Positions 1 to 64,000 of a stretch of 64,000 nt of DNA are shown in pieces. The stretch covers positions 1 through 64,000 of the forward strand of contig JABUMY010000021.1 in the NCBI GenBank assembly GCA_013327885.1, read 5' to 3'. Both the position numbers and the translations under genes were made by a program. This stretch comes from Flavisolibacter longurius. GTDB lineage: Bacteria; Bacteroidota; Bacteroidia; Chitinophagales; Chitinophagaceae. The notes below the pieces were generated by a model, which saw only the letters and a program-made list of their open reading frames with translations, did no database searches and was not told the origin of the DNA. Numbering within the stretch: position 1 is the stretch's first letter; each line of letters begins with the position of its first letter.

Positions 1-357
1 GCGTTCAGTGGTTCACTGACAAGAGAAAGCGGTAACACCGTCGGTAGTTATGCGATCCAGCAGGGTGGTGTTGTGCTGAACAACAACTATGAGCTGGGCT
101 ACAACGGTGCCAACCTGACCATCAATACCCGCCGTGTGGTGATCACCGCCGATGCCAAGTCGAAGACCTATGGTGAGGCCGATCCTGCCCTGACTTATCA
201 GATTACAGAAGGTAGCCTGGTGAGCGGCGATGCGTTCAGTGGTTCACTGACAAGAGAAAGCGGTAACACCGTCGGTAGTTATGCGATCCAGCAGGGTGGT
301 GTTGTGCTGAACAACAACTATGAGCTGGGCTACAACGGTGCCAACCTGACCATCAAT
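1..357 (+). repeat. Tandem 231-bp MBG coding repeat
   Basis: Bases 1-126 recur without any mismatch at 232-357, giving a period of 231 bp (77 codons). The copies diverge immediately afterwards. Perfect identity at the DNA level, including third codon positions, points to recent duplication or gene conversion inside the repeat array. Confidence 0.95.
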
Positions 358-1653
358 AAAGCAATATTGACCGTAACCGCCAACAACAAAGAGAAATATT
401 GTGGTCAGGCAAATCCGTCTTTCGATGCAAGTATATCCGGATTTGTTCTTGGACAGACATTATCCACTAGTGGCGTAACCGGTTCAGCCACATTCTCCAC
501 AACAGCGACTTCTTCAAGTGCTGCCGGTAATTATCCAATTACTGTTACAACAGGAACCTTGGCATCTACTAACTATAGCTTTGTGTTTGTGGCTGGCAAT
601 TTAAAGATCAATGGTATAACGAACATTGATGCTTCAGCTAGCAGCACACCTGTTCCATTGGGTTCAACCGCTACGTTATCAGCCAAAATTTCACCCGCTG
701 TGTCAAACGTTCCCGTGACCTTTAAAATAGACGGTGTGAATAAAGGAACAAGTTTGACGAACAATTTAGGCGTTGCAACTCTTCAGGTAAGTGGACTTGC
801 TGTGGATGTTTATAAAATTACAGCAGAAGCAGGAAGTGGTTGTTCCAATTCAGATCAGTCGCCTGCCTATTTGCCCGTCTATGATCCGAATGGTGGCTTT
901 GTGACAGGCGGTGGTTGGATCATGTCTCCTGCCGGTGCCTATACAGCAAATATGAGCTTAACCGGAAAGGCGAACTTTGGTTTCAACTCTAAGTACAAAA
1001 AGGGAAGTTCAATTCCGGAAGGAAATACAGAGTTCCAGTTCCAGGCAGGCGGTCTTAACTTCCAATCAACGATCTATAACGATGGATCATTGGTAGTGGC
1101 TACTTCAAAGGCGATCTACAAAGGAAAAGGAACGATCAATGGTCAAAGTGGATATAGCTTTATGGTTTCTGCAGTGGATGGACAGATCAATGGCGGAGGC
1201 GGTATTGACAAATTCCGTATCAAAATTTGGAATACGGCAAGTGGCGCTATCGTTTACGATAATGGTTTGGGTGCCGATGAAAATAGCATACCTCCAACAG
1301 CTCTCGGCGGCGGTTCCATCGTCATCCACGAAGTGAAAGGTGGCAAAACACAGAAAACCGAAGAAACCCAGATGGTCGTTTCGCCACAGTTGACCCTTGC
1401 GAATAAGCTGACCCTGAAAGCTTATCCCAACCCGGCGGTTTCACACTTTAACATCAGCCTGGAAAGCAACAATACAAGAGATGCGATTACGCTGAAAGTG
1501 TACAACCAATTGGGGCAGGTTGTGGATGTTAAACGCAACCTTTTCTCCGGACAAGTGGTACAGGTAGGTGGAGCTTACAAACAGGGTACTTACTTCCTGG
1601 AGGTAACTCAGGGTGAGCAAAAGCAAAACCTGCAAGTGGTGAAATCCAATTAA
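1..1653 (+). CDS. MBG-repeat secreted protein with T9SS type A tail (5' end missing)
   Basis: The frame is open from base 1, so the start lies outside the window; a GTG at 73 is only an internal codon. The visible part begins with MBG-type bacterial Ig-like repeats (signature TYGEADPALTYQI), two of which are near identical. A further Ig-like segment follows, then a module beginning GFVTGGGWIMSPAGAY (from about base 892) that is common in secreted bacterial proteins. The last ~75 residues (AYPNPAVSHFNISL ... GTYFLEV) are a T9SS type A sorting domain, so the protein is probably exported across the outer membrane and anchored or released. A strong terminator follows 28 bp after the stop. Its adhesin-like role is inferred from the repeat architecture only. 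Confidence 0.9.
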   Translation, partial: AFSGSLTRESGNTVGSYAIQQGGVVLNNNYELGYNGANLTINTRRVVITADAKSKTYGEADPALTYQITEGSLVSGDAFSGSLTRESGNTVGSYAIQQGGVVLNNNYELGYNGANLTINKAILTVTANNKEKYCGQANPSFDASISGFVLGQTLSTSGVTGSATFSTTATSSSAAGNYPITVTTGTLASTNYSFVFVAGNLKINGITNIDASASSTPVPLGSTATLSAKISPAVSNVPVTFKIDGVNKGTSLTNNLGVATLQVSGLAVDVYKITAEAGSGCSNSDQSPAYLPVYDPNGGFVTGGGWIMSPAGAYTANMSLTGKANFGFNSKYKKGSSIPEGNTEFQFQAGGLNFQSTIYNDGSLVVATSKAIYKGKGTINGQSGYSFMVSAVDGQINGGGGIDKFRIKIWNTASGAIVYDNGLGADENSIPPTALGGGSIVIHEVKGGKTQKTEETQMVVSPQLTLANKLTLKAYPNPAVSHFNISLESNNTRDAITLKVYNQLGQVVDVKRNLFSGQVVQVGGAYKQGTYFLEVTQGEQKQNLQVVKSN

Positions 1654-1680
1654 GTTTTCAACCAACAGGACTTCGTTTCA

Positions 1681-1706
1681 AGGTGGCCTTCGGGCCACCT
1701 TTTTAT
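1681..1706 (+). terminator. Rho-independent terminator after the MBG protein
   Basis: Inverted repeat AGGTGGCC-TTCG-GGCCACCT followed directly by TTTTTA, 28 bp after the stop codon. The loop is a classical TTCG tetraloop. Confidence 0.9.
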
Positions 1707-2299
1707 TTGTACCAATCCTATAGAAGAAATGCCACCAGGGAAATAGTACTGGTTTCCTTTTTTGCTCGGGCAGGGAAAGTTTAATGAAAACATTCCGGGG
1801 TAAAAAGGTATATGACAAGGATGCAATAAGCAATTTGTATAGCATTGATTTCCGGCTAGCAAAAGGCCTGGTGTTGAGCAAGATGAAGCCAGGAGCGCAT
1901 TGTACTTGAACAGAAAAAATAAAGACAATATTTTATCCACAGATTTAAAAATATAGTTTCGTTGTAATGGGAGATTGATTTAGATTTAGTGCACGGATTT
2001 GCCAGAAAGACCAATTCTTAGCCGTTTGTTTGTGCCGGTGGCCAGCATGCGTATTTGTTATTGCCATTCTTCCTGTAGATACCCTCTCCGCAAACCGTTC
2101 CGACAGCAAACCGAAACCCTTAAAAACAGAACCAAAGTCCTGGTAAAGGATTTTAACCGTCTACCGATCGTTCGCTAAAAACTGGCCATAAAGGCAACTG
2201 CCCGTGAAATCTTTCCACACTGATCGATTTTGAGGCAACGCCTTTATTGAGAAACACGTTTAGTAAACTTTATTTCTTCACAAAAAACTGCATCGAACA
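1707..2299. other. Long gene-free stretch upstream of susC
   Basis: About 590 bp with no convincing gene on either strand. It is A/T rich near 1910-1960 and must hold the promoter of the SusC gene at 2300, but no clear TTTG/TAnnTTTG pair stands out. TATAGTTTCG near 1952 is one mismatch from the -7 consensus. Confidence 0.5.
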
Positions 2300-5200
2300 A
2301 TGAGAAAGTTGACTTTACTCTTCACTTTCCTTATGGTTGCCGTCATTGCCGCCCTGGGACAGGAAACAATGGTTTCCGGCCGGGTGATCGGGAGTGATGG
2401 AAAAGGCATCGAAGGCATGAACGTGCTGGTGAAAGGTACCAGCCGTGGTGCCGTCACCAGGGCGGATGGAACATTCAGCATTAGTGCTCCCTCCAACGGA
2501 ACGCTGGTGGTAAGCGGCGTTGGGTACACCCAGCAGGAAATCCCGGTAAACGGGCAGTCCAACATTACCATCTCGCTTGCCGAAAACTCGGCGGAGCTGA
2601 CCAACGTGGTGGTTACGGCCCTGGGCATTACCAAAGAAGCAAGAAAGCTTGGCTACGCCGTTTCCACCGTGGACGGCGACATGCTCTCGAAAGCGAGGGA
2701 ATCAAACGTTGCCAACTCGCTTAGCGGCCGGGTAGCCGGTTTAAAAGTAACCGGTACCAGCAGCGGCCCGGGTGGAACCTCCAAAGTTTTACTGCGGGGC
2801 ATGCCCAGTATGAACAGCGGCGGCTCCCCGCTTTATGTTATCAACGGCGTCCCGATGGACAACACGCAAAGAGGTTCTTCGGGAGAGTGGGGCGGATCCG
2901 ATAACGGCGATGGCATCGGCAACCTGAACCCCGACGACATTGAAACCATGACCGTGCTGAAAGGACAGGCTGCCTCCGCCTTGTACGGCGCCAGGGCTTC
3001 CAATGGCGTGATCATTATCAACACAAAATCCGGTAAACGCAATGGCTTTTCGGTAGAATACAATTTGAACTACATGGTTGACAAGGCCATCGATAATACC
3101 GATTTCCAGTATGAATACGGCCAGGGCCAGCAAGGCCAAAAGCCTGTTGATGTATTAACCGCCCGGAACTCCAACCGTTTTAGTTGGGGAAGCCGGCTGG
3201 ATGGCTCACAGGTCATACAATATAATGGCCAGATGTATCCTTACTCGGCTGTAAAAGATAACATCAGCAGCTTTTACAGAACGGCGCCTTCTTTCACCAA
3301 CACCATTGCCTTTTCGGGCGGCAATGCTACCGGGTCTTTCCGGCTTTCGTTGTCGAACCTCGATAACAAATCCATTATCCGGAACAGCGGGCTTACACGC
3401 AAAACTATCAACTTTAACGGCGAGCAAAAGATCACGGATAAGCTGACCGCCAATATTGTGTTGAACTATATCGACGAAAAATCCGATGCCCGTCCGCAGC
3501 TGAGCGATGGCCCGATGAATGCCAACAACTTTCAGTTCCTCGCTACAAACGTCAGCCACGAAATTTTCAAGCCCGGTTACGATCCGGTAACAGGATTTGA
3601 GACCCAGTTCAGCGACGATGAATATGTGTCCAACCCCTGGTTTGTAGTGAACCAGTACGTCAATGATCTTGACCGGAAACGATGGATAACTTCCGGGTCG
3701 CTCCGGTACAATTTTACCGAATGGTTGTATGCACAGGCAAGGGTGGGTTATGACCTGTCGAACGACCGTTCCTTACGGGTTGAGCCTTGGGGTACGGCCT
3801 ACACGCAGGACAGGCACGGTAACCTGCAGGACCTGGCCTCGGCCCAGCGGTTTGAGCTGAATGTCGATGGCCTTATCGGCGCCAGCCGCAAGCTGACAAC
3901 TGACCTGGAACTTGATGTTGCCATCGGTGCCAACAGCCGGAAGAACCAGTACGAAAAAGTTGCCGTTGGTGGCAGCTATTTCCTCATTCCGTACCAATAC
4001 ACTTTGGGTAACGTCAGGAATCCGCGAACCAATCCAAACGATAACTACGATTTCTGGAAAACACAGGTGAATTCCGCTTATTACACGGTGGATCTTGGCT
4101 TCCGCAACTTCCTGACGCTTTCTACTACCGGGCGGTATGATGCGTATTCTACGCTTCCTGTTTCCAACAATACCATTTTCACGCCTTCTGTTTCCGCTGG
4201 CTTTGTGTTTTCGGAACTCGCCAACATCAACAAATTAAATTTTGGAAAGTTGCGGATTTCATATGCACAAACAAGCGGCGAATTGGCCGAGGCCTACAGA
4301 ACGGCTTTGTATTATTCACTGGGAAGTCCGTTGGGCGGCATTCCAACGGGCAGCTTTGGCACCGACCTTCCCAATCTTTTCCTGAAGCCCTTTGTGACCA
4401 CGGAAGTTGAAGTGGGCACCGAATTGCGGATGCTGAACAGCCGGTTGAATTTTGACGTGGCCTGGTATACCAAGAAAACAGAGAACGAGATCATGCCAAC
4501 AACCTACAGCCCGGCCACGGGTGCAACGAGTGGCCTGGTAGGCACCGGCTCTACAAAAAATACCGGACTTGAAGTGCAGGTCAGCGCTGTGCCTGTTCGG
4601 TCGGGCAAGTTTAGCTGGACCTCTACGTTCAATTTTACCACCATCGAAAACCAAATCCTGGAAACCGATGCCGAAGGCAAAAACCAAAACCTGGGCTCTA
4701 ACCGCGGAACCCTGGGCAATGCCATTACGGCCTTTGTGAAAGGTGCTCCCGGTCCGCAGATACTGGCTTATGATTATGCCCGTTCCGACAAAGGCGAGAT
4801 CGTTGTTGATGCTTCAGGTTTGCCGCTTCGTGGGAACCTGATCCAGATGGGAAGTGTGCTGCCGAAATATTTTGGCGGCTGGAACAACGAATTCAATTTC
4901 GGGAACCTTAATTTCTCTTTCCTCATCGACTACAATTACGGCAACAAGATCTTGTCGGCTACCAAGTATTATGCACTGCGAAGAGGCCTTGATAAAATGA
5001 CCCTGGAAGGAAGGGACGGTATCACCACCGGTGTCTATGCCAACGGCGCAACAAATACGGTAAAAGCCAGTGCGCAGGATTATTACACTGCATTGGCCAA
5101 CAACGTCACTTCGGTAACGGTACTGGATGGTGATTATGTCAAACTGCGGCAGGCAACCATCGGTTATACGTTTGGCGAAAAAGCCGTTTCGGCCCTGCGC

Positions 5201-5383
5201 ATCTTTAGCGGCATCCAGATCTCGCTGGTGGGACGTAACCTGGCGATCCTGATGAAGAAAAGCGACAACATTGACCCGGAAGCAAACTTTGCCTCCAACA
5301 TCCGCTATGCCGGTATCGAGGGCACCAGCCTGCCGTCAACCCGGTCATTTGGCGTCAATGTTAATTTCAGGTTCAAGCGCTAA
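2300..5383 (+). CDS. SusC/RagA-family TonB-dependent outer-membrane receptor
   Basis: A 1027-residue outer-membrane importer. Residues 1-20 form a signal peptide ending ALG-Q. About residues 23-100 are a carboxypeptidase-regulatory-like domain (VSGRVIGSDGKGIEGMNV). A TonB-box-like VVVTALGI follows, then the plug domain (LSGRVAGLKV, SPLYVINGVPMDN, ALYGARASNGVIIINTK) and a long 22-strand barrel ending in FGVNVNFRFKR. The SusD partner starts 56 bp downstream. Family knowledge: SusC and SusD form a lidded transporter for large nutrients. The substrate cannot be read from sequence; the neighbouring FG-GAP and haloperoxidase genes suggest something other than an ordinary glycan, because no glycoside hydrolase is present. 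Confidence 0.95.
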   Translation: MRKLTLLFTFLMVAVIAALGQETMVSGRVIGSDGKGIEGMNVLVKGTSRGAVTRADGTFSISAPSNGTLVVSGVGYTQQEIPVNGQSNITISLAENSAELTNVVVTALGITKEARKLGYAVSTVDGDMLSKARESNVANSLSGRVAGLKVTGTSSGPGGTSKVLLRGMPSMNSGGSPLYVINGVPMDNTQRGSSGEWGGSDNGDGIGNLNPDDIETMTVLKGQAASALYGARASNGVIIINTKSGKRNGFSVEYNLNYMVDKAIDNTDFQYEYGQGQQGQKPVDVLTARNSNRFSWGSRLDGSQVIQYNGQMYPYSAVKDNISSFYRTAPSFTNTIAFSGGNATGSFRLSLSNLDNKSIIRNSGLTRKTINFNGEQKITDKLTANIVLNYIDEKSDARPQLSDGPMNANNFQFLATNVSHEIFKPGYDPVTGFETQFSDDEYVSNPWFVVNQYVNDLDRKRWITSGSLRYNFTEWLYAQARVGYDLSNDRSLRVEPWGTAYTQDRHGNLQDLASAQRFELNVDGLIGASRKLTTDLELDVAIGANSRKNQYEKVAVGGSYFLIPYQYTLGNVRNPRTNPNDNYDFWKTQVNSAYYTVDLGFRNFLTLSTTGRYDAYSTLPVSNNTIFTPSVSAGFVFSELANINKLNFGKLRISYAQTSGELAEAYRTALYYSLGSPLGGIPTGSFGTDLPNLFLKPFVTTEVEVGTELRMLNSRLNFDVAWYTKKTENEIMPTTYSPATGATSGLVGTGSTKNTGLEVQVSAVPVRSGKFSWTSTFNFTTIENQILETDAEGKNQNLGSNRGTLGNAITAFVKGAPGPQILAYDYARSDKGEIVVDASGLPLRGNLIQMGSVLPKYFGGWNNEFNFGNLNFSFLIDYNYGNKILSATKYYALRRGLDKMTLEGRDGITTGVYANGATNTVKASAQDYYTALANNVTSVTVLDGDYVKLRQATIGYTFGEKAVSALRIFSGIQISLVGRNLAILMKKSDNIDPEANFASNIRYAGIEGTSLPSTRSFGVNVNFRFKR

Positions 5384-5439
5384 GCTGTCATCATTGGGTA
5401 AAGACCAGTATCAATCTCACGTGATAAAAAAATCAAGCA

Positions 5440-7047
5440 ATGAAGAAAACCTTATTTTATACAGGCAGCCTGCTACTCTTGCTGGCTACCGCCTGCACAA
5501 AAGATTTTAAGGAGATCAACACAGATCCGAAAAGATATTCGCCTGAAAACTTTGACGCGAATTATTTCCTGTCGAGCAGCCAGAATAGTTATGCTTCGGC
5601 CATCAGTGGTTACAGCGGGCCGATCCTTTTCCAAAGTGGCTGGGTGCAGATATTTTCGATGGTGACCACCACAGGCGATTATTATACCAATGCCGATAAA
5701 TACGTAGCCTCCAGTAACACCAATTCGTATGTACAATCGAGCTGGAACGAAGGCTACCGCTCCATGAGCCTTGCCGATGAGATCATAAAAGTTCGGGGCG
5801 GCGACCAGGCCTGGGCCAACATTACGGCCGTTGCTACCATCATGAAAGTGCTGAGCATGCAGTATATCACCGATACGTATGGTGATGCGCCGTATTCGGA
5901 AGCTTTGCAGGCGCAGGCTGGCATTACCTTGCCAAAATACGACCGGCAGGAAGATATCTACAATGCCATGCTTACCGACCTGGAAGCGGCATTGACATCG
6001 ATGGACCCAGCCAAAGTAAAACCAACCGCTGACGTTTCCTCCCTGGCCGGCGACGTTGCCAAATGGAAACGCTTTGGCTACTCGCTGATGCTGCGCCTTG
6101 CTATGCGCCTGGTAAAGCAAAATCCAAACCTGGCGCAAACATGGGCGTTAAAAGCCTTTGCTGGTGGTACGCTGGCAAAAGGCGAGGATGTTTATTTCCG
6201 GCGTGACAATGCCAACGGCTACGGAAACGGAAACGTAGGTGCCTGGCTGACGGCCATTGATTTTTACCAGGTGCGCTGGAGCAAAACAATGATCGATTAT
6301 TTGAAAAGTGTGAACGATCCCCGCCTGGGTATTGTTGCCGAGGTGCCGCAAGCCGGTTATGCAAACTCCAACAACCAGATGTTGGCTGGCGACAACACAC
6401 CGGCCGCACAAATGGGAATGCCCAACGGCTACGATCTCAACACCGGGTCGGCAACCAATATTGCCAACTCACCCGGTTACCCTGGGGCTACCGGTACGGG
6501 CACAGATGTGACACCTATCGGTAAATTTTCCCGTCCCAGGACAGCGGTTTATGCCAGCAGGGATATTCCTGTTTTTGTTCTTTCTTATGCCGAAAGCGAA
6601 TTACTCCTGGCCGAAGCGGCAGCAAGGGGTTGGAGCGTAGGGGCATCCGCCGCAGCGCATTACCAAAACGCGGTGTCCGGTGGCATCCAGGCCCTGAACG
6701 CCTTCAGAACAGGCGTTGCTGATGCTGGTGCTGCCGATGCTTATGCGGCCTCTCGTCCGCTGGATGTTTCCTCAACAGCCAAATCGCTGGAGATGATCAA
6801 TACGCAATACTGGGCAACCACCGGTATGCTCCTGAATTTTGGCGAGGCCTGGAACAACTGGAAACGGTCCGGCTACCCCAATCTTACCCCGGTGAATTAT
6901 GCCGGTAATTTCTCCGGCGGCGCTATCCCCCGCCGGCAACCCTATCCGTTTGGCGAAGCTACCAGCAACCCCGCCAATTACAAGGAAGCTGTCAGCCGCT
7001 TATCCGGCAACGATACCTGGAATGCAAGGGTTTGGTGGGATAAATAA
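5440..7047 (+). CDS. SusD/RagB-family surface lipoprotein
   Basis: A 535-residue nutrient-binding lipoprotein, the lid of the SusC channel encoded just upstream. The signal peptide ends in a lipobox LLATAC with Cys19 as the lipidation site. The following KDFKEINTDPKRYSP is typical of the SusD-like_2 branch. Conserved helices SLMLRLAMRLVKQNPNLAQ and YAESELLLAEAAARG (TPR-like scaffold) are visible. The length is normal for the family. It is transcribed with susC (56-bp gap) and followed by a terminator-like hairpin. Confidence 0.93.
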   Translation: MKKTLFYTGSLLLLLATACTKDFKEINTDPKRYSPENFDANYFLSSSQNSYASAISGYSGPILFQSGWVQIFSMVTTTGDYYTNADKYVASSNTNSYVQSSWNEGYRSMSLADEIIKVRGGDQAWANITAVATIMKVLSMQYITDTYGDAPYSEALQAQAGITLPKYDRQEDIYNAMLTDLEAALTSMDPAKVKPTADVSSLAGDVAKWKRFGYSLMLRLAMRLVKQNPNLAQTWALKAFAGGTLAKGEDVYFRRDNANGYGNGNVGAWLTAIDFYQVRWSKTMIDYLKSVNDPRLGIVAEVPQAGYANSNNQMLAGDNTPAAQMGMPNGYDLNTGSATNIANSPGYPGATGTGTDVTPIGKFSRPRTAVYASRDIPVFVLSYAESELLLAEAAARGWSVGASAAAHYQNAVSGGIQALNAFRTGVADAGAADAYAASRPLDVSSTAKSLEMINTQYWATTGMLLNFGEAWNNWKRSGYPNLTPVNYAGNFSGGAIPRRQPYPFGEATSNPANYKEAVSRLSGNDTWNARVWWDK

Positions 7048-7070
7048 CAATAAGGTTGAAAAAGATCTGA

Positions 7071-7104
7071 GACAGGGCTGTTACAGCCTTGTCTTTTTGT
7101 TTTT
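7071..7104 (+). terminator. Terminator after susD
   Basis: GACAGGGCTG-TTA-CAGCCTTGTC forms a 10-bp stem with one G-T pair, followed by TTTTTGTTTTT. It begins 24 bp after the susD stop and may partly separate susC/susD from the downstream FG-GAP gene. Confidence 0.85.
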
Positions 7105-7437
7105 ATGTATATTGAGTGTGATAAAATGTGAGGGAAAGAACGCTGGTATAGAAGAATGATTTGTGAGGAAACAGGCGCTGTTTTGCTTTCGCTATATGAT
7201 TACCGGCAAAAAATTTTGGGTAAGAAGGGCAAGAGAAGGGGCGATGGTAGACCAAAAAATTTGTTTGTCTTTATCGCATCCTTACAGACTGCTTTTTTCC
7301 TTGCTATAGCGTCTGTCATAGAAAGGCAATCGCAACGCAATGTTCTCTGTACTGTTGTTTTCAGCCAGGAAAGCTTGCAGCAACTGGCCGGTAAATCAGC
7401 GGTCTAAAAAAATGTTGAACGGATAACCAATCAAGAT
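7105..7437. other. Intergenic region before the FG-GAP gene
   Basis: About 330 bp in which I find no persuasive gene. An 83-codon open frame at 7156-7407 lacks recognisable features. The region probably contains the promoter of the gene at 7438. Confidence 0.4.
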
Positions 7438-10400
7438 ATGACGCCTGTATACAAAGCTTGTCTGTTTTTTTTCTTCGCACAGGTTTTTGTGGATAAGATC
7501 CAGGCTCAATTGTTTCGGCCGTTGCCGGCCGAGCAATCCGGCATTCGGTTCAGCAACGACATCAACGAAACCGAAAACCTGAACGTGCTGGCCTACGAAT
7601 ACTTTTACAACGGTGGCGGTGTGGCGGCAGGCGATATCAACGGGGATGGATTGGAAGATCTTTATTTTACCGCCAACATGAAGCCCAACAAACTTTTTCT
7701 CAACCTGGGTGGGATGAAGTTTAAAGACATCACGACAGATGCGGGTGTGGAAGGTCGGGCCAATGCCTGGAAGACCGGCGTGACCATGGCCGATGTCAAC
7801 GGCGATGGGCTGCTGGATATTTATGTTTGTTATTCGGGCAAAGTAGCGGATGACTTGAGAAGAAACCAACTCTTCATCAACAAGGGCAACGGGAAGTTTG
7901 CAGAGGAAGCCGCTCAGTATGGACTGGACGATAAAAGCTACAGCACGCAGGCCGCTTTTTTTGATTATGACAACGATGGCGACCTTGACATGTTCCTGCT
8001 GAACCACAGCACCAAAAAGATCGACAACATGGAGCTGGCCCGCTTCCGGAACGAGGTGGATTCGTTGGCGGGCAATAAGCTATACGAGAACCAAAACAAC
8101 CGCTTTGTGGATGTATCGGCAAAGGCCGGCATCCGCCGCAACCCCCTGACGTTTGGACTGGGCATCGCCATCGCCGATATCGACAAAGACGGCTGGCAGG
8201 ATGTATATGTGTCAAACGATTATAACGAGCAGGACTACCTGTATATTAACAACCGGAATGGAACGCTTAGGGAAGAATCGCAACAATGCCTTTCACACCT
8301 TTCGCATTTTTCCATGGGGGTAGATATTGCCGATTTCAACAACGATGCCCTGCCCGATATTCTAACGCTTGATATGCTGCCAGAAGACAACCGGCGGCAA
8401 AAGCTCCTGCAGCTACAGGAGAATTACGAGTCGTTTCAATTGATGCAGTCGCAGGGGCTTCACCGGCAGTACATGCGCAACATGCTGCACCTGAATAACG
8501 GCGATGGCAGCTTTAGCGAGATTGCGCAGGCAGCCGGCGTTTCCAACACCGACTGGAGCTGGACGCCCCTTTTTGCCGATTTTGACAACGACGGCTACAA
8601 AGACCTGTTTGTCACCAACGGCTACCTGCGGGATTATACCAACAAAGATTTTTTGCGGTACTGGGGCGATTATAAAATTAAAAAGGCCATGGATCGTGAG
8701 CCCACAAAACTCATGGACCTCGTAACCGCCATGCCCTCTACCACCTTGTACAACTACATTTTTAAAAACAACCGCGACCTGACGTTTTCCAATCAAAAGA
8801 CGGAATGGGGCATGACCGATCCCGGGATCTCCAGCGGTGCCGTGTTTGTTGATTTAGACAATGACGGCGATCTTGACCTTGTTGTCAACCGCATCAACAA
8901 GGAAGCCGGCATTTATTTGAACCGGCAACAGGAAGAAAAAAATATGTCCTTTCTTTCTATCCGGTTGCGGTATAAAAAAGGTAACGGCAATGCTGTTGGC
9001 GCCAAGATCTATGTGTATAACAAGGGTAGCAAACAGTACGCAGAAGTAGCGCCTAACCGCGGTTATCTTTCCTCTCTGCCGCTTGCTGCACATTTCGGTT
9101 TAGGCGAGGCAACAGCTGTTGATTCAGTGAAAATCATCTGGCCCGACAACACCGTTCAAAAGAGCAACGCCATTTCTGCCAATCAGTTTTTAACCATCGA
9201 CTACAGCAATCCTGCTCGGGAGGGGACCAACCCGGTTGCTGCAAAAACTGTTTTCAGCAAAGCGAAACCGCTTATCGATTACAGCAACGAATCGTTCAGC
9301 GAAAATGATTTCAAGCGCCAGCCCCTGATGTTGTTTATGTATTCCAAAACAGGCCCGGTAATGGCGAAAGCCGATGTGAACAAGGACGGCCTGGATGACC
9401 TGTTTGTCAGTGGTGACAAAACAACCGCCGGCAAAATTTACCAGCAGCAAAAAGGAGGATCATTTGTCGCCATCAATGGACTGGCCATCGGCGATGAGAA
9501 CAGTTCAGCCACCAGCGCCGCCACCTTTGCCGATGTAAACAACGATGGTTTTGTGGATCTCTACGTGGCCAAAGGTGGCTACTCCCTTTTTGAGCCCAAC
9601 ACCGTTGCCCTGCAGGATGAATTGTACCGGAACGACGGGGGGGGAAACTTCATTCTTGACAAGGAAGCCCTGCCCGATGTCAGCGCCAGTGCCAAGAGTT
9701 GCGTTCGTGCTGTAGATTATGATAACGACGGGGACATTGATTTTTTTGTGGGCGGAAGGGTGGTGCCCGGCCGTTACCCGATGGCGCCAATGAGTTACCT
9801 GTTAAACAACAACGGCAAAGGAAAATTTACGGTCGTGCATACGGCATTCAGCCAGGTGGGCATGATCACCGATGCGTTGTGGTACGATCTGAACGACGAT
9901 GGCCGGAAAGACCTCGTGGTTTGCGGCGAGTTTATGCCGGTGAGTGTTTTTATCAACACAGCCAGTGGTTTTGTAGATAAAACAACCGAATACTTTCCGG
10001 CTCCGGACAATGGCTTGTGGTTTTCGCTGGCCATAGCAGACGTCAATAACGATGGGTTGCCCGATATAGTTGCCGGCAATGTGGGCCGCAACACGCAGAT
10101 CCATTTTTCAACAAAAGAGCCGGTAGAATTATACTTCGCCGATTTTGACGGCAACGGTTCCATCGACCCGTTTTTGAACTGTTACGTGCAGGGCGCAAGC
10201 TATCCCTTTGTAAGCCGCGACGAGCTGAACGACCAGATCTACGCCATGCGCAAAAAATTCAGGTCGTACAGCGACTATTCCAACGCCAGCATGACCAGCA
10301 TTTTTACGCCGGCTGAAATGGCAAAAGCGGGAAAGCTAACCGCTACGGAAGGCAACACGGTTTGTTACCTGAACCGCAATGGGCGGTTTGAAAAAACGAT

Positions 10401-10713
10401 TCTTCCCTTGCAGGCGCAGTTTTCCGTGGTAACAAACATTAGGGTTGATGATTTTGACAACGATGGCAAGCAGGACATCTTGTTGCTGGGAAATCGTTCG
10501 GATAACCGTCTGAAGATCGGCAGCATTGCCGCCAACTATGGTTGCCTGTTGAAAGGTGATGGCAATGGCCGGTTTACCTACCTGCCGCAAACAGCATCGG
10601 GACTGTCTGTAAAAGGCGATGTGAAATCAGCGGAGGTAATAACGGTGGGCAATGAAAAATACATTTGTATCGGTGTAGCTGATGGCCCCTTGCAATTTTA
10701 TAAACTGAAGTAA
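7438..10713 (+). CDS. FG-GAP/VCBS-repeat protein with ASPIC/UnbV domain (CRTAC1-like)
   Basis: A 1091-residue exported protein. The N-terminal hydrophobic stretch (KACLFFFFAQVFV ... IQAQ) is a signal peptide. Most of the chain is FG-GAP/VCBS repeats, each with a calcium-binding loop of the type DxNxDGxxD (DINGDGLEDLYF, DVNGDGLLDIYV, DFDNDGYKDLFV, DYDNDGDIDFFV and others), consistent with two beta-propellers. Between them, around residues 520-585, lies an ASPIC/UnbV domain (GNAVGAKIYVY ... HFGLGEATAVD ... IIWPDNT). No T9SS tail is present. It sits between SusC/SusD and a haloperoxidase-like gene, an association I recall from other Bacteroidota. A surface binding or scaffold role is inferred. 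An eight-G run lies at 9637-9644. Confidence 0.88.
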   Translation: MTPVYKACLFFFFAQVFVDKIQAQLFRPLPAEQSGIRFSNDINETENLNVLAYEYFYNGGGVAAGDINGDGLEDLYFTANMKPNKLFLNLGGMKFKDITTDAGVEGRANAWKTGVTMADVNGDGLLDIYVCYSGKVADDLRRNQLFINKGNGKFAEEAAQYGLDDKSYSTQAAFFDYDNDGDLDMFLLNHSTKKIDNMELARFRNEVDSLAGNKLYENQNNRFVDVSAKAGIRRNPLTFGLGIAIADIDKDGWQDVYVSNDYNEQDYLYINNRNGTLREESQQCLSHLSHFSMGVDIADFNNDALPDILTLDMLPEDNRRQKLLQLQENYESFQLMQSQGLHRQYMRNMLHLNNGDGSFSEIAQAAGVSNTDWSWTPLFADFDNDGYKDLFVTNGYLRDYTNKDFLRYWGDYKIKKAMDREPTKLMDLVTAMPSTTLYNYIFKNNRDLTFSNQKTEWGMTDPGISSGAVFVDLDNDGDLDLVVNRINKEAGIYLNRQQEEKNMSFLSIRLRYKKGNGNAVGAKIYVYNKGSKQYAEVAPNRGYLSSLPLAAHFGLGEATAVDSVKIIWPDNTVQKSNAISANQFLTIDYSNPAREGTNPVAAKTVFSKAKPLIDYSNESFSENDFKRQPLMLFMYSKTGPVMAKADVNKDGLDDLFVSGDKTTAGKIYQQQKGGSFVAINGLAIGDENSSATSAATFADVNNDGFVDLYVAKGGYSLFEPNTVALQDELYRNDGGGNFILDKEALPDVSASAKSCVRAVDYDNDGDIDFFVGGRVVPGRYPMAPMSYLLNNNGKGKFTVVHTAFSQVGMITDALWYDLNDDGRKDLVVCGEFMPVSVFINTASGFVDKTTEYFPAPDNGLWFSLAIADVNNDGLPDIVAGNVGRNTQIHFSTKEPVELYFADFDGNGSIDPFLNCYVQGASYPFVSRDELNDQIYAMRKKFRSYSDYSNASMTSIFTPAEMAKAGKLTATEGNTVCYLNRNGRFEKTILPLQAQFSVVTNIRVDDFDNDGKQDILLLGNRSDNRLKIGSIAANYGCLLKGDGNGRFTYLPQTASGLSVKGDVKSAEVITVGNEKYICIGVADGPLQFYKLK

Positions 10714-10813
10714 TTTTCGTGAATATCGTTGATCAATTTCTTGGCATCTGTTTGAACAAACAACCACCTGCTGAATCAAATACTTTCAATAAACAAAAGG
10801 TATATCCAAGGAC

Positions 10814-12133
10814 ATGAAGCGTATCCTGGTCATCTTAGTTTTGGCAGCAAACAGTTTGCAGGCGCAGACGAAAAAAACAGCGTATGAAGACCTCGTACAA
10901 CCGGCTGTTTTTTCCTTGTCCATGGTGATGATGCACGACGTGGTGAACCCGCCCGCCGCCAGCCGTTTTTTTGCCTATTGCACCCTGGGAGCTTATGATA
11001 TCGTGGCACAGCGCAATCTTGCTATGGTTTCTCCTTCCTCATTCATCAAGCGGTACAAGCCTGTGGTGATTTCAACGGCAAACAACGCTTACGATCATCG
11101 TCTTGCCGCCTTGTACTGTATTTACGAAACAGGACGATTGCTCCTGCCTTCCGGCTATCTGCTGGAGGAAAAGCAGGAAGCTTTCCTGACCGCCATCAAA
11201 GCGCAAAAAATAAAACAGGCGGTCATCGACAGTTCGGTTGCCGTGGCCAGATCGGTGGCAACGCAGATCGCTGCGTGGGCGGCCCAAGACGGATATGGCA
11301 AGTTGAGTGCACAGTTGCGTTACACACCACTGAAAGGTGAAGGCATGTGGTACCCCACACCACCTGCCTATATGGAAGCCGTAGAGCCCAACTGGAAAAC
11401 GGTAAAAACCCTGGTGATGGATTCCTGTGACCAGTTTGTGCCCCCGCCACCGGTGGCCTTCAGCAAAGACAGCAGCTCTTCGTTCTTTGCACTGGCAAAA
11501 GAAGTGTACGAGGTGTCGAAAAACCCCTCGCCAGAGCAATTGGCCATAGCCGGTTTTTGGGATTGTAATCCTTTTGCTGTGGCCAACGCGGGGCACATGT
11601 CTATTGGGTTTAAAAAGATCAGTCCCGGCGCCCACTGGATGAACATTGCCGCAATTACCGCGAAAGAAGCCGGCCTCGATTTTGACAAGGTCATCCAGTT
11701 ACATGCCATTGAAGCCGTGACCTTAATGGATGCCTTTATCAGTTGCTGGGATGAAAAATTCCGCAGCAACCGCATCCGACCGGAGACCTATATTCATCGC
11801 TATATGGATGTGGGCTGGCAGCCCCTTTTGCAAACACCGCCTTTTCCCGAATATCCCAGCGGGCATAGTGTTGTCTCCGCCGCATCGGCGGAAGTTCTTT
11901 CTTACTTACTGGGCAATCATGTTTCGTATACCGACAATACCCAGGATATGTTTGAGCTGCAACCAAGGGTTTTTACCTCGTTTCGGCAGGCGGCAGAGGA
12001 AGCCGGTATTTCACGGCTGTATGGCGGCATTCATTTCCGGGATGCTGTGGAGCAAGGCATGCGGGAAGGAGAAGCCGTCGGAAAATTTATCTGCGATAAA
12101 ATTCGTGCTGCCGGCATAAAGCCATTGAAATAG
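10814..12133 (+). CDS. Vanadium-dependent haloperoxidase / PAP2-superfamily enzyme
   Basis: A 439-residue exported enzyme with a signal peptide ending LQAQ. It holds the complete vanadate or phosphate pocket signature of the superfamily: K315-x6-R322-P323, P348-S-G-H351, and S400-R401-x5-H407 followed by D410. H351 would be the acid-base residue and H407 the vanadate ligand. Members either oxidise halides with peroxide or act as acid phosphatases; sequence alone does not decide between them. It lies 100 bp downstream of the FG-GAP gene on the same strand and is likely part of the same unit as susC/susD. Confidence 0.87.
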   Translation: MKRILVILVLAANSLQAQTKKTAYEDLVQPAVFSLSMVMMHDVVNPPAASRFFAYCTLGAYDIVAQRNLAMVSPSSFIKRYKPVVISTANNAYDHRLAALYCIYETGRLLLPSGYLLEEKQEAFLTAIKAQKIKQAVIDSSVAVARSVATQIAAWAAQDGYGKLSAQLRYTPLKGEGMWYPTPPAYMEAVEPNWKTVKTLVMDSCDQFVPPPPVAFSKDSSSSFFALAKEVYEVSKNPSPEQLAIAGFWDCNPFAVANAGHMSIGFKKISPGAHWMNIAAITAKEAGLDFDKVIQLHAIEAVTLMDAFISCWDEKFRSNRIRPETYIHRYMDVGWQPLLQTPPFPEYPSGHSVVSAASAEVLSYLLGNHVSYTDNTQDMFELQPRVFTSFRQAAEEAGISRLYGGIHFRDAVEQGMREGEAVGKFICDKIRAAGIKPLK

Positions 12134-12270
12134 GCTCCAGAACTATTTTGGCCTAATTTCAATTCCGTCCAGGACAACCCGCAGTCTCCCCGTGAATGGT
12201 AAATAGATGGTAAAGGGTTAGTAAAGGTTTTTGACGGAAACAGCTTGTACTAGTGGTACTTGCGCCAAAG

Positions 12271-12316
12271 CCTTCTCTGCGAAACCCTCCGTTTCTCCCG
12301 TTCTCTGCGGTTATTA
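12271..12316. repeat. CTCTGCG word repeat upstream of the Lhr gene
   Basis: Imperfect repetition of a CTCTGCG/CTCC unit (TTCTCTGCGAAACCCTCCG ... GTTCTCTGCGG) immediately upstream of the presumed promoter region. It resembles short intergenic word repeats familiar from Bacteroidota and cyanobacteria. Confidence 0.55.
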
Positions 12317-12349
12317 AAACAGGCGTATCCTTTTGTAGATTTACACAGC

Positions 12350-15076
12350 ATGGCGGACCTGAAAAGATCAAGTGGTTACAAGGTGGTGAAAGCGTGGTTG
12401 AACAGCAAGGGTTACCAGCCCTTTGCTTACCAGGAAGAAGCCTGGCAGCATATCATTAACGGACGGAGTGGTTTGGTGAATGCACCCACCGGTACCGGTA
12501 AAACCTTTTCCGTTTTTCTCGGCAGCATCATTCAATTTATTAACCAGCATCCAAAAGATTATAACCGCAAGGCCAAAAACGGCTTGCAGCTTATCTGGAT
12601 CACACCGCTGCGGGCTCTGGCCAAGGACATTGGCCGGGCCATGGAAGAAGTCATTTTTGAGCTGGACCTGCAATGGCGGGTGGGCATCCGTAACGGCGAT
12701 ACCTCGCTCTCCGAACGGCAAAAGCAAAAGCGGCAAATGCCCGAAGTGCTCATCATCACTCCCGAAAGCATGCACCTGCTGCTCTCGCAAAAAGGCGCCG
12801 CCGACATTTTCAAAACCCTAAAACTGATCGCTGCCGATGAATGGCATGAACTGATGGGCAGCAAACGGGGTGTGCTCATTGAACTGGCTTTAAGCCGGAT
12901 CGTTGGAGGGGCCCCCTCCCGCTCCCCCGGTGGGGGAGTGACCCTAGCACAGCCCTCGCCTGGCGGAGAGCCTGCAAATCAAAAGAAATCTTCGAAAAGC
13001 GGGGCTAGTGTGGTTGGTGGCCCTTCCCACCGGGAAGGGTCGGGGATGGGCCGCCTTGCCATCTGGGGCATCTCCGCTACCATCGGTAACTTAGAAGAAG
13101 CGATGAATGTGCTGCTTTCACCGCTTGCGCTGCTGGAGCAAAATGAGCCCGGTGTTATCGTCAAAGCGAACCTCTCCAAAAGCCTGGAAGTACTTTCCGT
13201 TCTCCCCGACGAGATTGAAAAATACCCTTGGGCCGGGCACCTGGGTATCAAGCTAGCGCACAAGATACTGCCCATTATCGATGAGAGCCGCACCACGCTT
13301 ATTTTTATCAATACCCGCGGTATGAGTGAGCTCTGGTACCAAACCCTCCTGAACATTGCGCCACATCTTGCCGGCGCCATTGCCCTGCACCACGGCAGCA
13401 TCGAAATGGAACTGCGCACCTGGGTAGAAGAGGCATTGCACGAAGGAAAATTAAAAGCTGTTGTTTGTACCGCCAGCCTTGATTTGGGCGTAGACTTCCG
13501 ACCGGTGGAAACCGTTATCCAGGTGGGTTCACCCAAAGGCGTGGCCCGCTTCCTGCAGCGGGCCGGTCGTAGCGGGCACAGTCCGGATGCGACCAGCCGC
13601 ATTTATTTTTTGCCCACGCATTCGCTGGAACTGATTGAAGCGGCGGCACTGAAAACCGCCATTGACGAACAGTTCATTGAAAGCCGCGAGCCTCTCCTGC
13701 TTTGTTACGATGTGCTGGTGCAATACCTCTGTACCCTTGCCTGCGGCGATGGCTTTGTGCCGGCTGTCATCTGGAAAGAAGTTAAAGCCACCAACTGCTA
13801 TACCGACCTGACGGAAGACGAATGGGCCGAAATGCTCTATTTCATTACGTCGGGGGGCAATGCCCTGCAGCAATACGATGAATACAAAAAAGTGGAGATC
13901 GAAGGCGGCGTGTACAAGATCAACAGCCGCCGCATTGCCATGCGCCACCGCCTGCACATCGGCACCATCGTCAGCGATGCCATGGTGAAGGTGAAGTTCC
14001 TTGGTGGCGGCTATATCGGCATCATTGAAGAATATTTTATTTCCCGCCTTGATGTTGGCGATGCGTTTACCCTCGCCGGCCGGCAACTGGAACTGGTGGC
14101 CATCAAGGACATGACCGTTATCGCCAAAAAATCATCGGCTAAAAAATCGGCCATCCCAAGTTGGCTCGGTGGTCGACTGCCCCTTTCGGCCAGTATGGGA
14201 AAAGTGTTGCGGCGCATGGTGGACGTGGCGAGTGGTGAGGCGGCAATGGGCAATAGCCAACAGGCAATAAGCGATGGGCAAACCGTAACAGGTAAAAAGC
14301 AAAAGACAAAAGAAAAAAAGCCACTGACCGGAACAGCATTGCCAATTGCCCATCGCCAATTGCCCATTGAACTGGAGGTGCTGCAACCGCTGTTCAGCCT
14401 GCAACAGGAACTTTCGCACTTGCCAAAAGAAAAAGAATTGCTGATCGAGCAGATCGAGACCCGCGATGGCTTTCACCTTTTTGTTTATCCCTTTGAAGGG
14501 CGACTGGTACATGAAGCGATGGCAGCGCTGCTGGCCTGGCGTATTTCCCGCATCATGCCCATTACGTTTTCCATTGCCATGAACGATTACGGCTTTGAGC
14601 TGCTGAGCGACCAGCCCATTCCTGTCGATGACAGCAATGTGTACGAACTGTTTTCGCCCCAAAACCTGATGGAAGACATCCAGCGCAGCGTCAATGCCAC
14701 GGAGATGGCTAAACGTAAATTTCGTGACATTGCCGTCATTGGCGGATTGATCTTCCAGGGTTTTCCCGGCGAATACAAAAAAGCAAGGCACCTGCAGGCA
14801 TCTGCCGGCTTATTGTTCAATGTCTTTAATGAATACGATGCCAGCAATGTGCTCATCCGCCAGGCCTACCAGGAGGTTTTCGACCAACAGATGGAAGAAG
14901 CCCGCCTACGGGAAATGCTGCAAAGGGTGCAGGAATCGAGGATCGTGTTGACCTTCCCGGAGCGGTTAACGCCGTTCTGTTTTCCCATTAAAGTGGACAG
15001 CCTGCGGGAAAGTCTTACGTCCGAAAAACTGGCCGACCGGGTGCGTCGTATGCAGGAGCAATTGAACAACGCGTAG
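12350..15076 (+). CDS. Lhr-type ligase-associated DNA repair DEXH-box helicase
   Basis: A 908-residue superfamily 2 helicase. Walker A is APTGTGKT at 45-52; motif II is DEWH at 163-166; ISATIGNLEEA follows as motif III; FLQRAGRSGHSPD is motif VI; the C-terminal winged-helix and beta-barrel part completes the Lhr core. ATG 12350 was chosen because homology-like sequence begins only there, although the frame stays open to 12260. The usual length is about 810-820 residues. The excess is explained by two low-complexity in-frame inserts: residues ~185-234, between motif II and the SAT motif, and residues ~633-673. Both are encoded by palindromic repeat DNA. The phosphoesterase partner is next, 163 bp downstream. 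An imperfect -7 box (TATCCTTTTG) lies at 12326. Confidence 0.92.
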   Translation: MADLKRSSGYKVVKAWLNSKGYQPFAYQEEAWQHIINGRSGLVNAPTGTGKTFSVFLGSIIQFINQHPKDYNRKAKNGLQLIWITPLRALAKDIGRAMEEVIFELDLQWRVGIRNGDTSLSERQKQKRQMPEVLIITPESMHLLLSQKGAADIFKTLKLIAADEWHELMGSKRGVLIELALSRIVGGAPSRSPGGGVTLAQPSPGGEPANQKKSSKSGASVVGGPSHREGSGMGRLAIWGISATIGNLEEAMNVLLSPLALLEQNEPGVIVKANLSKSLEVLSVLPDEIEKYPWAGHLGIKLAHKILPIIDESRTTLIFINTRGMSELWYQTLLNIAPHLAGAIALHHGSIEMELRTWVEEALHEGKLKAVVCTASLDLGVDFRPVETVIQVGSPKGVARFLQRAGRSGHSPDATSRIYFLPTHSLELIEAAALKTAIDEQFIESREPLLLCYDVLVQYLCTLACGDGFVPAVIWKEVKATNCYTDLTEDEWAEMLYFITSGGNALQQYDEYKKVEIEGGVYKINSRRIAMRHRLHIGTIVSDAMVKVKFLGGGYIGIIEEYFISRLDVGDAFTLAGRQLELVAIKDMTVIAKKSSAKKSAIPSWLGGRLPLSASMGKVLRRMVDVASGEAAMGNSQQAISDGQTVTGKKQKTKEKKPLTGTALPIAHRQLPIELEVLQPLFSLQQELSHLPKEKELLIEQIETRDGFHLFVYPFEGRLVHEAMAALLAWRISRIMPITFSIAMNDYGFELLSDQPIPVDDSNVYELFSPQNLMEDIQRSVNATEMAKRKFRDIAVIGGLIFQGFPGEYKKARHLQASAGLLFNVFNEYDASNVLIRQAYQEVFDQQMEEARLREMLQRVQESRIVLTFPERLTPFCFPIKVDSLRESLTSEKLADRVRRMQEQLNNA
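12907..13053. repeat. Palindromic repeat element inserted in frame in lhr
   Basis: A 147-bp (49-codon) G/C-rich block. Its left arm holds CTCCCGCTCCCCCGGTGGGG and its right arm, in inverted orientation, CTTCCCACCGGGAAGGGTCG. Bases 12910-12960 match the reverse complement of 26654-26704 at about 44 of 51 positions. It encodes a Gly/Pro/Ser-rich linker that splits the otherwise conserved segment between LALSRI and LAIWGISATIG. Confidence 0.85.
14241..14369. repeat. GGGCAATA word-repeat element inside lhr
   Basis: The left arm (14241-14282) has several copies of a GGCAATGGGCAATAGCC-like unit. The right arm (14338-14369) has the inverted unit ATTGCCAATTGCCCATCGCC. The core between them is A-rich (AAAAGCAAAAGACAAAAG). 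It is translated in frame as a 41-residue linker (from M633) with no similarity to the surrounding Lhr domain. The architecture equals that of the intergenic word-repeat elements in this window. Confidence 0.8.
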
Positions 15077-15239
15077 CCATTTTTACGGTTCGAAAAGCAG
15101 GTAAATTCTACTTTCTCAAGCTTTCGTTAATTGCACGGTGAAAGAGGACGCAGTATGAACTTTCGCTGGCACCCTCGCTTAGCTTTGCCACTCATTTTTA
15201 ACAGGATCAATCCACATTTCCTCCAAGGTAACAGTAATT

Positions 15240-15890
15240 ATGCAGGCACCGCTTCTCCATAAAATTCAGGGGCAAAATCTTTGGCTTTCGGCCCAGCGTT
15301 CCCTTTTTTGGGAAGACCAAAAATCCCTCGTGGTATCGGACCTGCACTTTGGCAAAACCGGTCATTTTCGCAAAGCGGGCATTGCCGTTCCGCAAACGGT
15401 GTACAAAGAAGACTTGCAGCGGCTTGTTAGTTTGCTGCACTATTTCAAGCCTTCCCAACTGATCGTGGTGGGTGATTTTTTTCACAGCCACGCTAATACC
15501 GAGCTGGATTGGTTTAAGCGCTGGCGGGATGATTTTTCGGCCCTGCAGATCACCCTTGTAAAAGGCAACCACGATATTCTTACCGATGCCTGGTACAAGG
15601 AAGCAGCCATCGATGTGGTCAATCCGAGCCTGCAAACAGGGCCCTTCCTGTTTTCACACGACCGGTGCGAAACGGCTGCCGGCGTTTATGCGTTTTGCGG
15701 GCATATTCACCCCGGCGTTATGCTTCACGGCTTGGGTAAACAATCGCTCCGCTTTCCTTGTTTTTATTTTACGGAGCGGCATTGCATCCTGCCGGCTTTC
15801 AGCAAATTCACCGGCGCCGTATCCATGAACAGGGGAGAAGCCAGCGCTGTATTTGCCGTTGTTGAAAACGAATTGATCAAACTCGCATGA
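15240..15890 (+). CDS. pdeM: Ligase-associated DNA damage response phosphoesterase (PdeM type)
   Basis: A 216-residue calcineurin-like metallophosphoesterase. The metal-binding motifs appear in order: D34-x-H36 (VVSDLHFGKTGHFRK), GDFFHSHANTE, VKGNHD, FSHD and FCGHIHPG. The family is encoded next to Lhr-type helicases, usually with an ATP-dependent DNA ligase and an exonuclease, in a bacterial DNA-repair cassette. Here only the helicase precedes it. The stop overlaps the next gene's start in an ATGA arrangement, so translation is likely coupled. Confidence 0.9.
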   Translation: MQAPLLHKIQGQNLWLSAQRSLFWEDQKSLVVSDLHFGKTGHFRKAGIAVPQTVYKEDLQRLVSLLHYFKPSQLIVVGDFFHSHANTELDWFKRWRDDFSALQITLVKGNHDILTDAWYKEAAIDVVNPSLQTGPFLFSHDRCETAAGVYAFCGHIHPGVMLHGLGKQSLRFPCFYFTERHCILPAFSKFTGAVSMNRGEASAVFAVVENELIKLA

Positions 15891-16810
15891 ACTGCACCGG
15901 GAAACTTCACATTGCCTTTGATCCTATCTATGCGCATCCGTTGCCGGAAGGGCACCGCTTTCCCATGCTGAAGTATGAGCTGATCCCGCAGCAATTGCTT
16001 TACGAAGGTGTGATTAGTGAAGACGCTTTGTTTTCGCCCGGGCCTTGTCCCGATGCTATTGTGTTGCTGACGCATACCGCTGACTACCTCCAAAAGCTGA
16101 AGGCCCAAACCCTCACCGCCAGCGAACAGCGGCGCATCGGTTTTCCGCAATCACCGCAATTAACCCAACGCGAACTGATCATCACGCAAGGCACCATCAA
16201 CTGCTGCTTTCATGCGATGGAAAACGGTGTTGCGCTGAATGTGGCCGGCGGCACCCACCATGCCTTTGCCGACAGGGGCGAAGGCTTTTGCCTCTTAAAT
16301 GATTTCGCCGTCGCGGCAAATTTTTTACTTCACAAAAGGCTGGCGAAAAAGATCTTTGTCATTGACCTGGATGTGCACCAGGGAAACGGCACGGCAAAAA
16401 TCTTCGAAAGCGATGACCGCGTATTCACCTTCAGCATGCACGGCCGCAACAACTATCCTTTTCACAAGGAAAAAAGCGACCTGGATGTTGAATTGCTGGA
16501 TGGCACCACCAATCAAACGTACTTACAATTATTAACCACGCATCTTCCCACCTTGCTTCAAACGGTGAAGCCTGATATTGCTTTTTATCTCTCCGGTGTG
16601 GACATACTGGAAACCGATAAATTCGGGAAACTGAAAGTCACTATCGGTGGTTGCCGCGAACGGGACCGCATTGTTTTCTCTTTACTAAAGGCAGCCAACA
16701 CTCCCTGCGTAGTGGCCATGGGCGGCGGCTATTCGCCCCAGGTAAAAACAATTGTAGAAGCGCACTGTAATACCTTCAAACTGGCAAAGGAAATTTGGGA
16801 GTTGGAATGA
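15887..16810 (+). CDS. Histone-deacetylase-family (acetoin utilisation-like) deacetylase
   Basis: A 307-residue zinc-dependent deacetylase fold. The catalytic His pair H124-H125 lies in GGTHHAFADRGEGFCLLND. The zinc-binding motif is D160-L-D162-V-H164 (DLDVHQGNGTA). SGVDILETDKFGKL and MGGGY complete the signature. Bacterial members deacetylate polyamines, acetyl-lysine or small amides; the substrate is unknown here. It overlaps pdeM by 4 bp and is therefore in the repair operon. The stop codon is followed at once by a word repeat. Confidence 0.9.
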   Translation: MNCTGKLHIAFDPIYAHPLPEGHRFPMLKYELIPQQLLYEGVISEDALFSPGPCPDAIVLLTHTADYLQKLKAQTLTASEQRRIGFPQSPQLTQRELIITQGTINCCFHAMENGVALNVAGGTHHAFADRGEGFCLLNDFAVAANFLLHKRLAKKIFVIDLDVHQGNGTAKIFESDDRVFTFSMHGRNNYPFHKEKSDLDVELLDGTTNQTYLQLLTTHLPTLLQTVKPDIAFYLSGVDILETDKFGKLKVTIGGCRERDRIVFSLLKAANTPCVVAMGGGYSPQVKTIVEAHCNTFKLAKEIWELE

Positions 16811-16847
16811 GCTGCAAGCTGTGAGCCGTGAGCTTTGAGCTGAGAGC
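16807..16847. repeat. GTGAGCT word repeat touching the deacetylase stop codon
   Basis: Six imperfect copies of a GAGCTGTGAGC-like unit (GAGCTGCAAGCTGTGAGCC ... GCTTTGAGCTGAGAGC) that starts at the TGA stop codon of the deacetylase gene. Confidence 0.75.
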
Positions 16848-16870
16848 ATTTGTTGGCAGGTAGCGAATGC

Positions 16871-16902
16871 AATATCTCAATATCAAAATATCCTAATTTC
16901 CT
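16871..16902. repeat. ATATCC-type repeat beyond the DUF5916 gene
   Basis: AATATCTCAATATCAAAATA followed by TCCTAATTTCC, four bases from the 3' end of the minus-strand gene at 16906. Read on the minus strand it is a GGATATTTTGATATTGAGAT-type repeat. Related copies lie at 47288-47322 and 54546-54572, each again at the 3' end of a minus-strand gene. Confidence 0.7.
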
Positions 16903-16905
16903 CTT

Positions 16906-19416
16906 TTACTTCTTCTTGCGCAGTTGGTTGTAGTCAAGAAAATAGATAAGCTTCACCGTTAGTTCGTTGCCGTGCGAAATGCGGAAGGTATTCTTGAGGT
17001 TGTGAATATAGTCAGTACCCGAGCCTACGGCATAGGGGTCACCCAGCCAGTTTTTATAGCCTACGATCACGCGGCTTCCGAGGCGGAAATCCCAGGTTAA
17101 AAAGGCATCTACGTTAAACAGGTTGTAGTTGTCGTTCTGCCCGGGGATAAAGGCCCGTGGAATGTGTGAGCCATCGGCCGCCACGTTGTAAAAGCTGTTG
17201 TAGGTTACGTTGTTCCAGTAGTGACGGGTACGCAGGGAAATATTCAACCGCGAGGTAAAGCTGTAGTTGCCCGTCAGGATGGTGGTTGTCTGAACATTTT
17301 GGCGGTAGCCGACAATAGGCTCTCCGTTGGCTTCGCGTAAAAAGGCGAAGCCAACCTGGTTCTGGTCGTCTTCGCGGTTTACCGATAAACTTAAGGTAAA
17401 CCGGTTATTGAAGCGGTAACGGGTCTCCAGGTTCGTATGGAAGAAATGAGCGTTTTGCAGGTTGTAAAGGGTGTAGCCCAGGTTGTAGGAAACAAACAGT
17501 TTTTTACGGCTGTCGGTGCTGCCACCCACCGACAAGTAATGGAAGGCGGGTCGTTGCAGGTAACGGTTGGGCGTACGCAGTTCAAAATAATCGTGCTGCG
17601 TAAGGGGTTGTGTACCGATGTTTACCGATACATCCCAAAAATTACGGAAGTACCAGAATGCCGTGGCGTACATCTCAAACTGGTTAAAGGCATTGGGCTT
17701 GTACATGCGGGTATAGCGGGTGCCAAACTTGTAGCGATACGAAAGAAACTTGTCCGTTGCCGTTAGCTGGTTATGGCTGATGGTGGCATCGTAAATAACT
17801 TCATTAGGTGCCTGCAGGTAACCCATGTCGTTTGGGTCGTATTGGTGCGAGGTAATGCTGCTGGTAAAATTATATTGCAGCTTGCCACTCACCTTCCCGG
17901 CAAAAAACACGCTGTTAAACCCATCGTACGGTTTTACCACCAGCCGCCCGTTTACCCGGGTGGTATCGCTTACCAGGTTAATACCGTAAGAGGAATAATC
18001 AAGGCTGGGCAATTCCGAGTAGCCGAAGATCTTGCTGTAGCGGCCTGTTAGCTTTACCTGGTACTGGTTGTCGGGGGTAAAATAGGCGTAGTCGATACCG
18101 GAAACATTAGCATCCCGGGCTGCCCCGCTGCGCAGTACATTGGTGTTGGTAAACGTTACATAAGACCGTCCTTTCAGCGCCTGGTCAAGCACCACAAGGT
18201 TGTAGTTGGTCAGCGGTTCTGTTTCAAACGTAGACTCTTTACCGGTAAGGTCGTTGCGCACCGTAGCCGACATGGGAGCGGTAACGGCATTGAACACCCC
18301 TACACCCAGTTTGCCTTTGGTACGTCCCGATAGCTTGATGGCATTCAAGAGCTGCGTGATGGAAGGATTTTTTACCACGGTGGTGTTGGGCATTTCCTGC
18401 GCCGTGTAATACCCGCCCGGAACAGCGCCAATGCGCCGTGAATAAAACAGTCCCGATTTTTTAAACAGCTCGGTTCCTTCGGTAAAAAAAGGGCGGTTTT
18501 CCTGGAAAAGCTGTTCAAACGGCGAGAGGTTGTTGATCACATTATCGGAGATCACCTGGCCAAAATCCGGGATCAGCGTCGCATCCAAGGTAAAGCTTTC
18601 GTTGATGCCGTATTTTACATCCATGCCGCCATTGCGAAGCACTTCACTCTCTTTTGTATGATTTTTTGGGTAGTACCGTATGCCTCCCGACAGGTAAGGG
18701 GAAAAGCTTAAGCGCAGCGGCGGGGTAATGTCTTGCAGGTTGGTAAACTGGCCAAACTGGTTGATAAAACCGTTTTCGTTTGGGTTTACCGGGTTCCAGT
18801 AAGCCATCTCGTTGCTACGGCGGCTGTAACGCAGGAACTGCAGTCCCCAGGTTTGTACGTCTTTTTTGGCAAACCGGATGGAAAAGTAAGGAATGCGCAT
18901 TTCCACGATCCAGCCGTCTTCTGTTTGGTGGGTCTCGCTTTGCCAGACCGCATCCCAGGAGCGGTCGCCAAACTCACCCCAACTGGCACTGGCCCCGGCA
19001 TCCAGCTTGGCATCGGTTTGCACATTGGCCGGTGTTACCAGGAACTGGAAGCCGTTCTGTTTGTCGTTATACGTATCCAGGAATACGGAAAAATAATCGG
19101 CATCCTGCTGCTGCTCGCCGTCCCTGGCTGTCAGTTGCTTGCGGATAAGAGCCGGGTTGTCAAACAGTTGCGCAGCAATATAAACGGCATTATCATCGTA
19201 CAGAATACGAACCGTGGTTTTTAGCGAGGCCGGTACACCATAATTGGGAGAATGTTGTATGAAGTCTACCGCATGCGGGGCTAGCTGCCAGGCAGCATCA
19301 TCAAGCTTTCCGTCGATAATTGGGGGTACGGATGACTTGACAGCAGTTAGTGTTTTTTGTGTTAGCCCTCTTAGCGTCAATAGCAAGACGAAAAGGAGGA
19401 TAAGCCCTCTCAACAT
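16906..19416 (-). CDS. DUF5916 outer-membrane protein with CBM9-like N-terminus
   Basis: An 836-residue exported protein. A signal peptide (LRGLILLFVLLLTLRGLTQ) precedes a carbohydrate-binding family 9-like domain (PPIIDGKLDDAAWQLA, then WIVEMRIPYFSIRF) to about residue 210. The rest is the DUF5916 region, rich in alternating beta strands with conserved QENRPFFTEGTELF. It is predicted to form a barrel in the outer membrane. The function is unknown for the family. It stands alone on the minus strand, and convergent word repeats separate it from the deacetylase gene. Confidence 0.88.
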   Translation of the reverse strand: MLRGLILLFVLLLTLRGLTQKTLTAVKSSVPPIIDGKLDDAAWQLAPHAVDFIQHSPNYGVPASLKTTVRILYDDNAVYIAAQLFDNPALIRKQLTARDGEQQQDADYFSVFLDTYNDKQNGFQFLVTPANVQTDAKLDAGASASWGEFGDRSWDAVWQSETHQTEDGWIVEMRIPYFSIRFAKKDVQTWGLQFLRYSRRSNEMAYWNPVNPNENGFINQFGQFTNLQDITPPLRLSFSPYLSGGIRYYPKNHTKESEVLRNGGMDVKYGINESFTLDATLIPDFGQVISDNVINNLSPFEQLFQENRPFFTEGTELFKKSGLFYSRRIGAVPGGYYTAQEMPNTTVVKNPSITQLLNAIKLSGRTKGKLGVGVFNAVTAPMSATVRNDLTGKESTFETEPLTNYNLVVLDQALKGRSYVTFTNTNVLRSGAARDANVSGIDYAYFTPDNQYQVKLTGRYSKIFGYSELPSLDYSSYGINLVSDTTRVNGRLVVKPYDGFNSVFFAGKVSGKLQYNFTSSITSHQYDPNDMGYLQAPNEVIYDATISHNQLTATDKFLSYRYKFGTRYTRMYKPNAFNQFEMYATAFWYFRNFWDVSVNIGTQPLTQHDYFELRTPNRYLQRPAFHYLSVGGSTDSRKKLFVSYNLGYTLYNLQNAHFFHTNLETRYRFNNRFTLSLSVNREDDQNQVGFAFLREANGEPIVGYRQNVQTTTILTGNYSFTSRLNISLRTRHYWNNVTYNSFYNVAADGSHIPRAFIPGQNDNYNLFNVDAFLTWDFRLGSRVIVGYKNWLGDPYAVGSGTDYIHNLKNTFRISHGNELTVKLIYFLDYNQLRKKK

Positions 19417-19489
19417 GCATGCAGTTTTGGCGAAAGCGTAAATATAGACGACATCATCTATATTAACGCTATGATTGCCAATAAATTTT

Positions 19490-20239
19490 TTAGGCCATGC
19501 GCTTTTTTAACACGCTGACCTGCTCCTGCAGATTGCTGACTAAGTTGGCCAGGTTGTTTACATCCCAGCGTTGTTGTGTATTGGCTTTTGAGATCACCAT
19601 TTGGGCTTGCCAGAGTTCCAGGATCTCGTCGGCACCCACGTTATAAGGCTGGTAAGAAGGGTTATCGCTTACCAGGGTATACTTGTTTTTCTGGCGGTTA
19701 TTCTTCAGCACCCGCTTGTACACAATGCCATCGGTTTTGGACACGACAACATAGGTATTGTTGGATTTTACTTCTTCCAGGTTCTGTACCTTTTCGCCAA
19801 CGATCACACTGCCGCTGGGCGTTGGCATCATGGAGTCGCCAACAATTTCAAAGGCACGGTAGTCGCCACCGCTTAGCATGGGGAGGGTAAAGGTGTTCAG
19901 TTCGTCAATAAACTCGGGGTCGGAATAACCGGCGAGGTAACCCGCAGCGGCTTTTACCGGAACAAAAGGAATATCGGCACGACCCGAAGCCAGCTTCTGG
20001 GCCCGGCGGCGGGAGAGGTAGCTTGTTTTGTTGTCGCTGACATCGCGGCGAAGCAAGTCATCCAGTGTTAGCTTGAACATATCGGCCACCGCTTCCAGGA
20101 TATCGATCCGGGGTTCGGCTCTTTCTTCTTCGTAGGCCCCCAAAAGCGAACGCTTGATACGCAGTTTCTGGGCAAATTCTTCCTGTGTCCAACCGCGCAG
20201 CTTGCGCAGGTATTTGAGGTTTTTATTGGCAAACGACAT
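19490..20239 (-). CDS. XRE/LexA-like S24-peptidase transcriptional repressor
   Basis: 249 residues. The N-terminal helix-turn-helix (about 8-65, LRGWTQEEFAQKLRIKRSLL) is followed by a hinge with an Ala99-Gly100 site (VKAAAGYLAGY) and a LexA/UmuD-type S24 peptidase domain. The catalytic Ser136 lies in GDSMMPT and Lys175 in IVYKRVL. Family members bind DNA as dimers and inactivate themselves by cleaving Ala-Gly during DNA damage. The complete site and dyad suggest self-cleavage is possible here. The C-terminus ends in a short coiled coil. Its promoter lies in the repeat-containing gap shared with surE. Targets are unknown; the nearby Lhr repair operon is one candidate. Confidence 0.88.
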   Translation of the reverse strand: MSFANKNLKYLRKLRGWTQEEFAQKLRIKRSLLGAYEEERAEPRIDILEAVADMFKLTLDDLLRRDVSDNKTSYLSRRRAQKLASGRADIPFVPVKAAAGYLAGYSDPEFIDELNTFTLPMLSGGDYRAFEIVGDSMMPTPSGSVIVGEKVQNLEEVKSNNTYVVVSKTDGIVYKRVLKNNRQKNKYTLVSDNPSYQPYNVGADEILELWQAQMVISKANTQQRWDVNNLANLVSNLQEQVSVLKKRMA

Positions 20240-20278
20240 GCACTAATAATTTTAGCCGCAAAATACTAATTTATTTAG

Positions 20279-20417
20279 AAATGGTGAGTGGTGAATGGTG
20301 AGTGGTGAGTTTTTTCTGTCATTTTTTTTTTGAAATAAAATTCGGTTTGGTTGTCCGGGAAGAAATCCGAGAAAAAAGATTCTCCTACTGACTACTGACC
20401 ACTCACCAATCACCATT
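20279..20417. repeat. GGTGAGT word-repeat element with inverted arms
   Basis: The left arm AATGGTGAGTGGTGAATGGT (20279-20310) is inverted relative to the right arm, which ends CACTCACCAATCACCATT (20384-20417). The T- and A-rich core is about 73 bp. It fills most of the gap between the divergent S24 regulator and surE genes. Confidence 0.8.
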
Positions 20418-20470
20418 TGGTTTTCCGTTATTTCTGGTACAAATTTGCAAATAGCATAAATTAAATACGA

Positions 20471-21262
20471 ATGGAAGAACTGCGTGAGCCGGTGATTCTG
20501 GTAACCAACGACGATGGCATCAATGCACCCGGCATCCGGAACCTGGTGGAAGCCGTTAGAGGACTTGGAAAGATTGTAGTGGTGGCGCCCGACAAGCCGC
20601 AATCGGGGATGGGGCATGCCATTACCATCGGCGTGCCGTTGCGCCTGCACCGCGTACAGCTTTTCGATGGTATCGAGTCGTACCAGTGTACCGGTACACC
20701 CGTGGACTGCGTAAAGCTGGCCGTGGACAAAGTGCTGCACCAAAAGCCCGACATCTGCATCAGCGGTATCAACCACGGTGCCAACCACAGCATCAATGTT
20801 ATTTATTCCGGCACCATGTCAGCAGCAGTGGAAGCCGCGATCGAAAGCATTCCCTCCATTGGTTTTTCGCTGCTTGATTTTGCCTTGGAGGCCGATTTTT
20901 CGGCCGCCCGCAAATATGCCCGCATATTGGTGGAGCAAATGCTGAAAAGCCCACCCGACAAGCATTGTGTACTGAACGTGAACTTTCCCATAGCCACACC
21001 CGAAGCCATAAAAGGCATAAAAATCTGCCGGCAGGCGTATGCCAAATACGAAGAAGACTTTATTGAGCGTTTAGATCCACATAGCCGTAAGTATTACTGG
21101 CTTACCGGTGAGTTTGTAAATTTTGACGAAGGAACCGATACCGATGTATGGGCACTGGCCAATAACTATGTCAGCGTCGTGCCGGTGCAATTCGATTTAA
21201 CCAACTATAAATTAAAGCAGCAAATTGAAAACAACTGGGACATTTTTTCTAAAGAAGGATAA
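20471..21262 (+). CDS. surE: 5'/3'-nucleotidase SurE
   Basis: A 263-residue metal-dependent nucleotidase of survival protein E type. The metal-binding NDDG with D14-D15 begins the domain (ILVTNDDGINAPGI). KPQSGMGHAIT, CTGTPVDCVKLA and the nucleotide-loop motif SGINHGANHSINVIYSGT are all present. It hydrolyses nucleoside monophosphates in the cytoplasm and is linked to stationary-phase survival in other bacteria. A small membrane-protein gene overlaps its 3' end. Confidence 0.96.
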   Translation: MEELREPVILVTNDDGINAPGIRNLVEAVRGLGKIVVVAPDKPQSGMGHAITIGVPLRLHRVQLFDGIESYQCTGTPVDCVKLAVDKVLHQKPDICISGINHGANHSINVIYSGTMSAAVEAAIESIPSIGFSLLDFALEADFSAARKYARILVEQMLKSPPDKHCVLNVNFPIATPEAIKGIKICRQAYAKYEEDFIERLDPHSRKYYWLTGEFVNFDEGTDTDVWALANNYVSVVPVQFDLTNYKLKQQIENNWDIFSKEG

Positions 21263-21539
21263 CCTGCAATTGGGACTGCTGCTGGGATTTGTACTGCCCA
21301 TCGTTGTTTTCCTGATCATTTACCTTGTTCGCTTTAACGAAGCTTCCCTGCCGGATTTTTTTGATGCGTTTACGACGCAAAAAGGACTGATCACCTTTTT
21401 TGGTGTGTGGAGCCTGGTAAGCAACATTGCACTTTTTACCTATTATGTCAATACCCAAAAAGACAGAACCGCGAAAGGCATTTTTGCGGTAACGCTTTTG
21501 TACGGCCTGGCCATTTTGCTGGCAAAGGTGCTGATCTAG
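21225..21539 (+). CDS. Small three-helix membrane protein of unknown function
   Basis: Up to 104 residues with a TTG start at 21225 that overlaps surE by 38 bp. Three hydrophobic segments are visible: LGLLLGFVLPIVVFLIIYLV, LITFFGVWSLVSNIALFTYY and GIFAVTLLYGLAILLAKVLI. A later in-frame TTG near 21270 is an alternative start. I do not recognise a named family. Overlap with surE implies co-transcription and perhaps translational coupling; small membrane genes beside surE or lpxB are plausible in this phylum. Confidence 0.7.
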   Translation: MKTTGTFFLKKDNLQLGLLLGFVLPIVVFLIIYLVRFNEASLPDFFDAFTTQKGLITFFGVWSLVSNIALFTYYVNTQKDRTAKGIFAVTLLYGLAILLAKVLI

Positions 21540-21540
21540 G

Positions 21541-21706
21541 GAACAGAAGGATACTGAACAAGGAATCTTGAATGCCGAAGTAACTTATTCTGCATGCTTT
21601 GCAACTTTCCGCCAGTATTCAATGAAAAAAATTGAATAAAGGATATCCACTTCACCGATCCTTGTTCATTTTTCGTCTGTTCGATATTCATTCCCTCTAT
21701 CTTTAC
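21541..21706. repeat. GAACAAGGA word-repeat element before lpxB
   Basis: The left arm (GAACAGAAGGATACTGAACA, about 21541-21585) is inverted relative to the right arm (GATCCTTGTTCATTTTTCGT and TTCGATATTCATTCC, about 21650-21695). It fills the whole gap between the small membrane gene and lpxB and includes the likely lpxB promoter. Confidence 0.7.
21698..21705 (+). promoter_or_regulatory. Possible -7 box of lpxB
   Basis: TATCTTTA differs from the Bacteroidota -7 consensus TAnnTTTG only in the last base and lies 6 bp before the ATG. This would give a leaderless or very short leader mRNA, which makes the assignment uncertain. Confidence 0.3.
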
Positions 21707-21711
21707 TGCCG

Positions 21712-22872
21712 ATGAAATACTACCTCATTGCCGGTGAAGCATCGGGGGACCTGCATGGCAGCAACCTGATAAAAGAACTAAAGAAACGGGATAAGGAAGC
21801 CGACATCCGCTGCTGGGGTGGCGACCTGATGGAAGCGGCCGGCGGCACGGTGGTAAAACATTACCGCGACCTTGCATTTATGGGCTTTATCGAGGTGGTG
21901 ATGAACCTGCGCACCATCATGGCCAATCTTCAATTTTGTAAAAAAGATATAGTCGCTTTTTCCCCCGACGTTGTGGTGCTCATCGATTATCCCGGCTTTA
22001 ACCTGCGGATTGCTAAATGGGCAAAAGTGTCGGGGCTGAAAGTGATCTATTATATTTCTCCGCAGGTGTGGGCCTGGAAGGAAAGCCGTGTAAAAGGCAT
22101 CCGGCAATGGGTAGATAAAATGCTGGTGATCCTGCCGTTTGAAAAAGCGTTTTACGAAGGGTGGGATTACAAGGTTGACTACATTGGGCATCCGCTGGTG
22201 CAGGTGGTGGAAGAAGCCATAGCTGAAAAAACAGGTGTGCCTCTCCGTTGTTTTCAGCCTGCAAACAAAAATACCGTTGATATGCCATCGGCTGAATGGG
22301 AAGGAAAAGAGCTGGTGGCGCTTTTGCCCGGAAGCCGCAAACAGGAGATCACGGTAAAGCTGCCGGTGATGCTGGAGGCCGCAAAAGCTTTCCCGGCCTA
22401 CCAGTTTACTATAGCGCAGGCACCGGGACAACCGCTTTCTTTTTACGAGGAACTAACAGCGGGTTATCAAAATGTGGCGATCGCTTTGTCGGGACAAACC
22501 TATACACTGCTCACCAAGGCAAAAGCAGCACTGGTGACGTCGGGAACAGCCACACTGGAAACGGCATTGTTTGGCGTGCCACAAGTGGTTTGTTACAAGG
22601 GTTCTGCCATCTCTTACCAGATTGCCAGGCGACTGGTAAAGATTAAATACATCTCCCTTGTCAATTTAATTATGGACAAGCCCGTAGTGAAAGAACTGAT
22701 CCAAGGCGAGCTTACCGTTGCCAACATTAGGGCAGAACTCGAAGCCATTTTGCACAATGAAAACAGGATTGGTCAAATGAAGGCAGACTACCGAGAATTA
22801 AAATCCATTTTGCAAAAAGAAGGCAATGCATCAGCCCGTGCCGCACAGGAAATTGTAGGCTTCCTGCAGTGA
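21712..22872 (+). CDS. lpxB: Lipid-A-disaccharide synthase LpxB
   Basis: A 386-residue GT19-family glycosyltransferase that joins UDP-2,3-diacylglucosamine and lipid X to make the lipid A disaccharide at the inner membrane. The N-terminus YYLIAGEASGDLHGSNLI, then FMGFIEVVMNL, IDYPGFNLRIAKWAK, YYISPQVWAWKESRVK, VDYIGHPLVQVVEE and the donor-site segment VTSGTATLETALFGVPQVVC are all present. It has normal length. It is preceded by a repeat element and converges on a small DUF6728 gene whose end lies 1 bp beyond the lpxB stop. Confidence 0.97.
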   Translation: MKYYLIAGEASGDLHGSNLIKELKKRDKEADIRCWGGDLMEAAGGTVVKHYRDLAFMGFIEVVMNLRTIMANLQFCKKDIVAFSPDVVVLIDYPGFNLRIAKWAKVSGLKVIYYISPQVWAWKESRVKGIRQWVDKMLVILPFEKAFYEGWDYKVDYIGHPLVQVVEEAIAEKTGVPLRCFQPANKNTVDMPSAEWEGKELVALLPGSRKQEITVKLPVMLEAAKAFPAYQFTIAQAPGQPLSFYEELTAGYQNVAIALSGQTYTLLTKAKAALVTSGTATLETALFGVPQVVCYKGSAISYQIARRLVKIKYISLVNLIMDKPVVKELIQGELTVANIRAELEAILHNENRIGQMKADYRELKSILQKEGNASARAAQEIVGFLQ

Positions 22873-22873
22873 A

Positions 22874-23038
22874 TTACCGCGTGGCCAGCCGGATAGCGAG
22901 GATGATCAGGGCAAGCAGGAAAAGCAACAGGCTTAACCGGTTAATGCCATGCATGTATTTGACAAAAGAGGTCTTGGGCCTGCCGGGATCGGGCTTGCGC
23001 AGGTAAAGGTATTCGGCTAATTGTTTAAAGACTCCCAT
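22874..23038 (-). CDS. DUF6728-type small membrane protein
   Basis: 54 residues beginning MGVFKQLAEYLYLRKPDP and containing VKYMHGINRLS, followed by one transmembrane helix (LLLFLLALIILAIRL). The amphipathic N-terminus and HG-N motif match the short DUF6728 proteins found across Bacteroidota. It ends one base from the lpxB stop on the opposite strand, so the two transcripts must overlap. Function is unknown. Confidence 0.8.
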   Translation of the reverse strand: MGVFKQLAEYLYLRKPDPGRPKTSFVKYMHGINRLSLLLFLLALIILAIRLATR

Positions 23039-23083
23039 ACTTGTTTTCTGCCCTAAAATTAAGGTTTGTGACCACAGGAAAAA

Positions 23084-23203
23084 TGTGAAAACGTGAGACG
23101 TTAGACGTCAAACGAGAGACGTGAGACGAGAAACGTGCTTTCTGATCAAACAGGCTGCCCTGTTTCACGTTTGACTTCTCACGCCTGTCGTCTCCCGTTC
23201 ACG
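23084..23203. repeat. GTGAGACG word-repeat element with inverted arms
   Basis: The left arm (23084-23137) repeats a CGTGAGACGTTAGACGTC-like unit. The right arm (23161-23203) holds the inverse TTTCACGTTTGACTTCTCAC and CGTCTCCCGTTCACG. The core is 23 bp. Confidence 0.8.
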
Positions 23204-23393
23204 GCGCGGGGTTGCGCCGGAAGCCATCCTGCTTTTTGTACAGGTCGCGGATGTTCATGCTGTCGGGTGTGGCCGATGGAAATACTTTGCTGGCGGTGTT
23301 TCGCTTTTTACGTTTTTCAGCAGGCGTTTTGCCCCCTGCCGGGTGTACTACCTGTTCGAAATATGTGATAACACTGTGGAAGTAAGGTTTCAT
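23199..23393 (-). CDS. Short hypothetical basic protein
   Basis: A 64-residue frame from MKPYFHSVITYFEQVVHP with a basic middle (KTPAEKRKKRNTASKVF) and DSMNIRDLYKKQDGF near its end; upstream in-frame ATGs exist to 23435. No family recognised. The sequence looks protein-like and is not a shadow of another gene, but the 3' end borders the word-repeat element, so the call is tentative. Confidence 0.4.
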   Translation of the reverse strand: MKPYFHSVITYFEQVVHPAGGKTPAEKRKKRNTASKVFPSATPDSMNIRDLYKKQDGFRRNPAP

Positions 23394-23547
23394 TTTCAAA
23401 AGGATTATGGAATAGTTTGACATCAGTTTTGGCAAAAGGTTTTTTCAAACAATTGTTAATACAGATGTACCAAACTTACAGCAGGGAAGCCTTAAAGTCA
23501 AGTGAAAAAATACCCGTAAAATGGGATATCCAACCACCGTATATCCA

Positions 23548-24405
23548 CTACGGAAGAAAGGGATAATTCGTATCGGAACGTTTGCTTTCCTGCTCCTGCG
23601 CCAATTCTTGCGGCGACTTCATACTGTTGTAACGCAGCTTGATCGAAAGGGCATAACCGTCAAGATCGGGGAACAGGCTGGCCCGGTGCAGGTTCATTTT
23701 CAGCAACTCTCGAAGGGCTTCTTTTTTGTGGCAGGATGGAATCTCCACCTTCACAATGGCTTTTTTCATGGAGTCTTTAAGGAACTGCAAGTGCTCCATA
23801 AACGGCATTTCCGATGTGCCGGTACTTAAAAAAATGGATTGCTGCAAGGAGTAACGCCGGTTCATCCGGAATGGCTCTACGGGAAAAACAAGGTTTTTAT
23901 TGTTTTGGTAAAAAAGAACTTCAAACAGGTTTTCGTTAATGAGGTTATTTGTTGCTTTCAGGGCTTCGCCAAATTCCTGCGACAGAATTTTCACAGCTGC
24001 CGTTCGCAGGTGCTCAACATTTAGGCACCACACGGCCACATGGTAGTTGTTGCTTATAGGGGCAAATTCAAAGGCAAAATAGGCCGCAATAAAAGGCGAC
24101 CGGGTAAGGTCGAGCAGGCGGGTGGGGGCACCGTGGTGCTGCATTAGCGCCAGCCATTCAATGAGGTGTTCGGGGATCTGGTCTTTGGTGAGGTAGTTGC
24201 GGACACCGCGTTGAAATTCGGCAACAAATTTTGCTTCAATGCTGTTGCCCTGGCGAATAAAATCGGTGCGTTCTATAGCATTGTTCAGTACCCAGGCGGC
24301 ATCAACCTGTCCGCGAAAGGCCCAGGTTTCGGAAAACTGCTGTACATAATCCCGGAAGTCATGGAAAGAGGCCAACCGTACCGTTGTGTAACTGTACTGC
24401 TCCAT
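23548..24405 (-). CDS. FRG-domain protein
   Basis: 285 residues. The FRG domain covers roughly residues 10-125: FHDFRDYVQQF, the name-giving TWAFRGQVDAAW, LIEWLALMQHHGAPTRLLDLTRSPFIAAYFAFE. The remainder (EPFRMNRRYSLQQSIFLST ... DLDGYALSIK) is also typical of full-length FRG proteins. Biochemical function is unknown to me. A perfect inverted repeat lies 9-27 bp upstream of the start. A small hypothetical gene precedes it on the same strand with a 34-bp gap, so they may be co-transcribed. Confidence 0.87.
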   Translation of the reverse strand: MEQYSYTTVRLASFHDFRDYVQQFSETWAFRGQVDAAWVLNNAIERTDFIRQGNSIEAKFVAEFQRGVRNYLTKDQIPEHLIEWLALMQHHGAPTRLLDLTRSPFIAAYFAFEFAPISNNYHVAVWCLNVEHLRTAAVKILSQEFGEALKATNNLINENLFEVLFYQNNKNLVFPVEPFRMNRRYSLQQSIFLSTGTSEMPFMEHLQFLKDSMKKAIVKVEIPSCHKKEALRELLKMNLHRASLFPDLDGYALSIKLRYNSMKSPQELAQEQESKRSDTNYPFLP

Positions 24406-24413
24406 CCCCGCAG

Positions 24414-24432
24414 GGCGTAAAAAATTTACGCC
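24414..24432. promoter_or_regulatory. Perfect inverted repeat upstream of the FRG gene
   Basis: GGCGTAAA-AAA-TTTACGCC, an 8-bp perfect palindrome arm pair with a 3-base spacer, 9-27 bp upstream of the FRG start codon. It could be a repressor operator or an RNA hairpin next to the ribosome binding site. Confidence 0.5.
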
Positions 24433-24439
24433 AGCCCGG

Positions 24440-24658
24440 TCAATGCCTTGTCATTTTTTCTTCGTTGCTTAAGACGCCTTCCTTTAGCAGGCCGATGATC
24501 TCTTTTAGTGACTGGTTCATGTCACGCATTTGCAGGTAATTGGCATAGTTGATCTGGCTGTTGGCCCAACGCAGGTAGATGGCTTCATTTTCATGCGCAT
24601 TGAGGCCGGTTTCTAGTTTAAAGCGCTCCGGTGTGAAGGGTTCAAACTGGTGTGTCAT
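24440..24658 (-). CDS. Small hypothetical protein
   Basis: 72 residues when started at the ATG 24658 (MTHQFEPFTPERFKLETGLN); the frame stays open to 24718. It is hydrophilic and probably helical (ANSQINYANYLQMRDMNQSL, then a Leu-rich amphipathic segment), suggesting a coiled-coil partner protein. I recognise no family. It is upstream of the FRG gene on the same strand, which would fit a two-gene unit. Confidence 0.6.
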   Translation of the reverse strand: MTHQFEPFTPERFKLETGLNAHENEAIYLRWANSQINYANYLQMRDMNQSLKEIIGLLKEGVLSNEEKMTRH

Positions 24659-24800
24659 GGCGGTGGCGGTTTGGTGTCTTATAACGAATATAATCAATTC
24701 ATCCGTGGCCAACCCCATCCGTGTATGGCGCTTTCAGAAAAGCGGGAATTCACGTCCGATACCCCATGTGGTATTTACGGTAAATTCTTGTGTTCCCGAC

Positions 24801-25361
24801 CTAAAAACTGAAGTTGTATCCCACATTCACAATAGGACGGTTGCCATACGGCGAACCGGGTTTTTGCAGCACATCATACATCAACGTAAACATGGCCGCA
24901 CCACGTCCGGTAGGCGTTACCAGTCCGCCACCCATCAGCAAGGAAGGCACGATCTCTGCATCCAGTTTATAGGTTTGTTTTACCGGCTGGTAGTAGATCT
25001 CTTTGCCAAAAATATAGTTGATCTCAGGCTGTACTTGCAGCAGGATGCGCTGCGTGGGATAAAAGCGAACAAAGGTATTGAGGCCGGTAATGCCCTGTAC
25101 CAGTTTGTATTGATTGTTGCCGTTGTAATCTTTCTGTTTTTGGCTGGCATATACGAGGTTGAGGCCAACGCCGGCACCTATAAACCGGTTAATGCGATAG
25201 CCCACCTGCGGGTTGAGGCTGATAAGCGTATAGCGACCGATGGAAAGTCCGAAATTACCACCGCCAAAAAACTTGCTTCCGCCTTCGGTTTCTTCACCTT
25301 CCTGTGCCATTGCCGAAAGGCTAAGCAAAACAGCCATAAATGCAATACTCCATTTTTTCAT
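24801..25361 (-). CDS. Outer-membrane beta-barrel protein
   Basis: 186 residues from ATG 25361. The signal peptide is MKKWSIAFMAVLLSLSAMAQ. Short alternating strands follow (GGGNFGLSIGRYTLISLNPQ, YRINRFIGAGVGLNLVYASQ, FVRFYPTQRILLQVQPEINY), ending IVNVGYNFSF with the terminal Phe typical of barrel proteins. It resembles the porin/OmpW-like eight-stranded class. It lies downstream of PorP/SprF on the same strand. Confidence 0.82.
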   Translation of the reverse strand: MKKWSIAFMAVLLSLSAMAQEGEETEGGSKFFGGGNFGLSIGRYTLISLNPQVGYRINRFIGAGVGLNLVYASQKQKDYNGNNQYKLVQGITGLNTFVRFYPTQRILLQVQPEINYIFGKEIYYQPVKQTYKLDAEIVPSLLMGGGLVTPTGRGAAMFTLMYDVLQKPGSPYGNRPIVNVGYNFSF

Positions 25362-25498
25362 AGTGGATTTTTTCTGCGATATTAGGTTATCCTGCTGAAA
25401 CAATCCGTACCATAGCCGTGCCATCTTTCGGCAGCTTGCATGTAAAAAGGGTTGGGCCAGACAGGTTTACTCTTCTGCAGGGCAAAAATAAAACATTG

Positions 25499-26533
25499 TT
25501 ACTGACGGAATGATGGACAAAGCGACTGCCGCCTGTTGCCGTTAAAGCTGTCGAAAATGCCTTCCTTGATAAGCGAAAACTCAAAAGCGCCGCGGGTGCC
25601 GTTGTAGGCCCGCAGGGAGGAAACCGTGGCATCATACGAAAAGGCAAAAGTGTAATCTTTCACGCCCAGGCCGATCATGGGAATAACCGCTTCTTTGTGC
25701 CGGTAGTAAAGGCCGGCAATCAATACATTTTCGCCTTCGCCGGAAAGGTTGTAATGGGCATTCATGCCGGCTACCAACTCCGAAGCCGTTACCTGCCGTG
25801 AATAATAAATATTGGGGTTGACGATCCAGGAATCATTCACTTTAAAGCTGCCGTTCAAAAAGCCGGTGTAGCGGAGAGGCACACGGCTGGCGCTTTTATC
25901 GCCCTGGGAAACAAAAAACGATTCGTTGGGACGATTGATATGCTGCGCAGAAAAGCCGCCATTGAGATAAATATTGCTGTTGGGAAAATAAGCGTAATTC
26001 ATACCCACATGCAGATCGAGGTAGTTGATATTGGTGCGGTCAAGGATAGCTGCCGTTGGGATCTTGCTGTCGAAGAAGGTCCCGTCAAACTGGTCGGGGA
26101 ACTTCAGGTTGGCGGTGTTGATCTGCTTATTGGCCCAGCCGGCATTAAACCCAAGGCTTAACAAGCTTGAATAACCCAGCGTCTGGTGATAAGCCACCGA
26201 ACCAAAAATCTTGGTGGAAGTGAGGCTTCCGCTGCCGGCTACATCCCGCAGCACCATGCCACCCAATCCCAGCCAGCCATTTTCGGAGTTGTTGCGCAGG
26301 AGCTGCACATCGCCAAAGGCGCTCATGGTTTTGTATGGCACCGACATCACCGACGACCACTGGTTGCGGTAGTTGATGCCAAGCCGGTAATCGCCTTCAG
26401 GCATAAAACCGGTGTTGGCCGGGTTGGTGTTCAACGGTGCACGAAAGAACTGTGAGAAATGAAGGTCTTGTGCCGAAGCAGTGGCTGTCACTGTCAGCAA
26501 AGCAATCGTTACTATGTACTGAATCTTTTTCAC
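25499..26533 (-). CDS. PorP/SprF-family T9SS outer-membrane protein
   Basis: 344 residues with a signal peptide ending ASAQ, followed by the family hallmark DLHFSQFFRAPLNTNPANTG, then a 14-strand-type barrel with YRNQWSSVMSVPYKTMSAFG and IGLGVKDYTFAFSYDATVSS. In Bacteroidota each SprF paralogue is usually encoded beside a giant type B T9SS substrate and is needed for its secretion or anchoring. Here the giant PKD protein lies directly upstream on the same strand. A palindromic repeat occupies the gap between them. Confidence 0.93.
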   Translation of the reverse strand: MKKIQYIVTIALLTVTATASAQDLHFSQFFRAPLNTNPANTGFMPEGDYRLGINYRNQWSSVMSVPYKTMSAFGDVQLLRNNSENGWLGLGGMVLRDVAGSGSLTSTKIFGSVAYHQTLGYSSLLSLGFNAGWANKQINTANLKFPDQFDGTFFDSKIPTAAILDRTNINYLDLHVGMNYAYFPNSNIYLNGGFSAQHINRPNESFFVSQGDKSASRVPLRYTGFLNGSFKVNDSWIVNPNIYYSRQVTASELVAGMNAHYNLSGEGENVLIAGLYYRHKEAVIPMIGLGVKDYTFAFSYDATVSSLRAYNGTRGAFEFSLIKEGIFDSFNGNRRQSLCPSFRQ

Positions 26534-26653
26534 AAAATGAGGTTTGACGGTTTTTAACTTGTTCCCTTCTCATTTGCAGTTGGTGCCCATCTCGTCCACC
26601 GCACAAGGCCCTGCGTTGCAACGTTTCTTTTTCCTCTTTATGCCTCTTCCACA

Positions 26654-26704
26654 GGCAGGGGCTGTGCCTGGCTCACTCCCCCACCGGGGGAGCCGGAGGG
26701 GGCT
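26654..26704. repeat. Palindromic G/C repeat touching a stop codon
   Basis: Contains CACTCCCCCACCGGGGGAG and CCGGAGGGGG. The reverse complement matches 12910-12960 inside lhr at about 44 of 51 positions. It ends at 26704, exactly one base before the stop codon (26705-26707) of the giant T9SS substrate. The hairpin would lie in the mRNA between that gene and the downstream PorP/SprF gene. Confidence 0.85.
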
Positions 26705-29700
26705 TTACCGTATCAGCGTGATATCACCTTTCTTCTGGAACCTTTTGCCATCCACAAACTCTACATCTAACGTGTAGGCGTAAACGTCCATGGGAAGCAG
26801 CTTTCCTTTGAACCGGCCATCCCAGCCAATTTTTTTGTCATTGCTTTCAAACACCTTTTCTCCCCAGCGGGCATAGATGGAGAACTTCATTTTGGCAATG
26901 CCGTATCCCCGGACAAACACATAGCTGTTTACATCATTGCTCAGCGGGGTAAAGGCCGTTGGCACATCCACCGCCGGTTCTACCTGCGTTGTCACGGGCT
27001 TGCATACCTGTACCGGGCAGCCGGCAGCATTGTAAGCAATCAGGCAGGCATTGTAGGTGCCGGTGAGATTATACTCGTGCTGAACCGGCCCGCGGGACGT
27101 TGTTACCAGCGAATCGCCATCGCCAAACAGCCATTTAAACCGAACCGCATCGTTGCTTGAGAGATTGGTGAACGTAATGGGTGTGTTGGTCACAGGCGGT
27201 TGCGGTGTGGCGGTAAAATCGGCCGTTGGGTTGTTGTAAACCGTGATGGTGAACGTAGTATTGTCCGTAAGGTTACAGGTATTGGGATCGTTTGCTGTCA
27301 GCCGTACCGTGTACGTTCCTGGCTGCAGGTAAGTATGCGTTGGGTTTTGCTCCGTGGAGGTGTTGCCATCGCCAAAATCCCAGATAAATTCCGCGCCACC
27401 CTGCGAGATGTTGTCAAATACAGCCGTGTAAGGCGCACAACCGGTTGCCGGTGTTTCAAAGGCCGCTTTCACGTTGGCGGCTACCCGTAAGGTTTTCACC
27501 AGCGTATCCGGCGAATTACAATAAGCCGTGTCGTTGACGATCAGCTTAACCAGGTAAGTGCCTGCTGCTGCGTAGGTATGGAAAACCGCTTCAGGCCCGG
27601 AGGTTACCGGTGGTGCGTTGTCGCCAAAATCCCAGGTAAAGGTTCCGGATTTGAACGGAATGCCTGCCGGCGCTACCGAGGTGTTGTCAAAGCGGTAACG
27701 GAAAATATCACAGGGCGGGCTCAGTTTCACCGGGTTGAAATCAAGTTTGGCTTCGTTGTCGCCAACACGGATGGTTACATACGACGTGTCCCTGGTGATG
27801 CATTTGTCAGGGTCGATGGCGATCATCATAACCCGGTAGGTACCTACCCGGTCAAACGTATGTTGGATGCTGGGTGTGGTGGTTGATTCCACAGGGCTGC
27901 CGTCCATAAAGTTCCACTCGTACTCCCTTGCTTCCTGGATGGTATCGATAAAATCAACCGTCAGCGGTACGCAGCCTGATGTTCGCCGCGGAATGCCCTT
28001 AACGGCTGAACGAACGCTTCCCTGCACACCATCGAGGTTGAACGCAATTTTTACCATGGCCAGGTTACAGGCCTGCGTGGGTTTGGTGGTTGCCCAGGCA
28101 CCGGCCGTGGTAGGGAAGGGAAGGTTGTTACTGCAACTGGCACACATGGCCTGGTAAATAACACCGCGCCTGTCGAAGCGGCTCGTGCCGCCATCCACAT
28201 GGTCGCCATACTGGCCTCCGTTCTGTCCAAAATAACTTCCGTACAGTTGCGCCGTCGCATCCCTTTTCAGCACAAAAAAGTAAAAGTCGTCGCCCATCCC
28301 GCTCTCCGCATTAATGTCGGGTGCCGGCTTCATGGCATCGCCGGTCACCGGCAGGCCATCCACCCCCGCATTGCGGTAATTGGTGCCGGGGATCCTTCCG
28401 CCCCAGCCCGACATGTAAACGTTCTCGCAGCGATCAACCAGGAAGGCTACGGGAGAAATGTCAGGTGCGGCGGCGCCCTTGCCAAACATGGTGGAATAAA
28501 CAAAGCCCGAAAGATCGGGTCGCAGCTTGGAAATAAATTGTTTGCCGTTTAGCTGGCTCCATGCGGCATTCACCACCTGCCAGGTACCGGTCGTTTGTCC
28601 CATAACGTAGGGAAAGCCGTTGGCATCGAACTGGATGCCGTACACCTGGTCGTCGCCTGTAGTGCCTACGTAGGTGGTTTTTATCACCGAAGAGCCATCG
28701 GGCCTGACAATGCTGACAAAACCATCGATGCCGCCAAAGGCAGATGCGCCCAAGGTTCCGGCACGGGTGCCGTCCAGCAGGTTGTTGCTTTCCGTGCCAC
28801 CGGCAACGTAGATGTTGCCATCCACCGGGTTAATGGCCAGCACATACGCTGCATCATTACCACTGCCGCCAATAAAGGATCCAAATAAGTATGTAGAAAG
28901 CGTTGAGTTGAACTTCAGCAAAACACCATCCTGGTTGCCGCCACCTGCCGGCTGAAAAGCATTGCGTACGGGGAAGCCATCAGCGGCAGCGCCGCCCATC
29001 GACCTTGTATTGGACGCCACCAGGATATTGCCGGCTGCATCCAGGAGCACTTCGCTCCGGCCATCATCGCCATAATTTTGCTGCAATGAATTGCTGGACC
29101 TTGAGGTGCTGATATTGACGCCGTCATCCTGCTTGCCGCCAATCCGCACCGAGCCAATAAGCGCCGTGCCGGTTGCATTGAGCTTGGTGATTACAATGTC
29201 AAAATCATTGCCGGTATTAGCAGGGCCAATGTAGCCAAGGGGTCCCTGTACCGGGTAGGCAACGTTGCCGCTTCGGGGCGAGTTGCTACGACCGGCAATG
29301 ACCAGGTTTCCCTGCTCGTCAACCACAAGGCTGTGCGGCTGGTCCTGTCCCGAGCCGCCGATATAGGTGGCATAAACACGGCTGGTACCATCAGGCGATA
29401 ATTTGATGATGGACATATCCCACTCGCCGCCATTCATCGTTTGCTGGAACGCACCCGGGCTGGTAGGGAAACCCTGCGCCCAAACAATGCCGCCGCCAAA
29501 CAAGGCGCCGTCGGGACCATAAGTTGCGGTAAAGCCCCAGTTGTCGGCACGGCTGCCGCTGAAGGAGCAAAAAACAAGATTCGGGTCGATGACCAGGGTT
29601 GAATTGGGATTGTAATTTTTAATGTCAAACGTAACAATGTTGCCTTTGCGCACCAGGTAACGCGTATTCACATCAATGCGTCCCCGCTCGTTGTGCTGGT

Positions 29701-30319
29701 AGGTGTACGGATCGGTTTCCCGCAGGTCGCCCACCGATGTTTTGATCAGCAGCTCTTTGTTCTTTACTTCCAGCCCATCCACGCCTTCGTATTTCAGGGC
29801 AATTTTCGACGGGTCGCCGCCGGGATGAACAATGAGGTCATATTTTACCGATGCACCACCGGAATAATACCGCACATCGATGTTAGGGTAAACGTTTTTG
29901 ATGGTGATGCCCTGGTAGATCCGGCAGTTGGCGCCCCATTTGGAAGGGTCATCGCCAATAAAATAGTTGTTGTAAGTGAACAGCGGCTTGTCGGCAATGA
30001 TCTCCGGCGAAGGATTACCGCCAACGAATTTTACCTGGAAAGCATGGGAGCGAAGCGTAAGCTTGCTGGAGGGTGCAACCGGTGAATTGGGTCCGTGACC
30101 ATGAACCGCTTCCGTGATCTTGCCCCAGTCTTCGGGGCTGTGCTGCACAACGGTATACCCGCCTTCTTCAATGAAAATAGCACCTGCATCAACCCTGCCC
30201 ATGTACTTGACACGGCTATCCCATTGACCCCGGTTCTCAACAAATTCGATGGTTTGTGCAAGCAAGGAAAAAGAGAACAGGGAGGCGATTGCAAAGAGTA
30301 TGGAAAACTTGTACGTCAA
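26705..30319 (-). CDS. Giant PKD-repeat surface protein with type B T9SS sorting domain
   Basis: 1204 residues. A signal peptide ending LLAQ is followed by an N-terminal ENRGQWDSRVKYMG domain typical of this class, then a region of SBBP-like beta-propeller repeats (GNIYVAGGTE, GFPYVMGQT). At least four PKD domains follow (FDFG/WDFGD signatures such as EWNFMDGSP, TFTWDFGDNAPP, EFIWDFGDGNTS, RFKWLFGDGD). The end is the gliding-motility-type C-terminal domain (VPTAFTPLSNDVNSYVF ... SIYARWGEKVFES ... GWDGRFKGKLLPMDVYAYTL). Secreted by T9SS; the adjacent PorP/SprF is its likely dedicated partner. Probably an adhesin. Confidence 0.92.
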   Translation of the reverse strand: MTYKFSILFAIASLFSFSLLAQTIEFVENRGQWDSRVKYMGRVDAGAIFIEEGGYTVVQHSPEDWGKITEAVHGHGPNSPVAPSSKLTLRSHAFQVKFVGGNPSPEIIADKPLFTYNNYFIGDDPSKWGANCRIYQGITIKNVYPNIDVRYYSGGASVKYDLIVHPGGDPSKIALKYEGVDGLEVKNKELLIKTSVGDLRETDPYTYQHNERGRIDVNTRYLVRKGNIVTFDIKNYNPNSTLVIDPNLVFCSFSGSRADNWGFTATYGPDGALFGGGIVWAQGFPTSPGAFQQTMNGGEWDMSIIKLSPDGTSRVYATYIGGSGQDQPHSLVVDEQGNLVIAGRSNSPRSGNVAYPVQGPLGYIGPANTGNDFDIVITKLNATGTALIGSVRIGGKQDDGVNISTSRSSNSLQQNYGDDGRSEVLLDAAGNILVASNTRSMGGAAADGFPVRNAFQPAGGGNQDGVLLKFNSTLSTYLFGSFIGGSGNDAAYVLAINPVDGNIYVAGGTESNNLLDGTRAGTLGASAFGGIDGFVSIVRPDGSSVIKTTYVGTTGDDQVYGIQFDANGFPYVMGQTTGTWQVVNAAWSQLNGKQFISKLRPDLSGFVYSTMFGKGAAAPDISPVAFLVDRCENVYMSGWGGRIPGTNYRNAGVDGLPVTGDAMKPAPDINAESGMGDDFYFFVLKRDATAQLYGSYFGQNGGQYGDHVDGGTSRFDRRGVIYQAMCASCSNNLPFPTTAGAWATTKPTQACNLAMVKIAFNLDGVQGSVRSAVKGIPRRTSGCVPLTVDFIDTIQEAREYEWNFMDGSPVESTTTPSIQHTFDRVGTYRVMMIAIDPDKCITRDTSYVTIRVGDNEAKLDFNPVKLSPPCDIFRYRFDNTSVAPAGIPFKSGTFTWDFGDNAPPVTSGPEAVFHTYAAAGTYLVKLIVNDTAYCNSPDTLVKTLRVAANVKAAFETPATGCAPYTAVFDNISQGGAEFIWDFGDGNTSTEQNPTHTYLQPGTYTVRLTANDPNTCNLTDNTTFTITVYNNPTADFTATPQPPVTNTPITFTNLSSNDAVRFKWLFGDGDSLVTTSRGPVQHEYNLTGTYNACLIAYNAAGCPVQVCKPVTTQVEPAVDVPTAFTPLSNDVNSYVFVRGYGIAKMKFSIYARWGEKVFESNDKKIGWDGRFKGKLLPMDVYAYTLDVEFVDGKRFQKKGDITLIR

Positions 30320-30371
30320 TTGTTTTTGAAGTTAACTATAAATGAGGACAAATTATTGTTACAATAACCTG

Positions 30372-32552
30372 TTAAGATATTTTACTCCAGGGTGTTTTTC
30401 CTTTTAACGCAAGCAGGTACTGTTTGATGGGCGTGTTTTCGGGCAGCACCAGTTCCGGGTCTTTTTCCACCATCTCTTCTGCCCATTTTTTGGCGGCATC
30501 CAGTATCGCTTTATCCTGCACAATGTTGGCCAGCCGGAAGTTCAGCACACCACTTTGTCTTGTTCCTTCAATATCTCCCGGCCCGCGGAGCTCTAAATCT
30601 TTTTCTGCAATTTCGAAACCATTGCTTGTGCTTACCATGGTTTTGATGCGTTCCCTGGCTTCATTCCCCAGTTCTGTTCCCGTCATCAGGATGCAATAGC
30701 TTTTTTCGGCACCACGACCCACCCGTCCCCGCAACTGGTGCAGTTGGGATAGTCCAAACTTTTCCGCACTTTCTATCACCATCACCGAGGCATTGGGAAC
30801 ATCCACGCCAACTTCAATAACAGTTGTTCCTACCAAAAGTTGGGTGTCCTTGTTTTTAAAGCGCAGCATGTTGGTTTCCTTCTGCTCCCAGGTCTGGCGG
30901 CCGTGCACCATGCTTATCCAGTATTTCGGTTCGGGAAAAAACGCCTTGATGTTTTCGTAACCTGTCATCAGGTTCTCGTAATCCATTTTGGCGCTTTCTT
31001 CTATCAGCGGGAAAACAAAATAAGCCTGGCGGCCGATCTCAATTTCGCTCCTGACAAATTCCAGCACTTTCATGCGCTGGGTTTCGTACCGGTGTACGGT
31101 GGTAATGGGCTGGCGGCCGGGCGGCAACTCGTCCATCACACTGTAATCCAGGTCGCCGTAAGCTGTCATGGCCAGGGTTCGCGGAATTGGCGTAGCCGTC
31201 ATCACGAGGATATGCGGGGGAATGGGTGCTTTTTTCCAAAGCCTTGCCCTTTGCTCCACGCCAAAACGGTGTTGCTCATCCACGATTCCCAGTCCCAGGT
31301 TTTTGAACTTGACCGTTTCTTCAATCAGGGCATGGGTGCCAATGACGATGTGTATCAGGCCTTCGGCCAATCCCTGGAGGATTTGCCTGCGTTCTTTGGC
31401 CGGGGTAGAACCTGTGAGCAGTTTGGCCGTTACCGGTAGTCCTTCGAGCAAGCGACTGATGCCGGCAAAATGCTGTTGCGAAAGGATCTCCGTTGGCGCC
31501 ATGAGGCAGCACTGGTAGCCGTTGTCGATAGCAATGAGCATGGAAAGCAGGGCCACAATGGTTTTGCCGCTGCCCACATCACCCTGCAACAGGCGGTTCA
31601 TCTGGTGGCCTGCTGCCGTATCAGTGCGAATCTCTTTGAGCACCCGCTTTTGCGCACCGGTCAATTGAAACGGCAGGTGGTCTTTGTAAAAATTATTGAA
31701 CAGGTCTCCAACTTTGTGAAAGATAACGCCCCTTGATTTGCGGTGCCGTTCGATGCGCACCAGGGCCAGTCGTACCTGCGAAACAAACAACTCCTCGAAC
31801 TTCAGGCGGCGAACGGCCTGGTCGTACATGGCAGCCGACGTAGGAAAATGGATGTTGCGCAAGGCTTCGGAACGGGAAATGAGCTTTAGGTTTTCCAGTA
31901 AATACGCCGGCAGGTTTTCTTCAATTTCCCTTTCGGGAATCAGCGAAAAAAGCGCAGCGGTCAGTTTACCGATCTGCCGGCCGCCCAGGCCTTTTGCTTT
32001 TAGCTTTTCCGTGGTTGGGTAAACCGGCTCGAGAAAACTTTTAACCGCCGCCGTGGGATTCGTCACCACTTCCAGCTCCGGATGAACGATCTGCACCTTG
32101 TCCATAAAGAACGAGATCTTGCCAAAGGCATTGTAGGTTTCATCCGGCTTCAACATTCGTTCCACCCAGGAAAGGCCTTTAAACCAGGTCAGTTCAATCA
32201 CCCCGGTGTCGTCTTTCAGGTAAGCCATCAGGCGCTTGGCGCTGCCAGCGCCGGCGGTCTCGTGGTACCAGAGCTTTCCCTGCACTTGGGCATAATCCGT
32301 CATCGTGGTCAGGTCCTCTATTTTGGTAATGGAGGTTTTGTCGATATGGCGGTAAGGGAAAAGATATAGCAGGTCCTGGTAGGTAAAAACGCCCAGTTCC
32401 TTTTTGAGCAGGTCGGCACGCAGGGGCCCGACACCTTTCAGGTATTCGATGGGCTGGCCGAGTATGGAGGCTAGGTTGGCGATAAGGCAAATATAAATGG
32501 AGAAGCGAAGGAAAGGCACTGCCGAAGGAGGAACGGAAAATCCTGTACCCAT
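30372..32552 (-). CDS. recG: ATP-dependent DNA helicase RecG
   Basis: About 726 residues from ATG 32552. The N-terminal wedge/OB part begins GQPIEYLKGVGPLRADLLKK. Helicase motifs: LLQGDVGSGKTIVALL (Walker A), DEQHRFGVEQR, MTATPIPRTLAM, TTVIEVGVDVPNASVMV and LRGRVGRG. RecG remodels stalled replication forks and Holliday junctions. The start is uncertain: family similarity begins only about 25 residues after the ATG 32552 and no canonical start codon lies closer. A further upstream ATG at 32672 would add 40 residues of unlikely sequence and overlap the divergent gene. Confidence 0.93.
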   Translation of the reverse strand: MGTGFSVPPSAVPFLRFSIYICLIANLASILGQPIEYLKGVGPLRADLLKKELGVFTYQDLLYLFPYRHIDKTSITKIEDLTTMTDYAQVQGKLWYHETAGAGSAKRLMAYLKDDTGVIELTWFKGLSWVERMLKPDETYNAFGKISFFMDKVQIVHPELEVVTNPTAAVKSFLEPVYPTTEKLKAKGLGGRQIGKLTAALFSLIPEREIEENLPAYLLENLKLISRSEALRNIHFPTSAAMYDQAVRRLKFEELFVSQVRLALVRIERHRKSRGVIFHKVGDLFNNFYKDHLPFQLTGAQKRVLKEIRTDTAAGHQMNRLLQGDVGSGKTIVALLSMLIAIDNGYQCCLMAPTEILSQQHFAGISRLLEGLPVTAKLLTGSTPAKERRQILQGLAEGLIHIVIGTHALIEETVKFKNLGLGIVDEQHRFGVEQRARLWKKAPIPPHILVMTATPIPRTLAMTAYGDLDYSVMDELPPGRQPITTVHRYETQRMKVLEFVRSEIEIGRQAYFVFPLIEESAKMDYENLMTGYENIKAFFPEPKYWISMVHGRQTWEQKETNMLRFKNKDTQLLVGTTVIEVGVDVPNASVMVIESAEKFGLSQLHQLRGRVGRGAEKSYCILMTGTELGNEARERIKTMVSTSNGFEIAEKDLELRGPGDIEGTRQSGVLNFRLANIVQDKAILDAAKKWAEEMVEKDPELVLPENTPIKQYLLALKGKTPWSKIS
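32488..32495 (-). promoter_or_regulatory. Exact TAnnTTTG box inside the recG 5' region
   Basis: Read on the minus strand this is TATATTTG, an exact match to the Bacteroidota -7 consensus. It sits downstream of the only canonical ATG and just before the conserved RecG sequence begins, so it may be a promoter for a shorter transcript, or chance. Confidence 0.35.
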
Positions 32553-32670
32553 CAACGCAATTGGATGCAATCGTTTCTGTGAAAAGAAGAAAGCGTTGAA
32601 TGACCGGTTGGTCGAAATTGCTTGCAGGCGCCGGTTTCTTGCCGTACTTTTCGCACCTAATAACTGCTTC

Positions 32671-35600
32671 ATGCAATCCGGTCCTTATGAACGATGGCTC
32701 CCTGGAGTTATCTTTTTTCTTTTCCTTTCTTTTTCTGGCTTTGCCCAGGTACAACCGCCTGCGCAGCGTGGAAAGTCCATCCCGTCAAAACCCGCACAGC
32801 TTGCCATCGCAAACGCAAGGGTGCAACAGGAATGCGATGCGGTTTTTATGGTTCATTTTAAAGCCTTGCAGGAAAAGCTTAGCCTTTACGATACGGAAGG
32901 CACCACCGACGGCGGCACTCTTTCCGTGGGCAGGCTTGAGAACGACGAAGGCTTTGTGATGAAACTTACCGGGAAAACGGATCTGGAATGGGCCCGGTCG
33001 TATACAATAAACGGGGCAGACCCAGTGACCTTTAAACGCATCATCCCTTCCGGGGACGGCAACTTTCTTCTCCTGGGTATTCAAAATCGCCTGACCACGC
33101 CAACCAATCCTGCTGCTTCTGTTTTGGTAAAGATGACGGGCACCGGAACCATTCTCTGGTCGCAGGTTTTTTCGTTGGGCGGCGCTGACCTGGATATTTA
33201 CAGCATGGTGGTTGCCGATAACGGCGACATTCTGGCCTGTGGCAACAGCGGCTGGGGCACCGGGAAAATTTCTTCTTTCGTATTGCGGCTATCCGGCACT
33301 GGAAATATCCTTTGGCGAAAACAAGTGCATCATTCCGCAACAAGCGGCCCTGTTTACAAACAACTTTACCTGGATGGAAATACTTTGTACGTTCTGGCGG
33401 ACGAAAGCGCCGACAGGTCCTATTTTCACCTGCAGCAATGGGATGCGGCAAACGGGCAGCTAACATGGAACAAGCGCCTGGCCGTGCCGGGCAGCAACAA
33501 GCTGGAAGCAGGATTGGTAACAAAAATTGGCGATACCGTATACGCCTTGTTATCGCAATATATTCCCTCTGATTTTGAACCGGCTAAAATTGCACCGAGG
33601 TCAATGGTGGTTAAATTCAACGACAAAGGCGATTACCTGGGCAGTTTTCGGTTGGATATTCCCGAACATAGTGACATGGGCTATGACCAGGCGCTGGCGG
33701 AACACCTGCCTTCTTCCTACCTGCAAACGACGGATGACAATTTTGTGGTAGCAGCCAGGCGCTTGTCGGGTGGCCATGGGGTAACGCTGACAAAGTTTAC
33801 TCCCGGCGGCCAGGCCATCTGGTCGGAGAGTTACCACGAGCAAAGGAATTATGTTGTAGCTAGTACAAAGAACAGGGGCGGTGGCGTGTTGGTGGCAGGT
33901 CGTCTCTTGCCAGGCGCTGATAGCGACAATACCGGTTATCTCATGCAGGCCAATGAAGCCGGTATTATTTCCGGTATGTTCGGCGACATCGGCCCTTGCA
34001 TGAGTGCACCCACCTTGCGGGTACTAGAGCGTTTCTCCGGTATTACGGAAGCCGGTTCGGATGTGCAGGATGTGACAATAGCTGCGGCACTGACCGGGGT
34101 TTCCTGTACACTTACCGATGGTGCCGTTTCAATGGAATTCTCTAAAGCTTGTAACAAGCCTGCAACTTGCACCGGTGCAGACCTTGCCGGACCTGACCTG
34201 GTTTGTGCCGCCGACGCAGTCGCTACCTTTTCTGTAACACCCAATGCCGAGTGTTTTTTACCGGCAACATTTATAATCGATACCAGCTTCGCAGTATTTG
34301 AAAACAATGACCCGTTGACCCGAACCGCTACCATACGTTTTAAAAAATGGGGTGTGACAACTGTTTCTGTACAGATCGTTGATGGTTGTTCGGTGGTGCT
34401 TGTAGACAAACAGGTGACGGTTGCACGTCCGGCGCAAACACTTGACCTTGGCAACGATAGTACGGTTTGTGCCGTAACGAACTTTCGCCTTGACGCAGGC
34501 GAAGGCTTCCTATCTTACCGTTGGCAGGACGGATCAAAGGCTTCCTTTTTTATAGCTACTTCACCGGGTATCTTTTATGTGGATGTAACGGATGCCTGCG
34601 GCGCCACAAAACGCGACAGTGTAGTGTTGCAGCAATTGCCAACGGTGGTTTTGCCACGCAAGAACCGGTTGAAATGCAACCAGGATTCTGTCTACATCAA
34701 TGCACCGGCAGGCTACACTTCGTATGAGTGGACACCGGCGTATAATATCACGGTTACGCCTACACTAGATGTGGTTGTGTATCCCGACGTGGATACAACT
34801 TACTACCTGAAAGCGGTGACACCAGCGGGTTGTGTTGCGTATGACACCATTCGTGTTACCGTTTTGCAGGTGCCAAAAATTGACCTTGGTGCCGACAGGG
34901 CGTTTTGCCTTGGTGATGCTGTCCAGTTGAATGCAGGGCCGGGCTTCGTATCCTACGTTTGGAACAACATTGCAGGTGGCCAGCAAAAGACGGTGCGGCA
35001 GGCAGGCACCTATACTGTTTTAGGTACAACAGCAGAAGGATGCCGGTCGGCAGATACAATGAGCGTATTAAATGTGTGGCCGCTGCCCGTCGTGACGCTG
35101 GATAAAGCCACCTCGTTTTGCGAGGGCAGCGAGAAACTGCTGCAAGCCGGCAGCTTTGCGTCTTATCGCTGGCAGGATGGAAGCAGCCAGGCAAGCTTTT
35201 CCGCTGCCGGTCCCGGTACTTACCATGTAACCGTTACCGATAACCACGGATGTAAAGGCAGCGATACCACCCGCATCACAACGCTTTATCCGTTACCGAA
35301 AAATTTTTTGCCACAGGATACAGAACTCTGTGCCGGTGCCAGCATTTCCATAGCACCATTGCAAGTCTATCCTTCTTATAACTGGTCCACCGGCAGTTCT
35401 GCACAAAGCCTAGTCATAACTGTACCCGGCACCTATGGCTTGCAGGTGCAGGATCAAAATGGCTGTATTGGATTCGATGCGATTGAAGTAAGAGCAAAAC
35501 AATGTGTCGCAGGCATTCATATTCCCACCGCATTTACGCCCAACAGGGATGGAAAAAATGATGTCTTTCGGGCCCTGGTTTATGAAAAGCTGAAACGGTT

Positions 35601-35784
35601 TGAGCTGTCCGTATATAACCGCTGGGGTGAACAGGTTTTTCATACAAAAGATCCGCAGAAAGGTTGGGATGGAAGTCGCGGCGGTCACCGGATGGAGACT
35701 GGTGCTTATGTATGGCTGTGCCGGTATACGTTAGAAACAGGCGAAGAAAGAGTGCAAAAAGGAACAGTGACGTTGGTAAAGTAG
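32671..35784 (+). CDS. Secreted Ig-repeat protein with gliding-motility type B C-terminal domain
   Basis: 1037 residues from ATG 32671, chosen because the signal peptide (LPGVIFFLFLSFSGFAQ) begins there; the frame is open to 32497. The N-terminal half has beta-propeller-like repeats (VVADNGDILACGNSGWGTGK). From about residue 590 come four or five Ig-like repeats with the pattern LG-D-x-FC-G ... L-AG-GF-SY-W-DGS ... GTY-V-V-D-GC. The final ~85 residues (IPTAFTPNRDGKNDVF ... VYNRWGEQVFHT ... GWDG) are the T9SS type B sorting domain. It is divergent from recG. Probably cell-surface or adhesive. Confidence 0.9.
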   Translation: MQSGPYERWLPGVIFFLFLSFSGFAQVQPPAQRGKSIPSKPAQLAIANARVQQECDAVFMVHFKALQEKLSLYDTEGTTDGGTLSVGRLENDEGFVMKLTGKTDLEWARSYTINGADPVTFKRIIPSGDGNFLLLGIQNRLTTPTNPAASVLVKMTGTGTILWSQVFSLGGADLDIYSMVVADNGDILACGNSGWGTGKISSFVLRLSGTGNILWRKQVHHSATSGPVYKQLYLDGNTLYVLADESADRSYFHLQQWDAANGQLTWNKRLAVPGSNKLEAGLVTKIGDTVYALLSQYIPSDFEPAKIAPRSMVVKFNDKGDYLGSFRLDIPEHSDMGYDQALAEHLPSSYLQTTDDNFVVAARRLSGGHGVTLTKFTPGGQAIWSESYHEQRNYVVASTKNRGGGVLVAGRLLPGADSDNTGYLMQANEAGIISGMFGDIGPCMSAPTLRVLERFSGITEAGSDVQDVTIAAALTGVSCTLTDGAVSMEFSKACNKPATCTGADLAGPDLVCAADAVATFSVTPNAECFLPATFIIDTSFAVFENNDPLTRTATIRFKKWGVTTVSVQIVDGCSVVLVDKQVTVARPAQTLDLGNDSTVCAVTNFRLDAGEGFLSYRWQDGSKASFFIATSPGIFYVDVTDACGATKRDSVVLQQLPTVVLPRKNRLKCNQDSVYINAPAGYTSYEWTPAYNITVTPTLDVVVYPDVDTTYYLKAVTPAGCVAYDTIRVTVLQVPKIDLGADRAFCLGDAVQLNAGPGFVSYVWNNIAGGQQKTVRQAGTYTVLGTTAEGCRSADTMSVLNVWPLPVVTLDKATSFCEGSEKLLQAGSFASYRWQDGSSQASFSAAGPGTYHVTVTDNHGCKGSDTTRITTLYPLPKNFLPQDTELCAGASISIAPLQVYPSYNWSTGSSAQSLVITVPGTYGLQVQDQNGCIGFDAIEVRAKQCVAGIHIPTAFTPNRDGKNDVFRALVYEKLKRFELSVYNRWGEQVFHTKDPQKGWDGSRGGHRMETGAYVWLCRYTLETGEERVQKGTVTLVK

Positions 35785-36056
35785 ATAAATAACAGAAGAG
35801 CACTTGCTGCTTAGTTTCGTGCAACTTGATGTATCAAATACTTGCTTGCTTTTTGCACCATTACTAACCACTGACAAAAGCACGCCCTATTTTTTTACCC
35901 TCCAGCAAATCCCTTCTGCCGGGCACGCCACTGCCCCAACTTTTGATTCTTGATAAGGTTTAATCACCAGCCGTTAAAGTTTTATTAAGGCCCGTGTTTC
36001 GGTATAGTACTTGACAAAGAGCGACAAAATCACTCTTTAACCGAAAAACACACAAA

Positions 36057-36371
36057 ATGAAAAAGAACATTTTTTTTCTCGGATTGATGGTTGTCGCCAT
36101 CGCCCTTTTCTCTTTCAGCATGACATACGTAGGTGGTATTAAGGGAACGGTTGCTCCCGCAGAAAGTGCAGGAACCGTATGGGCGTATAGTGGTACCGAC
36201 TCTACCAGCACACAAACAAAAGAAGGCGCTTTTGAGTTTTCTGGGCTTACTCCCGGTAACTACAAAATTGTAGTGGAAGCAAAAGCACCGTACAAGAATT
36301 ATGTAAAGGAAAACGTTGCCGTAGCCGACAGCCAGGTTGTTGACCTTGGCGCTATTCAATTAGAGCAATAA
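36057..36371 (+). CDS. Small exported carboxypeptidase-regulatory-like protein
   Basis: 104 residues. A signal peptide (MKKNIFFLGLMVVAIALFSF) precedes a single domain of the carboxypeptidase-regulatory/transthyretin-like fold: GGIKGTVAPAESAGTVWA, EGAFEFSGLTPGNYKIVVEA, QVVDLGAIQLEQ. The GxF-F-GL-PG-Y motif supports this. It is a stand-alone single domain. Function unknown; ends before a bidirectional terminator. Confidence 0.8.
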   Translation: MKKNIFFLGLMVVAIALFSFSMTYVGGIKGTVAPAESAGTVWAYSGTDSTSTQTKEGAFEFSGLTPGNYKIVVEAKAPYKNYVKENVAVADSQVVDLGAIQLEQ

Positions 36372-36531
36372 GGTTTTTCCTTCTTGTCCATTCCCCAGGC
36401 GGCTGCTACAGTAGCCCGGGGATGTGGCAAGTGTTTGTAACAACAAAGTATTTTTTGGGAGGGTTTGTAAACGCAAATCCGCCTCTTGTTTCATACGAAC
36501 ACAAAAATGGTCTCGGGTTATTCACTGCAAC

Positions 36532-36562
36532 AAAAAAGCGAAGGACTTTCCTTCGCTTTTTT
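36532..36562. terminator. Bidirectional terminator between the small exported gene and porV
   Basis: AAAAAAGCGAAGGA-CTTT-CCTTCGCTTTTTT, a perfect stem with A- and T-runs on either side, between two convergent genes. Confidence 0.93.
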
Positions 36563-36581
36563 ACGTTGTAGGCAAACAAAT

Positions 36582-37763
36582 TTATTGTGATCCATCACCA
36601 GCGCTTTCACCGGTCAGGTCAAACACAAGCGAAAAACGCAGGGTGTTGGCCAGGGGATTTTGGTTGATGCCCGAACCGGTTGGGATCAGGTAAGAAAAGT
36701 TCAAGCCAAACACATTGTACTTCACACCCACACCGGCTGTAAAATAGCGGCGGTTTCCTTTGGTTACGTTCTCGTAAAAATAACCGGCACGCAGCGAAAA
36801 CTGGTTGGCGTAAACATATTCAGCACCGGCAGAAACCTGGAACTCTTTCAGCTCTTCGCTAAAGCCGCCGGGTGCATCTCCAAACGAAGAAAACCAGGAA
36901 CTCACCACGCTTTTGCTCCGGTATTCGGCCAGGGCAGCCGGGTCAACAATGTTGCCGTTGGCATCTACCGGTGGTGTGGGAACCATCAGCTTGTTCACGT
37001 CAATACCAAACATGATCCTGTTGCTTTCATCCATCACGCTGGTATAAGTGGTACCCAAGCCAAGGTTGGCCGGGATAAAGTCACGCTGGTCGGCGTTATC
37101 GGTGTAAGAGATCTTTGCACCCAGGTTGGTCAAAGCAGCGCCAAAGGCCCAGCCTTGCCCCGCTTCGTCGTGTGCATTGTGGTAGATGCCCAGGTCACCG
37201 GCGACGGATTTACCAGCCTTGTAGCTGTTGCCGCTGATAGGGCTGTTGCCGGCAAGGTTGGAGTAGATAAATTTCAAGCCGATACCAAAACCTGTGCGTT
37301 CGCCCAGCTTACGCGAATAACCCACATCCACACCAAATTCGCGGGGATTGAACAACTGCAAAGGGTTGCCGCTGGCGTCGGTAAACTGGATCTGTCCAAG
37401 ACTGAAATAACGCAAGGAAGCCGAAATGGCCTGGTTGTCATCCAACTTGTGGTAGCCCGACATAGAAGCGAGGTAAACATCATTCACCAGGCGCTTCAGC
37501 CAGGGTGTATAGGTTACGTTCAAACCGGTGCGCAATTCATTAAAAGGAACCTTGCCCAGGTTAAAATAAGAGGAGCTGGCATCGGGTGTGGTGGCAATGG
37601 CCAAGTCACCCATACCGCCGGCCCGGGCATCGGGGGATATGCGAAGGAACGGAACGGCTGTTGTTACCACGTTAATCGGTCGGGCATTCTGTGCCTGTAC
37701 AGCGCTCACGCCTCCCGCCAGTAAAAGAGTAACGGCAGCCAATCGTAAAGCAGTTGATTTCAT
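36582..37763 (-). CDS. porV: T9SS outer-membrane protein PorV (LptO)
   Basis: A 393-residue FadL-like outer-membrane barrel of the type IX secretion system. Signal peptide ends SAVQAQN. Family features: INVVTTAVPFLRISPDARAG, GGMGDLAIATTPDASSSYFN, FAFG-type strand segments and a terminal aromatic-rich strand (YNVFGLNFSYLIPTGSG). PorV shuttles CTD-bearing cargo from the translocon to the PorU sortase. The porU gene lies 70 bp upstream on the same strand, so they form an operon. Confidence 0.95.
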   Translation of the reverse strand: MKSTALRLAAVTLLLAGGVSAVQAQNARPINVVTTAVPFLRISPDARAGGMGDLAIATTPDASSSYFNLGKVPFNELRTGLNVTYTPWLKRLVNDVYLASMSGYHKLDDNQAISASLRYFSLGQIQFTDASGNPLQLFNPREFGVDVGYSRKLGERTGFGIGLKFIYSNLAGNSPISGNSYKAGKSVAGDLGIYHNAHDEAGQGWAFGAALTNLGAKISYTDNADQRDFIPANLGLGTTYTSVMDESNRIMFGIDVNKLMVPTPPVDANGNIVDPAALAEYRSKSVVSSWFSSFGDAPGGFSEELKEFQVSAGAEYVYANQFSLRAGYFYENVTKGNRRYFTAGVGVKYNVFGLNFSYLIPTGSGINQNPLANTLRFSLVFDLTGESAGDGSQ

Positions 37764-37833
37764 AGTTTGTTTTTAAAAGTGCGTGAAATTAGAGAGTTTT
37801 TTGTGGTTTGATTTATTTTTTCAGGATGGGATC

Positions 37834-40800
37834 CTACTGCAGAAGGGCCAGTTTGCCCCATTGGCTGGCCCCTTTCCCATGTGCAGTTTTTACAGAAAGG
37901 CGGTAGATATAAATGCCCCGCCCAATCTTGTCGCCCCATTCATCGCGTCCATCCCAGGACAACTCAAAGGAACGGTTTCCGGGGGTGTTTATTGTCCGGC
38001 TGAGGGTTTTAATTTGTTTTCCGCCCACGGTAAAAATTTCCACCCGGCAATAAAGATCAACACCCGGCTGGTTGTGCTCAAACCAAAAAGCCGTATTGGT
38101 AGTGAAGGGGTTGGGATAATTCAAGACACGGGAAAGCGTTAAGCGTTCATTGTTGGCCACAATAAAACTGAGCACTGTTTCAGCCGAATTGTTCACCACA
38201 TCCCAGGCCTTTATCGTAAGCGTATGCGGTCCGGGGGGTAAGGCCGGCAGCTGAAAACGTGCCGTTCCCCGCTGGTAGCTGTCCAGGTCAGATTCATAAA
38301 AATTGTTCAGCACAAAATACTGGTCGTTGTTGTTGTCAAGCGTGGCCACAATGTCGTGGTTGATGCTGCCGGTGCCGGTATTGATGCCGGAAGAATCGGA
38401 AAGCTTCAGCAGCAGGATGGGTGCTTCGTTGGCAAGGCTGCCGTTGACAAAGCGTTCGTCATTCAGGTAAGCCCTGATCTCCGGGCCTGTGTTATCCGCT
38501 GTTCCACCCTGCGCTGTGCCGCCGATCAATATATTTTTCGAATAACCGGCGCCATCCCTGCTGCCATCTTCGGCATACAGGCTAAGCTTACCGGCTCCGT
38601 ACTGAAAATTGATGTCTTTCGGTAACCGGAAACTGGCGGTAAACCGTCCACCGGCCGCCGTTACTTTCCCCCGGAACAACACCGACGACAGGTCGGGATA
38701 GGCTACCGGAAGGCTGCCGGCGTCATTGCCCAGGGTTGTAACGCTTCGTTCTTTGTCGTAAAGCGACAGGTGGACCCTTCCGTTGAAAGAAGTTTGCAGC
38801 ACACCGTTCCGGTCCTGCACTTCGCCTTCGAGGGTTACCATCTCCGCTGCCCCAAGTGTGTCGGGCTGTGAGGACAGTGGCTTTCCGTTCACTGCTGAAA
38901 GGGCCACCTGCAGCGAAGGAAAGGCGAGCCGCATGGCCGGGTCGCCTAACAGGGAAAACTTCCGGTTGTTGACCACATCACCCGTGGTGGTGTAGGTTAG
39001 GTTTTTGGAAGCCTGTACTGCTTCGCCAAGGGTTTTATAGTTACCGTTGGCATCCCTTTCCAGTGCCGTTTTTACATAATTGGTATTCATCACCCGGTTG
39101 CTGTTGGCAAACACCACTCGTGACGTGGTCATCAGCGCAATGGCGCCGGTCTTCGGACGAACCAGCAGGTCTTCACCAAGGGAATAAATGAGCGGGTTGT
39201 CATAAGTGGCAAAATCGCAGGTAGCCGTAATGAACAGGGGCAGGCGGTTCTCGTTTTTCCAGTTGGCAACAATGGTTTGGTCCAGCACCACTTCTTCGGC
39301 CAGACGTGGCGGGCCACCGTGGCCCGCGTAGTTCCATACCAGGGTGCCGTTGTAAATATTGCTGTTGATGGCCGCATTGGCGGCAGGGTAGCGGCCACCG
39401 GCGCCACCGCTTTCCTGCTGAAATGCATCCAGGTAAATTTTGCGGGGATTGAACACCGGTGCCGTGGCCGAAACCGTTGCCGTTACGGCTTCAGCATCCT
39501 GCAGGTGCAGGTTCTGGTCTTCGTCGTCGGCAATAAAATCAAGCTGGGTACGCCAGGGTCCAAGGGCTGCCGGGGAATGGTAGGCCAGCACTTTGTCAAC
39601 AAACGCTGTGGCTTCCTCCATCTTTGTGGCCGGAATACGGCCGATGCCTATGTCCAGCGTACTGACGATGGCGGTGGAATTGATGTCTTCGGCATCTTCC
39701 AAAAAACCAAAAAAATCATCCGATGTATAGGTGGCCAGCGGGTCTAGCGAAGCGGCGCTTTCATATACCGGTACAAAGGATGTGTTGTTTTTGATCCGGT
39801 CTTTGTAGTCGAACGATCCTTTGCCAAACAGGAGAAGGTACCTGCCCCCGCTGTTCCAGGAGGCCCGGTAGCGGTCAAAATAAAGTTTGGCAAAATCGCG
39901 GATAGCTGCTGGGTCGGGAATGCCGCCGGCAAATTCATTAAAAACCTGATCCGTAGTGACCACTACCACACGCAGGTTTCGCTCCTGGTGAAACCGGGCC
40001 AGTCGCTGCGCCTGCGGCAGAAAGAGGGGGGCCGTAACGATCAGGTAGTCGGCTTCGGTAGTAGCGTGCAGGTTTTGAGGGGCCAGGCGGCCTTCGGCTT
40101 TTGGTGTCGAGAAAGACGTTGCAAAGGCAACATATTCCCGCAGTCGTTGGGCCTCGTTGCTGAAACGAAGCAAATTGCCGGTTTGCGTACCGGCCATGAC
40201 AACGGGTTGAAACGGATCGGTAACATCCCAAACCTGCGCCGTTGCGTCCGGAACGGTCAACTGAAAGGAAACGGCTGCATTGCCCACGGTTTGCCAGTCG
40301 CGGAAGCGGAGCTGCTGCCCGGCCGGCAGCACCAGGGCCCGGCGACAAAAAAACCGGAACCAGTTCAGCCAGCCCTGGCTGTTGGCACTGCCGGGAGAAA
40401 AAGTTATGTCTACCCTGGCCGTTGTTCCATTTAAAACACCGCCGGAACGTTGCCCCGCCTCTTGGGCAAACAAAGCATACTGACCCGTGGGGATGCTGCG
40501 AACCGGAACCTGCGCCAGCAAGGAATTGTTCAGCGAAACCGAAAAATTGCTGCCCGCATTCACCGATCGTGCCGCTACATCAACTTCCAGGGTTGCCGCT
40601 CCCGGCGCAAGGTCGGAGAGTGGCAGGGAAAAACTGCGGGTAAGGGTTCGCCCGGAAAGTGCAGAAAATTCTTCGCCCCACCAGCCTTTCCCGCTCGAAA
40701 GAAAGTTCACCGAATCCTGCTCGTGAAAATAGCGTTCGTCAAAGGTGGTCGTGCTGGTGACGGCTGCCGGCGGGTTGAGTTGCGCCGTCACCCGTTTTCC

Positions 40801-41280
40801 GTTGCCACCGATCGTTATAAAATAATAGGCTTTTTCGGTGTAGAGGTTTTTCTGATGGGTAAACCGCTGTGCGGCGGAATCCTTCACCCATTTGTGTGGC
40901 CCTTCGGCATAAAACAGGGCATAATCGCTGGCGTTCAACTGGCCATCACCACCATCCACTACAGCAATGGCCAGTTCTTCCAAGTCATCAATGCGGGGTT
41001 CGCCAGCCCTTTCAGGCAGCATGCCATTGCCCCCGGCAAAAAGACGGATCTGCGCAGAAGGTATGGCACCGCTGATACCCAGGGTGGAAAGAAAAGAGGC
41101 GTCGAGCTTGTAAACACCGGTTTCCGGCACGCTGATCTTGTACCACGCCCCGCTGGCCAGAACAGACGCCGGCTTAAAGGTTCGCTGGCCGGTAACCGGC
41201 ACCGAAACGGCCAGGAAAATTCCCGGGAGCAGCAGTCGTTGAAAGGCAGTTATCAGCAGCTTAGTAAAATCCACATGCAA
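37834..41280 (-). CDS. porU: T9SS C-terminal-signal peptidase (sortase) PorU
   Basis: 1148 residues, gingipain-like C25 cysteine peptidase. The catalytic pair is visible as His654 in WNYAGHGGPPRL and Cys688 in TATCDFATYD. The N-terminal domain (WYKISVPETGVYKLDASFL) and FGKGSFDYKDRI are typical of PorU. PorU removes the CTD of T9SS cargo and attaches the protein to A-LPS at the cell surface. It ends in its own CTD-like module (NYPNPFTTNTAFWFEH ... YIYRLSVK). Order porU-porV with divergent gldJ is conserved in Bacteroidota. Confidence 0.95.
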   Translation of the reverse strand: MHVDFTKLLITAFQRLLLPGIFLAVSVPVTGQRTFKPASVLASGAWYKISVPETGVYKLDASFLSTLGISGAIPSAQIRLFAGGNGMLPERAGEPRIDDLEELAIAVVDGGDGQLNASDYALFYAEGPHKWVKDSAAQRFTHQKNLYTEKAYYFITIGGNGKRVTAQLNPPAAVTSTTTFDERYFHEQDSVNFLSSGKGWWGEEFSALSGRTLTRSFSLPLSDLAPGAATLEVDVAARSVNAGSNFSVSLNNSLLAQVPVRSIPTGQYALFAQEAGQRSGGVLNGTTARVDITFSPGSANSQGWLNWFRFFCRRALVLPAGQQLRFRDWQTVGNAAVSFQLTVPDATAQVWDVTDPFQPVVMAGTQTGNLLRFSNEAQRLREYVAFATSFSTPKAEGRLAPQNLHATTEADYLIVTAPLFLPQAQRLARFHQERNLRVVVVTTDQVFNEFAGGIPDPAAIRDFAKLYFDRYRASWNSGGRYLLLFGKGSFDYKDRIKNNTSFVPVYESAASLDPLATYTSDDFFGFLEDAEDINSTAIVSTLDIGIGRIPATKMEEATAFVDKVLAYHSPAALGPWRTQLDFIADDEDQNLHLQDAEAVTATVSATAPVFNPRKIYLDAFQQESGGAGGRYPAANAAINSNIYNGTLVWNYAGHGGPPRLAEEVVLDQTIVANWKNENRLPLFITATCDFATYDNPLIYSLGEDLLVRPKTGAIALMTTSRVVFANSNRVMNTNYVKTALERDANGNYKTLGEAVQASKNLTYTTTGDVVNNRKFSLLGDPAMRLAFPSLQVALSAVNGKPLSSQPDTLGAAEMVTLEGEVQDRNGVLQTSFNGRVHLSLYDKERSVTTLGNDAGSLPVAYPDLSSVLFRGKVTAAGGRFTASFRLPKDINFQYGAGKLSLYAEDGSRDGAGYSKNILIGGTAQGGTADNTGPEIRAYLNDERFVNGSLANEAPILLLKLSDSSGINTGTGSINHDIVATLDNNNDQYFVLNNFYESDLDSYQRGTARFQLPALPPGPHTLTIKAWDVVNNSAETVLSFIVANNERLTLSRVLNYPNPFTTNTAFWFEHNQPGVDLYCRVEIFTVGGKQIKTLSRTINTPGNRSFELSWDGRDEWGDKIGRGIYIYRLSVKTAHGKGASQWGKLALLQ

Positions 41281-41468
41281 AAAACGTGTTTTCCATTCTA
41301 TAATTTTATCGTAAACCCTCTATATTCGCAAACCGCCTTAAAAAAATGCTTTGTGCCTTTACAATAATTGGTACAGGGTGCCGTTAATGTAGTTCGGAAC
41401 AAAGGTTTTATACAAAGGCGGCACATGTAAAAATCCATGTGTCCTTTAGAAAGACAAAAAAAGCAACC

Positions 41469-43010
41469 ATGCAAGTTAAAAATCTGGTAATCCTATTATC
41501 CTGCACTGCTGCTCTCGCAAGCTGTAATTTATTTAAGAAGAAACCACAACAATCTGACGTCACCGGCTGGAATTACAACGACAAAAACCAGGGCGGCTTC
41601 CAGGTATCGAAAGCTACCGAGCAAGCCACCGGTCCCGGTTTGGTGTTTGTTCAGGGCGGAACCTTTACCATGGGTCAAACCGATGAAGACGTAATGGGCG
41701 AATGGAACAACATTCCGCGCCGTGTTACCGTGAACTCTTTTTATATGGACCGCACCGAGGTGGCCAACGTTCACTACCGCGAATACATTCACTGGCTCAC
41801 CCGCATCTTCCCCCCGGATGAAGAGCAAGGCCAGAAAGTATTGTATGCCGCCCTGCCCGATACCCTCGTATGGCGCAGTGAACTGAGCTACAACGAACCC
41901 CTTGTAGAATATTATTTCCGTCACCCAAGCTTCAACAACTACCCGGTAGTGGGTGTAAGCTGGAGACAGGCACACGATTTCTGCCTGTGGCGTAGCGACC
42001 GTGTGAACGAAGGTCTCCTGATGGACAAAGGCCTTGTATCGCCGCAAAATATCAAATCGCAGAACGGTGCCGGACAGGACAACTTCACTACCAAATCTTA
42101 CCTTCTTGGTTTGTACACACCGCAGCCCGGCAGAGGCGTGAATTCGAAAAAGAATCCACTGCGTGATGCCGAAGGCCGTCCCCGTGCACAGGCTACTATG
42201 GAAGATGGCATTCTGCAGCCCGACTACCGCCTGCCGTTTGAAGCCGAGTGGGAATATGCTGCTTATGGTTTAATCAACCAAAACCCGCGTCCTACCAACA
42301 AAGAAGGAAAACGTGGTGAGGAACTGCAATCCAACAAACAGATTTATCCCTGGGCTGTAAACGTAAACGGCCTGCGTGACACAAAACACGGTAGCTGGCA
42401 GGGTCAGTTCCTGGCTAACTTTAAGCGGGGTTCGGGTGACAACGCCGGTGTGGCCGGTGGTTTGAACGACCGTGCTGTATACACTGCCGAAGTAAATGCC
42501 TTTTACCCCAACGGTTTTGGTCTTTATAACATGGCCGGTAACGTAAGCGAATGGGTATTTGACGTGTATCGCCCCATGAACTCACTGGATATGGAAGATG
42601 TGGCCCCTGTACGCGGTAACCGCTTCCAAACGCAAATGAAGAACGAGAATGGTGAAGCTGAAGTGGACAGCATGGGCCGTGTACGGATGCGTGATGTGAC
42701 TGACGCTGAAAGCCGCAACCGCCGCAACTACCAGCGTGGTAACGTGATCAACTTCCTGGATGGTGACTCACTCTCCAACTCTTCGTATGGTTATGGCCTT
42801 ACCACCCTTATTTCCGACAGAACAAGGGTTTACAAAGGCGGTAGCTGGAACGACCGTGCTTACTGGCTGAGCCCCGGCACACGCCGTTACCTGGAAGAAG
42901 ACCAGGCCATGAGCACCATCGGTTTCCGTTGCGCCATGGACCGGATGGGTAGCCCCGAAGGCAACAAGCGCAAAACCGGTAACTTCTGGAAATCGAAAAA
43001 GCAACGCTAA
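41469..43010 (+). CDS. gldJ: Gliding motility / T9SS lipoprotein GldJ
   Basis: 513 residues from ATG 41469, chosen for its lipoprotein signal: lipobox LASC with Cys19. The rest is a formylglycine-generating-enzyme (sulfatase-modifying) fold: GTFTMGQTDEDVMGEW, NSFYMDRTEVANVHYREY, PVVGVSWRQAHDFC, YRLPFEAEWEYAAYG, NMAGNVSEWVFDVYR, YKGGSWNDRAYWLSPG, STIGFRCAM. GldJ stabilises GldK and is required for T9SS secretion and gliding. Its location next to porU/porV supports GldJ over its paralogue GldK. A terminator follows 16 bp after the stop. Confidence 0.92.
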   Translation: MQVKNLVILLSCTAALASCNLFKKKPQQSDVTGWNYNDKNQGGFQVSKATEQATGPGLVFVQGGTFTMGQTDEDVMGEWNNIPRRVTVNSFYMDRTEVANVHYREYIHWLTRIFPPDEEQGQKVLYAALPDTLVWRSELSYNEPLVEYYFRHPSFNNYPVVGVSWRQAHDFCLWRSDRVNEGLLMDKGLVSPQNIKSQNGAGQDNFTTKSYLLGLYTPQPGRGVNSKKNPLRDAEGRPRAQATMEDGILQPDYRLPFEAEWEYAAYGLINQNPRPTNKEGKRGEELQSNKQIYPWAVNVNGLRDTKHGSWQGQFLANFKRGSGDNAGVAGGLNDRAVYTAEVNAFYPNGFGLYNMAGNVSEWVFDVYRPMNSLDMEDVAPVRGNRFQTQMKNENGEAEVDSMGRVRMRDVTDAESRNRRNYQRGNVINFLDGDSLSNSSYGYGLTTLISDRTRVYKGGSWNDRAYWLSPGTRRYLEEDQAMSTIGFRCAMDRMGSPEGNKRKTGNFWKSKKQR

Positions 43011-43025
43011 GTCATCGTTAAATAA

Positions 43026-43059
43026 TAAAAAAGCCCGCCTCAAAAGGCGGGCTTTTTTA
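43026..43059. terminator. Terminator after gldJ
   Basis: AAAAAAGCCCGCCT-CAAA-AGGCGGGCTTTTTTAT, a strong 9-bp G/C stem with flanking A- and T-runs. Confidence 0.95.
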
Positions 43060-43117
43060 TTGCCCTTCACTTATCCACATCCGGCAATAGATCGGGCCTG
43101 TTGCCGTTTTAAAGAGC

Positions 43118-43678
43118 ATGAAAGCCGTTATCCTCTTCCTCCTGGCCTTTTTCACGCTGTCTGCAGTACCGCTGGAATTGGACAAGGCAGAAGCGCAGAA
43201 AGCGTTTGTGTTGCTGAATAAAATCAGGGCAAACCCCGGTGCCTTTACCGAAGAAATGCCCTTCCTCGCCGAAATAGGGAAAAAGCCCCTGTTAAAGTGG
43301 AACGATACGTTGGCGGCGGTAGCGGAAGCAAAGGCGCTGGACATGGCTACAAGACAATACATGGCGCATGTTGACCCGGAAGGCTATGGCATGAACCATT
43401 TCATTAACAAAGCAGGCTATAAGCTGAATGTCAAATGGTTAACCAAAAAGGAGATGAATTATTTCGAGTCGCTGAGCGCCGGGGCGCCGGATGGTGAAAC
43501 CGCTATCCGCAACCTCATTATTGATAAAAATGTGCCTTCGCTGGGACACCGTAAACACTTGCTGGGACTGGACGAATGGAATGCTTCGCTGTACGATATC
43601 GGGATCGGTTATGCCCGCCCGGTTGAAAATTCAAGATTCAGGAGTTATGTTTGTGTGCTGATTGCAAGGCATGATTAG
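43118..43678 (+). CDS. CAP-domain (SCP/PR1-like) secreted protein
   Basis: 186 residues. A signal-like start (MKAVILFLLAFFTLSAV) is followed by a CAP domain: LLNKIRANPGAFTEEMPFL, LKWNDTLAAVAEAKALDMA, YMAHVDPEGYGMNHFI, YFESLSAGAPDGETAIRNLI, VPSLGHRKHLLG, DIGIGYARP. The His in the AHVD motif and the GHRKHLLG segment are the usual cavity residues. Function of bacterial CAP proteins is mostly undefined. No T9SS tail. Confidence 0.9.
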   Translation: MKAVILFLLAFFTLSAVPLELDKAEAQKAFVLLNKIRANPGAFTEEMPFLAEIGKKPLLKWNDTLAAVAEAKALDMATRQYMAHVDPEGYGMNHFINKAGYKLNVKWLTKKEMNYFESLSAGAPDGETAIRNLIIDKNVPSLGHRKHLLGLDEWNASLYDIGIGYARPVENSRFRSYVCVLIARHD

Positions 43679-43823
43679 ACAGAAAGTTGATTGAAGGGTA
43701 TAAGAAACGGAAAGGAAACAAGGCTCCGGGATTGTTCTTCTGTACAGGAAGCAATGGGGTTTGCCAACGATCTTTTTCTCATTTTCTAACAGTTGCGAAA
43801 GCAACTCTAAAAAAAATCCGCGT

Positions 43824-44336
43824 ATGATCCAAGTCATCAAACGAAAACTACCTGCTCTGCTTTTTTCGTTGTTTTTGAGCGCTGCCGTTCAGGCGCAGAA
43901 AGTGGTAAAGAAGTTCATTAAGAAATATGAGCACATTGCCGTTGAAAACATGCAAAAGCACAACATCCCGGCAAGCATTATCCTGGGTGTAAGCATTGTG
44001 GAAAGTGCCGCCGGCGAAAGCGCCATTGCCAAGGCACTGCGCAACTTCTTTGGCGTTAAGGGCAAAAACAGCAGCTCTTTGGAAAAGCTGGGCTACAAAT
44101 CGGCTTATCGTGAGTTTGAGTCTGCCGAAGCCAGCTTTGAGCATTTCTGCGAGATGCTGAAAAGGAAAAAATTCTACGTAAAGCTGAAAACCAGCTCTGA
44201 TTACAAGCAGTGGCTGAAAAGCATGAACGCGGCTTCGTATGCCGAAGCCAAGGAAAAATGGGTGGCCGATATTACCCGCACCATTCATAAATACGAGCTT
44301 TACAAGCTGGACCAGCCGGTTCAGCCCAGTTTCTAA
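43824..44336 (+). CDS. Glucosaminidase-domain peptidoglycan hydrolase
   Basis: 170 residues from ATG 43824, where the signal peptide (LPALLFSLFLSAAVQAQ) begins; the frame is open from 43761. The single domain is of the mannosyl-glycoprotein endo-beta-N-acetylglucosaminidase family: YEHIAVENMQKHNIPASIIL, then GVSIVESAAGESAIAK with the likely catalytic Glu in VESAAGES, NFFGVKGKN and FHCEML-type FEHFCEMLKRKKFYVKL. It probably trims peptidoglycan in the periplasm. No LysM or other anchor. A strong terminator follows. Confidence 0.9.
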   Translation: MIQVIKRKLPALLFSLFLSAAVQAQKVVKKFIKKYEHIAVENMQKHNIPASIILGVSIVESAAGESAIAKALRNFFGVKGKNSSSLEKLGYKSAYREFESAEASFEHFCEMLKRKKFYVKLKTSSDYKQWLKSMNAASYAEAKEKWVADITRTIHKYELYKLDQPVQPSF

Positions 44337-44352
44337 AATCGTTTTATCGATC

Positions 44353-44385
44353 AAAAAAGCCATCCTCAGGAGGATGGCTTTTTTA
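44353..44385. terminator. Bidirectional terminator after the glucosaminidase gene
   Basis: AAAAAAGCCATCCTC-AG-GAGGATGGCTTTTTTA lies between convergent genes and can serve both. Confidence 0.93.
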
Positions 44386-44402
44386 TGCTTGTGAGTGATG
44401 CT

Positions 44403-44633
44403 TTAGAGGATCAATCCCCGGTCTTCGTCCTGTTCTGTCATTCTCCTTCTGCCCGAAGCTTGTCCGCCCTTTTTCCCTGCTTCTTTCGCTTCTTCCGTAC
44501 TCCACTCATGGGCAACGCCTTGCTGGTGAGCAGCCCGTCCGCCCTGGCTGGCAATCTGCCGCTGCCGTTCGGGGCTCATCACGGCAAACCCTCTTTTTGA
44601 TTTTGGTTGTTCCAGATTTTGGTTTTCTTGCAT
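44403..44633 (-). CDS. KGG-motif stress protein (con-10/YciG-like)
   Basis: 76 hydrophilic residues with the paired KGG-type repeats RGFAVMSPERQRQIASQGG and STEEAKEAGKKGGQASGRRR. Such small Gly/Lys/Arg-rich proteins accumulate under general stress or in spores in other bacteria and often sit near DUF892 (YciE/YciF) genes, as here about 800 bp away. Molecular function unknown. Confidence 0.88.
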   Translation of the reverse strand: MQENQNLEQPKSKRGFAVMSPERQRQIASQGGRAAHQQGVAHEWSTEEAKEAGKKGGQASGRRRMTEQDEDRGLIL

Positions 44634-44989
44634 AACTAAAAATTTAAGGTTGATAGTTCAAATTGATACGATCATTGCCGGCATCAAATCACGGTCTTCG
44701 TCATTTACTGTATGAAAAGAAAGTGCCTGATTTGACAAGGCGGAACAGGCTGTTTTTTAACCGGGAACAATGCAGTGTGTCAACACTTTTTGCGCAATCA
44801 TCGCTACAATACCACAACCACTTTCGTCAACAGTGGAAAATGCACATACTGTTGAGCAGTAAAAAAAAGATGTAGAAAAAAGATGTGTGCATAACAACCG
44901 GTGGTTTTTAAAATGTACCAGCAATAAAAAAACAGCGATCCGTGCTTCTCTGGTGAACTACCTGTAGGTTTGCAGTTTTAGCATTACCT
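44634..44989. other. Gene-free stretch between the KGG and SMR genes
   Basis: About 355 bp, A/T rich, with no gene I can support. It carries the promoters of the two divergent genes. The only clear element is the TAGGTTTG box at 44965. Confidence 0.6.
44965..44972 (+). promoter_or_regulatory. -7 promoter box of the SMR exporter gene
   Basis: TAGGTTTG, an exact match to the Bacteroidota TAnnTTTG consensus, 17 bp before the ATG. The -33 TTTG element is not evident at the expected spacing. Confidence 0.5.
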
Positions 44990-45316
44990 ATGGCCTGGAT
45001 CTTATTAATCATAGCCGGTTTTTTTGAGATCGGTTTTACCACCTGCCTGGCAAAGGCAAAAGAAAACAGTGGCACTACCTATGCCATGTGGCTGCTTGGT
45101 TTTTTTGTTTGTATGAGCATCAGCATGTACCTCCTGTACAGGGCAACGCTGGTTTTGCCTTTGGGCACAGCCTATGCCGTTTGGACCGGGATTGGGGCGG
45201 CAGGCACAGCCCTTATCGGCATCTTGTTTTTTAAAGAACCCCTTCATCTTTGGCGCATGTTTTTCCTGACCACGCTCATCCTCTCCATCATTGGCCTGAA
45301 ATACGTTTCAAAGTAA
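44990..45316 (+). CDS. SMR-family exporter (SugE/Gdx-like)
   Basis: 108 residues, four transmembrane helices. The essential proton/substrate Glu13 lies in IIAGFFEIGF. LPLGTAYAVWTGIGAAGTALIG is the family signature, favouring the SugE/guanidinium-exporter branch over EmrE. It works as a dual-topology dimer in the inner membrane. No partner SMR gene is adjacent, fitting a homodimer. No guanidine riboswitch was recognised upstream. Confidence 0.9.
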   Translation: MAWILLIIAGFFEIGFTTCLAKAKENSGTTYAMWLLGFFVCMSISMYLLYRATLVLPLGTAYAVWTGIGAAGTALIGILFFKEPLHLWRMFFLTTLILSIIGLKYVSK

Positions 45317-45337
45317 GGAAAGCATTGTTTTTTATTG

Positions 45338-45367
45338 CTGCCAAGCGCAGAGGCAGGTCTTTTTTTA
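45338..45367 (+). terminator. Weak terminator after the SMR gene
   Basis: CTGCC-AAGCGCAGA-GGCAG followed three bases later by a T-run (TCTTTTTTTATT). The short 5-bp stem makes this tentative. Confidence 0.4.
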
Positions 45368-45429
45368 TTAGAGCAAATGCAGCATGGGCATAGTTTATGT
45401 GACACATCTCTTACAAAAAAGTAAAGGAT

Positions 45430-46026
45430 ATGGATAACCTGAATCATTTAAGAGACCTGTTGGTGCACGATGTACACGACCTGTATTCTGCCGAAGAGCA
45501 AATCATAAAAGCATTGCCGGCTATGATCGCCAGTGCCAATAATCCGCAGTTAAAGCAATCGCTGGAGCAGCACCTGCGTGTTACCGAGCAACAGCGTGAC
45601 CGCCTTAACCAGGTAAGACAATTGCTCGGTGCCGACAATGATGAAAGCAACACGGGCACCGGTATTTTTGCCGGCCTGTTTGGCACCGGCATCAAGTGCA
45701 AGGCCATGGAAGGAATTATTGCGGAAGGACAGGAAGTGATGGCCGCTGATATGGACCCGGCTGTAAAAGATGCCGCTATTATTTGCGCTGCGCAGAAAGT
45801 GGAGCATTACGAGATCTGTGGTTATGGAACCGCCAAGGCTTACGCCGAGGAACTGGGCCTGATAGACGTTGCGCAATTGCTGCAGCAAACCCTGATGGAA
45901 GAATACGACGCCGACGACAAGCTGACATCGCTGGCCATCGGCAGTATCAACCGCAAGGCCGAAAGAGGATCGGGTGTGGCATCGGGCACAACCTCCATGG
46001 GAACAACCCAGGGCCGCAGCCTGTAA
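45430..46026 (+). CDS. DUF892 ferritin-like stress protein (YciE/YciF family)
   Basis: 198 residues forming a four-helix ferritin-like bundle. Metal-ligand-type motifs: DLYSAEEQIIKALPAMI (E-x-x-x region of helix 1), EQHLRVTEQQRDRL, QKVEHYEICGYGTAKAYAEE (the E-x-x-H pair), TLMEEYDADDKLTSLA. A low-complexity Ser/Gly/Thr tail follows the bundle. A paralogue is encoded at 49542-50060. The family is induced by osmotic or oxidative stress in other bacteria. Confidence 0.92.
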   Translation: MDNLNHLRDLLVHDVHDLYSAEEQIIKALPAMIASANNPQLKQSLEQHLRVTEQQRDRLNQVRQLLGADNDESNTGTGIFAGLFGTGIKCKAMEGIIAEGQEVMAADMDPAVKDAAIICAAQKVEHYEICGYGTAKAYAEELGLIDVAQLLQQTLMEEYDADDKLTSLAIGSINRKAERGSGVASGTTSMGTTQGRSL

Positions 46027-46048
46027 AGGCAACAAAAACAAAGAATGC

Positions 46049-46077
46049 AATCCATCCCTTTTGGGGTGGATTTTTTT
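46049..46077 (+). terminator. Terminator after the first DUF892 gene
   Basis: AATCCATCCC-TTTT-GGGGTGGATT followed by TTTTT; begins 22 bp after the stop. Confidence 0.92.
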
Positions 46078-46158
46078 GTGGGAAGAAAGCAGGAGCGGTG
46101 GTTGTACCGGCTTGGTTTATTTCACGACAACAACTGAAAAAATTTCAGAAATTGAACC

Positions 46159-47205
46159 ATGAACAGGGCGGAAAAACAATACCACCGGCTACGGGTGAAG
46201 GCGATAAACGAAGAAACGAAAGGCTTTAAAACAATCGTATTTGAAGAAGGACACAACATTGCTTACAAGGCCGGGCAGTACCTGACACTGGTGCGTTTTG
46301 ACGGGGAAGAAGAATTGCGCCGGTCGTATTCCATTACCTCGTCGCCGGTTTTAGCCGAGCCGCTTTCCATTGGTGTAAAGCGGGTGGAGAATGGTGCTTT
46401 CTCGCGGCAGCTTATCGACCGTACCCAACCTGGTGATGAACTGTTGTCATCGGGCAGCGGCGGCTTTTTTGTTTTGCCCGATGATGCAGATTCGTACAGC
46501 CTGTTTTTCTTTTTTGCTGCGGGAAGCGGCATCACACCCGTGCTTTCGCTCATTAAAACCGCGCTGCATACAATTGATCATTGCCGGGTTGTGCTGGTCT
46601 ACAGCAATGCATCGGTAGAAAAGGCAGTTTACCTGCAGGAATTGTTGTTGCTGCAACAACAGTTTGCTGATCGGTTTACGCTAGAAACACTGTTCAGTAA
46701 TGCAGCCGATCTTTCCCGTGCCCGGCTCCACCGCGACCTTTTGCTTTTCTTTCGCCTGCAATATGCGGGAGCAGAAGAAGCCAGCACCTTGTATTATGTC
46801 TGCGGGCCCGAAAGTTACATGCGCCTGTGCACTTACACGCTGCAGGAAGCAGGTGTGGATCCTGCCCGCATCCGCAAGGAGAATTTTTACTTCAGCAACG
46901 TGCAAAAGCGGGATGCGTCTCCGCCTGATAAAACAGATCATACAGCACTCATCCGCCTGGGCAACGATGAATACACCATCCCGGTAACCTATCCCGACTC
47001 TATTTTAAAAGCAGCAAAAAAACAGGGGCTTGTATTACCGTATAGTTGCGAGGCCGGTCGGTGCGGCAACTGCGTGGCAAAATGCGTGGGTGGCACCGTC
47101 TGGCATTCGTACAACGAAGTGCTGACCGACAAAGAACTGGGGCAGGGATTGATCCTGACCTGTGTTGGCCACCCGGTAAATGGTGATGTAACCCTGCAAC
47201 TTTGA
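46159..47205 (+). CDS. Ferredoxin-type flavin reductase (FAD + NAD(P)H + 2Fe-2S)
   Basis: 348 residues in three domains. FAD-binding: RRSYSITSSPVLAEP around residue 55. NAD(P)-binding: AAGSGITPVLSLIK near 120 and YVCGPESYM near 215. A plant-type 2Fe-2S ferredoxin domain at the end has ligands C297, C302, C305 and C335 (YSCEAGRCGNC ... LTC). This is the layout of PaaE/HmpX-like electron-transfer subunits for oxygenases. No oxygenase component is adjacent, so its electron acceptor is unknown. The stop codon is followed immediately by a word repeat. Confidence 0.92.
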   Translation: MNRAEKQYHRLRVKAINEETKGFKTIVFEEGHNIAYKAGQYLTLVRFDGEEELRRSYSITSSPVLAEPLSIGVKRVENGAFSRQLIDRTQPGDELLSSGSGGFFVLPDDADSYSLFFFFAAGSGITPVLSLIKTALHTIDHCRVVLVYSNASVEKAVYLQELLLLQQQFADRFTLETLFSNAADLSRARLHRDLLLFFRLQYAGAEEASTLYYVCGPESYMRLCTYTLQEAGVDPARIRKENFYFSNVQKRDASPPDKTDHTALIRLGNDEYTIPVTYPDSILKAAKKQGLVLPYSCEAGRCGNCVAKCVGGTVWHSYNEVLTDKELGQGLILTCVGHPVNGDVTLQL

Positions 47206-47247
47206 GGTGGTGAATGGCGAGTAGTAAGTAGCCAGTAGCTAGTAGTT
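47206..47247. repeat. AGTAGC word repeat at the reductase stop codon
   Basis: Imperfect repeats of an AGTAGTAAGTAGCCAGTAGC-like unit preceded by GGTGGTGAATGGCG, beginning directly after the reductase stop codon. Confidence 0.72.
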
Positions 47248-47287
47248 TGCAGCAAGTGGTACGCAGCTCCGTGCATACTTACTGTCC

Positions 47288-47322
47288 AATAATCAATAAT
47301 CGATATCCTAATATCCTATTTC
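47288..47322. repeat. ATATCC-type repeat at the end of the DUF421 gene
   Basis: AATAATCAATAATCGATATC followed by CTAATATCCTATTTCC, ending 7 bp from the 3' end of the minus-strand DUF421 gene. Same family and placement as 16871-16902. Confidence 0.72.
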
Positions 47323-47328
47323 CCCCTC

Positions 47329-48033
47329 TCACGACAGCCGTTTCTCATTCAGCGCAGGCACCCATTTTTTATGCTGGCAGGTAGGACAAACCTGGGCCGG
47401 TGCAGGATCAAGGTTTGTTGTGTAACCACAGGTGTCGCAGGAATACTGGCCGCTATCGGTGATGGTTACGTGTTTTTTCCGGTTGGCTTCGGGGATGATG
47501 GGTAATCCATATTTCACATCGTCGTCGGCAAAGTAAAAAATACTCACTTCGCCATTGGTTTCCAAAATAGCTAGCCTCACCTGCCCCAGGTGCGAAACGG
47601 CATTGAGCCGGAGCTGGGCATAAAACTCATCCCGTGCAATGGACTCTTTGTTGAAGTTTTTTATCTGCAGGCAGCCGTCTTTTAAGATGGTCACGGGATC
47701 TCCTTCCATAAATTCTTCGAAATGCATGCTGCGCTGAATGAAATAGGTGATCAGCCGGTACAAGCCCAAAACAATGGTGAACACAATAAAGCCGGGAAGC
47801 AAGCCTACGTCTTTATAAAACATCGGGTCGCCGGCAGCAGAGCCCAGCCCGATGATCACGCCGAGCTCAAATACTGATAGTTGCTTAATGCCCCTTTTGC
47901 CCAATAGCCGCAGGCCGAACATGATCACCAGGAACATGATAAATGTGCGCAGCATCGTTTCCGGGAGAAAGCTCCATTCTTCGCTGCCCAGGAGCAGGTC
48001 CTTCCATTCGATCTTTAAAAGCGAAACAGGCAT
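47329..48033 (-). CDS. DUF421 membrane protein with C-terminal zinc-ribbon/rubredoxin-like domain
   Basis: 234 residues. Three N-terminal transmembrane helices (TFIMFLVIMFGLRLLGKRG, LSVFELGVIIGLGSAAGDPM, LLPGFIVFTIVLGLYRLI) lead into the DUF421 (YetF/YcaP-like) cytoplasmic domain with HFEEFMEGDPVTILKDG and ARDEFYAQLRL. After residue ~200 there is an unusual C-x2-C ... C-x2-C segment (YSCDTCGYTT ... QVCPTCQHKKW) resembling a zinc ribbon or rubredoxin knuckle pair. YetF-type proteins are linked to envelope stress. The added metal site is the odd part. Confidence 0.88.
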   Translation of the reverse strand: MPVSLLKIEWKDLLLGSEEWSFLPETMLRTFIMFLVIMFGLRLLGKRGIKQLSVFELGVIIGLGSAAGDPMFYKDVGLLPGFIVFTIVLGLYRLITYFIQRSMHFEEFMEGDPVTILKDGCLQIKNFNKESIARDEFYAQLRLNAVSHLGQVRLAILETNGEVSIFYFADDDVKYGLPIIPEANRKKHVTITDSGQYSCDTCGYTTNLDPAPAQVCPTCQHKKWVPALNEKRLS

Positions 48034-48276
48034 ATCGTTAGCGGTTATTTATTTGTTGACTACGCATCAGTGCGTTCAAAAACTGCGCCCTGCTCAGCTT
48101 ACTCTTTGATGGGATAGTTTCCACCTGCTGATAGCGATCGTTCTAAAACGCAAGCGGGGAGCGGCTTTATGGCTGTGCTTGACGGTGTGGTATTGTAATT
48201 GCAGCTTCACAACTTCATTCCTCCCCACTGAAAACGCAGTGCAGATTCTTTTATCATTTCAACAAATAAATACAGT

Positions 48277-49443
48277 ATGAAGGCAGCGGTTTTTCACAAG
48301 ATTGGTGACATCAGTGTAGACAACGTAGCAGACCCCAAAATTGAGAAAGAAGATGATATCATTCTCAAGGTAACTTCCACAGCTATCTGTGGCTCCGATC
48401 TGCACATTTATGACGGTTTTGTTCCCCAGCTTCGCGACATGGTGCTTGGGCATGAGTTCATGGGTATTGTAGAAGAAGTAGGTGCCGGCGTTACCAGGGT
48501 GAAAAAGGGCGACCGTGTGGTAGTGCCTTTTACCATCGCCTGCGGGCAATGCTTTTTCTGCCAGCAGGGATTTCATCCCAGTTGCGAGCATACAAACCCC
48601 GAGCATTACGGACCCGAAGGTGACCTGTTAAAAGGCAAGGGCGGCGGCATGTTTGGCTATACCGACCTCTATGGTGGATACAACGGCGGGCAGGCCGAAT
48701 ATGTAAGGGTTCCTAACGCCAACGCAGGACCGAAAATTATTCCCGATGGCCTGGATGATGATCAGGTTCTTTTTCTTACCGATATTTTTCCCACCGGCTG
48801 GAGTGCCGTTAAATGGGGCAAGGTAAAACCAGGTGATACCGTGGTGATCTTTGGCAGTGGGCCGGTTGGCCTGATGGCGCAGAAAGCCGCCTGGATCAAT
48901 GGTGCCAAGTTGGTGATTGCCGTGGATCCGCTGGAATACCGCCTGGAAAAAGCAAGAACGGTAAACAAGGTAGAAACCATCAATGCCAATGACGATGACC
49001 TGCGGGAAAAGATCTACTCGATGACCAACGGTCGCGGTGCCGATGTGGCCATTGACGCCGTTGGCATGGAAGCCAGTCGCAGTTTCCTGGAAAAGGCCAA
49101 GGCCGTGATCAATGCCGAAAAAGGAACAGCCAAAGTAATTGAGCTGTGTACGGAAGCCGTGCGCCGCAATGGTGTTGTTTCCGTTGTGGGTGTGTATGCC
49201 AGCCCTTACGACAACTTCCCCATTCACCGCATTTTCGACAAAGGCCTTATCATGCAATTTGGCCAGGCGCAAACGCATACTTATATCGACCAGTGTTTTG
49301 AGCTGGTGCAAAGCGGGAAAGTTGTGCTCGATGATATCATCACCCACCGCCTGCCCTTGTCAAAAGCGTCGGAAGCCTACGATATGTTCAAGCAAAAAAC
49401 AGACGATTGCGTAAAGGTGGTTTTAAAGCCGGGAATGGATTGA
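48277..49443 (+). CDS. Zinc-dependent alcohol dehydrogenase (formaldehyde-dehydrogenase-like)
   Basis: 388 residues, medium-chain dehydrogenase. Catalytic zinc site: AICGSDLHIYDGF and LGHEFMGIVEEVGAG. Structural zinc site: ACGQCFFCQQGFHPSC. Rossmann fold: VVIFGSGPVGLMAQKAAW with acidic VIAVDPLEYRLEKA, suggesting NAD preference. The long insertion after the structural zinc (NPEHYGPEGDLLKGKGGG) matches the glutathione-independent formaldehyde dehydrogenase branch. Located among stress genes; probably aldehyde or alcohol detoxification. Confidence 0.92.
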   Translation: MKAAVFHKIGDISVDNVADPKIEKEDDIILKVTSTAICGSDLHIYDGFVPQLRDMVLGHEFMGIVEEVGAGVTRVKKGDRVVVPFTIACGQCFFCQQGFHPSCEHTNPEHYGPEGDLLKGKGGGMFGYTDLYGGYNGGQAEYVRVPNANAGPKIIPDGLDDDQVLFLTDIFPTGWSAVKWGKVKPGDTVVIFGSGPVGLMAQKAAWINGAKLVIAVDPLEYRLEKARTVNKVETINANDDDLREKIYSMTNGRGADVAIDAVGMEASRSFLEKAKAVINAEKGTAKVIELCTEAVRRNGVVSVVGVYASPYDNFPIHRIFDKGLIMQFGQAQTHTYIDQCFELVQSGKVVLDDIITHRLPLSKASEAYDMFKQKTDDCVKVVLKPGMD

Positions 49444-49457
49444 TAAGAAACGGGAGA

Positions 49458-49510
49458 GGAAGGCAGGAAACAAGGAGTAAAAATGTCGGTTGTTTCCCGC
49501 TTCCTTTTTG
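49458..49510 (+). terminator. Terminator after the alcohol dehydrogenase gene
   Basis: GGAAGGCAGGAAACA pairs imperfectly with TGTTTCCCGCTTCC, followed by TTTTTGG. The loop is 18 bases, longer than usual. Confidence 0.65.
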
Positions 49511-49541
49511 GCAAACAGACGTGTAAAACAAAAAGAATTTT

Positions 49542-50060
49542 ATGGGAGAACATACTAGCAACGCACAAACATTTGAGCGGGACCTGCAGGACCTGTGGAG
49601 TGCCGAACAGCAACTTACCAAGGCCATGCCTTTGTTGATGGACAAAGCCGTCAATTTGGGGCTGAAAAAAAGCCTGGCGCATCACCTGGCCGAAACGCAC
49701 CAGCACAAAGTGGCCATTGAAGCCATTTGCAAGCAACTGGGCTTTGCCCACGAAGGCGAAGAGAATGCGGAGATCAGGGCGCTGGTGGAAGAGGGAGAAA
49801 GAACGGTGAGCACACAGGTTTCGGATGGCAAGGCAGATGCAGCTATTATTGCCGGTGCCATTAAAATTGAGCATTACGAAATTGCCCGGTACGAAGAAGT
49901 GGCTAACGCTGCGGAGGCTCTCGGTTTTGAAGGCATCGCAGCCCGTTTGCGCCTGACATTGGAAGAGGAGCGGCAGGCAGACGCCAAGCTAAATTTCCTC
50001 GACAAGTTCTTTGTGCAGGAAAGCTCGCTTTTGGGCGGTACCAACCTTGCCCTGAAGTAG
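49542..50060 (+). CDS. DUF892 ferritin-like stress protein, second paralogue
   Basis: 172 residues. Same helical bundle as the protein at 45430: DLWSAEQQLTKAMPLLM, HHLAETHQHKVAIEAI, IKIEHYEIARYEEVANAAEA, RLTLEEERQADAKLNFL. It lacks the Ser/Gly-rich tail of the first copy. It is followed 74 bp later by an SDR gene on the same strand and probably shares its transcript. Confidence 0.92.
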   Translation: MGEHTSNAQTFERDLQDLWSAEQQLTKAMPLLMDKAVNLGLKKSLAHHLAETHQHKVAIEAICKQLGFAHEGEENAEIRALVEEGERTVSTQVSDGKADAAIIAGAIKIEHYEIARYEEVANAAEALGFEGIAARLRLTLEEERQADAKLNFLDKFFVQESSLLGGTNLALK

Positions 50061-50134
50061 GCCAATGGCAAAGAACAAAAGCCAATTGGCAAGCAGAGAA
50101 ATAAGATTGAACAGCGATCTAAAAACAAAAAAAT

Positions 50135-50941
50135 ATGGCAGCTACAACAAACAACCGGTATGCGCTTATCACCGGCGGAACACAGGGCATTGGCTATGAA
50201 CTGGCAAAGCTATTTGCCGGCGACGGCTACAACCTTATTTTGGTTGCCCGCACAGAAGAGGACCTGCAGCAACGCAGGCAGGAGTTTTCGCAGCAGTATG
50301 GCATAGAGGTAGTAACCCTTGCCAAAGACCTGTTTCAACCCAATGCCCCGTTTGAAGTGTACAATGATGTGCAAAGCAAAAACCTGGTGGTGGATGTGTT
50401 GGTGAATGATGCCGGGCAGGGCCAGTTTGGTCTTTTTGTGGAGCAGGATATCCAGCGCCTGCAGGAGATCATTCAGCTTAACATCAATGCGCTGACGGTG
50501 CTCACGCATTTATTTCTAAAAGACATGGTGGCCCGCAACGAAGGCAAGATCCTGCAATTGGCATCCATTGCCTCGCAGTTGCCCGGTCCCTGGCAAGCGG
50601 TGTACCATGCCACCAAGGCCTATGTGCTTTCGTTTACCGAAGCCCTGGTGAGTGAGTTGAAAGATTCGGCGGTAACACTGACAGCACTCCAGCCCGGCGC
50701 TACCGATACCGACTTTTTCAACAAAGCAGAGATGCAGGAATCTAAGATTTTGGATACCAAACTGTCGGACCCGGCAAAGGTGGCAAAAGACGGTTACGAA
50801 GCCCTGATGAGCGGTGACGATAAGATCGTTTCGGGCTTTAAGAACAAAGCCATGGTAGGCATGAGCAACGTGATGCCCGAATCGATGGTGGCTGACCAGA
50901 TGAACAAAATGCAGCAGCCGAGAGAGGAGGGAAAGAAGTAG
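50135..50941 (+). CDS. SDR-family NAD(P)-dependent oxidoreductase
   Basis: 268 residues, classical short-chain dehydrogenase. Cofactor motif ALITGGTQGIGYELAKLF; NDAGQGQFG; catalytic Ser-Tyr-Lys in LASIASQLPGPWQAVYHATK (Y-x3-K); PGATDTDF after it. ARTEEDL at the end of beta-2 suggests NADP. Many SDRs of this DltE/YqjQ-like branch accompany stress genes. The stop codon TAG is part of a GTAGGCA word repeat. Confidence 0.92.
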   Translation: MAATTNNRYALITGGTQGIGYELAKLFAGDGYNLILVARTEEDLQQRRQEFSQQYGIEVVTLAKDLFQPNAPFEVYNDVQSKNLVVDVLVNDAGQGQFGLFVEQDIQRLQEIIQLNINALTVLTHLFLKDMVARNEGKILQLASIASQLPGPWQAVYHATKAYVLSFTEALVSELKDSAVTLTALQPGATDTDFFNKAEMQESKILDTKLSDPAKVAKDGYEALMSGDDKIVSGFKNKAMVGMSNVMPESMVADQMNKMQQPREEGKK

Positions 50942-50970
50942 GCAGTAAGCAGTAGGCAGTAGGTAGTAGC
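50938..50970. repeat. AGTAGGC word repeat incorporating the SDR stop codon
   Basis: GTAGGCAGTAAGCAGTAGGC followed by AGTAGGTAGTAGC: about five imperfect copies of a 7-bp unit. The first TAG is the stop codon of the SDR gene. Confidence 0.8.
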
Positions 50971-50987
50971 AATCGAATGATACTCGT

Positions 50988-51011
50988 AGGGACATGCTCC
51001 TGGCATGTCCT
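50988..51011. repeat. GGGACATGC palindrome
   Basis: AGGGACATGC-TCCTG-GCATGTCCT, a perfect 8-bp stem, 17 bp after the AGTAGGC repeat. No T-run follows, so it is not a typical terminator. Confidence 0.6.
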
Positions 51012-51033
51012 GAAAAACACATCATACCGGCAT

Positions 51034-51066
51034 AAAAAAAGAGTCTCCAACCGGAGACTCTTTTTG
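51034..51066. terminator. Bidirectional terminator between SDR and DUF2911 genes
   Basis: AAAAAAAGAGTCTCC-AACC-GGAGACTCTTTTTG, an 8-bp stem with A- and T-runs, between convergent genes. Confidence 0.93.
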
Positions 51067-51078
51067 TCATAAAATTTT

Positions 51079-51591
51079 TTACTTGATGGAAACCGGTACC
51101 TGTAGTTTATCCCACTTCAGCACAAAACCGTTGCCGTTCACATCATACACCAGTCGTTCGCTCATGGCAGCAGCGGCGGTGGGTTTTACGGTTACTGCAA
51201 GCACGTCCTTCGATGCATCATGCTGCGTGCCCCACTGGCCTGTTTGCGAATTGAACATGATCTTCCACTCGTTTTCGCCCGGAAGGGCAAACAGGCTGTA
51301 TTTGCCGGCAGGCAACTTTTTGCCTTCTACCATAATGTCTTTCGACGTTTCAAATGTTGTAGCTGCGTTGGCACCGGCACGCCATACTTTGCCGTAAGGC
51401 ACCAGTTCGCCCCAGATGGTGCGCCCTTTTACGGAAGGGCTGCTGTAGTTGATGCTGATGTCGGCACTGCCGATCTTACCGGTGGCGGTAGCTGCCGGTG
51501 AAGCCTGGTTGCCTTGTGCGCAAGCGGTAAAGCTCATGAGAAAAACGGCCAGCAAAAAAGATAAGCTGACCCCAATGTGTTTTTTGTTCAT
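51079..51591 (-). CDS. DUF2911 lipoprotein
   Basis: 170 residues. Signal peptide with a lipobox-like SFTAC, Cys24 as candidate lipidation site. The DUF2911 domain shows INYSSPSVKGRTIWGELVPY, GKVWRAGANAATTFET and LPAGKYSLFALPGENEWKI. It forms a compact beta-sandwich. Function unknown. The family is widespread in Bacteroidota. Confidence 0.9.
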   Translation of the reverse strand: MNKKHIGVSLSFLLAVFLMSFTACAQGNQASPAATATGKIGSADISINYSSPSVKGRTIWGELVPYGKVWRAGANAATTFETSKDIMVEGKKLPAGKYSLFALPGENEWKIMFNSQTGQWGTQHDASKDVLAVTVKPTAAAAMSERLVYDVNGNGFVLKWDKLQVPVSIK

Positions 51592-51685
51592 ATGATTATT
51601 GTTTTCGGTGTTTTAAAGATAATGATCTTTTGCCGCAACGCATCGTTGGATTGATAAGCGGAGGCACACCGTAAGAAGAGTGAAC

Positions 51686-52012
51686 TTATAGGTGCAGGTA
51701 TTTGCGGATCAGGTCGTCTACCTTATCGGTAGGGCCGTTTCCGTTGTTGTCGTAGGGCAGGAGGATCAGGTGCGAAACATCGTTCCGCGATTGGAAATGC
51801 ACCACTTCCCGGGTAGGGTCGTCAGTATTGTAAATGCTGTTAACCCTGTGCTCCCAACCATAGGTTGTACGCAGGCTGTTGCTCAGGAGGGCAATGGCTT
51901 TTCCCGGTGGTGCCGAGCTGCCGTTTTTAACCGCGTAGATCCTACCCGAATAGGGTTGTCCACTTTGTCCTGTCAGTTGAATGGCTTCGCCAGCGTCCCT
52001 GCTTTCTGTCAT
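51686..52012 (-). CDS. Hypothetical protein, 108 residues
   Basis: A soluble protein with a Gly/Ser-rich N-terminus, a YSGRIYAVKNGSSAPPGKAI beta-strand-like segment, a central YGWEHRVNSIYNTDDPTREV and DVSHLILLPYDNNGN. No signal peptide or membrane segment. I do not recognise a family. Codon use looks like the neighbours and the frame is uninterrupted, so it is likely real. Confidence 0.65.
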   Translation of the reverse strand: MTESRDAGEAIQLTGQSGQPYSGRIYAVKNGSSAPPGKAIALLSNSLRTTYGWEHRVNSIYNTDDPTREVVHFQSRNDVSHLILLPYDNNGNGPTDKVDDLIRKYLHL

Positions 52013-52069
52013 ATAAAAATTTTTACGGGTGAAGGTGAGGGTAAGGACAAAGTAGTTCTGTTCCTGCTA

Positions 52070-52222
52070 TCAATAACTTGTGGACAGGCTGTTGATCAGA
52101 ATGTAGAGTGTTGTTCCCACAAAGGTCAGCATCAATACCATGATTAGTAAAGCCGGTACGGGTTTAAACTGCTGATTCGACTCTTGCTGCACAATTCCTA
52201 TCTTCTTCAAATACTTGATCAT
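52070..52222 (-). CDS. Small single-pass membrane protein
   Basis: 50 residues from ATG 52222 (MIKYLKKIGIVQQESNQQFK) with one transmembrane helix (PALLIMVLMLTFVGTTLYIL). The frame stays open to 52306. It lies upstream of the 108-residue hypothetical gene on the same strand with a 57-bp gap. No known family recognised. Confidence 0.6.
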   Translation of the reverse strand: MIKYLKKIGIVQQESNQQFKPVPALLIMVLMLTFVGTTLYILINSLSTSY

Positions 52223-52284
52223 ACTCTTGGTTTTCCCTATAAGTTGCAATATCGTGCCACAAATAGAAGAGCTTTTTTCCCCCA

Positions 52285-52331
52285 ATAAAAAAACCGGTAA
52301 AGCCAAACCATACAGGTTGTCTTTACCGGTT
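52285..52331 (-). terminator. Terminator of the RhlE-type helicase gene
   Basis: On the minus strand AACCGGTAAAG pairs with CTTTACCGGTT across an 18-base loop, followed by a run of seven T. It begins 20 bp past the helicase stop. Confidence 0.88.
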
Positions 52332-52350
52332 AAAGTATAAAGCGGTTTGC

Positions 52351-53484
52351 TTAGTTCTCGAACGGGTGCTCTACGGCAGGGATCTTCAGCCCGATAAGCT
52401 TATTGATGCTTTTCAGGTTTTTCAGTTCCTGGCTGCCATCGCAAAACGAGATGGCCATTCCGGAGGCACCGGCACGGCCTGTACGGCCAATGCGGTGAAC
52501 GTAGGTTTCAGGCACATCGGGCAGGTCGTAATTGATCACATGCTCCAGGGCATCTACGTCAATGCCTCTTGCGGCAATGTCGGTAGCCACCAGCACTTTC
52601 AGCTTGCCACTCTTGAAATTTGAAAGGGCATTCTGCCGTGCCGATTGCGATTTATCGCCATGGATAGCATCGGCCTTCACATTCGCTTTTTTCAGGTGCT
52701 TGGCAATTTTATCGGCACCGTGCTTGGTACGGGTGAAAAGCAAAGTGCGTTTGATATTTTGCTGGTCAAGCAGGTGCAGAAGCAGGGTGTTTTTTTGTGC
52801 TTTGGGTACAAAATAAACGGCTTGCTCGATCTTTTCAACCGTGGAAGAAACGGGGGTAACTTCAACTCGCACCGGCGACTGCATCAGCGAAGAAGCCAGC
52901 TGTGCGATCTCCTTGGGCATGGTAGCCGAGAACAGCATCGTTTGCTTTTCTTTGGGAAGCTGGCGCACCACTTTGCGTACGTCATGAATAAAACCCATGT
53001 CCAGCATGCGGTCGGCTTCGTCCAGCACAAAAATTTCCAGGTAATCGAGGTGCACATAACCCTGGTTCATCAGGTCGAGCAGGCGGCCCGGCGTGGCGAT
53101 CAGGATGTCAACCCCGTTGCGCAGGGAAATGGTCTGTTGTGTTTGCGGCACGCCGCCAAAAATCACTTCGTGTTTCAGGCCCAAAAAGCGGCCGTAGCTT
53201 TCAAAGCTTTCGCTGATCTGAACGGCAAGCTCGCGGGTTGGCGTCAGCACCATCGCCCTGGTATGGCGATAACCTTTTGGAAGCGGGGCGGCTGCCAGCC
53301 GTTGCAAAATGGGAATGGCAAAAGCGGCCGTTTTACCGGTACCGGTTTGGGCCAGGCCCAGGATATCGTTACCCTCTAAGGCTTGCGGAATGGCTTGTTG
53401 TTGAATAGGGGTGGGAGTGGTGTATTGTTCTTTTTTGAGCGCCTTTAATACGGGCTCAATCAAACCTAATTGTTCAAATAACAT
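52351..53484 (-). CDS. DEAD-box RNA helicase, RhlE type
   Basis: 377 residues, an essentially bare helicase core without the usual basic C-terminal tail. Motifs: [11 protein letters not shown] (Q motif), AQTGTGKT (I), PTRELAVQ (Ia), [22 protein letters not shown] (II), FSATMPKEI (III), [14 protein letters not shown] (IV), [12 protein letters not shown] (V), [12 protein letters not shown] (VI). Remodels RNA or assists ribosome assembly; RhlE-like genes are often cold-induced in Bacteroidota. It is divergent from a cold-shock-domain gene, which fits joint cold regulation. Confidence 0.95.
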
Positions 53485-53734
53485 TTCTGTTTTGTTTTGT
53501 AATAAAAAATTGCTCGTTGGAGCGTTGGTCTCTTTTGAAGGACCAGATGAGCTTCTACGGAAAGGGGAAGAAATTTATCAAGTCAGCAACGAAGAGGTAG
53601 CAAAGATAGGTTTTCTTCTGTGAATGCTTTGATAAAGGAAGCGAACTAAAAAAGAAAAGCAAAATCTGGGTGGGCAGTTGCTGAACCTAAGCCGGAAGGC
53701 CGTATCTTCATTTGAAACAAACTTTTATTACTAC

Positions 53735-54187
53735 ATGGCAAGATCGAGTCAGTCTTTCAATAAGCGGGAAAAAGAAAAACAAAAAGCAAAAGAGCGGCAG
53801 GAAAAACGTGAGCGGGCCGAGGAACGCAAGGCAAATGCAAAAAAAGGAGCAGCGCTGGAAGACATGATGGCCTATATTGATGAGAACGGGAACCTATCCT
53901 CCACACCTCCCGATCCATCCAAAAAACAAACCTTTAATGCCGAGGACATCGAGATCGGTGTACCCAAATACCAGGCGGAGGAAGAAGATCCCATCCGTAC
54001 CGGTACGGTCAATTTTTTCAATACAACAAAAGGCTTTGGCTTTATCCGCGACGCCAAGTCCGGTGAAAGCATATTTGTGCACGCCAGCCAGCTGTCGGCA
54101 CCGCTGAACGAAGGCGAAAAAGTGAAATTTGAAGTAGAGCGGGGCCCCAAAGGTCTTGTGGCGGTAAACGTGCAAAAAGGCGGGTAA
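53735..54187 (+). CDS. Cold-shock-domain protein with charged N-terminal extension
   Basis: 150 residues from ATG 53735; the frame is open upstream to 53678. Residues ~10-40 are a Lys/Glu/Arg-rich helix (KREKEKQKAKERQEKRERAE) likely to form a coiled coil or bind RNA. The cold-shock domain is at ~86-150: RTGTVNFFNTTKGFGFIRDA with RNP1 KGFGFI (99-104) and RNP2 IFVHAS (113-118). Canonical cold-shock proteins lack such an extension. Divergent partner is the RhlE-type helicase. Confidence 0.92.
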   Translation: MARSSQSFNKREKEKQKAKERQEKRERAEERKANAKKGAALEDMMAYIDENGNLSSTPPDPSKKQTFNAEDIEIGVPKYQAEEEDPIRTGTVNFFNTTKGFGFIRDAKSGESIFVHASQLSAPLNEGEKVKFEVERGPKGLVAVNVQKGG

Positions 54188-54288
54188 ATACTCCATTTTT
54201 GGAGCTTTTCGCGAGGACAGTTATAAGCGCCATCTAATTCGATTCCACCCGAACGAATTTATAACAACAAGATTTCGGACCATATTTT

Positions 54289-54316
54289 AAAGCACGGTAC
54301 AAACCGTGCTTTTTTA
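54289..54316 (+). terminator. Terminator after the cold-shock-domain gene
   Basis: AGCACGGT-ACAA-ACCGTGCT followed by TTTTTTATG. Confidence 0.92.
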
Positions 54317-54545
54317 TGATCATGCCCTGGTTTCAGGCAAGGCCTGTGTCGGCTAGCCATTCCCGTTACTTTCCCGTTATGGTCAAAAGCAGAACCTTTT
54401 GCGAGGTTACCTGGGCAGAAATCAGTGAAAATGAAGGCACCAATTCCTGCATCCTTCTTCTTTTGAGATGAGGAAGATTTAGCTTAAAGCGGCTAAGGTA
54501 TTTATGCATTAAGCTGCAATCTTCTGTTAGCAAACGCTAACCCAA

Positions 54546-54572
54546 AAAATATCCCAATATCTCAATCTCCTC
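54546..54572. repeat. ATATCC-type repeat at the end of the ROK gene
   Basis: AAAATATCCCAATATCTCAA followed by TCTCC, two bases from the ROK stop codon. Same placement and family as 16871-16902 and 47288-47322. Confidence 0.68.
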
Positions 54573-54573
54573 C

Positions 54574-55809
54574 TTACTCCCCACCATTCGTGGCAAACAC
54601 CTTGTTCCTCGCCATCAGGCAGCCGCCGATCACACCGGCCTTTTCGCCCAGCTTCGACATTTTCAATTGCGAGTCATTGTTCACAAGGCTGAGGGAATAT
54701 TTGTTCAGCGCACTTTTTAGCGGCAGGCGAATGTAGTCGCCGGTTTGCGCCATGGTGCCGCCAAGGATCACCAGCTCGGGGTTAAAGATGTTGATCAGCA
54801 CCGCCAGGCCTTTGCCGATCTTTTCACCCACGGTGGCAATCAGCTCTATGGCCAGCATGTCGTCGTTCTGCGCCGCTTCAATAATGTCCTGCAGCTTTAC
54901 TTCTTCGATGTCTTTGTATTTGTGCAGGATCTGCGAGGTAGAGCCTTCGCGGATCTTTTCCTTGAACATCCGCACCAGCGCACTGCCCGAGGCTTCGGTT
55001 TCAAGGCACCCTTTTTTACCGCAATGGCAGATCAATTCGTTGTTGAAAAAAGGAATGTGGCCAAACTCGCCGCTGAACCCCGATTTGCCGTAATACACTT
55101 TGCCATCGACCAAGATGCCCAGGCCAATGCCGTAATCGAGGTTTACAAACAGAACATTCCGCTCGTTGTTCACCACGCCAAAATAAAATTCGCCGTAGGC
55201 CATGGCCCTGGAATCGTTTTCGAGGAAGGTTTTAATGCCCAGCCGCGACTCGATGGTCTTGGTCAGCGGCTCTTCGTGGAAATGGAAAAAGCTGTAGCTG
55301 TAGCCGCTGGCGTTGTTGATCCGGCCCGAAAGGTTCACCCCGATACCCAGGATCTTGTCACGAACAATGGCCGATTCCTCTAAAAAATCCTCGATCACCC
55401 GGATCAGTTCTTCAAACGATTCGGTGGTATTCTCCAGTTTATAAGGTACATCTTCTTTGATGGTCACCAGGTTCTTTTTAAAGTCAAGCAGCCCGATGTT
55501 GATGGAAAAACGCTTGATATCGACACCTACAAAAAAGGCCGCTTCCGAAACGAGCCCGTACATGCTGGCCCGCCGGCCGCCGGTGGAATCTACCTTGCCA
55601 TAGTCTTTGATCAACCCGTCCTGGATTAGTTCATTCACGAGGTTGATGATCTTGGGTGTGCTGATGTTGAGTTCTTTGTTCAGGTCGGCGATGGTGGTGT
55701 TGCCTACGGTATCGAGGTAAGAAATGATGGCCCGCTTGAGTGATTTGTTTTTATAGGCGACCCCAATTGCATTCTCATCCGAAAAAACTTCTAAAAGCAG
55801 GTTTGGCAT
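54574..55809 (-). CDS. ROK-family transcriptional regulator
   Basis: 411 residues. An N-terminal winged helix (about 25-85: ADLNKELNISTPKIINLVNE) precedes the ROK sugar-kinase-like domain: VGVDIKRFSINIGLLDF, GIGVNLSGRINNASG, LVNLDYGIGLGILVDGKVYY, and the zinc motif GHIPFFNNELICHCGKKGCL around 252-271. Proteins of the NagC/Mlc branch bind a sugar or sugar phosphate and repress uptake genes. It is divergent from the AGE epimerase operon, which is the likely target. Confidence 0.94.
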   Translation of the reverse strand: MPNLLLEVFSDENAIGVAYKNKSLKRAIISYLDTVGNTTIADLNKELNISTPKIINLVNELIQDGLIKDYGKVDSTGGRRASMYGLVSEAAFFVGVDIKRFSINIGLLDFKKNLVTIKEDVPYKLENTTESFEELIRVIEDFLEESAIVRDKILGIGVNLSGRINNASGYSYSFFHFHEEPLTKTIESRLGIKTFLENDSRAMAYGEFYFGVVNNERNVLFVNLDYGIGLGILVDGKVYYGKSGFSGEFGHIPFFNNELICHCGKKGCLETEASGSALVRMFKEKIREGSTSQILHKYKDIEEVKLQDIIEAAQNDDMLAIELIATVGEKIGKGLAVLINIFNPELVILGGTMAQTGDYIRLPLKSALNKYSLSLVNNDSQLKMSKLGEKAGVIGGCLMARNKVFATNGGE

Positions 55810-55874
55810 GTAAGCGTTATTTATCGTAAAAATCGGGAAAAGTTTTTATGTAAAGCAAGGTAATAATCATGTAC

Positions 55875-55890
55875 TAAATAAAAATATTTA
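55875..55890. promoter_or_regulatory. Candidate operator between the ROK and AGE genes
   Basis: TAAATA-AAAA-TATTTA, an inverted repeat in the 139-bp divergent intergenic region. The region is very A/T rich, so chance is possible. Confidence 0.3.
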
Positions 55891-55948
55891 AAAAGTATTT
55901 GGCAGTTAATAAAATAATTACAAAATTCGGGCAGTAAAAAGCTGCTAG

Positions 55949-57142
55949 ATGAATGAATTTGACATTGCACCCGTTGAAAAAAGATCCGCACTCGGTACGT
56001 ACGCAGCAAGCTATAAAACTGAATTGCTGAACAATGTGCTCCCTTTCTGGATGCAGCACAGTCCCGACCACCAAAATGGTGGCTATTTCACTTGCCTGAA
56101 CCGGGACGGAAGTGTTTTTGACCGCGACAAGTTTATGTGGTTACAAGGCAGAGGCGTTTGGTGCTTCAGCCATATGTATAACAATGTGGAACGCCGGCAG
56201 GAGTGGCTGGACATGGCCCTCGTTGGTGCCGACTTTATGAAAAAGTACGGCCGGGATAAAAATGGGGCCTGGTACTTTTCCCTCACAGCCGAAGGTTTGC
56301 CCTTGGTGCAGCCCTACAATATTTTCAGCGATTGCTTTGCTACCATGGGTTTTGCCTCCCTCGACAAAGCATCTCCCTCAGATGAATACAAAGAAATTGC
56401 CCTCACAACTTTTGAAAATATTTTAAAAAGAAAGGATAACTGGAAGGGTCTTTACAATAAGGCCTACCCGGGTACCCGTCCGCTGCGCAATTTCAGCCTG
56501 CCCATGATCCTGAGCAACCTGTCGCTGGAGATGGAGCACCTGTTGGGCGCCGCAAGGGTAAATGAGCTGGCGGAAGAAGTGATCCAGGAGGTGATGGAAG
56601 TGTTTTACCAGCCGCAAATGGGATTGATCCTTGAAAACGTAGACCCCGCCGGCAACTTTATCGACTGCTTTGAAGGACGGATGATCAATCCCGGCCATGG
56701 CATTGAGGCCATGTGGTTTATTATGGACCTGGGCCAGCGTCTGAACAATCCTGCCCTTGTTCAAAAGGCCTGCAGCATTATGCTTGACACCCTGGAATAT
56801 GGCTGGGACAAAGAGTATGAAGGCATTTTTTATTTCCTCGATGCAAAAGGGGCACCGCCACAGCAACTCGAATGGGACCAAAAGCTCTGGTGGGTACACG
56901 TAGAAACCCTGGTAGCCCTGGCCAAAGGTTACAAACTGACAGGCGATGAACGCTGCCGCACCTGGTTTGAAAAGGTGCACAACTATTCCTGGGAAAAATT
57001 CAGGGACCCCGCTTACGGTGAATGGTATGGTTACCTCAACCGCCGTGGCGAAGTGCTGCTGCCGCTGAAAGGCGGGAAGTGGAAGGGCTGCTTCCATGTG
57101 CCCCGTGCCCTTTACCAGGTTTGGCAAACCCTGGAGAAATAG
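55949..57142 (+). CDS. AGE-family epimerase/isomerase
   Basis: 397 residues, an (alpha/alpha)6-barrel of the N-acylglucosamine 2-epimerase family. Visible landmarks: NVLPFWMQHSPDHQNGGYFT, KFMWLQGRGVWCFSHMYN, NFSLPMILSNLSLEMEHL, RMINPGHGIEAMWFIMDLG (His of the catalytic pair), KLWWVHVETLVALAKGYKLT and KGCFHVPRALYQVW. Members interconvert GlcNAc/ManNAc or epimerise mannose- or cellobiose-type sugars. With the adjacent ROK regulator and SusC/SusD genes, an amino-sugar or sialic-acid pathway is plausible but not proven. Confidence 0.93.
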   Translation: MNEFDIAPVEKRSALGTYAASYKTELLNNVLPFWMQHSPDHQNGGYFTCLNRDGSVFDRDKFMWLQGRGVWCFSHMYNNVERRQEWLDMALVGADFMKKYGRDKNGAWYFSLTAEGLPLVQPYNIFSDCFATMGFASLDKASPSDEYKEIALTTFENILKRKDNWKGLYNKAYPGTRPLRNFSLPMILSNLSLEMEHLLGAARVNELAEEVIQEVMEVFYQPQMGLILENVDPAGNFIDCFEGRMINPGHGIEAMWFIMDLGQRLNNPALVQKACSIMLDTLEYGWDKEYEGIFYFLDAKGAPPQQLEWDQKLWWVHVETLVALAKGYKLTGDERCRTWFEKVHNYSWEKFRDPAYGEWYGYLNRRGEVLLPLKGGKWKGCFHVPRALYQVWQTLEK

Positions 57143-57216
57143 CCCGGTTTGGCCCCGGCAGAACCGACAACGAAGAACAGACGAATCCGATAATATTTAA
57201 AACCGGTTGTAAGCGA

Positions 57217-59079
57217 ATGATAAAGAAGTTTTTCCTGCTTGTAGTAAGCGTCTATAACCTAAGCGGCCAGGCGCAAAAAACCCTCACCACCGATGTGCTG
57301 GTGATTGGTGGCGGCACGGGTGGCACGGCTGCCGGCATCCAGAGTGCAAGGCTGGGTGCAAAGACAATCATCGTAGAAAGCACACCCTGGCTGGGTGGCA
57401 TGATCTCCGCGGCCGGTGTATCGGCAGTGGATGGTAACCACCGACTGCCATCAGGACTGTGGGCCGAATTCCGCAGCCGGTTGTACAAACGCTATGGCGG
57501 TCCGGAAGCCCTGGAAACCGGCTGGGTCAGCAATACACTTTTTGAGCCCCGTGTGGCCGACAGCATTTTTAAAAGTATGGCTGGCGCCGAAAAGGACCTC
57601 TCGATCTATTTCAATCATGTTTTTACTGCTGTAACAAAAAAGGACAACCGGCTGGAAGCGGTCACTTTTACCAACAAAGCCAACGGCAAAACGCTTACCA
57701 TCAGGGCGAAAACCTTTATCGATGCCACGGAGCTGGGTGATGTGATAAAAGCTGCCGGCATCCCGTACGACCTGGGTATGGAATCGGGGGAGATTACCGG
57801 TGAAAAAGTAGGCGTTACCGAAACCAACAACATTGTTCAGGACCTGACCTATGTAGCCGTTTTAAAAGATTACGGCAAAGGCGCCAATAAATCCATTCCC
57901 AAACCCGCCAATTACGACCCAGCCGAATTTGACGCCGCCTGCACCGATTATTACATCGACAAAACAAAAAGGGCACCCACGGTAGATGCGCTGAAAATGC
58001 TGGAATACGGCAAGCTTCCCAACAACAAATACATGCTCAACTGGCCGCTAAGCGGCAACGACACCTACTTAAATGTAGTGGAGATGACTGAGGCTGAGCG
58101 GGAAAAAGAGCTGGTGAAAGCAAAAGAAACCACCAGGCGCTTTATTTATTTTATCCAGCAGCAACTGGGCTTTAAGCACCTGGGCCTGGCCGATGATGAA
58201 TTTCCTACCAAAGACAGGTTTGCGCTGATACCTTATCACCGCGAAGGCCGCCGGGTGAAAGGCCTGGTTCGTTTTACCATGCGCCACATTGCCGAGCCGT
58301 TTGCCTATGGCGACCCGCTTTACCGTACGGGCATCTCTGTTGGCGATTATCCCATCGATCATCACCACAAAAAAAACCTGGCGGCACCGCAGCACCTGGA
58401 GTTTTATCCCATACCGTCTTTTAACGTACCCCTGGGTGCGCTGATCCCTCAAAATTTTGACAACCTTGTTGTTGCCGAAAAAGGCATTTCGGTCAGTAAT
58501 GTTGTCAACGGCACCACCCGCCTGCAACCTTGTGTGTTGCTGACAGGGCAGGCCGCCGGCACCCTGGCTGCCATCAGTGCACAGCAGGCGGCAGCCTTGC
58601 AAACCGTACCGGTTCGCACAGTGCAGCAAAAGCTGTTGCAGACCGGTGCTTACCTCATGCCTTACATCGATGTAACGCCGGACAACCCGTTTTTTGAAGC
58701 GATCCAGAAAGTGGGGGCTACCGGTATTTTAAAAGGAGCCGGTGTGCCCTACAAATGGGCCAACCAAACCTGGTTTTACCCCGAACAGCCGCTAAGCCAG
58801 TATGACCTGGCAGAAGGCCTGCGACCTTATTACGCTTCATTGGAAAATTACCTCGATGCCTCCGGTGAAATGCTGACGCTGCAATCGGCACTGAAGCTTT
58901 TTGCTGCAGCGGGTGTAAAGCTTCAAGCAGAAAAAGTGATGGCCGACTGGAAGCAAGTGCAAAAGGGACAAGCACTGGCTGAAAACACGGTGTTGAACCG
59001 GCAAGCCATTGCCTGGCTGATAGACCATTACCTGAAGCCTTTTGAAAGACCTGTGAATCACAAAGGCGAGGTGCAATAA
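57217..59079 (+). CDS. Exported FAD-dependent oxidoreductase
   Basis: 620 residues from ATG 57217, where a signal peptide (MIKKFFLLVVSVYNLSGQAQ) begins; the frame is open to 57022. FAD Rossmann motif VLVIGGGTGGTAAGIQSARL, then TPWLGGMISAAGVSAVDG, ATELGDVIKAAGIPYDLGME and a C-terminal FAD-contact GTTRLQPCVLLTGQAAGTLA. This is the large FAD_oxidored class found in Bacteroidota polysaccharide loci. The export signal is notable. It lies 74 bp after the AGE epimerase and 76 bp before susC. Substrate unknown. Confidence 0.9.
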   Translation: MIKKFFLLVVSVYNLSGQAQKTLTTDVLVIGGGTGGTAAGIQSARLGAKTIIVESTPWLGGMISAAGVSAVDGNHRLPSGLWAEFRSRLYKRYGGPEALETGWVSNTLFEPRVADSIFKSMAGAEKDLSIYFNHVFTAVTKKDNRLEAVTFTNKANGKTLTIRAKTFIDATELGDVIKAAGIPYDLGMESGEITGEKVGVTETNNIVQDLTYVAVLKDYGKGANKSIPKPANYDPAEFDAACTDYYIDKTKRAPTVDALKMLEYGKLPNNKYMLNWPLSGNDTYLNVVEMTEAEREKELVKAKETTRRFIYFIQQQLGFKHLGLADDEFPTKDRFALIPYHREGRRVKGLVRFTMRHIAEPFAYGDPLYRTGISVGDYPIDHHHKKNLAAPQHLEFYPIPSFNVPLGALIPQNFDNLVVAEKGISVSNVVNGTTRLQPCVLLTGQAAGTLAAISAQQAAALQTVPVRTVQQKLLQTGAYLMPYIDVTPDNPFFEAIQKVGATGILKGAGVPYKWANQTWFYPEQPLSQYDLAEGLRPYYASLENYLDASGEMLTLQSALKLFAAAGVKLQAEKVMADWKQVQKGQALAENTVLNRQAIAWLIDHYLKPFERPVNHKGEVQ

Positions 59080-59155
59080 GCTCTTTGGATCCGAACAAAA
59101 ACGTTCTCTCTGATTCGTAATTATAAATTTTAGTTTAACCCAACTTGATTGTTGT

Positions 59156-62100
59156 ATGAGCAAATTCAAACCCCTCTATTGGGTACGCTGCTGGGTACTG
59201 CTTGCTATGTTACTAAGTCTGCCAGGCGGTGCACTCTTTGCGCAAACCCGTACGGTCAATGGAACCGTATCAAACACAACTGCCGAACCCCTTGGCGGCG
59301 CCTCGGTCACTGTTAGCGGAACGGCAACCACTGTACAAACCAGCGCCGATGGCCGCTTTACCATTGCCCTGCCTTCCGACAAAGGCAGCCTGGTGATCAG
59401 CATGGTCGGTTACGCTTCGCAAACTTTGGCGGTAACAGCCGGGCAAACCGTGCAGGTGGTTTTGGCCGAAGCCCAAAGCAAAATGGAAGAAGTGGTGGTG
59501 GTAGGCTATGGCCGCCAGCGCCGCGGAACCCTTACCGGCTCGGTAGCACAAATCAATGGTGCTGAACTGAAAAAAGCCCCCGCCATTAACCTGTCCAACG
59601 TACTGGCCGGCCGTTTGCCCGGTCTTACCGTCATGCAGCAATCCGGCCGCCCGGGTTTTGACGATGCTACGCTGCGCATCCGCGGTATCAACACCACGGG
59701 AGCATCCACACCCATGATCATTGTTGATGGCGTGCAGCGTTCCTTCAGCAACCTCGATCCAAACGAAATTGAAAACATCACCATCTTAAAAGATGCGGCT
59801 GCTGCCGCCGTTTATGGTTTGCAAGCTGCCGGTGGTGTTATCCTTGTTACCACCAAGCGTGGTTTGAACAAAAAGGCCACTGTTACGTATGATGCCTCCG
59901 TTAGTTTGAACTCGCTGACCCGTTTTCCCAAATTCCTGAACGGTGCCGATTATATGTATTGGTATAAAAGGGGAGAAGAACTTGACAACGAATACCTGAT
60001 GCACATCAATGGCAATCCCATTCCGTATACGTATACCGACGAAGAGATTGATGCCATGCAGAAAGGCACCAACACCAACCCGTTCTATGGCAATACCGAC
60101 TGGATTGGTGAACTGCTGGGCAAAAACAGCCTGACGCAACACCACAACGTTACCGTTCGTGGTGGTAACGAGTCGGTGAAATATTTTACCTCCATAGGTA
60201 TGCTTGACCAGGAAGGTGTTGTACGCAACAACGATTTCAAGCGTTTTAACATGCGTTCGAACCTTGACTTTACCCTGAGCAGCATTTTCTCTGGTGCCAT
60301 CGACCTGGGTGCCCGTAAAGAAGACCGGAAAAGCACCGGCATTGCGGCAGATAACGGGGCGTACATGAACCCCTTTTTCCAGGCGGTACGTACCCTGCCC
60401 AATATCCCGATGTATACGCCGGAAGGTATTCCCGCCGCCAGCCGTGCCGGTGCCGGTGTGGTCAATCCCATTGCTGCCCTCGATAACAGCGGTTACCAGA
60501 AATACGAAACAACCGTACTGCAAACCAACCTGAGTCTGAGCGCTAAAATTCCGTTCATCAAAGGGCTGACAGCAAAAATGCTCTTTGGTTACGACCGTAC
60601 CAACCAGTTGTTTAAATCCTGGCTGCAGCCTTACGAGATGATGGTTCGGGAACGAAGTGCCAGCGGCTGGTACTGGGCAAAATCACTGCCTCCCGGAATT
60701 ACCGTGAATACGTTGCGCCAAAGCAATTCGGTCAGCACAAGAGAAACCCACCAGGGCCAGCTCAATTACGAGAACCGCTTTGGCGATCATGACGTAAAAG
60801 GATTGTTCGTTTACGAATATTCGCAAACCGATGGCAACGCCTTTTCTACCGGTGCCCGCAATTTTGCACTGACTGATCTGCACGAGATCAACTACGGCAG
60901 CAAGGATGTGGTAGATTATATTACACCAACCGGCTCCACCGACAGAACGGCCCGTGCCGGTTACGTGGGTCGTTTGAACTATGCCTATAAAAGCAAATAC
61001 CTGGCAGAAGTGGTGGCCCGTTACGATGCCTCTTACAACTTTGCCCCTGAAAATCGTTGGGGTTGGTTCCCTGCCGCTTCATTGGGTTGGGTTGTCAGCC
61101 AGGAAGATTTCTTCGATAACCTGAGCAGGACCATTAACATGTTCAAGGTGCGTGGGTCGGCCGGTTTGCTGGGTAACGACCGCATTGGTGAGTTCCAGTA
61201 CCTGCAAACCTTCTCCCTTACCACTAGCCCTGTGGTTGTTATTGGTGGCCGGCCGGTAACAGCGCTGTACACTACGGCTGTTCCTAACCGTGATATCACC
61301 TGGGAAAAAACAACAACCTACAACGTAGGCTTTGAAGCTTCGCTGTGGAGAGGAAAGCTGGATGTGGAGTTTGATTACTTCTACAAGATCACCCGTGATA
61401 TCCTTGACAACGTTGCCGGTATTTATCCGCCTTCCGTTGGTGGTAACTTCCCCAGTGTTGTTAACCGCTCTATTGTTGACAACCGTGGTTTCGACCTGCG
61501 TCTTTCGCACCGCAACACCATTGGACGCAACTTACGGTATGGTGTAACCGGTAATTTCAACTATGCCAAAAACCGCTTGATCCGCAGGGACGTTGCCAGT
61601 GGAACGCCGGAGTGGATGAATCCTTTGGGTCGTCCGCTGGGCCAGAAGGTGGGTTATATTTCCGAAGGCCTGTTCCAGAACTGGGCCGAAGTGGATGCCT
61701 GGCCTTCTTCACCGGCCGGTGGTGCAGCGCCTGGCTTTATCAAGTACAGGGACCTGAATGGCGATGGACAGATCACACAAGGTGGCGACTTTACATTTAT
61801 TGGCCGCAGCAATTTCCCCGAGATCATGTATGGCCTGAACCTGGACCTGCAATACGGTGCGTTTGACCTGTCGGCCCTGTTCCAGGGTGCGGCCCGTGCC
61901 GATGTATCGCTAGGTGGAACCTACGAAGGCTCGGCTGGTGTGAGCGGTGTTATGGATAACACGCCGTTTACCCGCAGCTTCTACAACCTCGGTAACTCTC
62001 CTTATTACCTGATCGACCAGGCCTGGCGGCCCGACAACCCGAATGCAACACTGCCGCGTTTAACAGCAAATCGTGCAGGTTATGCCAACCACAATGGCTG

Positions 62101-62344
62101 GATGAACTCACAGTACGTAGTGAACGGCGCTTACCTGCGTTTAAAGTCAATTCAACTGGGTTTTAATGTTCCCAAGAATTTGCTGAGCCGCATCAATGTA
62201 GAGAATGTGCGTTTTTACGTGGCTGGCTTCAACCTGTTTACCTGGGATCACCTGAAGTACCTGGACCCGGAAATGCCGAACGCCAACAACGGTTTCTATC
62301 CGCAACAAAAGATGATGACCGTTGGTGCCAACTTAACATTCTAA
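59156..62344 (+). CDS. SusC/RagA-family TonB-dependent receptor, second copy
   Basis: 1062 residues. Signal peptide ends GALFAQ. Carboxypeptidase-regulatory-like domain (VNGTVSNTTAEPLGGASVTV), TonB box-like EEVVVVGYG, plug (LSNVLAGRLPGLTVMQQSGR, TPMIIVDGVQRSF, AAAAVYGLQAAGGVILVTTK) and barrel, ending MTVGANLTF. It has normal length. The SusD partner begins 19 bp after the stop. It is not a close copy of the first SusC (2300); the plug and TonB-box segments differ. Confidence 0.95.
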   Translation: MSKFKPLYWVRCWVLLAMLLSLPGGALFAQTRTVNGTVSNTTAEPLGGASVTVSGTATTVQTSADGRFTIALPSDKGSLVISMVGYASQTLAVTAGQTVQVVLAEAQSKMEEVVVVGYGRQRRGTLTGSVAQINGAELKKAPAINLSNVLAGRLPGLTVMQQSGRPGFDDATLRIRGINTTGASTPMIIVDGVQRSFSNLDPNEIENITILKDAAAAAVYGLQAAGGVILVTTKRGLNKKATVTYDASVSLNSLTRFPKFLNGADYMYWYKRGEELDNEYLMHINGNPIPYTYTDEEIDAMQKGTNTNPFYGNTDWIGELLGKNSLTQHHNVTVRGGNESVKYFTSIGMLDQEGVVRNNDFKRFNMRSNLDFTLSSIFSGAIDLGARKEDRKSTGIAADNGAYMNPFFQAVRTLPNIPMYTPEGIPAASRAGAGVVNPIAALDNSGYQKYETTVLQTNLSLSAKIPFIKGLTAKMLFGYDRTNQLFKSWLQPYEMMVRERSASGWYWAKSLPPGITVNTLRQSNSVSTRETHQGQLNYENRFGDHDVKGLFVYEYSQTDGNAFSTGARNFALTDLHEINYGSKDVVDYITPTGSTDRTARAGYVGRLNYAYKSKYLAEVVARYDASYNFAPENRWGWFPAASLGWVVSQEDFFDNLSRTINMFKVRGSAGLLGNDRIGEFQYLQTFSLTTSPVVVIGGRPVTALYTTAVPNRDITWEKTTTYNVGFEASLWRGKLDVEFDYFYKITRDILDNVAGIYPPSVGGNFPSVVNRSIVDNRGFDLRLSHRNTIGRNLRYGVTGNFNYAKNRLIRRDVASGTPEWMNPLGRPLGQKVGYISEGLFQNWAEVDAWPSSPAGGAAPGFIKYRDLNGDGQITQGGDFTFIGRSNFPEIMYGLNLDLQYGAFDLSALFQGAARADVSLGGTYEGSAGVSGVMDNTPFTRSFYNLGNSPYYLIDQAWRPDNPNATLPRLTANRAGYANHNGWMNSQYVVNGAYLRLKSIQLGFNVPKNLLSRINVENVRFYVAGFNLFTWDHLKYLDPEMPNANNGFYPQQKMMTVGANLTF

Positions 62345-62363
62345 ACTTCTCAAGTAATCTAAC

Positions 62364-64000
62364 ATGAACAAGTATTCGAAGTTTTATAAAGGAATCCTGG
62401 TGGCCGGTTTGCTTGCATTTGCCACCGGCTGCAAAAAGCTGGATGTGGTGCCAACCGACCGGTATACCGATGCCGTGATCTGGCAGAACCCCGCCAACAT
62501 TGAGCAGTACATCGCTGGCATGTATGCCGAGTTTCACAAGTATGCTTTTGGTGCCATGCCGGGCTTGGGTTATGACAATTCTACTGATGCCCTGACCGAT
62601 ATTTTAAAATATACTTCCAACTCGGAAGGAAACGGTACGGCCAACCGCCTTGCCTTTGATCCCAACCGGGTCAATGCATCCAGCCCTAACATCAACGTAT
62701 GGGCTGCGTCGTATACCCGCATTCGCCGGATCAACGAGTTCCTGCTTGGACTGGAGCAGTATGGCAAAGTAGACAACGAAACCAAATTGCGCTACCAGGC
62801 CGAAGCGAGGTTTGTTCGCGGCTATACCTATTTCTGGCTGGCAAAAGTGAACGGAAGCGTGGTGCTCCTGGATAAGCTGAACAGCGTTGAGCAAAAAGAC
62901 AATCCCCGCGCCAGTGAAGACGAGGTATGGAATTTTACCGCCGCTGATTTTGCATTTGCCGCGCAACACCTGCCCAAGACCTGGACAGGGCAGGAAGGCC
63001 GTGCCACCAAGGGTGCTGCCTATGGCATGCTGGCCCGTACCTGGCTGTATGCGGCTTCGGTTGCCGACTACGACCGCAAGCAGTTTAACAACGACCCGCT
63101 GACCGGCGTTCCGCAGGACAAGGCACAGTCGTATTACCAGAATGCAGCAACTGCCGCTGAGGAAGTGATCAAGCTGGAAGCTGAAGGCCTTTATGCACTG
63201 GAAGGATCTTACAAAGATGTTTTCCTGAAAGGGGCCAGTAAAGAAGGTTTGTTTACCCTGCATTACATCCGCCCGGCTTTTTCTCACCAGTTTGATTTCA
63301 ACTACGTGCCCCCGGCCGACGTAACCGGCGGTGGTGCCATTGGCGTACCCACGGCCAACTTGGTTGACCAGTATGAAATGGCCAATGGGAACAAGTTCGA
63401 CTGGAACAATGCCACCATGGCGGCCAACCCGTATACCGGTCGCGAACCGCGTTTTTATGCTTCCATCATTTATAATGGTGCATCCTGGAAGAACCGCACC
63501 ATCAACACATCGCCGCAGAATAACGTAGAAGGTTATGTTGATTTTAAAGACAATTCCGATCCCCGCAAAACGGTTACCGGTTACTACCTGCGTAAAATGC
63601 TGGATGAAGCCAACACGGCCATCCTCACGCAGCGCAGCATACAACCCTGGCACGAAATGCGGTTTGCCGAAGTGCTGCTGATCCATGCCGAAGCCATGGC
63701 GAAGCTGAACCGCCTCGGCGATGCGAAAACTTCGCTTGACAGGGTTCGGGCAAGGGTAGGGCTGCCTGGCGTTACCGCTGCCAACCTGCAGCAGATGATG
63801 ACAGCCATCGAGCAGGAAAGAATGGTGGAACTGGCGTTTGAAGGCCATCGCTACTGGGACCTTCGCCGCTGGCGGAAAGCACACCTTGTACTGAACGATG
63901 TACGCTTTGAGGGGCACAAGCCTGTTGCTACCGGTAATACCTACACGTACCAGGTAGTGGATGTGGACAAGCAGGACCGCTTCTTCCCCGCCAAATTCTA
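62364..64000 (+). CDS. SusD/RagB-family lipoprotein (3' end beyond the window)
   Basis: 545 codons are visible from ATG 62364, ending at RFFPAKF with no stop, so the gene continues past 64000. The lipobox is in LAFATGCKKLDVVPTD. Family motifs: RYQAEARFVRGYTYFWL, ATKGAAYGMLARTWLYAA, WHEMRFAEVLLIHAEAMAK, ARVGLPGV, IEQERMVELAFEGHRYWDLR (the last is a hallmark of canonical SusD). Forms the transporter with the SusC at 59156. Only a few residues are likely missing. Confidence 0.95.
   Translation, partial: MNKYSKFYKGILVAGLLAFATGCKKLDVVPTDRYTDAVIWQNPANIEQYIAGMYAEFHKYAFGAMPGLGYDNSTDALTDILKYTSNSEGNGTANRLAFDPNRVNASSPNINVWAASYTRIRRINEFLLGLEQYGKVDNETKLRYQAEARFVRGYTYFWLAKVNGSVVLLDKLNSVEQKDNPRASEDEVWNFTAADFAFAAQHLPKTWTGQEGRATKGAAYGMLARTWLYAASVADYDRKQFNNDPLTGVPQDKAQSYYQNAATAAEEVIKLEAEGLYALEGSYKDVFLKGASKEGLFTLHYIRPAFSHQFDFNYVPPADVTGGGAIGVPTANLVDQYEMANGNKFDWNNATMAANPYTGREPRFYASIIYNGASWKNRTINTSPQNNVEGYVDFKDNSDPRKTVTGYYLRKMLDEANTAILTQRSIQPWHEMRFAEVLLIHAEAMAKLNRLGDAKTSLDRVRARVGLPGVTAANLQQMMTAIEQERMVELAFEGHRYWDLRRWRKAHLVLNDVRFEGHKPVATGNTYTYQVVDVDKQDRFFPAKF

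Follow-up and report, generated by a model that had tools for sequence, protein, structure and literature searches.

Heptamer-word hairpins in Flavisolibacter longurius, one of them read in frame within an Lhr-type helicase gene

How does a DNA repeat of the kind found between genes come to be translated within a conserved helicase? The question is raised by an element at about 14242-14369 (129 nt as first described) of the window, i.e., the whole stretch of 64,000 nucleotides analysed here. The element lies within an lhr-type gene (ligase-associated DEXH-box helicase, 12350-15076, plus strand). The longest ORF of this gene runs from a TTG at 12260 to 15076 on the plus strand and encodes 938 aa, matches to most relatives begin at about residue 30-34 of it, and the ATG at 12350 is the probable start. 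Since a single ORF spans the element and its product matches TIGR04121, "ligase-associated DNA damage response DEXH box helicase", with 1057.9 bits (cut-off 850), we confirm an earlier note that saw the repeat as read in frame inside an Lhr helicase. The linker length of 41 residues given there is wrong, as 129 nt make 43 codons. In the protein, the insert falls between the Pfam domains WH_Lhr (467-631) and DEAD_assoc (721-907).

The element is made of two arms built from the unit RGCAATN, with a period of 7, around an A-rich middle. The left arm (14242-14281, plus strand) reads as GGCAATG, GGCAATA, GCCAACA, GGCAATA, AGCGATG and GGCAA; the core (14282-14336, plus strand) is lysine-rich in translation, and the right arm (14337-14369, plus strand) carries the units ATTGCCA and CATCGCC. 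Taken as inverted arms, 14244-14276 and 14337-14369 (33 nt) are 76% complementary with the 7-nt unit GGCAATA/ATTGCCA, and two stems pair 14271-14281 with 14346-14356 and 14244-14254 with 14359-14369. The predicted RNA fold reaches -41.1 kcal/mol (z -4.33 on the plus strand, z -4.35 on the minus strand), and 0 of 200 shuffles on each strand folded as well. The period, the complementarity and the fold bear out the earlier description of inverted arms of a degenerate short unit around an A-rich core. The arms do not start and stop close to codon boundaries, as had been proposed: their outer ends fall on the second base of a codon (14244) and on the first base of another (14369), and the 7-nt unit passes through all reading frames.

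The same design recurs in the window. Two-armed heptamer elements lie between genes at 20277-20419 (word GGTGAGT, with the same word at this site in the compared genome G006) and at 23087-23200 (word ACGTGAG, with the same word family in G006), so that two of the three intergenic counterparts named earlier, those at 20279 and 23084, indeed share the period-7 design. The third, an intergenic inverted repeat at 21541-21682 (83% complementary, z -4.54), has no period-7 array that we could find and by this test falls outside the class. Single arrays are found at 16809-16849 (AGCTNNN, at the 3' terminus of an ORF that ends at 16810), at 47212-47254 (AGTAGCC, with no array at the corresponding place in G006) and at 50930-50974 (AGTAGGC, running over the stop codon of an ORF that ends at 50941).

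Within the genome carrying the window (G000), a search for the unit as GGCAATNGGCAATNG, allowing at most one mismatch, gave 126 occurrences against 19 for the reversed pattern, so that the unit exceeds chance across the genome. Period 7 dominates: in 400 kb of G000, lag 7 gave 71 arrays and lag 14 gave 61, compared with 31, 22, 17 and 15 at lags 6, 8, 12 and 15, and with 4, 10, 3, 2 and 4 at lags 5, 9, 10, 11 and 13. Several word families coexist and no single word is dominant. Twenty-eight of 81 arrays had an inverted partner of the same word within 200 nt (mean 5.45 with shuffled words), while direct same-word partners numbered 6 (5.6 shuffled) and the complement-only control gave 8. By a crude gene caller, 55 of the 76 arrays in 464 kb were intergenic, compared with 13.5% of random positions, and 22 of the 76 lay between convergent genes; of 71 distances measured to a gene 3' end, 29 did not exceed 30 nt, and of 39 measured to a 5' end, 6 did not.

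We found that the words also have a direction. Exact searches gave 27 matches to inward-pointing GCAAT elements, which we count as 19 distinct ones, spread over 8 of 22 genomes; outward-pointing ones occurred in 0 of 22. Likewise, inward GGTGA elements occurred in 4 of 20 genomes (6 matches, 5 distinct), outward ones in 0 of 20. GCAAT and GGTGA thus point toward the core in the exact searches; this polarity is strong, with exceptions in looser tests, which number 3 of 25 in a sample from the genus and 20 of 68 at other loci. The wider GCAAT loci were selected by the GCAAT pattern itself and comprise only the matches listed, among which are cyanobacterial loci with a GCAAT word.

Comparison of Lhr homologues (best 30 matches from 58 genomes, 54 of which had some helicase match) showed that the linkers are hypervariable across orthologues and that several carry other heptamer words; linker 2 alone takes four distinct states within one clade of five species. 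This supports the earlier view of an intergenic-type DNA repeat read in frame, as opposed to an ordinary protein region, and no conserved linker encoded by unrelated DNA turned up among the orthologues. An exact absence of the insert, proposed earlier as a check, was not demonstrable because the orthologous linkers differ throughout. The element has a dN/dS of 0.36 (over 43 codons only), compared with 0.01-0.05 in the Lhr domains; as protein, it would be a flexible linker under weak constraint rather than a functional domain. Lhr has one more in-frame insert, at linker 1 (residues 217-265; 12908-13054, plus strand), which contains a different dispersed G/C palindrome, CTCCCCCGGTGGGGGAG, at 12922-12938, and has a dN/dS of 1.03 over 47 codons.

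Furthermore, Lhr is not the only conserved protein concerned. MnmH of G000 contains a second two-armed in-gene element, with the word GCAGT (z -6.56), and at the same loop the hairpin word is GCAAT in G006 (z -5.80) and AGATTGC in G015 (z -3.63), in frame. Of 32 genomes, 21 had an MnmH match; the comparison used 18 of these, including a partial one from G001, and left aside the short weak matches in G005, G010 and G045. Further in-frame arrays were found in UvrA, two RND pumps, TilS and AnmK of other genomes, and in LeuRS, with the caveat that some MAG contigs, L204 for instance, may have been assigned to the wrong bin; Pfam was run on 10 of the 64 ORF hits with arrays (two of the 10 without a family) and on four G000 ORFs (two without a family). 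The hairpin is no requirement for such copies: the in-gene heptamer linkers of G003, G009, G015, G029 and G032 fold no better than shuffles (z about 0), nor do linker 2 of G001 (z -1.20) and the one in G023 (z -1.56).

An open frame was part of what the earlier note had reported. It is present, and it is not unusual, since 15 of 21 two-armed clusters have one or more of their six frames open; nor are the words intrinsically open, as the arrays were not more stop-free than shuffles. Stop triplets are, on the other hand, missing from the in-frame phase only, at 0 of 26 in-frame spacers compared with 28 of 60 out-of-frame ones, in a test whose background set includes the MnmH array of G000. The spacer is therefore kept open, in agreement with the selection proposed before. 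Altogether, the earlier observation on the lhr insert is confirmed and its interpretation partly supported.

Considering these results, we favour, at a probability of roughly 0.6, the view that the lhr feature is one member of a large group of interspersed hairpins, in each of which two short, opposed arrays of one 7-base word face a unique core, and that these hairpins would have arisen by slippage growth, inverted copying, word replacement and survival in tolerant loops. Period 7, a limited vocabulary, inverted arms, intergenic enrichment and in-frame copies in conserved genes are observed, as are the phase-specific lack of stops and the differing words at orthologous sites. The arms would lengthen in place by slippage, the second arm may stem from copying in inverted orientation on one strand, words would be replaced or homogenised over time, and in-gene copies would persist only in surface or inter-domain loops, where length and stops permit. 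Neighbouring units are more alike than the pool, as slippage would leave them: in 6 of 7 sets, spacers resemble their neighbours more than they do the pool, clearly in four (0.24 vs 0.10, 0.56 vs 0.31, 0.52 vs 0.23 and 0.30 vs 0.14) and slightly in two, and one set is reversed (0.29 vs 0.40). Slippage alone fails to account for the inverted arms, the shared vocabulary and the polarity. Within an element, the two arms are no closer a match than same-word arms taken from different elements: among 44 elements there was no special complementarity (1919 of 2000 permutations did as well or better), and a test with 11 elements gave 1586 of 5000. The copying of one arm from the other is thus unsupported by these tests, and since the arms of an element are not specially alike, the GCGATGGGCAA common to both lhr arms is not counted as evidence of it. 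Neither birth nor growth of an element was seen; in the nearest genome, most blocks align at 72-92% identity.

Another account, which we put forward tentatively, is that a directional process writes inward-facing paired arms of a 7-base word and can rewrite both with another word in place, even in conserved genes with the frame kept. Its action in several phyla with an overlapping vocabulary would then point to a common enzyme or word-binding protein and not to a mobile element, and it would also have produced the convergent GGGAATC pairs in Xanthomonas. It is rather unlikely, in our view, that the hairpins, in-gene copies included, are kept for a function in RNA or DNA such as mRNA 3' stabilisation, termination or protein binding to the 7-base word. 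The intergenic excess, the arrays between convergent genes and the proximity to gene 3' ends would fit such a function, as would the hairpin kept at one site though its words differ, the inward polarity, and the most variable columns, which adjoin more often than expected (37:25:14 and 172:102:62). However, tolerance would equally place arrays near 3' ends, a functional hairpin needs no inward-pointing word, and some orthologous sites are empty in G006.

Dispersed copies with inverted arms, in-frame insertions at permissive sites and differences in presence between G000 and G006 recall a mobile element of the MITE or Rickettsia-palindromic-element type inserting whole, genes included. We disfavour this explanation, suggested in the earlier note, as improbable: when 60 elements were compared all against all with arms masked, only 10 of 1770 pairs had cores or flanks in common, and the elements are therefore not copies of one transposing unit. 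Six of these 10 pairs come from four elements flanked by another dispersed repeat, the words vary between copies and between orthologous sites, and the G000 and G006 sites compared offered no clean empty site or target duplication. Spread by viruses was also considered and rejected; viral contigs contained 0 matches, a weak result as a control word gave 0 too. It is very improbable that the insert is just a low-complexity protein linker of an ordinary kind and its DNA pattern a by-product. The inter-domain position and the lysine-rich cores of Lhr and UvrA are those of many linkers, but a period of 7 is not a multiple of 3, so that codon-level repeats cannot produce it, and both strands fold (z about -4.3); the same words occur between genes, and these intergenic copies refute the linker as a full explanation.

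The lhr feature is of one kind with two known types of repeat: in filamentous cyanobacteria, the short tandemly repeated repetitive (STRR) sequences, and in Xanthomonas, the GGGAATC arrays that occur in pairs. The likeness is one of design, as 7-base words carry no phylogeny. The STRR sequences reportedly go back to Mazel et al. in 1990. They are described as hairpin-forming 7-bp units of no known function (PMC2670836); units and hairpins are alike here, the GCAAT word occurs also at cyanobacterial loci among the matches listed, and relative to that description the in-frame copies in conserved genes and the word change at one site are features of the present elements. Xanthomonas (GGGAATC) and Nostoc (GGGGA(C/T)T) have dispersed arrays of heptamers in which some positions are conserved and others vary; the arrays lie mainly between genes and near ORF ends, with 70 and 75 convergent pairs in Xanthomonas, always one array per strand and with stem-loop potential, and with an intragenic share of 7-11% (in Nostoc, 32% are not intergenic) (PMC4692102). 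Our elements share with GGGAATC the tandem 7-bp arrays at many, mainly intergenic places and the convergent pairs, with exceptions here; unlike those systems, which as described use one word per genome, G000 has many words, clear in-frame insertions in conserved proteins and differing words at one orthologous in-gene site. TAACTGA arrays, known from Beggiatoaceae, some Cyanobacteria and five Bacteroidetes, are likewise heptameric and in part read inside ORFs, with "reverse" repeats in 11 ORFs, including an RNA polymerase beta-prime homologue, and stop codons given as a limit on orientation (PMC4679880). They differ, in that account, as direct repeats of one word with one inverted case and no predicted folding, placed for the most part in hypothetical proteins or at the ends of proteins (PMC4679880). 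Rickettsia palindromic elements are also palindromic and in frame within unrelated conserved genes at tolerated sites, as our inserts are in lhr, MnmH and UvrA, but are described as sequence families of about 150 bp with a conserved encoded peptide (PMC10969869, PMC6649704), whereas here cores are rarely shared, the word varies, the arms are 7-base arrays and the peptides at one site differ. Unlike MITEs, the copies have no terminal inverted repeats in common.

Convergent heptamer-array pairs (Xanthomonas), in-ORF arrays (Beggiatoaceae) and 7-bp hairpins (STRR of cyanobacteria) are thus already known from the accounts cited. New are the many words in one genome, the differing words at one in-gene site and the phase-specific absence of stops; in the open-licence literature searched, we found no case of heptamer hairpins changing their word at a single site within a gene. 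Because intergenic arrays are dense, some word differences between G000 and G006 sites can be independent gains. We argue for a same-site change in the MnmH and Lhr loops alone, where loss followed by a new gain may be an alternative even so.

In these two protein loops, the words differ between related species and the frame is still open, which suggests a route to new protein loops out of DNA without selection as protein. The inward polarity is not predicted by hairpin formation alone and, together with the word differences in the loops, makes the origin of heptamer repeats testable by strain comparison.

The lhr element is best regarded as one of a broad class of heptamer hairpins. It lies at 14242-14369 on the plus strand, within the ORF, and consists of a GGCAATA-like left arm, an A-rich core and an ATTGCCA-like right arm; its RNA fold has a z of about -4.3 on either strand (-4.33 for lhr of G000, the genome under study). 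The host ORF (12260-15076, plus strand, probable start ATG 12350) scores as a ligase-associated DEXH-box helicase, and the element falls between its winged-helix and DEAD_assoc domains. ORF and repeat analysis bore out the coordinates and reading frame proposed in an earlier note. The length, given there as 41 residues, is 43 codons, and the arm ends disregard the codon boundaries they were said to approach. Of three intergenic elements claimed as kin, those at 20279 and 23084 belong to the same class as the lhr element; the one at 21541 is just an inverted repeat.

Judging from its frame and stops, the element is probably translated. It is weakly constrained, with a dN/dS between G000 and its relative G006 of 0.36, compared with 1.03 in the insert of linker 1, a second linker of the helicase, and 0.01-0.05 in the domains. 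A G/C-rich palindrome, CTCCCCCGGTGGGGGAG, also stands in frame within this high-dN/dS linker 1; it is seen at 12922-12938 and 26676-26692 and in 71 places across G000 (33 + 38 matches at up to two mismatches; control 0).

We considered the triplet formed by the last word base and two spacer bases in GCAAT/GCAGT-type arrays of 15 in-gene ORFs. Stop triplets occupied 0/26 in-frame positions, a figure fixed by the openness of the ORFs, versus 28/60 out-of-frame ones, indicating that stops occur often in these arrays and are excluded from one phase only. Other G000 arrays had 81/298. In lhr, the third unit is GCCAACA, so that the in-frame triplet is CAG instead of TAG.

A second in-frame two-armed element of G000, with the word GCAGT (353842-353932 of contig C22), lies in the tRNA 2-selenouridine synthase MnmH, immediately ahead of YCWRGGMRS, a rhodanese-domain motif, and is a stronger case than lhr. 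Set against PDB 3g5j, about 21 residues are additional, and the loop is short in several relatives. We folded the loops of 18 orthologues (one partial) against 100 shuffles each, and obtained z of -6.56 in G000 (GCAGT), -5.80 in G006 (GCAAT), -3.63 in G015 (AGATTGC), -2.63 in G009 (GCAAT), -2.33 in G011 (GCAGT) and -2.00 in G003; the remaining 12 were above -2, including G007 (GCAAT, -1.50) and G001 (-0.75). Folds and words by species thus indicate that the word of both arms differs between sister species, while site, hairpin and open frame persist.

In an alignment of 30 lhr ORFs, linker 2, the site of the element, was short in most and long in one supported clade of five species. There, G000 and G006 have GCAAT arms, G007 has GCAAT/GCAGT arrays running in one direction, G009 has AAACGG-like units and G003, by eye, CCAAC-like ones. 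Among the other 25 rows, linker 2 carries AAAAGTN units in G010, and the palindrome CCCGATAGCTATCGGG in frame in G001 (locus L025) and G028 (L027). Linker 1 of other species holds TTCGAAG/AACATCG, CAACTNC, GGTCAAT/ACAAACC and GCTGCAA/AGCTCAT arrays. Fold z was -2.23 in G006, -2.78 in G007 and -4.41 in linker 1 of G001, weaker in linker 2 of G001 (-1.20) and in G023 (-1.56), and about 0 in G003, G009, G015, G029 and G032.

In the genus sample and named loci together, 447 arrays were found, with 64 array-ORF hits, a count that includes spurious ORFs; 8/10 array-bearing ORFs scanned had Pfam domains. A UvrA encoded on a Phycisphaerales contig carries a purine-rich core flanked by GGCAATN arms (z -6.54) and, at the array site, exceeds PDB 2r6f by about 45 residues. 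Arrays also occur in RND pumps of Segetibacter and Crocinitomicaceae, in TilS and in AnmK of G003, and short single arrays in LeuRS of a Nitrospinae.

In 400 kb of C22 (threshold 15/21 matches) we found 71 arrays at lag 7 and 61 at lag 14. Lags 5, 9, 10, 11 and 13 gave 4, 10, 3, 2 and 4, and lags 6, 8, 12 and 15 gave 31, 22, 17 and 15. Since lag 8 also exceeds the 2-4 arrays at lags 5, 10, 11 and 13, a second period may exist. Octamer arrays CAATATCA and ATATCCTA adjoin heptamer arrays at 16870-16892 and 47303-47318. The C22 stretch and the window together hold 60 clusters in 464 kb, and GCAAT, GCAGT, GGTGA, ACGT-type, AAACG and AGCT words each recur at more than one G000 locus. Within an array, the two most variable columns lay at distances 1, 2 and 3 in ratios of 37:25:14 (genus sample) and 172:102:62 (other loci), with adjacency above the equal numbers expected.

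By a crude gene caller, 55/76 arrays were intergenic (22 of them between convergent genes), 20 in called ORFs and one at an edge; random positions were 13.5% intergenic. Distances of up to 30 nt were found for 29/71 gene 3' ends versus 6/39 5' ends, and a quarter of the 71 were within 5 nt. The arrays at 50930-50974 and 16809-16849 begin at, or overlap, the stop codon of the ORF upstream of them. A dispersed repeat of some 370 bp is also present on C22 (G000:C22:197677-198050; L060:17677-18050), with more than 10 copies in G006, most 73-79% identical.

For 28/81 stricter arrays, a same-word partner in inverted orientation lay within 200 nt, against a mean of 5.45 with words shuffled among arrays; same-direction partners were at chance level (6 vs 5.6), and a complement-only control gave 8. 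Some clusters have different words in their arms (C22:170910-171044, 176023-176249 and 386684-386785), the pair at 176023 being seemingly retained in G006. Outward arms would fold as well as inward ones. The inward GCAAT arrangement, GCAATNNGCAAT...ATTGCNNATTGC at a gap of 40-70, gave 27 matches in 8/22 genomes (19 distinct elements by our count, of which those of G000 and G006 may be orthologous), and the outward one, ATTGCNNATTGC...GCAATNNGCAAT, none in the same 22. For GGTGA at a gap of 45-75, 20 genomes yielded six inward matches (5 distinct, 4 genomes) and no outward ones. In a looser, word-free test the left arm was purine-rich in 22/25 genus-sample elements; two of the three exceptions resemble mis-pairings, and C22:85657 (AAACGG) looks real. 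The figure for other loci, from which many GCAAT words had been omitted, was 48/68.

We rejected the possibility that a single copied unit gave rise to the elements: after masking of the arms, only 10/1770 pairs had anything in common (E 0.001), six of them among four elements adjoining another dispersed repeat. Arms of one element showed no extra complementarity over same-word arms elsewhere, either in 44 elements of nine genomes or in 11 of the genus set. Adjacent spacers tended to show greater similarity than the pool, to a clear degree in G000, ES-bin-252, OAS944 and L120 and to a slight one in two sets, the pattern that slippage would give; in RGIG3413 this was reversed.

Among 396 genomes sampled from the class, 58 contain GCAATNNGCAATNNGCAAT. 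Matches number 49 in G000, 36 in G003 and 174 in G157, genomes in which the reversed control had none; elsewhere the control was sometimes higher (10 in G280, 8 in G325, 11 in G348). The two-armed GCAAT design occurs in at least 118 stretches of named genomes; by our estimate, chance would give about 0.007 such matches in 257 billion bases of even composition. The matches listed include Chitinophagaceae, Niastella, Hymenobacter, Cyanobacteria, Victivallales, Clostridia, Acidobacteria, Planctomycetes, Mesorhizobium and others, and these GCAAT-selected loci also hold inverted pairs of other words.

The design, the inward pairing and the in-ORF copies each have precedent in earlier reports. Two Xanthomonas genomes have 70 and 75 close convergent pairs of GGGAATC arrays, invariably one per strand, which resemble our inward 7-base pairs; the arrays are 89-93% intergenic, close to ORF ends, and the unit has conserved and variable positions (PMC4692102). 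As in our in-gene elements, heptamer copies (TAACTGA) lie within some ORFs of Beggiatoaceae, mainly in hypothetical proteins or at the ends of proteins, and stop codons are mentioned by the authors as a constraint (PMC4679880). The STRRs of cyanobacteria have 7-bp units and are capable of hairpins (PMC2670836), and in-frame palindromes are known in Rickettsia (PMC10969869). In the portions of this literature compared, we did not find many words per genome, a word difference at one in-gene site or phase-specific stops.

Altogether, we propose that heptamer hairpins would grow on site and not move as a unit. The second arm, the few words and the inward pointing might reflect a strand-specific, hairpin-primed copying step or, alternatively, a word-binding protein. 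In-gene copies would persist at protein sites that can accommodate a loop.
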